In this document: positions 1-33,290 of the stretch, one piece after another
Numbering within the stretch: the first letter of the stretch is position 1
Layout of the letters: each line of letters begins with the position of its first letter
Origin: a virus
Direction: 5' to 3' (one strand)
DNA: 33,290 nucleotides
Virus record (IMG/VR): IMGVR_UViG_3300027974_000094
Span: 1 to 33,290 of that record
Position numbers and translations under genes: made by a program
The notes under the pieces: model-generated
Seen by the model: the letters and a program-made list of their open reading frames with translations, nothing else
Databases searched by the model: none
What the model was told of the DNA's origin: nothing

Positions 1-504
1 AACATATGATACACCAGTCATAACTTCTGGATCCTTGATATAGTTAGCAAATGCCTGATAGTTTGCTCTACCAGTCAGTTGAATATACCCAGCACCCTTG
101 AACTTTTTACCATCACCGGGCTGGATATTGCCAAGATCATCACGACCCTCATAATCAGCACCAGATGCTAGTTCTTCCTTGTATCTTCCACCACCAGACT
201 CATGAGAAATCTGTGCGAGGAAGTGACGAATACGAGAAGGAGTAGTGATTTCAAAAGTCTTCAGGCACTTATTCAGTTCAACAATCTCTGTATCTTGAAT
301 AAGTGTAGTACTACATCCCCAGATGAATGCAAGTTCCTCTTTTGAAACAAGTTGCATACCATAAACTGGTGGTTTTGTTCTATAAAGTTTTGCAAACTCT
401 TCCAGAATCTCAGGTGCTACATGCATTTGAAGATACTCCCATGCTTTCAGTTGCTCTGGAGTATTCTTATTGTACTTAATCGCATCTAAAAAGTTAATAG
501 TCAT
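1..504 (-). CDS. GH19 chitinase/lysozyme-like endolysin, 3' end cut by window
   Basis: The first 168 codons are in the window and the frame runs off the left edge. The readable part has an N-terminal stretch of about 90 residues without a clear family, followed by the start of a glycoside hydrolase family 19-like fold. The segment [13 protein letters not shown] (residues 94-106) carries the expected catalytic Glu at 102. [11 protein letters not shown] (139-149) is the second conserved block of this family. Enzymes of this type cleave the glycan strands of peptidoglycan or chitin, and in a phage the usual role is host lysis. The ATG shares an ATGA overlap with the stop of the C39 peptidase gene upstream, so the two are translationally coupled. 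No signal peptide is visible, so a holin or similar would be needed for access to the wall. The family is fairly sure; the lysis role is inferred. Confidence 0.85.
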
Positions 505-1193
505 GAGAAAATCCTACCCCATCCATCGTTTCCATTTGGACACCAACGAGCATCTAATTCAGACTTCTTATAGATAGCACCCTTACCGCCATAAACATCC
601 CCAGTATAACCATCATTGAGTGAACCATAAGGATCATTTACAACATAATCCCCACCTTCGGTCTTACCAACTACAACGACCATGTGACCGCCAGTAGGAT
701 TAGACAAAGAACCTCTATGGAGAATGCCAATAACCACAGGCCGTCCAGCAGCCAACTCACGATCAAGATCTGAGAAAGACAGATTGTAACTAAACTGAGA
801 ACGGATACCGTAGTCAGATAATACCTTCGTTTGAACTGTGTGATCTGTTGTATCACCGATTGCAAAGACTTTGCGAATATACGCATCATCCCCCTGTGAT
901 CCAATTAGAGTTCCTGGTTTAAAGTACTGAAGGCACATCGCACAACTAGAACTATTACAAGTGCGTGATGCATCGGTATAGTTATCAGTCTGTGGATAAT
1001 ATGGAACATCTAACCGAATAGATGATTTTGGTTTCTCTATCTTGGTTCTGTAAATACGAACCCAATTTGCACTATCCTCAAGAAGTGATGCAGCATACTT
1101 CTCAATATTTTTTTCAAGTTCTTCTACCGCAGCAACATGCTTTGGATTTTGTTCATCATAATTGCGAAAAAAATTGTGTAAATCAATTTTCAT
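501..1193 (-). CDS. C39-like cysteine peptidase (papain fold), probable cell-wall or lysis protein
   Basis: This 230-residue protein has a helical N-terminal part of about 60 residues and then a C39-type (Peptidase_C39_2) domain. It opens with the Gln-containing segment VPYYPQTDN, followed by the nucleophile region around Cys79, with Cys84-Ala-Met lying where the family has its helix. His170 is in GGHMVVVVG and Asp187 in VVNDPYG, completing a Cys-His-Asp triad in the expected order. The family cleaves peptides, including peptidoglycan cross-bridges and leader peptides. Its position directly before a GH19 enzyme (ATGA overlap) and directly after a 29-codon membrane peptide (another ATGA overlap) suggests a two-enzyme lysis cassette attacking peptide and glycan bonds. 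The substrate is inferred from context only. A processing protease acting on virion proteins is the main alternative. Confidence 0.8.
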
Positions 1194-1279
1194 AAAGTAT
1201 CTCCATTAAAATAAGCAGCTCTTATAATTATAACAATAATTCCAACAGCAAATAATAATAAGGTTGCTGTATAGAACAT
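1190..1279 (-). CDS. 29-residue single-span membrane peptide in the lysis operon
   Basis: This very short gene starts with ATG at 1279, two bases after the stop of the preceding gene, and ends with a TGA that overlaps the ATG of the C39 peptidase (ATGA). The product begins MFYTATLLLFAVGIIVIIIR and ends with a short polar tail (AAYFNGDTL), so it is one hydrophobic span with a basic residue at its end. It fills the only gap in an otherwise gapless operon, and the coupling at both ends argues that it is translated. Small single-span peptides beside wall-degrading enzymes are often holins, pinholins or their regulators. A photosystem-type mini-protein is another possibility because an hli gene lies nearby. 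I do not recognise a specific family. Confidence 0.6.
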   Translation of the reverse strand: MFYTATLLLFAVGIIVIIIRAAYFNGDTL

Positions 1280-1281
1280 GC

Positions 1282-1446
1282 CTAGTATCCAAATTCGTTA
1301 ATTTTATCCAAAACTTTATCCAAATATCTATGAGCAATTTGTTTTGGATCTGTAGTATATTGTGTCAGTTGTTCTTGATATAATTCATTTTTACATTTAA
1401 GAACCCAATATTTTATTTCGTCTTTGGTTAATTGATTACGAGGCAT
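1282..1446 (-). CDS. small conserved-looking hypothetical protein (54 aa)
   Basis: The product starts MPRNQLTKDEIKYWVLKCKN and is a charged, helical protein without a membrane segment. I chose the ATG at 1446. The frame stays open to a TTG at 1464, but that would add only a run of hydrophobic residues encoded by A/T tracts. It is followed after two bases by the 29-codon membrane peptide gene. It is the first gene after a probable sigma-70-like promoter, so it seems to lead the lysis operon. No function can be assigned. Confidence 0.65.
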   Translation of the reverse strand: MPRNQLTKDEIKYWVLKCKNELYQEQLTQYTTDPKQIAHRYLDKVLDKINEFGY

Positions 1447-1487
1447 AAAAAAAATATAATTCAATTTTATATAGACTGAGGTCTATT

Positions 1488-1516
1488 TGTATAATTTTAT
1501 TTTGTTAGGATTTCAA
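1488..1516 (-). promoter_or_regulatory. probable sigma-70-like promoter of the lysis operon
   Basis: On the minus strand TTGAAA (1516-1511), a 17-bp spacer and TATACA (1493-1488) match the sigma-70 pattern. The -35 element overlaps the end of hli. The leader contains a small hairpin, AGAC-N4-GTCT, at 1473-1484. The -35 and -10 each differ by one base from consensus, so this is less certain than the TTGACA promoters elsewhere in the window. Confidence 0.5.
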
Positions 1517-1722
1517 AATACCCCAAAAAAGAGTTTTCCAGTAATCGCATAAGATACTACTGCTGCTACAAATCCTAGCATCGCAAGTCTTCCATTTAAA
1601 ATTTCTGCACGTTCGTTGTGTGTTTGATTTTCGTAATTCATTTGATCTTCCTCGGTAATGTACATTTTAGGTTCTTTGGCGAACATGTTTTGTTGTCCAT
1701 GTTCATTAGTAGTAATTGTCAT
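1513..1722 (-). CDS. hli: high-light-inducible protein (Hli)
   Basis: This 69-residue protein has the chlorophyll a/b-binding-type helix of the Hli/SCP family: ERAEILNGRLAMLGF at residues 37-51, with the ExxNGRxAMxGF signature, then a hydrophobic stretch to the C-terminus. Hli proteins sit in thylakoid membranes and protect photosystems from excess light. Cyanophages carry them to sustain host photosynthesis during infection. The N-terminal 35 residues are polar and variable, as usual in the family. It lies nine bases after the GT25 gene and so may be co-transcribed with the sugar cassette. This is the clearest indicator of a cyanobacterial host. Confidence 0.93.
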   Translation of the reverse strand: MTITTNEHGQQNMFAKEPKMYITEEDQMNYENQTHNERAEILNGRLAMLGFVAAVVSYAITGKLFFGVF

Positions 1723-1731
1723 GACTATCTA

Positions 1732-2490
1732 TTAGAGATTGTTATATTCAAATTGGAAGAAGTCTTCCACCCGCATCTTTCCAGATTCATTTTGCCACCA
1801 AGAAATTAAACCGTCTCGGCTTCCTCTATGAAAGGCATCCACATGTTCTGGATGAATTGTTGATCCAAGATCAACCTTATAAACAAATGCAGGAAATGAG
1901 TAAGTTCTACCAGCATTGTAGACTAGATCATCAGCTACAGCTCTAGGACGAACCCCATTATCAAGCTTATACTTATCTTCACGGACATGAAAGTGCATAA
2001 GCTTTTCAGCATATCTACGATTAATCATATAGCAAGCAGTCGAAAAATCATCTACAAGTCTTGGATGCAAATTTCCAAGCAATTTTCTGGGATTAATGAC
2101 TGCAAGTTGTACGACATCCCAATCGTAGGGAATATATGAGTAGAGTTCCCTCCAAGTGAAGGGCCAATACTTCACAGTTTCTAGATCAATGTCATCCTCA
2201 CAAATTATAGCATAATCTGAATCAGAGGTGTTCAGCCAATGCTTCATTGCCTTGAGATGAGAAGTGACACAACCCACTTCGCCAGAAGAAATTTCCGGAT
2301 ACCTCCCAACGAGTATATCACTAAGATCATCATCCCTGCCATCATAAGCAGAGATTCTTTCATAGTTTTTAATTTCCCAGTGAGCAAATTGTTCTTCAAC
2401 ATTTTGCCGCCTTTCTGGTTGGCCATCGAGATTTAGGTAGTAGATGGGACCAATTCCGTTAAGTTTATATGCTGATTTATTTTTGTCCAT
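1732..2490 (-). CDS. glycosyltransferase family 25-like protein
   Basis: The 252-residue product matches the LPS-biosynthesis GT25 pattern. It has an N-terminal IYYLNLDGQPERR block (family: hNLd.a..R), GEVGCVTSHLKAMKHWL (the conserved cross-S-H segment), and IICEDDIDL (the acidic metal/nucleotide-binding motif). GT25 enzymes transfer galactose or related sugars to lipo-oligosaccharide in bacteria. Its start overlaps the end of the GT4 gene by 14 bases. It is the last glycosyltransferase of a ten-gene cassette and is followed closely by hli. Whether the acceptor is host surface glycan or a phage structural protein cannot be read from the sequence. Confidence 0.85.
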   Translation of the reverse strand: MDKNKSAYKLNGIGPIYYLNLDGQPERRQNVEEQFAHWEIKNYERISAYDGRDDDLSDILVGRYPEISSGEVGCVTSHLKAMKHWLNTSDSDYAIICEDDIDLETVKYWPFTWRELYSYIPYDWDVVQLAVINPRKLLGNLHPRLVDDFSTACYMINRRYAEKLMHFHVREDKYKLDNGVRPRAVADDLVYNAGRTYSFPAFVYKVDLGSTIHPEHVDAFHRGSRDGLISWWQNESGKMRVEDFFQFEYNNL

Positions 2491-3427
2491 GAATGATTTT
2501 TTCTACACTCGGTAAATAATATTTGGTAATGACTTTAATCCAGTCAAAATTCTTTGAGTATTCTAGTATAGCTTTACGATTTTGTAAAGAGTATTCTCGG
2601 TTTTCAATAATTTTTCGTTCTACATACTCAACATCCTTAACTTTATTTTCGGGAATGACCGTAATAAACTCCTTAGTGGTGTCTAGATTGGCCTTACCCC
2701 ATTCACATACTACCACACCTAGCCCTGCTGTCAAGGCCTCCATACAGACTAGTGGATGCGCCTCACCATCAGATAGAAGTACTAAATTACCATACTGAGT
2801 AAGATTCTTATATAGAGTTGGCTTATCCCATTCCCCAAGATAATTTTTATTTGGATTAAATCTACTGTCAGCAATATTTCCAGCAAACCAAAGACTTTCA
2901 ATAGATTGGAACATATGCTGTCGCTTTCTATAGTCAATCTTTGCAAGATAGATACTACGGTCTCCAAATTCTGGAGCCTCAGTGTAACTAAACACATCCG
3001 AGCATACTCCATTTGGAGTTATAAAGAGCTTTTCTGGAGGAATACTCAATAGAATTTTATAGATGTTTGAAATACCTTCAGATAGGCAGAATACATTTGG
3101 CTGAACGTGTCCAAAGGTATTGAAGATGTCCACATATCCATTGAACATATCCGGACGTTCCAAATACCCAAAATGGCTGGTAATTGCCTTTGGGTATTGA
3201 ATATATGGATAAATCTCAATAAATTCATCATAGTGAATATGAACAAAATCTGGACGAAACTCATTTACTTCATTGATGATTTGTCTAGCGTCTTTTGTGT
3301 TTATGATTTGAACTTCGTGTCCAATAGCTTCTAAAGCAGTTTTGGTATCCCAAATAAGAATCTCAACTGCACCCCAACCAGTTGGGGGAATGGGCATAAT
3401 TCCGGGGCCAATAAGTGTAATTTTCAT
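2477..3427 (-). CDS. GT4-like (GT-B fold) glycosyltransferase
   Basis: This 316-residue protein opens with KITLIGPGIMPIPPTGWGAVE, the glycine-rich N-terminal Rossmann segment of GT4-type retaining enzymes. A C-terminal region has PNGV, then SDGEAHPLVCMEALTAGLGVVV (positions about 220-240), which matches the E-x7-E sugar-nucleotide-binding motif (GEAHPLVCME) of the GT-B fold. It is slightly shorter than most GT4 proteins. It sits two bases after a GQPR-family gene and overlaps the GT25 gene downstream. The donor and acceptor are unknown. Confidence 0.85.
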   Translation of the reverse strand: MKITLIGPGIMPIPPTGWGAVEILIWDTKTALEAIGHEVQIINTKDARQIINEVNEFRPDFVHIHYDEFIEIYPYIQYPKAITSHFGYLERPDMFNGYVDIFNTFGHVQPNVFCLSEGISNIYKILLSIPPEKLFITPNGVCSDVFSYTEAPEFGDRSIYLAKIDYRKRQHMFQSIESLWFAGNIADSRFNPNKNYLGEWDKPTLYKNLTQYGNLVLLSDGEAHPLVCMEALTAGLGVVVCEWGKANLDTTKEFITVIPENKVKDVEYVERKIIENREYSLQNRKAILEYSKNFDWIKVITKYYLPSVEKIIHGQK

Positions 3428-3429
3428 AG

Positions 3430-4185
3430 TTACCAGGTGGGTCCTTTACAATCTACTCCACGAACCAATCTAAGTGGAAGTGGTATTCTTACTAAGTCAT
3501 TTTGACTATAGTATCTATTATAGCACGAATACTTAAATGCTTCAGCAACTGGTGCCCAACACTCATCGATATTCACTAGGCCATTCATTGTATGAGTATA
3601 TGCTTTTAAAAATTTAATATATCTCTGCCCAAAAATAAATCCCAAATCTGGGAAATGATGTGAATGAGAGGAAAGATAAAACTTACTAGAATTCAACTCA
3701 GACAAATTAGGATAGTCCCAGATATTTAGATCACTTCGAATGGTGATAATAAAGTCATAAGTTTTTCCAGTAGACTCTAAAAGTTTTCCAACTTGTTCAA
3801 TAGAGTATAATTGGGAAAGTTGATTATGAAAATTCTTTTGATGAAACCTTTCAGTATCAAAACTCTTTTCAATTTCGGAAAACAGTTTTTCGTTAGAAAA
3901 TTCTTTTGGCTTCTCAGTTTGTATAAAGTGTGGCTGCCACTTAGATACAAATCGGTCTAAATCATCACGGTCCTTAGGACACTTCTCCATCTGAAGCCAG
4001 GTGGAGTATTCCCAATCTGAAGATACGTGAGACCTATCCCACTGCTTCTCATTCTCGTCATCCCACCAAAGATGTGCATAGATGTCAGTATCGTATCGAT
4101 CAAAAATAAATTTTTTATGAGATTCATAGCAATATGTATTTGCAGTAAATCTAGGTTGACCATAGTATAGACACGCTACTTTCAT
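3430..4185 (-). CDS. GQPR-motif protein 1, putative glycosyltransferase-like
   Basis: This 251-residue protein is one of three related proteins in the cassette. It shares the N-terminus KVACLYYGQPRF, then RYDTDIYAHLWW, SQLYSIEQVGKLL, YDFIITIRSDLNIWDYPNL, FYLSSHSHHFPDLGFIFG and a late SQNDL with the copy at 5246-5974. The central Arg-x-Arg-Ser-Asp type motif resembles acidic nucleotide-sugar-binding loops (for example in WavE-like LPS proteins). That comparison is from memory and is not a firm family call. The start overlaps the end of the GDPD-like gene by ATGA on the low-coordinate side. The context of only sugar genes supports a role in glycan assembly. Confidence 0.7.
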   Translation of the reverse strand: MKVACLYYGQPRFTANTYCYESHKKFIFDRYDTDIYAHLWWDDENEKQWDRSHVSSDWEYSTWLQMEKCPKDRDDLDRFVSKWQPHFIQTEKPKEFSNEKLFSEIEKSFDTERFHQKNFHNQLSQLYSIEQVGKLLESTGKTYDFIITIRSDLNIWDYPNLSELNSSKFYLSSHSHHFPDLGFIFGQRYIKFLKAYTHTMNGLVNIDECWAPVAEAFKYSCYNRYYSQNDLVRIPLPLRLVRGVDCKGPTW

Positions 4186-4646
4186 TTAAACTTCTCCACA
4201 AAATCACTACAAATACCATAGCAACTAAACGAGGTTAGGCTATATAAAATATCTAAACTAAGATTCATTTCTGGCATCACTAACACCGAATTTGGGGTAT
4301 ATGCTTTGCCAGGATATGTCCATATGTGCCCCTTACTAGTAAGAGTAAAATCATCATTTTGATGCCAAAAATAATTAAATCCACTAGTAGTTCTAGAAAA
4401 CTCATAGAGAGCTTCCAAATCTTTACAGTGAATCCAAAGATTATTAATTCTCTGCCCAAACCAAATCCAACTTACTTGATACTGGGGTTCATCATGACCA
4501 AGGAATAGACTTTTAGTCTTCTTATCAACTCTTACGTCAACCTCAACGTCATAACCACATTCAATGGCATGATCAATATATTCAAGTGAATTTTCAAGTA
4601 GGGGATTAGGCCCGTCCAAATTACCTCGATGTGCTATAAGTTTCAT
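4182..4646 (-). CDS. short GDPD-like phosphodiesterase
   Basis: This 154-residue protein keeps the catalytic pieces of glycerophosphodiester phosphodiesterases: HRG at 6-8, Glu18-Asn19, the metal-binding EVDVR at 35-39 and GHD at 50-52. The usual family length is about 240 or more, so the C-terminal part of the TIM barrel is missing or very divergent. A family member of this size could still hydrolyse a phosphodiester in a glycan or lipid head group. Here it might instead act in making or trimming glycerol-phosphate-type decorations. Its 5' part overlaps the 3' end of the HAD gene by 26 bases. The motif call is good; the activity is uncertain because of the short length. Confidence 0.75.
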   Translation of the reverse strand: MKLIAHRGNLDGPNPLLENSLEYIDHAIECGYDVEVDVRVDKKTKSLFLGHDEPQYQVSWIWFGQRINNLWIHCKDLEALYEFSRTTSGFNYFWHQNDDFTLTSKGHIWTYPGKAYTPNSVLVMPEMNLSLDILYSLTSFSCYGICSDFVEKFK

Positions 4647-5244
4647 TGGTGTAAAAAATAGAACTGTTTAATTCATCATAACTTTCAACTTCATATACGC
4701 TGGCACCACTTGCATAGGCTGCGGCCTTTCCAACTTCGCTATCCTCAAAGATAATAGTATCGCTTGGAGAAACTCCCATCAATTTCATTGCAGTTAAGTA
4801 GATCTCTGGATCGGGTTTTGGGGTTAAATATTGAGCACTTAAAATATGATCAACATATTCAGAAACCCCCAACAAGCTTACAACCTTCTCCACAAAACTA
4901 TATCTAGCATTTGATGCTAAGACAATTCCAATATTAGAATCCTTTAGTTTTTTGAAAAGTGATTTGATTTGTCCATTTGCCATTATATTTTCATCAAAGA
5001 GTATACATGAATAGGTATCTTTCAATTTCCAAATAGAATCAATATCATCATTGTGAATTTTTCCACTCTTTGCTAGCTGTTCCAACTTAGTCAATGTTGG
5101 GATAGTACCAAACTCATCATCCTCTTTTTGAGAATATTCATATCCATAATCCGCAAGTGCCTTTGCAGTTGCTGGATAGTGAAGTAGCCTACTGTTTACC
5201 AGGACTCCATCAACATCAAATATACAGAGTTTAATCTCTAGCAT
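4621..5244 (-). CDS. HAD-superfamily phosphatase (beta-phosphoglucomutase/Gph-like)
   Basis: The 207-residue product has the HAD nucleophile motif CIFDVDGVLVNS at 7-18, motif II as IVLASNA, motif III around the Lys of TPKPDPEIY, and motif IV as IIFEDSEVGKAAA. The helical cap between motifs I and II marks subfamily IA. Such enzymes remove or move phosphate on small sugars. One base separates its start from the stop of the GQPR-2 gene. A second HAD domain is fused to a nucleotidyltransferase two genes upstream, so the cassette carries two HAD units that may act on successive sugar phosphates. The substrate is unknown. Confidence 0.85.
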   Translation of the reverse strand: MLEIKLCIFDVDGVLVNSRLLHYPATAKALADYGYEYSQKEDDEFGTIPTLTKLEQLAKSGKIHNDDIDSIWKLKDTYSCILFDENIMANGQIKSLFKKLKDSNIGIVLASNARYSFVEKVVSLLGVSEYVDHILSAQYLTPKPDPEIYLTAMKLMGVSPSDTIIFEDSEVGKAAAYASGASVYEVESYDELNSSIFYTNETYSTSR

Positions 5245-5245
5245 A

Positions 5246-5974
5246 TTAACCCCTTACGGCATGAGCATCCATTGGGCATGGTGCCAAATCATTCTGAGAA
5301 AATCTCCTCAGAAAGGAACCCATTTTGAATGCCTCAGGAGAAGGTTCCCAAATATTTTCATATACTGAGTCAACATCATCAAAGGCATTTTTAGACCAAC
5401 TAAGAAACTTAGTTCCGAAAAATTGTATAGTGTCTGGGAATCTTGGATGATGCCCAGGAAGATAGAATTTATTAGGATCACACATTTCGAGATTTGGAAA
5501 ATTCGTAAGTATTGTATCATACCTGGCAAGAATTACCCAATCATATGTCTGATTAGTCTCTGGAGCCCTTCTATATGCATCAAATAATTCGGATACAGCT
5601 TTAATTGAGTATAGCTGTGACATGATATTGCTATAATTTTTTTCATTCCAATGCCCTTCTGGATGCTTACCGGTGAAGTTTGCATCGACAAATGCCTTTG
5701 CATTTGGGGGCAATTCAAAAGTTCTCGGCTCATTATGTTGAACCAGAATTGGATTATATTTTGTACAAATTAACTCCAAAGCATTTTCTGGAATTGGGCA
5801 GTTAGAAATGCGGGACCAAGAAGAATAATCATACTCTTCATTAGATTCCTTCCACCAAACATGCCCAAAGACATCAGTATCATACCGAGTGATAATAGAT
5901 TCCTTATAAACCCGTTCAATCTCAGGGTTGTCGATAAATCTTGGTTGACCAAAAAATAATAGTGCTACTTTCAT
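5246..5974 (-). CDS. GQPR-motif protein 2, putative glycosyltransferase-like
   Basis: This 242-residue protein is the closest relative of the gene at 3430-4185. Shared blocks are KVALLFFGQPRF, RYDTDVFGHVWW, SQLYSIKAVSELF, YDWVILARYDTILTNFPNL, KFYLPGHHPRFPDTIQFFG and SQNDL. The ATG at 5974 shares a TGATG junction with the stop of the HAD-nucleotidyltransferase gene; a TTG just before it is less likely as start. The histidine-rich segment HHPRFPD is conserved in copies 1 and 2. Divergence between copies 1 and 2 argues for an old duplication and possibly different substrates. Confidence 0.7.
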   Translation of the reverse strand: MKVALLFFGQPRFIDNPEIERVYKESIITRYDTDVFGHVWWKESNEEYDYSSWSRISNCPIPENALELICTKYNPILVQHNEPRTFELPPNAKAFVDANFTGKHPEGHWNEKNYSNIMSQLYSIKAVSELFDAYRRAPETNQTYDWVILARYDTILTNFPNLEMCDPNKFYLPGHHPRFPDTIQFFGTKFLSWSKNAFDDVDSVYENIWEPSPEAFKMGSFLRRFSQNDLAPCPMDAHAVRG

Positions 5975-7359
5975 CAAACTTCTCCTTTATAATTCTCCAA
6001 GAAGTAATTCAGATCTTCTGGAGTTCCAAGACCCCACATATCATCAGATCCAATTTCCTTAATACGAATTTTCTTACCGTCCTCAATTGCTTCATTATAT
6101 ACTGGGCACACATAGAATTCATTATTTGTGCGAATATTTTTGCGAATCATCTGCTCAGAATACTTAACGTAATCAGAACCATGCTTCCAGTAGTAAATTC
6201 CAGCAGTTGCATGATTACTGATAGGCTTTTTCTCAGCCACTTCTGAAACATATCCATCTTCGCCCAATTTTGCAAATGACCACTTAGGATGAGTTGCTGG
6301 AAATGTAACAATACCACCATCTACATTATCATTACTGAATGCATATAGAGTTTCATTACTATCCCACAGAATTAACTGATCAGAATTCGTAATAATTAGT
6401 GGATCTTCGGTGTTGATGAATTCCTTAGCAAGAAGAGTTGTGCAACATGCCCCTTCGGTAAGTCCTTCAACTTGAACAATGTTACAATTTGGAGTCAATA
6501 GATTAAGAAGATATTGAAGATTATACTTATCATAATGCTCTTTCTGCACAACATAGGTATAAGTAGCTTCAACATTTAAGCCTCCAACAACAACTTGAAT
6601 CATGGGTTTACCACGAACTTCAATCAGAGGTTTTGGGAAGGTGTAGCCAACTTTAGCAAAGCGACTACCAGCTCCAGCCATAGGAATAAGAACATTCATT
6701 TTTTCAGATCTCCAAGCGATTTTTGTTTTAGTGGGTTTACTGAGAATATTTTTAATCTTGTCAATTTTACTTTGTGTTAGATCCTTTCGGTTATCTACTG
6801 GAATTAAATGACTCTTACTATCAAGAGCACCTTGCCTACCAATATGACTATCTTCTACTATAACGGTATTTTCCGGAATGGCTCCAAATGCAATCATACA
6901 CTTCCAGTACATTTCTGGATAGGGTTTATTGCGGGTGACATCTTCATTACTCACAAAAATATCAACAAACTCCAATACTCCCAACCGAAGTAAGATTAGT
7001 TTAACGGTATTTCGAATACTATTGCTAGCAACAGCAATATTATAACCCATATCCTTGAGTTGTGAGAAGTAACTCATCAACTCATAATCCTTATTAACCT
7101 GCTCACCAAAAATAACTAGGGTCTCATCTTGCTTATCTTTCCAAATCTGACTATATGATTCTGGGGATAGCCCCTTCCTCTGCGTAAGAATTGCAAGCTT
7201 ATCACTTGTCGGAAGTCCATCATAAACACTCACATGCTCCTGACGGGTAATTGCAAAATCGGGATTGACCTTAACCAAAGCTCGATTTAAAGCCTCATAG
7301 TGAACATCTTTACTATCTATTAGAACTCCGTCAAGATCAAAAATTACTAACTTACTCAT
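5974..7359 (-). CDS. bifunctional HAD phosphatase - sugar-phosphate nucleotidyltransferase fusion
   Basis: The 461-residue product joins two enzymes. Residues 1 to about 205 are a HAD phosphatase: IFDLDGVLIDS at 6-16, AVASNS motif II, NKPYPEMY motif III and VIVEDSHIG motif IV. Residues 221-461 are a nucleotidyltransferase of the GlmU/RfbA type: MNVLIPMAGAGSRF with the glycine-rich signature, then FPKPLIEVRGKPMI, and an acidic ITNSDQ segment. The linker contains an ATG at 6699 preceded by GGAG ten bases upstream, so the second domain might also be made alone. The logical product is an NDP-activated sugar or polyol whose phosphate form is handled by the HAD domain. The pairing supports donor synthesis for the neighbouring transferases. 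The substrate is not readable. Confidence 0.88.
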   Translation of the reverse strand: MSKLVIFDLDGVLIDSKDVHYEALNRALVKVNPDFAITRQEHVSVYDGLPTSDKLAILTQRKGLSPESYSQIWKDKQDETLVIFGEQVNKDYELMSYFSQLKDMGYNIAVASNSIRNTVKLILLRLGVLEFVDIFVSNEDVTRNKPYPEMYWKCMIAFGAIPENTVIVEDSHIGRQGALDSKSHLIPVDNRKDLTQSKIDKIKNILSKPTKTKIAWRSEKMNVLIPMAGAGSRFAKVGYTFPKPLIEVRGKPMIQVVVGGLNVEATYTYVVQKEHYDKYNLQYLLNLLTPNCNIVQVEGLTEGACCTTLLAKEFINTEDPLIITNSDQLILWDSNETLYAFSNDNVDGGIVTFPATHPKWSFAKLGEDGYVSEVAEKKPISNHATAGIYYWKHGSDYVKYSEQMIRKNIRTNNEFYVCPVYNEAIEDGKKIRIKEIGSDDMWGLGTPEDLNYFLENYKGEV

Positions 7360-8009
7360 ACTACATCTCTATAAAGTTTAGGATAAAATGGATGTTTGTG
7401 AACAATAAGATTATTTCTCTTTACGTTCCAACCTAAAATACATTCTGGATTTACGACTGCACCCTCATTACAAATGTCTTCAAAATCGGGATACATTCTA
7501 CAGTAGGACATCATAGTATCATAATCCCCAAAAGCAAAGGTATCTCCTAGAGCATAATCTGTATGACTTTGAATATCTGTAATATGAAGTCCTCGTGGAT
7601 CATACTCAGATAGCTTACCTAACGGTTCTGTAAACCAATTATCTGTGCGAGTTCTAATGACAAAATCGAATTTCCCATTTCCCACATCCTGAACGTATTT
7701 ATCCACCAATAATGAAGCCTTGTGCAAACTATATGCTTGAGATACAATATTATTCAGTGGGTGATAGTACCTCGGATCTGATATAATTGATGGATGCGAA
7801 AAGATCTTTGGCTCTTCAAAATCTACAATAGTTGGATCTACTACATCAATTACAAATTCTTCAATTTCAAAGTTATAATTCCAAAAGTGTGCAAATATTG
7901 CTACTGTAGTTCCCGCACAAAATGACGACATTAAATATTCTTTATGATTAGGCCAACACTTAATAAAGTCTCTTGGCTGACCAGAATATAAAATTGCAAC
8001 ATTAGACAT
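7356..8009 (-). CDS. GQPR-motif protein 3, putative glycosyltransferase-like
   Basis: This 217-residue protein begins MSNVAILYSGQPRDF. The frame stays open further upstream, but the ATG at 8009 gives the family N-terminus and the short 8-base overlap with the GT6 gene, so I chose it. It shares the GQPR start, an IFAHFW block, SQAYSLHKASLLV, FDFVIRTRTDNWF and FGDYDTMM with the other two copies but is the most divergent. It lacks the HHPRFPD segment. The RTRTD motif is the best candidate for an active-site loop. Membership in the family is clear; the activity is inferred. Confidence 0.68.
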   Translation of the reverse strand: MSNVAILYSGQPRDFIKCWPNHKEYLMSSFCAGTTVAIFAHFWNYNFEIEEFVIDVVDPTIVDFEEPKIFSHPSIISDPRYYHPLNNIVSQAYSLHKASLLVDKYVQDVGNGKFDFVIRTRTDNWFTEPLGKLSEYDPRGLHITDIQSHTDYALGDTFAFGDYDTMMSYCRMYPDFEDICNEGAVVNPECILGWNVKRNNLIVHKHPFYPKLYRDVV

Positions 8010-8718
8010 GATATTCGCCGTTATTTTTAGCCAGATGCAGAAGCTTTGGTTCAAATTCACAATACTGACCAAATACTTCAGGGAAAGCATACTGGGGATG
8101 AAGGGTATTTACATCACTTCGGTTTTGAGCAAAAAATTTATTAAGATGACTTTCGTCATGCCACTGAGCAATCACATTATTTTCCAGATCTTTATTAACT
8201 CTATCTTCCAGCTCAGTAATCATTTCTAAAACCTTAGGAACCTTTCCACCCCACAAACATCCTTGATAGTATACTGAGATATCATCTCCAGTTTCAATTC
8301 CTGCCAAGGATAGTGGATTTACATCAAATGCTCCTGGGGGATTATCATGTGGTGGCATCTTTAAGAAGTGGCATGGATGATGCACTCCGAAATATGAAAA
8401 TTGTTTATCGAAAAAATCTTTACTATAAACTTTAGAGACTGGCATTAAATCTGCATCTAAAAATACAAACCAATCTGCCTGTTCAATTTCGTCTTTAGCT
8501 TTTTGAAGAATTTCAAATCTCTTAAGAGTGATATATGGCCACTCAAGATGTTCTTGCTTGTAGGATTTAATGTCTTCCGGAAAATCTCCCTCACCATCAG
8601 TAAAAACTAAAAAAGTCTTTTCACAATCCGGTAAAAAGTTTTCCTTGACCCGCTCATACCACGAAGGTAAAAAATTTAAGTATTTTCCAGTTCCGATAAA
8701 ACTAATTGCGACTTTCAT
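8002..8718 (-). CDS. glycosyltransferase family 6 (ABO/alpha-1,3-Gal(NAc)T-like)
   Basis: The 238-residue product aligns by eye with the histo-blood-group A/B transferase family. It has FLVFTDGE near residue 37, YITLKRFEIL at 62-71, the metal-binding DAD at 88-90 (WFVFLDADLMPV), YYQGCLWGG at 150-158 where the family has the acceptor-binding LGGFFGG-like loop, and QWHDESHLNKFF at 185-196, a hallmark of GT6. Members move Gal or GalNAc in alpha-1,3 linkage onto galactose-containing acceptors. GT6 genes have been reported from a few bacteria and from a cyanophage. The presence of DXD rather than the NXN of most bacterial members is notable. The ATG at 8718 forms a TAATG junction with the fucosyltransferase gene directly upstream. 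Confidence 0.88.
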   Translation of the reverse strand: MKVAISFIGTGKYLNFLPSWYERVKENFLPDCEKTFLVFTDGEGDFPEDIKSYKQEHLEWPYITLKRFEILQKAKDEIEQADWFVFLDADLMPVSKVYSKDFFDKQFSYFGVHHPCHFLKMPPHDNPPGAFDVNPLSLAGIETGDDISVYYQGCLWGGKVPKVLEMITELEDRVNKDLENNVIAQWHDESHLNKFFAQNRSDVNTLHPQYAFPEVFGQYCEFEPKLLHLAKNNGEYHV

Positions 8719-9521
8719 TAAATAATCTCCCAAGTTTCAGGTAATAAATCTGTAGTATCTAGGTGTGCAAGATTCGTGCCTCTAAACCAATCAGAAGGTG
8801 CGACTACCCGGTTATCTTCTGCTAACCAAGCTCCCCACCAGCTAAAGGAACTATTGGCAATAATATGATCTTCACATAATGTCATCAGACAAAGATCTGC
8901 ATAATTAGTCTGACCTTCGGACACATAGAATCTATCAGATTCAAATATTTTTTGATTCTTACACCATTCCGTATCATCTGAAAAAATTAGTACATTCCGC
9001 TTGGAATCAAATTGTTTCAGAGCCTCTTCATAATATTCAAAACCCAATGTTGTATGATTAGGGTTGGTTACATAATCAGTTCTCCTAACGTGTAGGGAAA
9101 TTGGACTTTCAATTGAACAAATTGCATCTATACATGGATCCAAAATATCGTTGTTAAAGGAAAAATCCTTCCTTAAATCAGATTTAACATTTTTAAAGTA
9201 TTTTTCAGATTGAAAGTATCCCAAAAGAGATACCCAATCAGGACACTCATCAAATAAGTTTTTATCGAAGTTAAATCCAGACTCATTGATCGTTGGTCGA
9301 TCAAAATCAATATACTGAACGTTTAGATTATTAATCGTATCAAGTTTAAATGGAACAAACAATTGATGCTCTTTCCACTCATCTACTACGCCTTGATATT
9401 TTGATGGAGGTATGCAGTAATCGTATCCACGATTTTTAGCAATTCCCTTCAATGCTGCATACTGAAACATTTGATTTGCCAATCGTTCTCGCCGTTTGCC
9501 GAGATAATTAATTCCGATCAT
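8718..9521 (-). CDS. alpha-1,2-fucosyltransferase-like protein (GT11)
   Basis: This 267-residue protein carries the GT11 signatures. They are RLANQMFQYAALKGIA near the N-terminus, SLHVRRTDYV at 142-151 (family HxRRxDY, binds GDP-fucose), VLIFSDD at 177-183, and IANSSFSWWGAWL at 221-233. GT11 enzymes add fucose to galactose in alpha-1,2 linkage, using GDP-fucose. No GDP-fucose synthesis genes are in the window, so the donor would come from the host or another phage locus. It is the first gene of the ten-gene sugar cassette and lies directly behind a consensus promoter at 9544-9572. The adjacent GT6 gene would act on the product this enzyme makes if the ABO logic holds. Confidence 0.9.
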   Translation of the reverse strand: MIGINYLGKRRERLANQMFQYAALKGIAKNRGYDYCIPPSKYQGVVDEWKEHQLFVPFKLDTINNLNVQYIDFDRPTINESGFNFDKNLFDECPDWVSLLGYFQSEKYFKNVKSDLRKDFSFNNDILDPCIDAICSIESPISLHVRRTDYVTNPNHTTLGFEYYEEALKQFDSKRNVLIFSDDTEWCKNQKIFESDRFYVSEGQTNYADLCLMTLCEDHIIANSSFSWWGAWLAEDNRVVAPSDWFRGTNLAHLDTTDLLPETWEII

Positions 9522-9543
9522 ATGACATAATAATTACTTGATA

Positions 9544-9572
9544 AGTATACTAAAAAAGGAGGCTGTTGTCAA
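9544..9572 (-). promoter_or_regulatory. sigma-70-like promoter of the sugar cassette
   Basis: The minus strand reads TTGACA (9572-9567), a 17-bp spacer and TATACT (9549-9544), about 23 bases before the fucosyltransferase ATG. The -35 hexamer is exact. It lies in the loop of the hairpin at 9552-9579, so promoter and terminator are interleaved. Use by host RNA polymerase early in infection is inferred. Confidence 0.8.
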
Positions 9573-9579
9573 CCCCCTT
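9552..9579 (-). terminator. Rho-independent terminator at the end of the tRNA region
   Basis: Read on the minus strand, AAGGGGG, a 10-base loop and CCTCCTT form a 7-bp stem (one G-T pair) followed by a T run. It separates the tRNA cluster from the sugar cassette. The loop contains the TTGACA of the downstream promoter. Confidence 0.7.
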
Positions 9580-9777
9580 AAAAAATTCAGGCTCGCCACT
9601 TGCCCTTTGACTGGAGGCAAGAAACCAGGCGGAGAAAGAATTCCCCATCCGCACCAATTGCTTTTGAGAAAAGCAATAAAACAATAGGGTCATATTTGAC
9701 TCCACCAGTGCTGTTATAGTCCATCCGTGACTTCGAGGGGGTCCCGACCAGTGCTTTTAAAGTCTCTCCGTGACTAG
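9580..9777 (-). other. structured non-coding trailer downstream of the tRNA cluster
   Basis: No credible gene was found here. The stretch contains a perfect 9-bp hairpin with a 3-base loop (9657-9677), a weaker hairpin around 9602-9624, and two copies of a 29-base imperfect repeat (9704-9732 and 9747-9775). A longer open frame covering it also runs through a tRNA and is not convincing. It may be the 3' trailer of the tRNA transcript or a small RNA. Confidence 0.5.
9704..9775. repeat. two 29-base imperfect direct repeats
   Basis: Copies at 9704-9732 and 9747-9775 start with ACCAGTGCT and end with TCCGTGACT; about 25 of 29 positions agree and the period is 43 bases. On the minus strand each copy can form a small AGTC...GACT hairpin. 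They lie just after the 3' end of the CAT tRNA and may be remnants of lost tRNA flanks. Confidence 0.7.
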
Positions 9778-9850
9778 TGCTCCTTGTCGGGATCGAACCG
9801 ACCTTAGTCGAATTATGAGTTCGGTGCTTTCGCCAGAGAGCTAAAGGAGC
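9778..9850 (-). tRNA. tRNA with CAT anticodon (Met, or Ile if the C is modified)
   Basis: A 73-base cloverleaf on the minus strand: acceptor GCTCCTT/AAGGAGC, discriminator A, T arm GTCGG-TTCGATC-CCGAC, and anticodon loop CTCATAA. The D stem and the outer pair of the anticodon stem each have one mismatch. CCA is not encoded. Met and lysidine-type Ile tRNAs cannot be told apart by eye. Confidence 0.85.
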
Positions 9851-9873
9851 ATTCGATATTCGCAAATAACGAA

Positions 9874-9961
9874 TACGAGTGCCTGGATTCGAACCAGGTC
9901 AAAGCCGCTAATCTGGCGGAAAGAGCCTATAAAACTCCTCTGACTACCAAGTCTCACTCGC
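9874..9961 (-). tRNA. class II tRNA of uncertain identity (anticodon loop reads TAT)
   Basis: An 88-base minus-strand structure with acceptor GCGAGTG/CACTCGT, discriminator A, T arm CCTGG-TTCGAAT-CCAGG, and a long variable arm with a CCGC/GCGG stem as in Leu, Ser or bacterial Tyr tRNAs. The best anticodon stem (GGAGT/GCTCT) leaves loop TTTATAG, which reads TAT (Ile). That is odd for a class II tRNA. The D arm is short. CCA is not encoded. It is a tRNA by shape; the isotype is unresolved. Confidence 0.65.
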
Positions 9962-9967
9962 AAAAGA

Positions 9968-10129
9968 TCAATCACTCAAACCTATTCGAGTAAATTCATC
10001 GTATTCCTCTGCAGGAATCATAACGACATCAAATGCACCACCTTTGATTAGTAGAGATTCTCCGTTCTCAACACGTTCAAAATACTCATCAAAATATTCT
10101 TGGAATTCGCCAATAGTAATTTCAGTCAT
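9968..10129 (-). CDS. small Phd/YefM antitoxin-like protein (53 aa)
   Basis: The gene lies between two tRNAs and ends seven bases before the class II tRNA. The product reads MTEITIGEFQEYFDEYFERV, then ENGESLLIKG, then FDVVMIPAEEYDEF. This follows the Phd/YefM N-terminal pattern: a strand, a helix with RVENGE, a strand (lliKgg), and VVMIPaEEYD. In toxin-antitoxin systems this domain binds DNA and neutralises a toxin through a C-terminal tail, which is nearly absent here. No RelE/Doc-type toxin gene is adjacent. A perfect TATAAATA lies 22 bases upstream, so expression is probably late. The family assignment is by eye; a role as orphan antitoxin or as a DNA-binding protein is inferred. Confidence 0.65.
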   Translation of the reverse strand: MTEITIGEFQEYFDEYFERVENGESLLIKGGAFDVVMIPAEEYDEFTRIGLSD

Positions 10130-10151
10130 GGAATTGTTCGAAAATTTAATT

Positions 10152-10159
10152 TATTTATA
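10152..10159 (-). promoter_or_regulatory. T4-type late promoter TATAAATA
   Basis: The minus strand has the exact late consensus octamer 22 bases before the ATG of the Phd-like gene and just after tRNA-Pro. In T4-like phages this element is read by gp55/gp33-modified RNA polymerase. Confidence 0.6.
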
Positions 10160-10178
10160 AGTTCATTAAAAAGTTTAG

Positions 10179-10250
10179 TCCGGGTGGTTGGGTTCGAACC
10201 AACGTCTTCTGCTTCCCAAAAGCAGCCGTCTACCACTGACTTACACCCGG
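10179..10250 (-). tRNA. tRNA-Pro(TGG)
   Basis: A 72-base cloverleaf: acceptor CCGGGTG/CACCCGG, discriminator A, anticodon stem CTGCT/AGCAG with loop TTTGGGA (TGG), and T loop TTCGAAC. It has its own consensus promoter about 22 bases upstream. CCA is not encoded. Confidence 0.93.
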
Positions 10251-10271
10251 TTGCTTTTCTTGTATGACAGT

Positions 10272-10300
10272 AGTATAGCCAAGATTGGAGCCACTGTCAA
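10272..10300 (-). promoter_or_regulatory. sigma-70-like promoter of tRNA-Pro
   Basis: TTGACA (10300-10295), a 17-bp spacer and TATACT (10277-10272) on the minus strand. The spacer holds a small dyad, CCAA-TC-TTGG. It lies in the gap between the 55-residue gene and tRNA-Pro. Confidence 0.85.
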
Positions 10301-10331
10301 GAGGTAGTATATAAATGCAACAAAAACATCG

Positions 10332-10499
10332 TCATTTGAAAGGCGGGATAATAGGTGGCTCATTTTCAAAAAATTCTCCAGGATCGGTTCCAGTTTCAAC
10401 AACCTTCACCGCTCTACGATAGTATGGATTGTTGGTTTTGTCAACCCTCTCCATATAGTCTTTAATCTTTTTCCAGTTTTCCCGTTGGAAGTTATTCAT
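10332..10499 (-). CDS. small hypothetical protein (55 aa)
   Basis: The product starts MNNFQRENWKKIKDYMERVD and ends with a proline-rich tail, EPPIIPPFK. The frame extends upstream into tRNA-Ser, so I chose the internal ATG at 10499, which lies 18 bases after the tRNA 3' end. It is helical and basic at the front and acidic in the middle, with no membrane segment. The function is unknown. Confidence 0.6.
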   Translation of the reverse strand: MNNFQRENWKKIKDYMERVDKTNNPYYRRAVKVVETGTDPGEFFENEPPIIPPFK

Positions 10500-10517
10500 A
10501 AGATGTGGATTAAAAGG

Positions 10518-10602
10518 CGGTGAGTGTTGGATTTGAACCAACGGTGCCTCTCGACACGGTAGTTTTCAAGACTACTGCAATAAACCGCTCTGCCAACTCA
10601 CC
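10518..10602 (-). tRNA. tRNA-Ser(TGA)
   Basis: An 85-base class II cloverleaf: acceptor GGTGAGT/ACTCACC, discriminator G (typical of Ser), anticodon stem GTAGT/ACTAC with loop CTTGAAA (TGA), long variable arm, and T loop TTCAAAT. CCA is not encoded. Confidence 0.93.
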
Positions 10603-10617
10603 ATAAAAATTCCAACA

Positions 10618-10869
10618 TCAACGAACTTCAAAGTCTAACTTACGTACTTTTCTAGCTCTTCTAGATTCTTGGAACTGTAAATCTTCCGGAGAAAATAGAG
10701 AAGTCCTTTGAGGTTCAGATTGTGGCTTTACCATAATAACTTGAGATAGATCTTCAGCAGTTATCTTACACCCAGTTATTGTCGTCATATTCGGACAACC
10801 ACATACTTGGGTTTTGGTTTGTGTTTCTAATTCGGTGTTGCAATTCTTGCATCTGACTGTTAACATCAT
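10618..10869 (-). CDS. small zinc-ribbon-like hypothetical protein
   Basis: This 83-residue protein has two cysteine pairs, CKNC at 7-10 and CGC at 23-25 followed by Cys34, as in small zinc-binding modules, and then a charged C-terminal half. It reads MMLTVRCKNCNTELETQTKT at the start; ATG at 10869 or 10866 are equally possible. Similar small Cys-rich proteins occur among cyanophage hypotheticals. It overlaps the gene at 10766-10966 by about 100 bases in another frame. The function is unknown. Confidence 0.7.
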   Translation of the reverse strand: MMLTVRCKNCNTELETQTKTQVCGCPNMTTITGCKITAEDLSQVIMVKPQSEPQRTSLFSPEDLQFQESRRARKVRKLDFEVR

Positions 10870-10966
10870 TTATCATCCGTTTAATATCATCTAACTCCTC
10901 ATATATGTCCCGGTGATAGAACCTTATGAATTTTTGAATGAGTCTGTTAAATGCTTTGTTTTTCAT
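10766..10966 (-). CDS. possible small coiled-coil protein overlapping the zinc-ribbon gene
   Basis: A 66-residue frame starting MKNKAFNRLIQKFIRFYHRD with a helical heptad-like part (IYEELDDIKRMINDVNSQM) before the overlap. Its first 97 bases would otherwise be empty. The last half runs through the zinc-ribbon gene in another frame, which is an unusually long overlap for this genome. Either it is real with a shared 3' part or it is a chance frame. A TATAAT-like element precedes it. Confidence 0.4.
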   Translation of the reverse strand: MKNKAFNRLIQKFIRFYHRDIYEELDDIKRMINDVNSQMQELQHRIRNTNQNPSMWLSEYDDNNWV

Positions 10967-10987
10967 AACGTATTATATATGCACAAA

Positions 10988-11059
10988 TGGGCGATATCGG
11001 ATTCGAACCAATGACCGTCTGCGTGTAAAGCAGCTGCGCTACCGCTGCGCCAATTGCCC
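10988..11059 (-). tRNA. tRNA-Val(TAC)
   Basis: A 72-base cloverleaf: acceptor GGGCAAT/ATCGCCC (one A-C mismatch), discriminator A, D arm GGCGCAGCGGTAGCGC, anticodon loop TTTACAC (TAC), and T loop TTCGAAT. It belongs to the run led by tRNA-Gly. CCA is not encoded. Confidence 0.9.
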
Positions 11060-11061
11060 AA

Positions 11062-11134
11062 CTCCCCCACCTGGACTCGAACCAGGAACCCCAAAGTTAA
11101 CAGCTTCGTGCTCTGCCAATTGAGCTATAGAGGA
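11062..11134 (-). tRNA. tRNA-Asn(GTT)
   Basis: A 73-base cloverleaf: acceptor TCCTCTA/TGGGGGA with two G-T pairs, discriminator G as usual for Asn, anticodon stem CGAAG/CTTTG with loop CTGTTAA (GTT), and T arm CCTGG-TTCGAGT-CCAGG. Only two bases separate it from tRNA-Val. Confidence 0.93.
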
Positions 11135-11135
11135 A

Positions 11136-11210
11136 TGGTCCTCTGTCTGGGAATCGAACCCAGTTTCCCAGTGCGTTGTCCGCCTGTCCTTACCAATAGA
11201 CTACCAGAGG
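11136..11210 (-). tRNA. degenerate tRNA-like gene with encoded CCA
   Basis: The minus strand has acceptor CCTCTGG/ACAGAGG (last pair mismatched), a good D arm (GTCT/GGAC), a perfect T arm (CTGGG-TTCGATT-CCCAG), discriminator A and an encoded CCA, the only one in the cluster. The anticodon arm is abnormal: the region around GCGGACAACGC gives a 3-bp stem with a 5-base loop, and no T at position 33 can be placed. It is probably a decayed tRNA; a non-decoding role is possible. Confidence 0.6.
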
Positions 11211-11257
11211 GAATGGTAGTCTCTTTCTAGGTTATCTACCTAGCGAGTGCCACCAAG

Positions 11258-11329
11258 AGCGAAATAGGAGATTCGAACTCCTGACGTTCTGCTTGGAAGG
11301 CAGACATTCTACCGCTGAATTAATTTCGC
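11258..11329 (-). tRNA. tRNA-Gly(TCC)
   Basis: A 72-base cloverleaf: perfect acceptor GCGAAAT/ATTTCGC, discriminator T, anticodon stem TCTGC/GCAGA with loop CTTCCAA (TCC), and T arm AGGAG-TTCGAAT-CTCCT. It starts 8 bases after a perfect promoter -10 element, so the leader is almost absent. It is probably the first gene of a Gly, tRNA-like, Asn, Val transcript. Confidence 0.94.
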
Positions 11330-11337
11330 ATGAGACA

Positions 11338-11366
11338 ATTATAAGAGATAAACTCCAAATTGTCAA
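11338..11366 (-). promoter_or_regulatory. perfect sigma-70 consensus promoter of the tRNA-Gly operon
   Basis: TTGACA (11366-11361), exactly 17 bp, then TATAAT (11343-11338) on the minus strand. Both hexamers match consensus fully. Transcription should start one or two bases before tRNA-Gly. Confidence 0.92.
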
Positions 11367-11367
11367 G

Positions 11368-11441
11368 CGTCTCGGGAGGGACTCGAACCCCCGACCAACT
11401 CATTAGAAGTGAGATGCTCTATCCATCTGAGCTACCGAGAC
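11368..11441 (-). tRNA. tRNA-Arg(TCT)
   Basis: A 74-base cloverleaf: perfect acceptor GTCTCGG/CCGAGAC, discriminator G, D arm GCTC/GAGC, anticodon loop CTTCTAA (TCT), and T loop TTCGAGT. It reads AGA/AGG, codons that are rare in many cyanobacteria. It has its own promoter. CCA is not encoded. Confidence 0.94.
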
Positions 11442-11449
11442 ATGAAACA

Positions 11450-11478
11450 ATCATACCACAGATGTGGGGGGCTGTCAA
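11450..11478 (-). promoter_or_regulatory. sigma-70-like promoter of tRNA-Arg
   Basis: TTGACA (11478-11473), a 17-bp spacer and TATGAT (11455-11450) on the minus strand, 8 bases before the tRNA 5' end. The spacer contains a CCACA-TC-TGTGG dyad, and the -35 lies in the loop of the hairpin at 11464-11486. Confidence 0.87.
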
Positions 11479-11486
11479 CCCCCCAC
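11464..11486. terminator. perfect GC-rich hairpin around a promoter -35 (possible terminator or operator)
   Basis: GTGGGGGG, a 7-base loop and CCCCCCAC make a perfect 8-bp stem just after the RlpA-like gene. No T run follows on either strand, so it is not a classic terminator. The loop on the minus strand is TTGACAG, that is, the -35 hexamer of the tRNA-Arg promoter. Confidence 0.55.
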
Positions 11487-11497
11487 GGAGATCTCAA

Positions 11498-11869
11498 TTA
11501 GATTTGAGAATAACACACCCTAATCTCTCCCCTACTTGGCGATGCAATAGCTGAGAATGCACCGTAAGAAAGATCAAGATTCCTGCCAGCCACATATGGA
11601 CCACGATCATTGATTCGTATAATGACAGATTTACCATTCGATTCATTAGTTACTTGTAACCTAGTTCCAAATGGAAGATAACGATGTGCGGCAGAATTAC
11701 CATAGGCATTGAACCGTTCGCCACTGGCGGTTCGTTGACCATCGTAACCATCACCGACTCCATAGTGTGAAGCATAAGAACAGGTCGCTGCCTGAGAAGG
11801 AGTTGGGGCAAGAGCACCAAGACTCAGAGCAACGACCGAAAGGGTTTTGATTGTTTTGTTAAAAAGCAT
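11498..11869 (-). CDS. secreted RlpA-like double-psi beta-barrel protein
   Basis: With the ATG at 11869 the product has 123 residues and starts with a clear signal peptide: MLFNK, a hydrophobic core (LSVVALSLGALA), and a cleavage site near SQA/A at 27-28. The frame is open further upstream (GTG at 11965), but that would bury the signal peptide. The mature part is an RlpA domain: ASHYG, TASGERFN, AHRYLPFGTRLQV with His62, and IRINDRGPY with Asp88, the His/Asp pair of RlpA lytic transglycosylases. Cys30 and Cys119 may form a disulfide. A role in peptidoglycan remodelling in the periplasm is inferred. It has its own promoter and a leader of about 130 bases. A second RlpA-like gene lies at 28948-29301. 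Confidence 0.82.
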   Translation of the reverse strand: MLFNKTIKTLSVVALSLGALAPTPSQAATCSYASHYGVGDGYDGQRTASGERFNAYGNSAAHRYLPFGTRLQVTNESNGKSVIIRINDRGPYVAGRNLDLSYGAFSAIASPSRGEIRVCYSQI

Positions 11870-11978
11870 TAAATTTGGTAGAATTCGACATCCGTATAGA
11901 AGGGGGGTATACCAACCCTCTCGGGAGGCACCTTCCACGGCTCTAGGTGTCACGATCAAGATCACATAACGAACAAAC

Positions 11979-11994
11979 CAATTCTTAAGAATTG
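11979..11994. promoter_or_regulatory. perfect 16-bp palindrome (possible operator) just downstream of a promoter
   Basis: CAATTCTTAAGAATTG is a perfect dyad. It begins roughly 10 bases after the -10 element of the promoter at 12005-12033, in the leader of the RlpA-like gene. The location fits a repressor site; no regulator is identified. Confidence 0.45.
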
Positions 11995-12004
11995 ATTAAA
12001 TCAT

Positions 12005-12033
12005 AGTATAGCACCTATTTATCCAGGTGTCAA
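12005..12033 (-). promoter_or_regulatory. sigma-70-like promoter of the RlpA-like gene
   Basis: TTGACA (12033-12028), a 17-bp spacer and TATACT (12010-12005) on the minus strand. The -35 overlaps the TGA of the nuclease-like gene. A CACCT...AGGTG dyad spans the spacer. The start lies about 130 bases before the rlpA-like ATG. Confidence 0.85.
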
Positions 12034-12368
12034 CCCACAGATTTGAAAAGATTTATGAAGAACTCTGCGTCCAATACAACGAGAGGCTTTTTTAAATTTT
12101 TTTTCATAACCACAAGTGGCTCGTAGGGTCCACAATTTGCCTTAGCCTGCTCATAGGCTTCCCACACATTTAGCTTTTCAACATTCTTACACTCAAGGGA
12201 AAATGGAAATTTTTCTCTGGCAGCTCTAGCCATAATTAGATCTTCCCCACCAGCACCCATTGAGCGGGATTCAATGTCTTCTGGGTGTATTTCCAACTGC
12301 TCTATAAGCTGGTCTCTAACCCACTTCTGCAGGTTTCTTCCTTTAGCCTTAGCCGAACTAGGTTTCAT
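12030..12368 (-). CDS. PD-(D/E)XK nuclease-like protein
   Basis: The 112-residue product shows a compact restriction-fold pattern: an N-terminal basic helix (SAKAKGRNLQKWVRDQL), then GGEDLIM with Asp43, then FSLECKN with Glu59-x-Lys61, and a late VVMKKNLKKPLVVL strand pair. This order (Asp, then ExK after about 15 residues) fits Holliday-junction-resolvase or VRR-type nucleases. It might act in DNA recombination, host DNA breakdown or packaging. It overlaps the preceding gene by ATGA and its stop lies in the -35 of the next promoter. The fold is inferred from motifs. Confidence 0.65.
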   Translation of the reverse strand: MKPSSAKAKGRNLQKWVRDQLIEQLEIHPEDIESRSMGAGGEDLIMARAAREKFPFSLECKNVEKLNVWEAYEQAKANCGPYEPLVVMKKNLKKPLVVLDAEFFINLFKSVG

Positions 12369-12676
12369 TCTCTTTTCCAGGGTGCTGATATACTTATATC
12401 ATCAAGACCATCAACCTCAGAAGGTTTTACCGTAATAATTGGTTGAGGATCTTCAGCCTCCCACTGTTCTACTATTTTCTTAGCTTGCTCATCTACACTT
12501 ATAAGTTCCCGCTGAACCTTATACTCGATTACAAATTCCTTTAACCACACAACAAATATAGATAGCAAAAATGAGATGGGTGGCTTTTGTGAAGCCGCCC
12601 ATCCCTCAAGTTTCTGTAACCAAGTTTCCTTTTCAGGATCCAAAACAATTCTAAATTTAGTCTGTATATCCATCAT
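12365..12676 (-). CDS. hypothetical protein (103 aa)
   Basis: The product starts MMDIQTKFRIVLDPEKETWL. It has a hydrophobic stretch (ISFLLSIFVVWLKEFVI, about residues 34-50) that could be a membrane helix or a buried helix, then an acidic C-terminal half ending in SAPWKRE. The tandem ATGs at 12676 and 12673 lie inside the end of the 50-residue gene upstream, a 20-base overlap. It is co-transcribed with nrdA/nrdB. The function is unknown. Confidence 0.7.
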   Translation of the reverse strand: MMDIQTKFRIVLDPEKETWLQKLEGWAASQKPPISFLLSIFVVWLKEFVIEYKVQRELISVDEQAKKIVEQWEAEDPQPIITVKPSEVDGLDDISISAPWKRE

Positions 12677-12809
12677 CGTCTTCGTAAATTAATCCAAAAT
12701 TGGATGGATGTGGTCTGTAAGATTCAGTATCGGAATACACTTCAGACTTCAATTGAGCTATTAATAGCTCTAAATTTTTAATAACAATTTTAAGTTTATC
12801 TTGATTCAT
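12657..12809 (-). CDS. 50-residue hypothetical protein coupled to nrdB
   Basis: The ATG overlaps the TGA of nrdB (ATGA) and the 3' end overlaps the next gene by 20 bases, so the gap after nrdB is fully coding. The product starts MNQDKLKIVIKNLELLIAQL, an amphipathic helix, and ends in an acidic tail, YEDDDGYTD. In many T4-like phages a glutaredoxin follows nrdB; this product has no CxxC motif. The function is unknown. Confidence 0.7.
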   Translation of the reverse strand: MNQDKLKIVIKNLELLIAQLKSEVYSDTESYRPHPSNFGLIYEDDDGYTD

Positions 12810-14002
12810 AGTTTAAAATTAGCAAAGGTATCGGTTTTAACGTCTTGTTTAATTCCGCCGACCATATAGGATTCGACTTCAGTTTCCTGGGGAGCAACTT
12901 GGAGTCCCTTAGATGAAATCCAATGCTCTGTCCAGGGAAGTGGATTATTTTTCATAGAAATATCATAGATTGGCTTTATGCCAATCGCCTTCATTCTACG
13001 ATTTGCAATCCATTCTACATAATTACCAAGAAGTTTAGTGTTTAAGCCAATCATTGAACCATCTTGGAACAGATAATCTGCCCATCTACGTTCCTGATCA
13101 ACACACACTTTAAATGCATTAATTACCCACGATTCTTCATCTTTAAGAATTTGTTGCATTTCTGGATCATCACCCTCACGCCACTTGTTGAGGATATTTT
13201 GAGTGATGACAAGATGCTGATTTTCATCTCTTGCGATGAGAGAGATAATCTTAGATGATCCTTCCATGAGTTTGAGTTCACCAAAAGCGAAGCTGCAAGC
13301 GAACGAAACATAAAATCTAATCCCCTCTAAAATATTTACATTAGCAATAGCACGATAAAGCTTTCGCTTAAGTTCAATTCGTTCTCCCCTACCAAGATCA
13401 ACACCTTCATTTGCAAACTCCCACAAATTGGAAGTCCCATAAGAATGTGCAGAATTTATAAAATCATCATAAGCTTCAGTAACTGAAGAGGCTCTCTCTA
13501 AAATATGTTCATTAGTTAAAATAGTATCAAAAACTTCCGAAGGATCGGCATAAACATTCTTGATTATGTATGTATAGGATCTGGAGTGTATCATTTCCAT
13601 AAATTCCCACACAGTCATACATGCTTCAAGTTCAGGAAGTGAACAATAAGGAATGAATGCCATACCCGGTCCACGACCCTGAACAGAATCCAAAAGAATT
13701 TGATACTTCAGATTTGAAGTAAATATATGTTTCTGTTCAGGACGAAGTGTTTGATAATCTGCACGATCCTTTTGAAGAGAAATTTCTTCGGGTCTCCAAA
13801 AATAACTCAACTGCTGTTGTGTTAGTTTTTCAAAAATAGGATACTTATAGGAATCATATCTCTGCACACCAAGAGGTTTTCCAAAAAACATTGGTTGTTT
13901 TTTTGTTTCTGCTATTTCGGAATTAAATACGGTAATCCCTTGTAACATTTTAGTCTTTTGCGGTTGGATAGTTTTACTAACCTTAAATTTTGCAGCTTTC
14001 AC
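12806..14002 (-). CDS. nrdB: ribonucleotide reductase class Ia, beta subunit
   Basis: The product (398 residues from the GTG at 14002) follows the E. coli NrdB pattern nearly throughout. It has PMFFGKPLGVQRYD, YFWRPEEISL, HIFTSNLKYQILLDS, EFMEMIHSRSYTYII with the metal ligands Glu and His and the radical Tyr, IRFYVSFACSFAF, and ARDENQHLVITQ with the second Glu/His pair. It reduces ribonucleoside diphosphates together with NrdA, supplying dNTPs for phage replication. The GTG has a good GGAGAAGAGG upstream and overlaps nrdA by 20 bases. An ATG at 13948 is an alternative start and would match the usual N-terminus better. The family is certain; the start is less so. Confidence 0.97.
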   Translation of the reverse strand: MKAAKFKVSKTIQPQKTKMLQGITVFNSEIAETKKQPMFFGKPLGVQRYDSYKYPIFEKLTQQQLSYFWRPEEISLQKDRADYQTLRPEQKHIFTSNLKYQILLDSVQGRGPGMAFIPYCSLPELEACMTVWEFMEMIHSRSYTYIIKNVYADPSEVFDTILTNEHILERASSVTEAYDDFINSAHSYGTSNLWEFANEGVDLGRGERIELKRKLYRAIANVNILEGIRFYVSFACSFAFGELKLMEGSSKIISLIARDENQHLVITQNILNKWREGDDPEMQQILKDEESWVINAFKVCVDQERRWADYLFQDGSMIGLNTKLLGNYVEWIANRRMKAIGIKPIYDISMKNNPLPWTEHWISSKGLQVAPQETEVESYMVGGIKQDVKTDTFANFKL

Positions 14003-16280
14003 AATCCTCTTCTCCAGAAGTTAACATTGATTTAATCAGGTCATTTGTAGTTTTAGGTTCTTCCTTTACTTCGTCAGTTTTATGATCGTAAGTATTTTGG
14101 TAGTAAGAAGTCTTCCATCCATATTTGTAAGTAGTCAGCAGGTCTTTAGCCATTTCAGACACAGGAACTTCATTATCTGGATAGTGTTCTGGATTATAAC
14201 TCCAGTTTCCAGATATTGCTTGATCAAAAAACTTTTGCATTACAGCAACAATATTAATATACCCAATATTATTGGGCATGTCCCAAAGCAAAGTATAGTT
14301 ATTCTTAAGCGTTTGATATTGAGGTACAATTTGCTTAAGTGGACCCTTCTTAGACTTCTTAACCGATAAAAATCCTCTAGGGGGTTCAATGCCATTTGTG
14401 GCGTTTGATACTACCGAACTGCTCTCTGACGGCATTTGTGCGGATAGTGTTGAATTTCGCAATCCATATTGGGCAATATTGCTCCTTAGAGCTTCCCAAT
14501 CATGCTGCAGTGGAATGGCAGAAATTTCATCGACATCACGCTTATATGTGTCAATGGGGAGAACCCCCTCAGAGTATTTAGTTCGATTAAAATATTCACA
14601 AGGTCCACGTTCTTTTGCAATCTGATTTGAAGACTTCAAAAGAAAATATTGAAAACTTTCAGAGAGACCGTGAACAGCATCCCAAGCCTCCTGAGAGGCG
14701 TACTTGTGTCCAAGCTTAGCCAAGTAATGTGCAAGTCCAATAAAGCCGATTCCAAGCGATCTACGGGCCTTTGTAGAGACCTCAGCAGCTCTGACAGGAT
14801 ACTCCTGATAATCGACAATTTCATCAAGACCCCTAACTGCAAGATCACAGACATCTTCAAAGTCATCATCGTTTTTAATTTTACCAACATTAATTGCAGA
14901 CAAGATACACAACGCAACTTCACCATCAGGATCATCAATATGATTTATTGGTTTTGTTGGGAGAGTAATTTCTTGACAAAGATTACTCATCTCAACCTTA
15001 TCAATAAAAGAACTATGAGAATTACAGTGGTCAATATTCATAATGTAGATACGACCCGTTTCAGCCCTCTCCTTAAGAAGAGTGAGAATGAGTTCTTGCG
15101 CCTTAACAGTTTTCTTCGGAATGGACGGATTGTTTTCGTATCCAATGTAGAGAGAGTCAAACTCAATTGTTCCGAAAGAATCATAAAGTCCAGGAACATC
15201 ATGTGGGGAGAATAGTGTAATTTCACTGTTTTGAATAAATCTTTCATAGAATAACTTACTAATTTGAATCGAATAATCTAATCTACGAACACGATTATCC
15301 TCAGTTCCTTTATTATTTTTAAGAACTAAAATATCCTCAATCTCCTGATGCCAAATTGGAAAGTGGACAGTTGCAGAACCACCCCGGATACCATTTTGAG
15401 TGCAGCATCTGACAGTTGATTCAAATTTCTTAAGAAATGGAACAACTCCAGTATGTTGAACTTCTCCACCCCGAATTTTAGCATTAATACCACGGATACG
15501 ACCGGCATTAATACCAATACCAGCCCTTTGTGCAACATATCTTCCAATAGCCATATCACTACTAAAGATACTATCAAGAGTATCATCAACATCAACCAAA
15601 ACGCAAGATGCAAATTGACGAAGAGGTGTTCTGACTCCAGCCATAATTGGAGTTGGCAGACTAATTTTATGCTTCGAGATTGCATCATAGTATCTCTTCA
15701 CATATGAGAGTCTAGTTTCTTTGGGATATTCTGCAAATACTGTCATAGAAATAAGCATGTACATGAACTGAGGAGTTTCATAAACTCTTCCAGTACTCCT
15801 ATCCTGCACCAAATACTTGTCTACAACTTGACGCAATCCGGCATAAGTGAATAGGAAATCCCTATCATGATTAATACACTTATCAAGTTCAAAAAATTCT
15901 GATGCGTTATACTTATCAATAATCGTATTATCATAAACACCCAAATCTACACAAGAAAATACGTGTTTACTGAGTGATGGCAATTCTCGGATTTTTCCAT
16001 AAAGAGATTTTCTCAAGGAAAACAGAAGTAGCCTTGCAGCAACGTATTGGTAGTTTGGGTTGTCTAAATCTATCAAATCTGACGCAGACCGAATTAATAT
16101 TTGCTGAATTTCTCCAGTTGAGATGCCATCATAAAATTGAATTCCGGATTGAATTTCAACTTGTGAGGCAGATACTCCAGCAAGATCTCTACAGGCTTCA
16201 TCGACCATAACATGAAGCTTATCGAGATTCAATCGCTCAAGGGATCCATTTCTCTTAATAACTTTTGTACCGTTGCTCAT
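13983..16280 (-). CDS. nrdA: ribonucleotide reductase class Ia, alpha subunit
   Basis: The 765-residue large subunit carries all catalytic parts. These are FASC with the first redox Cys near residue 226, NLCQE with the thiyl-radical Cys and its Asn/Glu partners, the second redox Cys in ALCILSA, the radical-transfer pair in TSYYQNTY, and the C-terminal CESC that exchanges electrons with thioredoxin or glutaredoxin. A short ATP-cone-like N-terminus (KVIKRNGSLERLNLDKLH) is present. I chose ATG 16280 because it makes an ATGA overlap with the primase gene and matches the E. coli start; an ATG at 16292 is possible. It forms one operon with primase and nrdB. Confidence 0.97.
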   Translation of the reverse strand: MSNGTKVIKRNGSLERLNLDKLHVMVDEACRDLAGVSASQVEIQSGIQFYDGISTGEIQQILIRSASDLIDLDNPNYQYVAARLLLFSLRKSLYGKIRELPSLSKHVFSCVDLGVYDNTIIDKYNASEFFELDKCINHDRDFLFTYAGLRQVVDKYLVQDRSTGRVYETPQFMYMLISMTVFAEYPKETRLSYVKRYYDAISKHKISLPTPIMAGVRTPLRQFASCVLVDVDDTLDSIFSSDMAIGRYVAQRAGIGINAGRIRGINAKIRGGEVQHTGVVPFLKKFESTVRCCTQNGIRGGSATVHFPIWHQEIEDILVLKNNKGTEDNRVRRLDYSIQISKLFYERFIQNSEITLFSPHDVPGLYDSFGTIEFDSLYIGYENNPSIPKKTVKAQELILTLLKERAETGRIYIMNIDHCNSHSSFIDKVEMSNLCQEITLPTKPINHIDDPDGEVALCILSAINVGKIKNDDDFEDVCDLAVRGLDEIVDYQEYPVRAAEVSTKARRSLGIGFIGLAHYLAKLGHKYASQEAWDAVHGLSESFQYFLLKSSNQIAKERGPCEYFNRTKYSEGVLPIDTYKRDVDEISAIPLQHDWEALRSNIAQYGLRNSTLSAQMPSESSSVVSNATNGIEPPRGFLSVKKSKKGPLKQIVPQYQTLKNNYTLLWDMPNNIGYINIVAVMQKFFDQAISGNWSYNPEHYPDNEVPVSEMAKDLLTTYKYGWKTSYYQNTYDHKTDEVKEEPKTTNDLIKSMLTSGEEDCESCKI

Positions 16281-17281
16281 ACTCGTTTCCATTCAGATAA
16301 TTTTACTTTTGCTTGTAGACCAGTGTAAGTATTAGATTCTATCACGGATTTTACATCATGACCAGCTAAGACCATATCATTTATATCCTTTTCAACAATT
16401 ATCTCCGGCCAGATTACAGTAGGAAATCCTAAGTTAATCTGAGTTTCCATCTTTTCGACAATTTGCTTATTTCTACGCTCATTATCATAAATGATAACAA
16501 AGTTAGTCTCAAAGTTAGAAAGAAAAAACATTTTATCTAAATCCGCCCCAACCATCGCAAGTGAATTTTCTAAAAACATACTATCAAATGGACCTTCAGT
16601 TACATAGATAGTTTTACCATAATCTACATCATCTAGTCCATATATTTTAGGATTATGCTTATCTAGAAGAATTGTAATGTACTTTACCTTGGAGTTTTTA
16701 TTTAAACTTCGCCCCTGATAGCCAAAAAATTTACCATGATTGAAAAGTGGAATTATAATTCGAGATTCATCCAATTCTGTAGAATCGAAGGTATGAATTT
16801 GAGCATTTGTCCACTCCTTAAATTTCTCACAAAAGTATAATTTTGAAAGATAAGATTCGGGTATCTGGCGATTTTCTAAATATCTTCTCGCAGGATGTGT
16901 TGTATTTAGTTCAGAAATTTTTGGAAGATCTATCTTAGGTTTAACTTTAAATTCTGGAGGCTTAAAATCAAATATGGGATTTGGAGTATTTGTAGCCTTT
17001 CCAGTTAATCCATTCTTATATCGTTCAAGTACATACTCACCATATAAAGTGCTATCTATATCCTTAATAAAATATCCCAGACTTTTTGATACACTACAAT
17101 TATGACACTTAAAGTTATAGTCATTCTTATACTGATATAGATATCCCCTGGTTTTAGATTTATTTTTTTGAGAATCGCCACAATATGGGCAACGAAAGTT
17201 GTAGAGGCCTGTCTTTTTCTTTGAAAATTTTTCCAATCTTGAAGATATCAGCCCAATATACTTATCTTCAATATAACTCAT
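16277..17281 (-). CDS. 61: DNA primase, T4 gp61 type
   Basis: The 334-residue product (T4 gp61 has about 342) starts MSYIEDKYIGLISSRLEKF. It has a zinc ribbon with Cys31-Pro-Tyr-Cys34 and Cys59-His-Asn-Cys62, and a TOPRIM core with YVTEGPFDSMF (Glu229) and FVIIYDNE (Asp266). It makes RNA primers for lagging-strand synthesis together with the gp41 helicase. A TTG upstream keeps the frame open, but the ATG at 17281 is placed correctly behind the promoter at 17305-17333. It is the first gene of the primase-nrdA-nrdB operon. Confidence 0.93.
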   Translation of the reverse strand: MSYIEDKYIGLISSRLEKFSKKKTGLYNFRCPYCGDSQKNKSKTRGYLYQYKNDYNFKCHNCSVSKSLGYFIKDIDSTLYGEYVLERYKNGLTGKATNTPNPIFDFKPPEFKVKPKIDLPKISELNTTHPARRYLENRQIPESYLSKLYFCEKFKEWTNAQIHTFDSTELDESRIIIPLFNHGKFFGYQGRSLNKNSKVKYITILLDKHNPKIYGLDDVDYGKTIYVTEGPFDSMFLENSLAMVGADLDKMFFLSNFETNFVIIYDNERRNKQIVEKMETQINLGFPTVIWPEIIVEKDINDMVLAGHDVKSVIESNTYTGLQAKVKLSEWKRV

Positions 17282-17304
17282 AATAAAAGAACAGACACCT
17301 AGCA

Positions 17305-17333
17305 ATCTTACCAGATCCCACCGGATCTGTCAA
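17305..17333 (-). promoter_or_regulatory. sigma-70-like promoter of the primase-nrdAB operon
   Basis: TTGACA (17333-17328), a 17-bp spacer and TAAGAT (17310-17305) on the minus strand, about 24 bases before the primase ATG. A perfect AGATCC-GGTG-GGATCT dyad fills most of the spacer, suggesting an operator or hairpin. Confidence 0.82.
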
Positions 17334-17337
17334 GAAG

Positions 17338-17814
17338 TCATTTCTTAACGTTTTCTGGGGCTGGTACGTACCGATGCTCCATTCTATACCCCAACTCCCC
17401 CGGAGTAAGCCATCCCGAGGCTAGAGTCGATACAGATGTTGCCAAAACTGCTGCAAATACACCAACACCGATGGTCATCCATTTAATTTTTCTAATTTCT
17501 TCAATTTTAGTATTAATACTATCCAATTGATCATGAGTCTTGTCAGTCAATTCATCAATTCGATCACTTAAGTCAGTATCTTCAGATTCCACAGATTGCT
17601 TAAGTTCTGTGATCATTTTAATAATAACTTCATCAGATCTTACTGCCTGCTCAAGCCTTTGATCGTGAATCGCAAGCATCTTTGAAATATTTTGATTTGT
17701 TTCACTAATTGCATCAATAGCGTGTTCAATCTTATTCATCATTTGCTCATAGATACTAAGTTTCTCTTCAAGAACTGCTACCTTAGTGTCTATTGAGGTG
17801 TTGTTGTTAAACAC
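17338..17814 (-). CDS. coiled-coil protein with C-terminal membrane anchor
   Basis: I chose a GTG at 17814, which overlaps the stop of the previous gene and has GGAGGAAG just upstream; the frame is open to 17979, but that would overlap the previous gene by 173 bases. The 158-residue product is a long heptad-rich helix (from VAVLEEKLSIYEQMM through DRIDELTDKTHDQLDSI), followed by one membrane span (WMTIGVGVFAAVLATSVSTL) and a short polar tail. This topology resembles XhlA-type holin partners or phage adaptor proteins, but that is only a topological likeness. It sits at the end of a late-looking block. Confidence 0.72.
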   Translation of the reverse strand: MFNNNTSIDTKVAVLEEKLSIYEQMMNKIEHAIDAISETNQNISKMLAIHDQRLEQAVRSDEVIIKMITELKQSVESEDTDLSDRIDELTDKTHDQLDSINTKIEEIRKIKWMTIGVGVFAAVLATSVSTLASGWLTPGELGYRMEHRYVPAPENVKK

Positions 17815-18046
17815 TATTCTTCCTCCGAAATAGGTTCTGGTATTCGACTGGTAACTTTTTCGGTAACTTTCGTCTAAAATCGAGGGCCTGACTATTCTTT
17901 CGGACAAAATCCATGGGTTTATCATATCCTGCCACCGGTCCTTTAGAATTGGATGAATTTGTAAATCCAGATGTTCCAACGTTCATGGTTGGACTATCTT
18001 CACGAAGCTGTCTAATTATATTGATAATTCTATCTACGTTTGTCAT
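17807..18046 (-). CDS. hypothetical protein (79 aa)
   Basis: The product starts MTNVDRIINIIRQLREDSPT, then has a Gly/Ser/Asn-rich middle (GTSGFTNSSNSKGPVAGYD) and a very basic C-terminus (DFRRKLPKKLP, FRRKNSV). ATGA coupling to the gene upstream and GTG overlap with the gene downstream support it. The low-complexity middle and basic tail are common in small virion-associated proteins. The function is unknown. Confidence 0.72.
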   Translation of the reverse strand: MTNVDRIINIIRQLREDSPTMNVGTSGFTNSSNSKGPVAGYDKPMDFVRKNSQALDFRRKLPKKLPVEYQNLFRRKNSV

Positions 18047-18414
18047 AGATTTTGAAGGTAATTAAAACAGTCATTATCTATCTCAATATCATGTAAAATT
18101 GATCTAGGATATTCGGGGAATCTTTGGAGAAATACCATTACAGTCTTCACTGTACTCCAAAGTTCCCTATCAATTTTAAAAAATAAAAGTGGAGTTGCTG
18201 CTTCTCCAAAAATATTATAAAGAATGATAAAGTGATTAATCAGTAAATGAGTTTTCAATTCTCCAGTATTTCTATACTGTTTCAGGAGTCTTTTTATATA
18301 TTTAAACTTCTTCATGTCCTCAAGAAAATCTTCTTGAGTCACTGCTTGAGGATTATCATAATGTTTAATGGCAAACATCATGTAATTGTTTTCATTCAAT
18401 TCATCAAATCTCAT
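18043..18414 (-). CDS. conserved-looking cyanophage hypothetical protein (123 aa)
   Basis: The product starts MRFDELNENNYMMFAIKHYD. It is mostly helical with a basic segment (KKFKYIKRLLKQYRNTGELK) and a hydrophobic helix pair (LINHFIILYNIFG, TPLLFFKIDRELW). I recall similar proteins next to structural genes in other T4-like cyanophages but cannot name a family. It lies one base after the structural protein gene and is ATGA-coupled to the next, so it is probably expressed late. Confidence 0.75.
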   Translation of the reverse strand: MRFDELNENNYMMFAIKHYDNPQAVTQEDFLEDMKKFKYIKRLLKQYRNTGELKTHLLINHFIILYNIFGEAATPLLFFKIDRELWSTVKTVMVFLQRFPEYPRSILHDIEIDNDCFNYLQNL

Positions 18415-18415
18415 G

Positions 18416-19198
18416 TTAAGCCTTAATCTTCAGTGTAGTTGTTCCAATACCCACCGAAGCTAAAGAACCATTTCCACCCACATTTTTAATAATGCCATCA
18501 AGAGTTGTTATAATTCCAACATTATTTAAATCAGTTCCAGTTCCAACAATTCCCCTAGTGCATCTAATTGATAGGAAGCTGCCAACACCAACTAAAGCTG
18601 AGGGAACGTTAAATCTGAAAACTACTCGATTTGTAACTTGGCCATTGAATAGAACTCTCTGTGAATGATCACCACTTGCTGGCGAATTAATCACATTTAC
18701 AGGAACAGAGGCTCCAACTGAAGTTGCAATTCCAACAATGTCTCCAGAAGAAACCTGAGTGCTTACTCCAGCAGCATTAATTTGAAGAATTCCAATAGTT
18801 GCTCCAGAAGAAACATAAACCAGTTCATTATAAACAACATGAACTTCACCAACAGCACCAGTTCCAATTCCACTGGTTCCACCAGCTCCAATACTCACTG
18901 GACTTGCATTATTAGGATCTGCGAAGAATACTGCCGTTGGAGTAGGAGCAGCCAAACCTCGGGTATTTGCTCCACCTCCAGCAGTTGTCAATCCACTAAT
19001 TGGAACAAGAATTTCATCATAAAATGAAGATGAAAGACCGCCGTGAGTTTTAGTGCTGTAATTTCTATAAACCCAACCACGACCATCTGCAAAGCAGTTA
19101 TGTGGTGTTCTAGTTCTATCGGCTTCTGATAGAAATTTAGGTCTATTGAAGAAATTAGCTGATGTTTCAGTTGTCGTTGAGATGCCCCAGAGAGCCAT
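18416..19198 (-). CDS. probable virion structural protein
   Basis: The 260-residue product begins MALWGISTTTETSANFFNRP, a start I associate with cyanophage virion proteins, then PKFL, HNCFADGRGWVYRNY, and a long Gly/Ala/Ser/Thr/Val-rich beta-type region with repeated VGIGT/IGTGA-like patterns. There are almost no charged residues after residue 75, as in beta-rich tail or capsid decoration proteins. An exact late promoter (TATAAATA) lies 34 bases upstream. The assignment as structural is inferred from composition, start motif and promoter; the place in the virion is unknown. Confidence 0.75.
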   Translation of the reverse strand: MALWGISTTTETSANFFNRPKFLSEADRTRTPHNCFADGRGWVYRNYSTKTHGGLSSSFYDEILVPISGLTTAGGGANTRGLAAPTPTAVFFADPNNASPVSIGAGGTSGIGTGAVGEVHVVYNELVYVSSGATIGILQINAAGVSTQVSSGDIVGIATSVGASVPVNVINSPASGDHSQRVLFNGQVTNRVVFRFNVPSALVGVGSFLSIRCTRGIVGTGTDLNNVGIITTLDGIIKNVGGNGSLASVGIGTTTLKIKA

Positions 19199-19231
19199 GT
19201 TTCTTACCTATAACTTTTGTAATCCTAAGAA

Positions 19232-19239
19232 TATTTATA
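19232..19239 (-). promoter_or_regulatory. T4-type late promoter TATAAATA
   Basis: An exact late octamer on the minus strand, 34 bases before the ATG of the structural protein gene, directly after the terminator T run. Terminator and late promoter are thus back to back. Confidence 0.75.
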
Positions 19240-19263
19240 AAAAATGGGGAGTGCATACTCCCC
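19238..19263 (-). terminator. Rho-independent terminator
   Basis: On the minus strand GGGGAGT-ATGC-ACTCCCC makes a perfect 7-bp stem with a 4-base loop, followed by a T-rich run. It ends the two-gene unit of small membrane or amphipathic proteins. Confidence 0.85.
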
Positions 19264-19267
19264 AAGT

Positions 19268-19417
19268 TTAATTTGATATTTTTCGCAAAAATGTCACAAT
19301 AAAATCATATATACAATTTTCTTTAATTTTTTTATTTTTACCAAGCCATTCTGAAAATGCTAGTAGAAACCCCAAAGTAATAGTGAGGCCCCAATTTGCA
19401 AGCAGACAACTTATCAT
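19268..19417 (-). CDS. 49-residue membrane protein
   Basis: The ATG overlaps the TGA of the preceding 67-residue gene (ATGA). The product starts MISCLLANWGLTITLGFLLA, a signal-like hydrophobic span, then FSEWLGKNKKIKE and an amphipathic tail (YDFIVTFLRKISN). It ends just before a terminator, so it closes a two-gene late unit. Short membrane proteins of this kind are candidates for holin or membrane-modifying roles; I do not know the family. Confidence 0.7.
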   Translation of the reverse strand: MISCLLANWGLTITLGFLLAFSEWLGKNKKIKENCIYDFIVTFLRKISN

Positions 19418-19617
19418 TTTACAAACTTAGTATCTACCACACCAGTAAGCTGATTTGTGAAGAGTGCAACCTTAACTGTTGCAACAATTGTATCATCAAT
19501 GCTATTATCGGTGGTCTTTACATATTTTTCAAGAAGTTGAACAACAAGTAACTTTACCTGAGGATTATTAGCAAGTTGTAAAATAAGTGGTTTTACTAAC
19601 TTTAGAAGGTTTACCAT
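19414..19617 (-). CDS. 67-residue amphipathic hypothetical protein
   Basis: The product starts MVNLLKLVKPLILQLANNPQ, followed by VKLLVVQLLEKYVKTTDNS, two Leu/Val/Lys-rich amphipathic helices, and a hydrophobic C-terminal half (IVATVKVALF). It has an exact late promoter 24 bases upstream and is ATGA-coupled to the 49-residue membrane protein. The pair may act together at the membrane. No family is recognised. Confidence 0.72.
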   Translation of the reverse strand: MVNLLKLVKPLILQLANNPQVKLLVVQLLEKYVKTTDNSIDDTIVATVKVALFTNQLTGVVDTKFVK

Positions 19618-19640
19618 TTTTCCATTAAATTCATCATCTT

Positions 19641-19648
19641 TATTTATA
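19641..19648 (-). promoter_or_regulatory. T4-type late promoter TATAAATA
   Basis: An exact octamer on the minus strand, 24 bases before the ATG at 19617. It lies in the 34-base gap after the stop of the proline-rich protein gene. Confidence 0.72.
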
Positions 19649-19651
19649 AAA

Positions 19652-21226
19652 TCATACTCTAAATTGAGTTGCCCTTGGAATAGGATCTGGAAGCCTTACA
19701 TTGAGTTTTGGAATAATGTTAGGAACATTAAATCCACCAGAAGGAGAACCTGGTAAATATCTTCCTCCAGGTCCAGGAGGCTTGTTAGAAGTGCCCACAC
19801 CGCCAGTAGGAGGAATTGAAGTTTGGGTTTGGGTTTGAGTCTTAGTTTTTGGTTCAACTTGAGATATGGTCCCAGTCTTATTATCAAGACGAACTAAAAT
19901 GCCAGTTTTAGTTTTTGTTTTTGTTGGTGGTAATGTTAGTGGTGGCGTCTTTCTATCAGGCTTAGTAAGTGGTCCTGGAGGAGCTGGTTCAATTTTGGGT
20001 GACTTCTTTCTATCAGGCTTAGTAAGTGGTCCCGGAGTTCCTGGTTTAGTTATTGGAGCTTTTTCTGGTTTTGTAAGTGGCCCTGGAGGAGCTGGTTTAA
20101 TTATTGGTTGTATTAAAGGATTTGGTCTTGGTTTTGTTGGCAAAGGTGCAGTTTTTATTGGAGAAACCTTCAACGGTTTAATTTTTGTAGGAATTTTAGT
20201 AAAGGCCTTAATTGCACTGCGAGCAATCATTCCTTTAAATTCCTGAATATCTACAAGTTCTCCCCCAAGTTCATGAGCAAGAGTTTCTGCAGATTCCTTT
20301 ACTTCATGTGAACAACCACATTCGGACTCAGAAGGTTTCTTTTTTTTTTTACTCTCGCCTTCGGAAGAATCTGGACCCCTTCCAGATACGCTCTTTTGAG
20401 CTTTAGTAGTTTCAACTATTTCCGGAAAATCTGTTCTCCAATTCGAATAATGTTCAGCTTTAATTTTTTTCTTTTTGGGTGAACGCTTTCCACCTTCTTC
20501 ATCCTTTCCTAAGGCACCTGCAATAACATCACCACGAGTTACCTTATCATATGGTGGATAGTTATTTGCAAGATTGCCATCACCCTTCTCCTCAATATAA
20601 TTAGCAGACTCCATCTTAGATGAAGATGATCCGGCAGAAGTAGCACCAGTAGCAGAACCCTCATCTGCACCAAGAATAACTACAGTCTTATATCTTTTTC
20701 TATACTCCGCAACTTGAGCTGGCATAATATCCTTCTCAAAGGTAGATCCATCCTCTTTAGTAATTCTTACATGAACCTTACCAGCCTTAGCTTCCAATAT
20801 AGAATCTACTTCCTCTTTAGCAAGTTTTTTACCACCACGACGAGCAGTTAAAACCGCAGCAATTGCTGCCTTTTGTCTAGACTCTTGACTTCTACCAGCT
20901 AATCTAGAATCCGTAGAAGATTGAAAATCCTTAATAGCTGTTCCAATATCAGTCTTGGCTGTAATCTTTTCATCAAGAACTCCTTCAACTATAGAAAGTC
21001 CTAAAGCCTTAGCAAGTCTAGACTTTCTTTCTGGAGCCATCTTAGATCTTTTCAAATAAGCAACTACAGATTCCTTGCCCATATTCTTCATCTTATTACG
21101 AAGATCATATAGAGCTTGTGTTTCTTCGGCCTCATCACTCTTGTGCTGGCCATATTTTTCGGTAATATAACCTTCTTCAATTTGAGTTCTATAATTTTCA
21201 AATACTTGCTGCCAAGGATTAGACAT
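19652..21226 (-). CDS. long proline-rich, probable virion-associated protein
   Basis: The 524-residue product starts MSNPWQQVFENYRTQIEEGY. It has a helical basic N-terminal third (SKMAPERKSRLAKALGLS, RQKAAIAAVLTARRGGKKLA), a charged low-complexity middle with Lys runs, a short Cys pair (SECGCSHE), and a C-terminal 190 residues dominated by Pro, Thr and Lys. That last part includes at least three PGPLTKP units. The tail ends in Gly/Pro-rich segments. Such proteins in T4-like cyanophages are usually virion or assembly proteins; no enzyme motif is visible. Two AATAAATA boxes, weaker late-promoter variants, lie upstream near 21246. Confidence 0.6.
   Translation of the reverse strand: MSNPWQQVFENYRTQIEEGYITEKYGQHKSDEAEETQALYDLRNKMKNMGKESVVAYLKRSKMAPERKSRLAKALGLSIVEGVLDEKITAKTDIGTAIKDFQSSTDSRLAGRSQESRQKAAIAAVLTARRGGKKLAKEEVDSILEAKAGKVHVRITKEDGSTFEKDIMPAQVAEYRKRYKTVVILGADEGSATGATSAGSSSSKMESANYIEEKGDGNLANNYPPYDKVTRGDVIAGALGKDEEGGKRSPKKKKIKAEHYSNWRTDFPEIVETTKAQKSVSGRGPDSSEGESKKKKKPSESECGCSHEVKESAETLAHELGGELVDIQEFKGMIARSAIKAFTKIPTKIKPLKVSPIKTAPLPTKPRPNPLIQPIIKPAPPGPLTKPEKAPITKPGTPGPLTKPDRKKSPKIEPAPPGPLTKPDRKTPPLTLPPTKTKTKTGILVRLDNKTGTISQVEPKTKTQTQTQTSIPPTGGVGTSNKPPGPGGRYLPGSPSGGFNVPNIIPKLNVRLPDPIPRATQFRV
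19950..20099 (-). repeat. tandem coding repeat (PGPLTKP units)
   Basis: Three units of about 45-75 bases encode PxPPGPLTKPxRK-like blocks at about residues 376-426 of the proline-rich protein. The two units at lower coordinates share the plus-strand string TTTCTATCAGGCTTAGTAAG, so the copies are recent enough to recombine. Confidence 0.75.
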
Positions 21227-21263
21227 ATCTCTATTTAAATTTTGTTCTAGATATATTTATTTA

Positions 21264-21512
21264 TTAAAGTTCTTTAGAATCTGTAATCCAAGGCTTAAAT
21301 AATTCTCCGTCATCAGTTAGACATATTAAATAATTAGTACCTCTTCGCATCACAGTTCCAATCTTACCACTACTAATTTGCTCAACTAATGCACCATCCC
21401 GGAATAAATTTCCTGAGAGATATTCTTCTCTGACTGTTAGTATTTCTGGTAAAGGAGCTTCTTCCTTAAGATAAGACTTGGCTTCATTTATGAAAGCTAA
21501 AAAAGTTTTCAT
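21264..21512 (-). CDS. small protein with capsid-targeting-like N-terminus
   Basis: The 82-residue product begins MKTFLAFINEAKSYLKEEAP. The first 11 residues (MKxFxxFIxEA) closely resemble the capsid-targeting sequence of T4 internal proteins such as IPIII. The rest is a small beta-rich domain (GKIGTVMRRGTNYLICLTDDGELFKPW split by turns) that looks like an SH3- or KOW-like barrel. A protein of this type may be packed in the head and injected, or may serve in assembly. The targeting call is inferred from similarity recalled from memory. Confidence 0.68.
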   Translation of the reverse strand: MKTFLAFINEAKSYLKEEAPLPEILTVREEYLSGNLFRDGALVEQISSGKIGTVMRRGTNYLICLTDDGELFKPWITDSKEL

Positions 21513-21516
21513 TATA

Positions 21517-21771
21517 CTAAACAGATGTCCTTAGGTGATTAAGTATTTTTTTGCCATTTAATTTAATATAGGATAGACCAAGTTTTTTTAGAGTTTTATA
21601 CTTGGCCCTTTCCTTATCATTACGTTTCAATTTTATCTGGCTATCCATAAAATATGAAAAATAGAGATACAAATTCAATAATGCGTCTCTATCTTTCTTA
21701 ATGTGCTGACCATCCTCAGCGTAGCTATTTAAAAATTTATTAAAAATAACGCTAAGAAAATCTGGCATCAT
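21517..21771 (-). CDS. small basic hypothetical protein (84 aa)
   Basis: The product starts MMPDFLSVIFNKFLNSYAED and is rich in Lys, Tyr and Leu (KRNDKERAKYKTLKKLG). Starts at 21771 or 21768 are both possible, and a GTG lies at 21774. It is helical and basic with no membrane span. It lies between MazG and the capsid-targeting-like protein. The function is unknown. Confidence 0.65.
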   Translation of the reverse strand: MMPDFLSVIFNKFLNSYAEDGQHIKKDRDALLNLYLYFSYFMDSQIKLKRNDKERAKYKTLKKLGLSYIKLNGKKILNHLRTSV

Positions 21772-21790
21772 CACTAGTTTTATTTATTTA

Positions 21791-22201
21791 TTAGAGATCT
21801 CCAACTTTCCTATTTTCACTATAGTATGGATCAAAATAACCACCAGGATAACGCTTCATCAACTTATTAACATTTATGGCAACTACCTCATCCATAGTGA
21901 TGTCTAGAGCAATACATGCCTGTGCGACATACCACATAATATCTCCCAATTCAATTTTGAGATGAGTCTTATTATCTTCATTCCAAGGTTTTCCTTGAAA
22001 CATCATCTTCTTAATAATTTCTAAAAATTCTCCGCCCTCAGCATTGATTCCAACTCCAGCAGTCAGAAGTCTTTCAATATTTGCCCCCTCACTGTCGAGA
22101 ACAGTCATACGGTTAGATAGTGAGGAAAAATCCTTGGACGCCTCAGATGTTACAGCATCTACAAATTCAGTATACTTAGTAAAGTCGATTTTCTTTTCCA
22201 T
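21791..22201 (-). CDS. mazG: MazG-like nucleotide pyrophosphohydrolase
   Basis: The 136-residue product shows the all-alpha NTP-PPase pattern: AEGGEFLEIIKKMMFQGK (ExxE) followed after about 20 residues by HLKIELGDIMWYVAQACIAL (ExxD), and a C-terminal MKRYPGGYF. MazG enzymes hydrolyse NTPs, dNTPs or alarmones. In cyanophages the gene is common and has been proposed to recycle host nucleotides. TAATG coupling to gp41 puts it in the replication operon. The N-terminal 50 residues are less conserved. Confidence 0.88.
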   Translation of the reverse strand: MEKKIDFTKYTEFVDAVTSEASKDFSSLSNRMTVLDSEGANIERLLTAGVGINAEGGEFLEIIKKMMFQGKPWNEDNKTHLKIELGDIMWYVAQACIALDITMDEVVAINVNKLMKRYPGGYFDPYYSENRKVGDL

Positions 22202-23568
22202 TAAAATTTAAAACCCTCAAATTGTTTAGTAGATTCCTGTTTAGTATACTCGACTTCTTGTCCAGAGTCAAGTATTTCCTTTTGTGCATTTTGATCCACG
22301 TCGTAGAGACGCATTTTAGCCCTATCAACGCCAATCAAAAATTTTCGATTTGTTGTAGGGTCATTGTATCTATTCTTTAACTGTTTTACCATAATCTGCC
22401 CACGCTGTTCCAATTCTTCAGTACTGATAAGACCAAACATGAAATCCGCAGTAGCAGGAAGACCAAAAGATTCAGAAGTATCGGTAAGTTCGACATTAGA
22501 ACTATTATAACCACTACGAGTAGTCTGAGTAGCAGAAACAATGGGAACGTCAAATTCGACTGCAAGACCTCTAAGTTCTTCGGCAATAGATTTTATAAAG
22601 GTGTAACTATTAGTATTATTACCCTTATATCTAGACGATGAGCAGATATTTAAATAATCTATGAAGATAATATCAGGCTTAAAAGACTTCTTCATTGCCA
22701 ATTCATTTAGAAGACTTTTGAAGTGTCCCGAATGAGCTGATGCTGTTGGATATTCCTTGATAATGAGAGTACCAACAGTTTTCCTCATAAGATTTGTAAT
22801 TTTGGTTTCAAAATTCTGCCTTGGTATTTCAGCCAAATCTCGAATATTTACATCTAATAAGTTTGCGTCAATTCGCTCAGCAATTTTCTCCTCTGCCATC
22901 TCAAGTGTGATGTAGAGAACATTGCGCCCTTGCAGTAAGCAGGAACTAGCAAAGTGGCACATGAATAAACTTTTTCCGACCCCTGTACCAGCCAAAGCGA
23001 TATTGAGAGTCTTAGAAGATATACCACCCTTTGTAATTTTATTAAAGTATTCCAAATCAAAGGGTATTTTCTTTTCAGTCTTGTGATAGAATTCATACCG
23101 TTCCTTGTAGTTTTTTAAATAATCATGTCCAATATTATGATCAAAAGATACTGATAGTGCCTCACTCAATATGTGAGGAATGGAATCTCGATTCTTATCG
23201 CTGCTTTCATCATCAACAATATGAACAGATTCCATAAGTGCCAGATAGATTGCTCGCTCCTTACACCACTTTTCAGTAGAATTTACTAGCCACTCAATCT
23301 CAACACTTTCAGATTTTAATTCTGTAATTATTGAATTGATATCCTTAACTTCGGTTTCATTCAAATCAGTTCTTTTAGATACCTCAATGAATAATATTTC
23401 CTTGGTAACAAGCTTATTATACTTTTCAATGAAGGAATAAATTTCTTCAAAGATTGTTTTTTCGTTTTTTTCGTGGAAATATTCCTTCTTGATGAAGGGA
23501 ATTACCTTTCTACAGTACTCATCATCATAAATCAGATTCCTTAAAATTGTTCTCTCAATTCTGTCCAT
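22201..23568 (-). CDS. 41: DnaB-type replicative helicase, T4 gp41
   Basis: The 455-residue product (T4 gp41 has about 475) begins MDRIERTILRNLIYDDEYCR. The RecA-like motor has ALAGTGVGKSLFMCHFA (Walker A), VLYITLEMAEE, PDIIFIDYLNICSS (Walker B) and VPIVSATQTTRSG (the Gln/sensor region). It unwinds DNA at the fork and binds gp61 primase, which is also in this window. I chose the ATG at 23568 because it makes a TAATG junction with the oxygenase gene; a longer frame exists upstream. Confidence 0.94.
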   Translation of the reverse strand: MDRIERTILRNLIYDDEYCRKVIPFIKKEYFHEKNEKTIFEEIYSFIEKYNKLVTKEILFIEVSKRTDLNETEVKDINSIITELKSESVEIEWLVNSTEKWCKERAIYLALMESVHIVDDESSDKNRDSIPHILSEALSVSFDHNIGHDYLKNYKERYEFYHKTEKKIPFDLEYFNKITKGGISSKTLNIALAGTGVGKSLFMCHFASSCLLQGRNVLYITLEMAEEKIAERIDANLLDVNIRDLAEIPRQNFETKITNLMRKTVGTLIIKEYPTASAHSGHFKSLLNELAMKKSFKPDIIFIDYLNICSSSRYKGNNTNSYTFIKSIAEELRGLAVEFDVPIVSATQTTRSGYNSSNVELTDTSESFGLPATADFMFGLISTEELEQRGQIMVKQLKNRYNDPTTNRKFLIGVDRAKMRLYDVDQNAQKEILDSGQEVEYTKQESTKQFEGFKF

Positions 23569-24125
23569 TAAATATAGTGTAAGTAAGTACTCATAATGTA
23601 TTTTGAACCACTTACAGGGGGCTGTCCGTTGTGCGGATACATCCACATTGGTGGGAACATCACAAGAGTACCACGCTTTGGGTGTAGTGTCAAGTCTTTG
23701 AACATGGTCTCTCCTCCAACTTCAACATCGTTTAAATACCACAAAAATGAAAGATATCTTCTGCTAGTATCTAAGGATTTTACATCAACATGTGTATCAA
23801 ATGCATCATTTCCAGTATTCTCATACTTCTTAATCCTATACTGCTCAAATGCATGTTCTTCAGGAAAACAACGAGAATCAATAAATTCGTAGTACAAATT
23901 TCGATACCTAATTGTTTCATTCACTAGTGTCTCATGAACTAGGGTCAATTCTTCACTTAAATTATAATTCTCAGTGAGATTAATTTGTGTAAAATTTGGC
24001 TTCCTATCATTTTCAAGTCTTTCGTGAAGGTTGGTATTCAAATCATAGAAATCTATTAAAAATTGGCACATATTCAAATCTAAGGCATTTGGATATACCT
24101 TAATTAAATCACAAAGTCGATCCAT
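23568..24125 (-). CDS. 2OG-Fe(II) oxygenase (prolyl-4-hydroxylase-like)
   Basis: The 185-residue product has the double-stranded beta-helix signature: FDTHVDV with His112 and Asp114, WYLNDVEVGGETMF, GTLVMFPP, and MYPHNGQPPVSGSKY with His165 and Lys175 in the 2OG-binding position. Such enzymes hydroxylate proteins, nucleobases or small molecules. They are frequent in cyanophages, but the substrate is not known. GAGGGG lies nine bases before the ATG. It sits between uvsX and gp41, overlapping uvsX by 17 bases, which may hint at a DNA- or replication-linked role. Confidence 0.88.
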   Translation of the reverse strand: MDRLCDLIKVYPNALDLNMCQFLIDFYDLNTNLHERLENDRKPNFTQINLTENYNLSEELTLVHETLVNETIRYRNLYYEFIDSRCFPEEHAFEQYRIKKYENTGNDAFDTHVDVKSLDTSRRYLSFLWYLNDVEVGGETMFKDLTLHPKRGTLVMFPPMWMYPHNGQPPVSGSKYIMSTYLHYI

Positions 24126-25119
24126 AAGAAAATTCCCCTCTGGCAATTACATCAAGTTTTTGCATTACTTCGTCTGTAAAATATTTTTCTGGTTCTGCTA
24201 AAATCTGTTTTGCATAGATTTTCTTGCCATCCATTTCGTAACGTCCTGCGACGTTCTTCCACATTCCCCCAAGCTCACCAAGCTCAAGAAGGCCATAGTA
24301 CCTATCCAAACCACGCTCATCATAGAACAAACGGACTTCAACATCTTGATTCTCCTTACTTAAACGAGATTTGGCAGTCTTGCATTTGATAATATTGCCA
24401 ATGATTTCTGTTCCGTCCTTTTCCTTTTTCTTGGATAGATGAATAATAGTAGATGCGGCATACTTGAGACCACTACCACCTCCCATTTCCTTGGTGGGAA
24501 CATAAGCACCAATCACATCATAAGTGTGATTCGTCACGATCATTGGAATGTTTGCTTGACCTAGTTTCAGTGTGAGCATACGGAATGCCCCCTTGATGAG
24601 TTGAGATTTGGTCATATCCCTCACCTCCTTGTCGTTCAGGGCATCGTTGATCTCCTTGCTGGTCGAAAGCATTCCCAGAGAGTCTAGGACAAACATACAG
24701 GGACTGCGATCCCCCTCAGGCTTCTTCATATACAGATCAACTGCCTTGAGTGCTTTTCCACGAAATTCTTCTACGGTGACAACATTGACAACAACCAAGC
24801 GAGTTGTGTCAATACTTCTACTCTCAAGTAGGGATCGTGTGATTGCAGCTTCAGTATCAAAATACAGACAATATCCAGTAGGATTATTATCAAGAAAATT
24901 CTTAACGACGGCAAGACTGAAGAAAGTTTTCCCAGTACTTGATTCGCCCGCAATTGCAGTAATTTTATTACCAGATACCCCACCAAAGATACTCCCGCTA
25001 ACAAGAGCATTAAAGATGTATGAACCCGTGTCCACATAAGTTTCATTTTCAACAATATCTGCTGCAAGTTGGGTGTATTCTCCACCAATCTCTTTTACAA
25101 TATCTTTTAAAAAATCCAT
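24109..25119 (-). CDS. uvsX: RecA-like recombinase UvsX
   Basis: The 336-residue product (T4 UvsX about 391) starts MDFLKDIVKEIGGEYTQLAA. It has ITAIAGESSTGKTFFSLAVV (Walker A), YCLYFDTEAAIT, MFVLDSLGMLST (Walker B), and NIPMIVTNHTYDVIGAY with the GSGLKYAAS loop. It catalyses strand exchange in recombination-dependent replication and repair. It lies directly after gp43, seven bases apart. Confidence 0.95.
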   Translation of the reverse strand: MDFLKDIVKEIGGEYTQLAADIVENETYVDTGSYIFNALVSGSIFGGVSGNKITAIAGESSTGKTFFSLAVVKNFLDNNPTGYCLYFDTEAAITRSLLESRSIDTTRLVVVNVVTVEEFRGKALKAVDLYMKKPEGDRSPCMFVLDSLGMLSTSKEINDALNDKEVRDMTKSQLIKGAFRMLTLKLGQANIPMIVTNHTYDVIGAYVPTKEMGGGSGLKYAASTIIHLSKKKEKDGTEIIGNIIKCKTAKSRLSKENQDVEVRLFYDERGLDRYYGLLELGELGGMWKNVAGRYEMDGKKIYAKQILAEPEKYFTDEVMQKLDVIARGEFSYGSTL

Positions 25120-25126
25120 AAGTACC

Positions 25127-27622
25127 TCAAGTGAATAAAGATTCTAGTGTGTGTGTTTTTTTATGTGACCAACCAATACTATTGAGAATTGACGTGATTG
25201 GATCTAAGAATGTTTTTGTAAATTGAAGGTTATAATCTACGTAGTTAAGAAGGCCAAATTCCTTTGGCAATTCTTGAAGATATGAAATAACATTTTCACC
25301 CATTGGATTTGGTTTTTTGAGATAGCAAAATTTTACCTTTTCTCCATCACCAATAGTACTATACTTGTTAGTTAAATTGTTAACTCTGAGCATATGATTA
25401 TATAGAAGTGCTCCTCGAACAGCAATCGGAGTAGATTTCTTGTAGATAAAATCTGGGCATCGATACTTACTTATTTCATTTGCAGAACGTGGAAATGAGA
25501 TCTGGTCTAACGGAAGTTTAGGAAACTCTCTCCTAAACTCATCAATAAATGATATAACATCACTTTCAGTTCCAACCATCATAAGTTTGATTGCCTGTTT
25601 AATCTTTCCCCTACATGCAGATGGAGTTGAAGACTTAATGGCTTCAAGTCCCATAATTTTCAATTCAGGTTCTTGAAACCGCACTCCCTCAGAATCCCAG
25701 ACATTTAAAGCATAACGCTTCTTACCAGTCCAGATTCCACGTTCCGCAATATTTTCACGTTTCATGCTCATCTTCTGCTGATAAGCATTCAGATATTCTG
25801 CTAATTCTTGGTAAGAACTTTCAATATACTTTTCAAGTTCCACCCTACAGATTTTATCGAGAAATGAAACAATTGCTTGACTAGTCTTCTCTCTTCCCGC
25901 AAATACTGCATCAACCATGGGACCCAAGTTAAGATACAGGGAATCAGTATCTGAGGCAATAACATAATCGATTCCCCTAGTTTTAGTAACTTTGTTTAAG
26001 TACTTATTCATTTTAGCCTCAATCCATCGGATTGATACTTGACCAGATGTGGTGATTGCCTCAGCATTCTCAAGCTTATAATACCTAAAATATTGATTGC
26101 CAATTGCACCATAGGCAGAATTCAATTGAATCTTCCGAGCCATTTGGATATTATTGTATCTTGCAATTTCCTTTTCTAAGTCTTTAGTTTTTTTCTTAGC
26201 ATACTCCTTCTTAGCTGCAATCATCTTATTCTTATAGATGACTCGTTCATCATAAATCTTCTGCATCAATTGAGGAAGAAATCCATGAATATCCTTTCGG
26301 TACATTGCACCATTTGGACATACCGAATATTCTGAGTAATCTTTAAACGAAATCTTCTGCTCAAGAATCTTATCAATAGATGCTGAAGGATGTCTAGTAT
26401 CTACCAAAGTTTCTGGAGAAATATTATACTGCATAATCAAGTGGGGATATAGTGAATTTAAGTCAAAACTCACAACCCAATCATATTTTCCAGGAACAGG
26501 TTCCTTTACATAGGCACCCTTATACTTTTCATCTTTTTGAGAATGCTCCTTTGGGGGAATTACAATATTTTGTTTTTTAAGATAGTTGTAGATAATACTA
26601 TCCCACATCTTCACCTGATAGAAAACATCTGCAAAATTTACCTTAGCGTCAAATGCCATGGTAATTGCAAGCTCAATTAGCTTAAGCTTATCCTCTAAGC
26701 GATCAACAAGTTCTACGTCAATAATATTGTATTCTATAAATTTTTGCCAGTCCTTAGTATAAAATTCTTTAAAGGTTTCAAATTCAGAGTGATCTAGCTT
26801 ATTTTGACCAAGTTCAACTTCAGCAATGTAATCTAATCGATAGGATTCCCGATTCACATAAGTGAATTTTTTATAGAGATCTAGATAATCTAGAATAGTA
26901 ACTCCAGCAATATCACATATGATATGATCTTTATGATTAATTTGAATTTCCTTTTCAGAAACAAGTTTCCATGGGGAAAGTCTTTTAGCTGCAGTTTCTC
27001 CAAGTATTCTAGCTATTCTCTTTGAGATATATGGCATATCATAGAGACTACAGTTCCACCCAGTAACTACATCTGGGAAGTTGTTTTCCCAATAGTAGAG
27101 AAATCTACTAAGAAGATTTGCCTCATCAGCACATTGAATATATTCGGAATTTTTCTGCTTAGTTGTAAAGGGTTTGCACCCCCAGGTAATGATTTCCTTT
27201 GTGGATGCATTTTGAATTGTAATAGCTAAAAGCTCTTCACAACAATCTTGAACAGTTGGAAATCCTCCCTCAGAAGCAACTTCAATATCAATGGTGATAA
27301 TATTAATATTTTTAATATCAAACTTTACCTCAGTTTCAGAGTAATTATCTGAGATAAACTGATAGATAAATCTATCATTACCATAGATGTTAAAATTATC
27401 TACGTCCTTGTATTTTGCAAAAAATTCTCGACAATCCCGGACAAATCCTGGCTTAATTGGCTCAACATACCTCCCATCAAGAGTTTTATATTCACTCGGT
27501 TTGTCTGTTACTAAAAAGAGTGTTGGTGAATACTTTTCTCTGGATAGGAAGCTGCTCCCATTTTCATATCCCCGAACTAAAAATTCATTTCCTACTAATT
27601 GAACATTTGTATAAAACCGCAT
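25127..27622 (-). CDS. 43: family B DNA polymerase, T4 gp43
   Basis: The 831-residue product (T4 gp43 about 898) has a 3'-5' exonuclease domain with ITIDIEVAS (Asp112, Glu114), VTGWNCSLYDMPY and YNIIDVELVDRL. The polymerase domain has VVSFDLNSLYPHLIMQYNIS (motif A), ARKIQLNSAYGAIGNQYFRY (motif B) and VIASDTDSLY (motif C). Its C-terminus (TLESLFT) resembles a clamp-binding peptide. It is the phage replicase. The ATG makes TAATG with the small gene upstream. Confidence 0.97.
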   Translation of the reverse strand: MRFYTNVQLVGNEFLVRGYENGSSFLSREKYSPTLFLVTDKPSEYKTLDGRYVEPIKPGFVRDCREFFAKYKDVDNFNIYGNDRFIYQFISDNYSETEVKFDIKNINIITIDIEVASEGGFPTVQDCCEELLAITIQNASTKEIITWGCKPFTTKQKNSEYIQCADEANLLSRFLYYWENNFPDVVTGWNCSLYDMPYISKRIARILGETAAKRLSPWKLVSEKEIQINHKDHIICDIAGVTILDYLDLYKKFTYVNRESYRLDYIAEVELGQNKLDHSEFETFKEFYTKDWQKFIEYNIIDVELVDRLEDKLKLIELAITMAFDAKVNFADVFYQVKMWDSIIYNYLKKQNIVIPPKEHSQKDEKYKGAYVKEPVPGKYDWVVSFDLNSLYPHLIMQYNISPETLVDTRHPSASIDKILEQKISFKDYSEYSVCPNGAMYRKDIHGFLPQLMQKIYDERVIYKNKMIAAKKEYAKKKTKDLEKEIARYNNIQMARKIQLNSAYGAIGNQYFRYYKLENAEAITTSGQVSIRWIEAKMNKYLNKVTKTRGIDYVIASDTDSLYLNLGPMVDAVFAGREKTSQAIVSFLDKICRVELEKYIESSYQELAEYLNAYQQKMSMKRENIAERGIWTGKKRYALNVWDSEGVRFQEPELKIMGLEAIKSSTPSACRGKIKQAIKLMMVGTESDVISFIDEFRREFPKLPLDQISFPRSANEISKYRCPDFIYKKSTPIAVRGALLYNHMLRVNNLTNKYSTIGDGEKVKFCYLKKPNPMGENVISYLQELPKEFGLLNYVDYNLQFTKTFLDPITSILNSIGWSHKKTHTLESLFT

Positions 27623-27951
27623 TAGTCGGATAATTTCATATACTGTTCCAACATTTTAGCATCGGGATCGCAGATTGTCAAGAAATTCTCGGAGGAGGTC
27701 ATTACCTCAGTTTGACTCGTGTATCTTGGCCAGGAGACGAGGCGGGGAATTTCATTTAAAATTTCTTTAGGATTTATTAACCTACAATTTGGCATCCCAA
27801 AATCCACAACAAGTTCTTCAATTTTAGATACAATATAAGTACCATTCTTTAAAAGAATGCACTTAACCGCAATATCTTCAATTTCTTCAGATTCAACTGT
27901 AACTTCTGGTTCAAGTTCGCTGTACATGTCAATATACTCAAGATCGTCCAT
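27622..27951 (-). CDS. hypothetical protein related to its neighbour (109 aa)
   Basis: The product starts MDDLEYIDMYSELEPEVTVE, an acidic lead. A small beta-rich domain follows: VKCILLKNGTYIVSKIEEL, CRLINPKEI, SWPRYTSQTEV and LTICDPDAKMLEQYMKL. The order of these pieces parallels the next gene at 27938-28228 (IALLKSNEEVI, a Pro-containing strand, a Trp, and a terminal P...Y helix), so the two look like diverged tandem duplicates. The fold may be Sm/SH3-like; this is a guess. It is co-transcribed with DNA polymerase. Confidence 0.75.
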   Translation of the reverse strand: MDDLEYIDMYSELEPEVTVESEEIEDIAVKCILLKNGTYIVSKIEELVVDFGMPNCRLINPKEILNEIPRLVSWPRYTSQTEVMTSSENFLTICDPDAKMLEQYMKLSD

Positions 27952-28228
27952 TTACATTCTCCAAGTAAGATTCTTCAACTTCCTTTACAGGATTATATAT
28001 CGATACTACCCAGTCAGGATTTATATAAAACTCAGTATCCTCAGACAATATTATCCAGGGAGTAAATGATAGTTTATAAGATTTTTCCTTTCCACGAAGT
28101 TTATCCGTAATTGTAACAACATAGGGCTTAGTGAAGCAGTAGGAAACTAATCTATCCTCAGATAGAACTTCCTTCATATCACAAATAACTTCCTCATTAG
28201 ACTTCAATAATGCAATTTTTATAGACAT
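27938..28228 (-). CDS. hypothetical protein related to its neighbour (96 aa)
   Basis: The product starts MSIKIALLKSNEEVICDMKE, continues with YCFTKPYVVTITD, LSFTPWIILSEDTEFYI and WVVSIYNPVKEVEESYLE. The layout matches the gene at 27622-27951 without its acidic lead. Its end overlaps that gene by 14 bases. No function is recognised. Its place between the nucleotidyltransferase and gp43 suggests an early replication-associated product. Confidence 0.75.
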   Translation of the reverse strand: MSIKIALLKSNEEVICDMKEVLSEDRLVSYCFTKPYVVTITDKLRGKEKSYKLSFTPWIILSEDTEFYINPDWVVSIYNPVKEVEESYLENVNGRS

Positions 28229-28232
28229 ATAA

Positions 28233-28946
28233 TTAAAGAGACAATTCCTTTACTTGTTTTGAATTGATGTATTGGGAAAATTTAGCTAGGTGCCCATTAT
28301 TACGCAATTCCTTAAAGACTAAATTTTCAAGAGAAAACTCACCCCCCCTTTGAATTGCAACAGATCTCATATTTCTAATTTTTTCCTTCAACTTATTCAT
28401 CTCAGAAATATCATCAGATTTTCCAGAAATGAAAATATCAATCATATCCATTATATCACGAGTTTTCCTTTTAAGCAACCCAACATCTACATTAGGATTT
28501 AACTTCTTTGGTTTGACTAACCACTTACCATATTTAACAGAGTATACCCCCTGATTGGAAGGACGAGCTGTACCTTCCTCCTCCGCATACAGTTCAACAT
28601 CATGACCGTATATTTTAATATCGTGGGTCAATGCCCAAAGTTGCTTCTTATCCTTTAAGTAGTCATCAATAAGATCAGGACAATCTGGCAAATCTTTTTT
28701 ATTGACAATTAAATGTAGATCAATATCAGAAAATTTTGTATAGTTATAGTTGGCATTTCCTCCAACTATAACCATGTCCTTAATTGCAGTTCTTGGAATA
28801 TTTGCAAAATCTGCCCAAGCATTCCCAATACGGATTAACTTAATTTTAATCTCAGACTTTAGAACAGTATCATTCCAAAGTTTTGGATTAAGATTTTCAT
28901 GATACTTGAAGGTAATTTTTTGTTCAACAAATTCTTCCAGTTTCAT
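28233..28946 (-). CDS. nucleotidyltransferase-like protein (Pol beta superfamily)
   Basis: The 237-residue product has the minimal nucleotidyltransferase signature. MVIVGGNANYNYTKFSDIDL (about residues 58-77) gives the helix-GG/N and Asp-x-Asp pattern, followed by a strand LHLIV, and the third acidic residue is probably in GHDVELYAEEE. It starts MKLEEFVEQKITFKYHENLN. A helical C-terminal half follows. Members modify RNA ends, proteins or antibiotics. I recall close relatives in other T4-like cyanophages, but the substrate is unknown. Confidence 0.78.
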   Translation of the reverse strand: MKLEEFVEQKITFKYHENLNPKLWNDTVLKSEIKIKLIRIGNAWADFANIPRTAIKDMVIVGGNANYNYTKFSDIDLHLIVNKKDLPDCPDLIDDYLKDKKQLWALTHDIKIYGHDVELYAEEEGTARPSNQGVYSVKYGKWLVKPKKLNPNVDVGLLKRKTRDIMDMIDIFISGKSDDISEMNKLKEKIRNMRSVAIQRGGEFSLENLVFKELRNNGHLAKFSQYINSKQVKELSL

Positions 28947-28947
28947 A

Positions 28948-29301
28948 TCAATACTTACGTGATTTGCGTTTTACTGGAGTTACATCAATATCTCTTACCC
29001 CAAATTCTTTATAATCCTTAAAGCCCAAATCTCGTGTGGTCTGTGTTGTAAGATCCGCCGATCTATCTCCCTCATAGGGACCACGATCAATCACCTTTGT
29101 AACTACACTTCTTCTGGTCTTTGGATCTGTTAATCGCACATCACTACCAAGAGGTAAAGTTTTATGAGCAATTCCTGGAGTTGATGGACTTAAAACTTCG
29201 CCACTTGCAGTTTTATTTCCATACAACCCAGGACCATAAGAACTGGTTTTACCAATTACAGCAAATGTTGCTTCTGAAATAAAATCATTGAATGATTTCA
29301 T
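28948..29301 (-). CDS. RlpA-like protein with capsid-targeting-like N-terminus
   Basis: The 117-residue product begins MKSFNDFISEATFAV; the first 11 residues match the MKxFxxFIxEA pattern of T4 capsid-targeting sequences. The rest is an RlpA-type double-psi barrel: SSYGPGLYGNKTASGE, AHKTLPLGSDVRL with His46, and KVIDRGPYEGDR with Asp72. Unlike the RlpA-like protein at 11498-11869 it has no signal peptide. A peptidoglycan-active protein packed in the head, or used in late lysis, fits these features. Its start overlaps the end of hsp20 by 17 bases. The domain call is good; packaging is inferred. Confidence 0.78.
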   Translation of the reverse strand: MKSFNDFISEATFAVIGKTSSYGPGLYGNKTASGEVLSPSTPGIAHKTLPLGSDVRLTDPKTRRSVVTKVIDRGPYEGDRSADLTTQTTRDLGFKDYKEFGVRDIDVTPVKRKSRKY

Positions 29302-29737
29302 ATACCTTACGTTTCTGATGTTCTGGGATAACTTTATTTAGTTTAATTACAAGCAACCCATCTTCAAAAGAAACATCACCAACTACAACATCGTCGGATA
29401 AGGTCCAAGTTCTTTTCAATCTTCTTTTTGCTATTCCATTATGAAGATATTCGATAGCATTTTTAGATTTTTTATCTTCTGCCACATCAAGGGTAAGTAT
29501 ATTTTCTTCTGTAGATACCCTAATATCTTCTTTTTTGTATCCAGCAAGTGCGATTTCTAATTTAAATTCAACACTACTTTCTTTGACTAGATTATATGGT
29601 GGATAATTTGTGTGCGTATCAAACGCACTATCAAATCTCTTAAACCACTCATCCATACCAATACTATTTTTTTGTATCTCTAAAAGGTACTTTGCAGTTT
29701 CTGGTACTGAAAGTGTAAACGAACTTGTTCCAAACAT
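29285..29737 (-). CDS. hsp20: small heat-shock protein (Hsp20/alpha-crystallin)
   Basis: The 150-residue product carries an alpha-crystallin domain at about residues 45-140: NLVKESSVEFKLEIALAGYK, ILTLDVAED, and FEDGLLVIKLNKVIPE with the conserved GLL element. The N-terminal region is short and ends in YPPYN as in IbpA-type proteins. These chaperones hold unfolded proteins and are frequent in cyanophages, perhaps helping photosystem or virion assembly. It has the strongest Shine-Dalgarno seen here (AAAGGAGG) and begins a unit after a terminator. Confidence 0.92.
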   Translation of the reverse strand: MFGTSSFTLSVPETAKYLLEIQKNSIGMDEWFKRFDSAFDTHTNYPPYNLVKESSVEFKLEIALAGYKKEDIRVSTEENILTLDVAEDKKSKNAIEYLHNGIAKRRLKRTWTLSDDVVVGDVSFEDGLLVIKLNKVIPEHQKRKVYEIIQ

Positions 29738-29810
29738 GATAGACCTCCTTTAAGCGTCTGTAAGTTAATAATGTCCCCGAAGGCAACATCATATTATATA
29801 GTATCGAGCA
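29738..29810 (-). promoter_or_regulatory. leader of hsp20 with possible promoter and strong ribosome-binding site
   Basis: The minus strand has TATAAT at 29798-29793 but no good -35 element. A CC-TTCG-GG tetraloop-like motif follows near 29775, and AAAGGAGG lies seven bases before the ATG at 29737. The promoter is uncertain; the ribosome-binding site is clear. Confidence 0.4.
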
Positions 29811-29811
29811 T

Positions 29812-29836
29812 AAAAAAGGGGAGTGTTGAACTCCCC
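29812..29836 (-). terminator. Rho-independent terminator after regA
   Basis: GGGGAGT-TCAAC-ACTCCCC makes a perfect 7-bp stem with a 5-base loop, followed by a run of six T on the minus strand, seven bases after the regA stop. It separates the clamp-loader/regA operon from hsp20. Confidence 0.9.
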
Positions 29837-29842
29837 ACAAGA

Positions 29843-30280
29843 TTATTCGGTTTCCTGCAACTTTTTCTTTTTACCAATATTATACTTAGTTTCAAGAGTC
29901 CACTCATCCTTTTCCTTGTAGGAAAGGACCTTAATTTGATTCAGTGGGGCAATATCCATAATTTTGTCTACATCAACAACAGAAATAAGTCCCCAATCGG
30001 CAAGAAGTTGAGTAATACGATTTCTGCGTTGTACATCATTCACTGTCAAATTAGCATGTTTACCATCGAGAGCAAACAACTCCTTGAAGTGAACAATATA
30101 ATATCTTCCCTGCTTATGTAAAATATGGCAGGACTGATATAGTGTCTTCTCCTTTCTACTAGCTACACCAATTCTAGTAAGAGTCTCACGAACCTTCAAA
30201 AAATCGTCAGGTTCATTTAAAATCACTTCCACCATCTTATCTGGCGACCAATTCACTTCCGGCTCTTGTACAACGCTCAT
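29843..30280 (-). CDS. regA: RegA translational repressor
   Basis: The 145-residue product matches T4 RegA (122 residues) from about residue 18 on: EVILNEPDDFLKVRETLTRI, LYQSCHILHKQGRYYIVHFKE, then LLADWGLISVV and LSYKEKDEWTLETKYNIG. RegA binds the start regions of early mRNAs, including its own and clamp-loader genes, and lowers their translation. The N-terminal 17 residues and the Lys-rich tail are additions. It is ATGA-coupled to gp62. Confidence 0.95.
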   Translation of the reverse strand: MSVVQEPEVNWSPDKMVEVILNEPDDFLKVRETLTRIGVASRKEKTLYQSCHILHKQGRYYIVHFKELFALDGKHANLTVNDVQRRNRITQLLADWGLISVVDVDKIMDIAPLNQIKVLSYKEKDEWTLETKYNIGKKKKLQETE

Positions 30281-30663
30281 TTCATTCCTCCAATTTCAAT
30301 CTTATCTCTAATAAGTTTAATTTGATCTTTAGTTAAAATTTTCAAAGCATGTTCTGCCTTCTCATTACTATAACCATAGTAAGATTTGACACATTCAAGA
30401 TCTTTGTCAATTTCCTTTCTGAGCCAGGGAGAAAATCTCGCCCTTTTTCTTAAAGTATTTATGTAAAAGTCATATTGTAATTTTTTATCTAAAGATGAGT
30501 ATATATTCATCTCATTAGAATACATTATAGAATCAATAGAGCCAGAAAGACACTTATTGATGACAAATGGCACATAGGAACTTACGCTGTCCGGATCCGT
30601 GTCCATAATATTAGTCTTTGTCTGGTTTATTGAGTTTAACCACTCCTTAAGTTCTATCTTCAT
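30277..30663 (-). CDS. 62: clamp-loader small subunit gp62
   Basis: The 128-residue product (shorter than the 187 of T4) has the features of cyanophage gp62: a MKIELKEWLNSINQTKTN start, YVPFVINKCLSG, NEMNIYSSLDKKLQYDFYIN, and RKRARFSPWLRKE. It joins gp44 to load the gp45 clamp. The order gp45, gp44, gp62, regA is the T4 order with extra small genes inserted. Confidence 0.88.
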   Translation of the reverse strand: MKIELKEWLNSINQTKTNIMDTDPDSVSSYVPFVINKCLSGSIDSIMYSNEMNIYSSLDKKLQYDFYINTLRKRARFSPWLRKEIDKDLECVKSYYGYSNEKAEHALKILTKDQIKLIRDKIEIGGMK

Positions 30664-30856
30664 AATCTGGATAATTGTACTTTAAGTATTCAAAGAAAAT
30701 AAGTTTCATTTCCTTATTTGACATTCCACAGTGCTTTGCAGCTTGTGGTAAATTCCATGTAGATCGAAACAAATTCTCATTAGATTCTTTCACATTTTGT
30801 GGAGTAGATTTAACTCTAACTTCAATTAGACTATCATCACTATTCAGTCTTTTCAT
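30647..30856 (-). CDS. small hypothetical protein between clamp-loader genes (69 aa)
   Basis: The product starts MKRLNSDDSLIEVRVKSTPQ and has a helical C-terminal half (WNLPQAAKHCGMSNKEMKLI) that looks like a helix-turn-helix. It ends YNYPDYEDRT and overlaps gp62 by 17 bases. It is ATGA-coupled to the nuclease-like gene. A DNA-binding role is only a guess. Confidence 0.72.
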   Translation of the reverse strand: MKRLNSDDSLIEVRVKSTPQNVKESNENLFRSTWNLPQAAKHCGMSNKEMKLIFFEYLKYNYPDYEDRT

Positions 30857-31239
30857 TCCAGATACCTAATCTCATCAACTATTCCAGAAATTACAGCAGT
30901 CTTAAGCGATCTATCTGAATAAGAATTTAACTTGGGTTTTGCTGAAAAATAAATCACATAGTTAATATGTGGATTATAGTATTTAATCAGTGCTCCAGAT
31001 GCAATCGCTTTCTTGACATTATCAGTCCTAAGTGCTCCTGGTCGTTTTTTATGTCCAGGATTTCCGCCCTTACACTCACAATATTCATACCCATCAGCTA
31101 TAAAATCAATTTCACATCCAGCAAGTTGAATGCATACATTTTTTTCAATATTAGTAAATCCCCTAGCAATTAAATCTGCCTCAACCTTAGATTCAAATTC
31201 ATCACCACTAAGCTTACTCTCTGCTTGAAAATTAATCAT
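30853..31239 (-). CDS. PD-(D/E)XK nuclease-like protein
   Basis: The 128-residue product has a restriction-endonuclease-type core: an N-terminal helix with Glu (GDEFESKVEADLIARG), IQLAGCEIDFIADG with Asp50, and YEYCECKGG with Glu57-x-Lys59 (order D, then ExK). A basic stretch, GHKKRPGALRTDNVKKA, follows. It lies between gp44 and gp62 and could act in replication or in host DNA degradation. It is the second such protein in the window. The fold is inferred from motifs. Confidence 0.68.
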   Translation of the reverse strand: MINFQAESKLSGDEFESKVEADLIARGFTNIEKNVCIQLAGCEIDFIADGYEYCECKGGNPGHKKRPGALRTDNVKKAIASGALIKYYNPHINYVIYFSAKPKLNSYSDRSLKTAVISGIVDEIRYLE

Positions 31240-32186
31240 TTAAATTTCCCCACTGCCATAATTTCAGTCAACGCTGCAAGTAAATTTATTTCCTGATCCG
31301 CAACAAATGCCGATTGATATTGATACTTTGCAATAATTAAAACGGTTTCTGCAATACTTGGACCATCTAGGTATTCGTATAAGGAATCATATACCTTACG
31401 CAAAATAGTATTGGGATTATTATCCATATTAGAAACAATCCACTTACGAACTTCTGTGAAATTTTTTTCACGTAAATGTTTAATTAATTCGTTTACTCTA
31501 ACATCAGAAAATGTAGAAAGAATCTCAGAGTCAATCCTACCGGAGGTAGAATGTCGTTGACATTCATTAAGAACTCTTCTCCAATCTGGAAAGTGTTTTT
31601 GAATCAGATGTGCTAGAACTTTATCATCTGCTTCAATTTTTTCTTGATCCAGGATCGTTTTGAGCCGTTCAAAGAACTTTGCTGCAAGTTTTGGTTTGTC
31701 TTTGGGCTTAATTCCAAACTCCACAACGGCACAACGGGAATGAAGTGGTTCAATGATTTTGTTTTTGTAGTTACATGTGAAGATGAATCTACAGTTGTTA
31801 TAAAACGTCTCAATATTAGCCCGGAGAAGGAGTTGTACATCGTTGGTCGTGTTATCACATTCGTCAATGATGATGACTTTATGTTTAGAAGTTGCATGAA
31901 GTGATACGGTCGAAGCAAAGTTCTTTGCTTGGTTCCGTACCGTGTCCAAAAATCGTCCTTCGTCAGATCCGTTGATAACATAAAAATCTACTCCCAATTC
32001 ATTACATAATGCTTTTGCTACTGTTGTCTTACCAATTCCTGGAGGGCCTGCAAGAAGAAGATTTGGAATCTCACCCTTCTCAACAAACTCCAAAAAAGTT
32101 TTTTTAATGTCATCAGGAAGAATACAATCCGCAATTTTATTTGGACGGTATTTCTCTACAAATAAGAAATCACTTCGTTCTTTCAT
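31236..32186 (-). CDS. 44: clamp-loader large subunit gp44 (AAA+ ATPase)
   Basis: The 316-residue product (T4 gp44 has 319) begins MKERSDFLFVEKYRPNKIAD. It shows LLLAGPPGIGKTTVAKAL (Walker A, residues 43-60), HKVIIIDECDN (Walker B), FIFTCNYKNKI (sensor 1) and the arginine-finger SRC motif (PLHSRC). It loads gp45 onto primer ends together with gp62. I used the ATG at 32186 rather than an upstream TTG because it leaves a clean 2-base gap to the preceding stop. Confidence 0.96.
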   Translation of the reverse strand: MKERSDFLFVEKYRPNKIADCILPDDIKKTFLEFVEKGEIPNLLLAGPPGIGKTTVAKALCNELGVDFYVINGSDEGRFLDTVRNQAKNFASTVSLHATSKHKVIIIDECDNTTNDVQLLLRANIETFYNNCRFIFTCNYKNKIIEPLHSRCAVVEFGIKPKDKPKLAAKFFERLKTILDQEKIEADDKVLAHLIQKHFPDWRRVLNECQRHSTSGRIDSEILSTFSDVRVNELIKHLREKNFTEVRKWIVSNMDNNPNTILRKVYDSLYEYLDGPSIAETVLIIAKYQYQSAFVADQEINLLAALTEIMAVGKFK

Positions 32187-32188
32187 AA

Positions 32189-32716
32189 TTAAATCCAATC
32201 AGGTTTTCTTTCGGGGATGCGAAGATAATTATCAGCGACCCAGGGTTTGGAGGCAATATACATTTTGTAGGCAGTGAATGTATTAATTGAAGTATCGCAC
32301 TTGAACTCATCAGGCATTGCCCTTGTGAATTCTACCACATTATTGTAGATGTGAAGACTTTTGCCAGAGTTATCAAGGAAGATAACTTCTGCTGCTTGAA
32401 GACCATCAAAGCAAGCATGAATTTTGCCATAACGATGCCGATACTCATTACAAAGAGCATAACCGTGCCGAATCAACCAGGCAAGGTTCTCATGTGATTT
32501 TGCTGCCCATTGGGTACAGGGATGATTACGGAAGGCACCCTTCTCTGTATTATAGGAGGTGCCGTCCTTCTTGGGAATGGTGCCCCAACCATAATACCAC
32601 TTGGAGAAGATGACAGAGACCATTTGACAGGTCTCCAAGGGCATTTTTACAACGTGTTTATCGGGAAGTGCCACGGCAGAAATCACCGGGCACTGGTCAG
32701 TCACAAAGATGTTCAT
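32189..32716 (-). CDS. conserved cyanophage protein of unknown function (175 aa)
   Basis: The product starts MNIFVTDQCPVISAVALPDK and contains HVVKMPLETCQMVSVIFSKW, FRNHPCTQWAAKSHENLAWL, CNEYRHRYGKIHACFDGL and a C-terminal KPWVADNYLR. Its conserved His, Glu, Cys and Arg residues suggest an enzyme. I recall similar proteins in many phages annotated only as hypothetical and cannot name a reaction. It sits in the clamp operon between gp45 and gp44 with tight spacing at both ends (1-base overlap, 2-base gap). Confidence 0.8.
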   Translation of the reverse strand: MNIFVTDQCPVISAVALPDKHVVKMPLETCQMVSVIFSKWYYGWGTIPKKDGTSYNTEKGAFRNHPCTQWAAKSHENLAWLIRHGYALCNEYRHRYGKIHACFDGLQAAEVIFLDNSGKSLHIYNNVVEFTRAMPDEFKCDTSINTFTAYKMYIASKPWVADNYLRIPERKPDWI

Positions 32717-33290
32717 TAATTGAATGAGGAATCTGGTTCAAGCGCAATGTAGTATAGCAGATCCAGAGTACAATGGCGGAATCTGGAAAAATTGTGTCTA
32801 GATATTACAACTTCATACTTTCCAGGAAGAATTTTAAGATTTTCAACTCTAAAATTAAAAGTGAAGACTGAATCAGTCTTGCCTACAGGAATTGAAAACT
32901 CATTAGATGTGGAATTTTCCTTATCCCAAACCTTGAGACTAATAGTCTCACCGTCACCAATGGCACTTAAATCATAAACCTGATGAACAGAAGATGCTTT
33001 AATTAGCTTTTCAAGTTGATCTGAAGAAAGCTCAAAACATACATCCTCTGTCGGAAGAACAACTTCCTTTTCTGGGGGGCTTACAATTACACTTGGATCA
33101 GAAAAGTAATACTTACTTACCAAAGCACCACCAACAATTGTAAGATATGACGAATTTTCAAAATCAATTTCAGGATTTTGGTGAAGTGCAATACCATTTA
33201 AAAATTGGTTCAGATCATAAATTCCAAAATCACAGGGAATATTTTCTGAAATAGTTGCTTCAGCAAAAATATTTTTCATCAGAGAAATAG
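32716..33290 (-). CDS. 45: sliding clamp gp45, 5' end cut by window
   Basis: The visible 191 codons align with T4 gp45 from about residue 35. FAEATISENIPCDFGIYDLN matches the T4 YAEANISDVIDFDVAIYDLN segment, followed by SPPEKEVVLP, ELSSDQLEKLIKASSVHQV and FTFNFRVENLKILPGKYEVV. The C-terminus is YYIALEPDSSFN, like the T4 end. The frame is open to the window edge, so the Met at 33279 is internal and about 35 N-terminal residues lie outside. gp45 forms a ring that tethers gp43 and, in T4, activates late transcription, which matters here because late promoters are present. Confidence 0.93.
   Translation of the reverse strand, partial: ISLMKNIFAEATISENIPCDFGIYDLNQFLNGIALHQNPEIDFENSSYLTIVGGALVSKYYFSDPSVIVSPPEKEVVLPTEDVCFELSSDQLEKLIKASSVHQVYDLSAIGDGETISLKVWDKENSTSNEFSIPVGKTDSVFTFNFRVENLKILPGKYEVVISRHNFSRFRHCTLDLLYYIALEPDSSFN

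Follow-up and report, generated by a model that had tools for sequence, protein, structure and literature searches.

It is not obvious why a lytic aquatic phage should carry a large sugar cassette. One such cassette, in the IMG/VR virus record IMGVR_UViG_3300027974_000094, begins with a fucosyltransferase-like gene coupled to a gene of the family that includes the ABO blood-group transferases; what might a phage make with the two? The first-pass annotation of this DNA proposed an ABO-type glycan cap, assembled by a GT11 and then a GT6 enzyme. The proposal is specific enough to test: it names two enzymes, the order in which they would act and the epitope that they would make, and reagents are ready (anti-H, anti-A and anti-B antibodies; lectins).

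The cassette and its first two genes

The record was analyzed over all of its 33,290 bases (the window). Its minus strand carries a set of T4-like cyanophage genes, those for NrdA/B, primase, helicase, UvsX, DNA polymerase and clamp loader. The relatives of the record in the phage collection infect Synechococcus and Prochlorococcus and belong to the Kyanoviridae, and the virus is itself a Kyanoviridae (T4-like) cyanophage. A cluster of eight tRNAs directly precedes the GT11-GT6 pair, and the pair are, as first annotated, the first two genes of a cassette, which has ten in all; with several glycosyltransferases and nucleotide-sugar genes, the locus belongs to the class of cyanophage LPS/sugar cassettes.

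All ten genes lie on the minus strand. The GT11 gene (8718..9521; 267 aa) starts at an ATG and is followed by the GT6 gene (8002..8718). Their junction, GAGATTATTTAATGAAAGTC, contains the TAATG originally reported (8716..8720), in which the GT11 stop TAA and the GT6 start ATG overlap by one base; translational coupling is predicted. Counted from this ATG the GT6 protein has 238 aa; the TTG listed as its start at 8733 is a mechanical call and was discarded. The end of the GT6 gene is overlapped by the first of three GQPR-type proteins (7356..8012), after which come a fusion of an HAD phosphatase with a sugar nucleotidyltransferase (5974..7359; PF13419 8.2e-26, PF00483 3.9e-10), the second GQPR-type protein (5246..5977), an HAD-family phosphatase (4621..5244; PF13419 2.4e-26), a GDPD-like protein with a weak match (4182..4646; PF03009 0.03, below cut-off; phrog_34507), the third GQPR-type protein (3430..4185), a GT4-like glycosyltransferase (2477..3427; PF13439 2.8e-4 and PF00534 0.0025, both below cut-off; phrog_33732 glycosyltransferase, 7e-173) and, last, a GT25 glycosyltransferase (1732..2490; PF01755 3.6e-11; phrog_2835). 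The three GQPR-type paralogues, interspersed among the sugar genes, belong to phrog_13607 (unknown function), begin with a V-A-x-L-x-x-G-Q-P-R-like motif and match no Pfam family above cut-off; perhaps they are an undescribed transferase family.

Family assignments and a phage lineage of GT6

Both family placements were borne out by HMM search. The first protein scores 91.5 bits against PF01531 (cut-off 23.9; E 7.5e-26) and matches phrog_2644 at 1.6e-103; its donor-binding motif of the HxRRxDY type reads LHVRRTDY, in which R146, R147 and D149 do not vary across 34 phage homologues. NCBIfam made no GT11 call and phmmer found no GT11 relative in the PDB; fold comparison was therefore needed. The AF2 model (pLDDT 94.3) has the GT-B fold of GDP-fucose transferases: its best matches, the top 43 listed, are the fucosyltransferases POFUT1/2, NodZ, AtFUT1 and FUT8 at Z 12-14, with other proteins from Z 10. 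An alpha-1,2 linkage is predicted for this enzyme.

The second protein scores 64.6 bits against PF03414 (cut-off 25; E 8.6e-18). Its closest matches by sequence include BoGT6a of Bacteroides ovatus (PDB 4ayj, a histo-blood-group A-type synthase; E 4.5e-25) and human ABO (about 1e-11). The AF2 model (pLDDT 93.6) superposes on 4ayj over 222 residues at 1.7 A (Z 31.5) and on the human ABO transferases GTA/GTB at Z about 27; all 50 of the fold matches listed are GT6 enzymes, so that the GT-A fold is clear. It falls short of the NCBIfam GT6 subfamily NF041524 (170.3 bits against a cut-off of 250), a narrower model that leaves membership in GT6 by Pfam and by fold unaffected. Since both family assignments hold, one outcome named at the start as counting against the ABO-type reading, the placement of either protein outside GT6 or GT11, did not occur.

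The motifs credited to the GT6 protein are real: residues 88-90 are DAD, an intact DXD, and 186-193 are WHDESHLN. In an alignment of 32 phage GT6 sequences, D88, D90, the acceptor histidine H114 and the catalytic E189 are invariant, while W186 is kept in 27 and K231 in 29. The family's retaining alpha-1,3-Gal/GalNAc transfer is the predicted activity. At the metal motif, 61 different viral sequences read DAD or DVD and none reads NXN; most of the bacterial GT6 enzymes sampled have NXN. The latter has been tied to metal independence, and DXD, in a Parachlamydia enzyme, to metal dependence (PMC3961637); by this motif rule the phage enzymes are predicted to require Mg or Mn.

BoGT6a (PDB 4AYJ; PMC3961637) is close to the phage protein in several respects: the WHDES motif, the catalytic Glu, an equivalent of His122, and a single small catalytic domain without a membrane anchor. 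It differs in its metal-independent NXN motif, where the phage enzyme has DAD, and in its donor-selecting tripeptide, which the alignment gives as AGG, where 31 of the 32 phage sequences, and six bacterial ones among those sampled, have QGC. With the human enzymes GTA/GTB and bovine alpha-1,3-GalT the phage protein shares fold, DXD and WHDESHLN, and, in the case of ABO, its predicted place in a fucose-then-Gal/GalNAc sequence; the human GT6 enzymes are Golgi-anchored, 22% identical, and differ in the donor-selecting residues. Human donor tripeptides are LGG (A) and MGA (B). The window's residue equivalent to the acceptor-binding Thr245/Thr134 is Ala. Identity of the phage clade to BoGT6a is only about 34%, and QGC is unlike LGG, MGA or AGG; donor and acceptor may therefore differ from those of the known enzymes. 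A donor prediction from QGC was judged unsafe and dropped.

In a tree made by a quick method, 31 of the 32 phage sequences form a group with three sequences from environmental MAGs, and the BoGT6a group stands separate (SH-aLRT 100). The nearest GTDB relatives, which cluster with the phages at 38-40% identity, are from Omnitrophota, Pacearchaeota and Saprospiraceae MAGs. When signs of a recent origin from a host were looked for, the 80 best-matching GT6 loci among GTDB species included neither Synechococcus nor Prochlorococcus. By these sequence comparisons, phages hold a DXD-bearing GT6 lineage with donor motif QGC, set apart from the bacterial enzymes, most of which have NXN, and new here; it should be of use in studies of how GT6 evolved and as a source of enzymes. 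The Pacearchaeota MAG contig carries a DXD-bearing GT6 (5001-5675) that is 40% identical to the phage query; GT6 has been reported as missing from archaea (PMC3961637), and mis-binning may explain this occurrence.

Conservation of the pair and supply of GDP-fucose

When the GT6 alone was used as query, 27 IMG/VR loci were fetched. GT11 lies directly upstream in 23 and about 4 kb upstream in three; the remaining locus ends before the GT11 position would be reached. The two genes also abut in the named phages DSL-LC03, DSL-LC02, Bellamy, S-CAM9, B23 and SynMITS9220M01, and DSL-LC03 has the order of the whole cassette in common with the window. Among relatives, dN/dS lies between 0.015 and 0.18 in GT6 and between 0.05 and 0.15 in GT11, evidence of purifying selection on both; the two are therefore kept as working proteins, and because relatives carry the same pair under dN/dS of 0.015-0.18, it is not a product of chance. 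Some related cyanophages (loci L073-L111; e.g. L076, 2475-5804) have two or three GT11 paralogues, then GT25, and GT6 is mostly absent from the fetched flank.

The same association is found in bacteria. Of 80 GTDB loci chosen by GT6, 56 have GT11 no more than 5 kb away, many of the pairs abutting. Forty of these genomes, about 129 Mb in all, contain 50 GT11 genes, of which 30 are near GT6 against 0.18 expected under random placement, a null that is too lenient because both genes belong to sugar clusters. By coordinate comparison, GT25, another sugar-cluster enzyme taken as a control, has GT11 nearby in one of nine loci. Given so small a control and the shared preference for sugar clusters, a shared pathway is supported, not proven; the bacterial linkage backs the view that the two families work together. 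The O-antigen cluster of E. coli O86 has such a pair, wbnK (GT11) and wbnI (GT6), which makes a B-like epitope. Likened by description, it differs from the phage cassette as a chromosomal cluster with its own export and polymerization genes.

A GT11 enzyme needs GDP-fucose, and GMD and Fcl (GDP-fucose synthase) frequently accompany the pair: of 80 viral loci that bear GT6, 40 have GMD and 45 have Fcl within the fetched flank, though some loci of this set are redundant and some were fetched by GT11. The usual order is GMD, Fcl, GT11, GT6, and in DSL-LC03 the four are contiguous. Neither GMD nor Fcl was found within the 33,290 bases of the window; both sit past its left edge, to judge from a contig (G057) that is 99.93% identical to window positions 1-25045 (25,045 bp) and runs 13 kb further left. 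In that extension, some 16 kb downstream from the pair, it carries GMD at 572.8 bits (above the cut-off of 415) and Fcl at 464 bits (just under the equivalog cut-off of 500); given the near-identity, the window's phage population encodes the GDP-fucose route. Two features expected of an A/B-type pathway are present, a fucosyltransferase and a GT6 in one operon and a GDP-fucose route encoded by the same phage population; Fuc-alpha1,2-Gal would be the GT6 acceptor. GMD and Fcl belong to a second sugar cluster on that contig (1836-5633 of locus L205, minus strand), together with a mannose-6-phosphate-isomerase-type cupin and a nucleotidyltransferase/phosphotransferase-like fusion. A source of UDP-Gal was sought in the S-CAM9 'UDP-glucose 4-epimerase' and rejected: its score falls well short of the galE cut-off and is slightly higher against Fcl. 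No clear GalE assignment can be made for the epimerase adjoining the pair in S-CAM9, Bellamy and SynMITS.

Parts of this picture have precedents. Two cyanophages were already counted as GT6 carriers in 2014 (PMC3961637), and P-SSM2_268 is already annotated as GT6. P-SSM2 (PSSM2_265, GT11; PSSM2_268, GT6) and ACG-2014f are likewise Kyanoviridae with GMD, Fcl, GT11 and GT6 in one cluster; two ORFs part GT11 from GT6 in both, whereas the genes of the window overlap. An earlier paper on S-SCSM1 discusses its cell-wall genes, among them GMD, Fcl and an alpha-1,2-fucosyltransferase, and suggests that other phages are excluded (PMC9602691). In the open-access literature, which leaves most subscription papers outside its coverage, no paper was found that joins cyanophage GT11 and GT6 as one pathway. 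GT6 and sugar cassettes in cyanophages are already known; the conserved GT11-GT6 pathway is new.

Where the sugars might go

The functional coupling first proposed for the pair is supported by its conservation, by the GDP-fucose genes alongside and by the same linkage in bacteria; the epitope-mimicry part of that proposal stays where it was, drawn from enzyme homology. The original observation was right, and its interpretation, now strengthened, is plausible. A sequential pair, fucose and then alpha-Gal or alpha-GalNAc, is the best reading; its chemistry, including linkage, donor and acceptor, and its site of action, target and benefit are what we infer. Receptor masking, superinfection exclusion and virion decoration are conceivable benefits.

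The perspective that we favor, at a probability of roughly 0.55, sees the pair as a conserved module with which T4-like cyanophages finish host glycans in two steps during infection. That is, phage-encoded GMD and GDP-fucose synthase would provide GDP-fucose; GT11 would move L-fucose from it onto a terminal galactose-like sugar; the coupled GT6 would put alpha-Gal or alpha-GalNAc on the same sugar, giving a branched tip as in the step from histo-blood-group H to A/B type; most likely the substrates would be lipid-linked intermediates of the host's LPS or polysaccharide, modified at the inner membrane; finally, the altered surface of the infected cell would be bound more weakly by other phages or by released progeny.

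Both enzymes look soluble, with no membrane segments by hydropathy. Eight complete GT6-bearing phages were searched with a choice of Pfam models for a Wzx-type flippase, a Wzy-type polymerase and an initiating sugar-phosphate transferase, and these gave no match (control genomes match). The acceptors would then be either proteins or lipid-linked sugars made by the host. A second perspective takes up the proteins: the same two-step chemistry would build sugars in the cytoplasm on a fiber or capsid protein of the phage, and so decorate the particle. Soluble enzymes are in keeping with this, and the lack of export-gene matches fits virion glycosylation equally well. The cassette, however, adjoins host-takeover and metabolic genes (hli, ferredoxin), not structural modules, and no virion glycan data were found; we regard a virion target as unlikely, and because of those host-takeover neighbors a host lipid-linked target is slightly preferred.

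It could also be supposed that the likeness to ABO is one of family membership only, and that GT11 and GT6 are ordinary transferases that work on different acceptors in the making of a longer chain. At least two other transferases, with nucleotide-sugar genes, do accompany the pair; the GT11 partner differs among related phages, some having a second GT11 and GT25; and the QGC donor motif is divergent. Such a generic cassette would not lead one to expect the tight GT11-GT6 adjacency kept in phages and unrelated bacteria, nor the linkage of GMD and Fcl to the pair, and we consider it improbable.

The finishing of host glycans by the pair can be given a stronger form, which we hold to be less likely than not. 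Many T4-like cyanophages would then turn GDP-mannose into a true A/B-type branched fucosyl-galactose cap through a phage-specific, metal-dependent GT6 lineage, and so recode a glycan recognized by cyanophages in the course of lytic infection.

Two further genes of the window, both on the minus strand, lie outside the cassette. One (19652-21226) encodes a 524-aa protein with a weak PHROG match to a cytidyltransferase (4e-5) and none in Pfam; the other (501-1193) encodes a C39-like cysteine peptidase that also matches the phage endolysin family phrog_10051.
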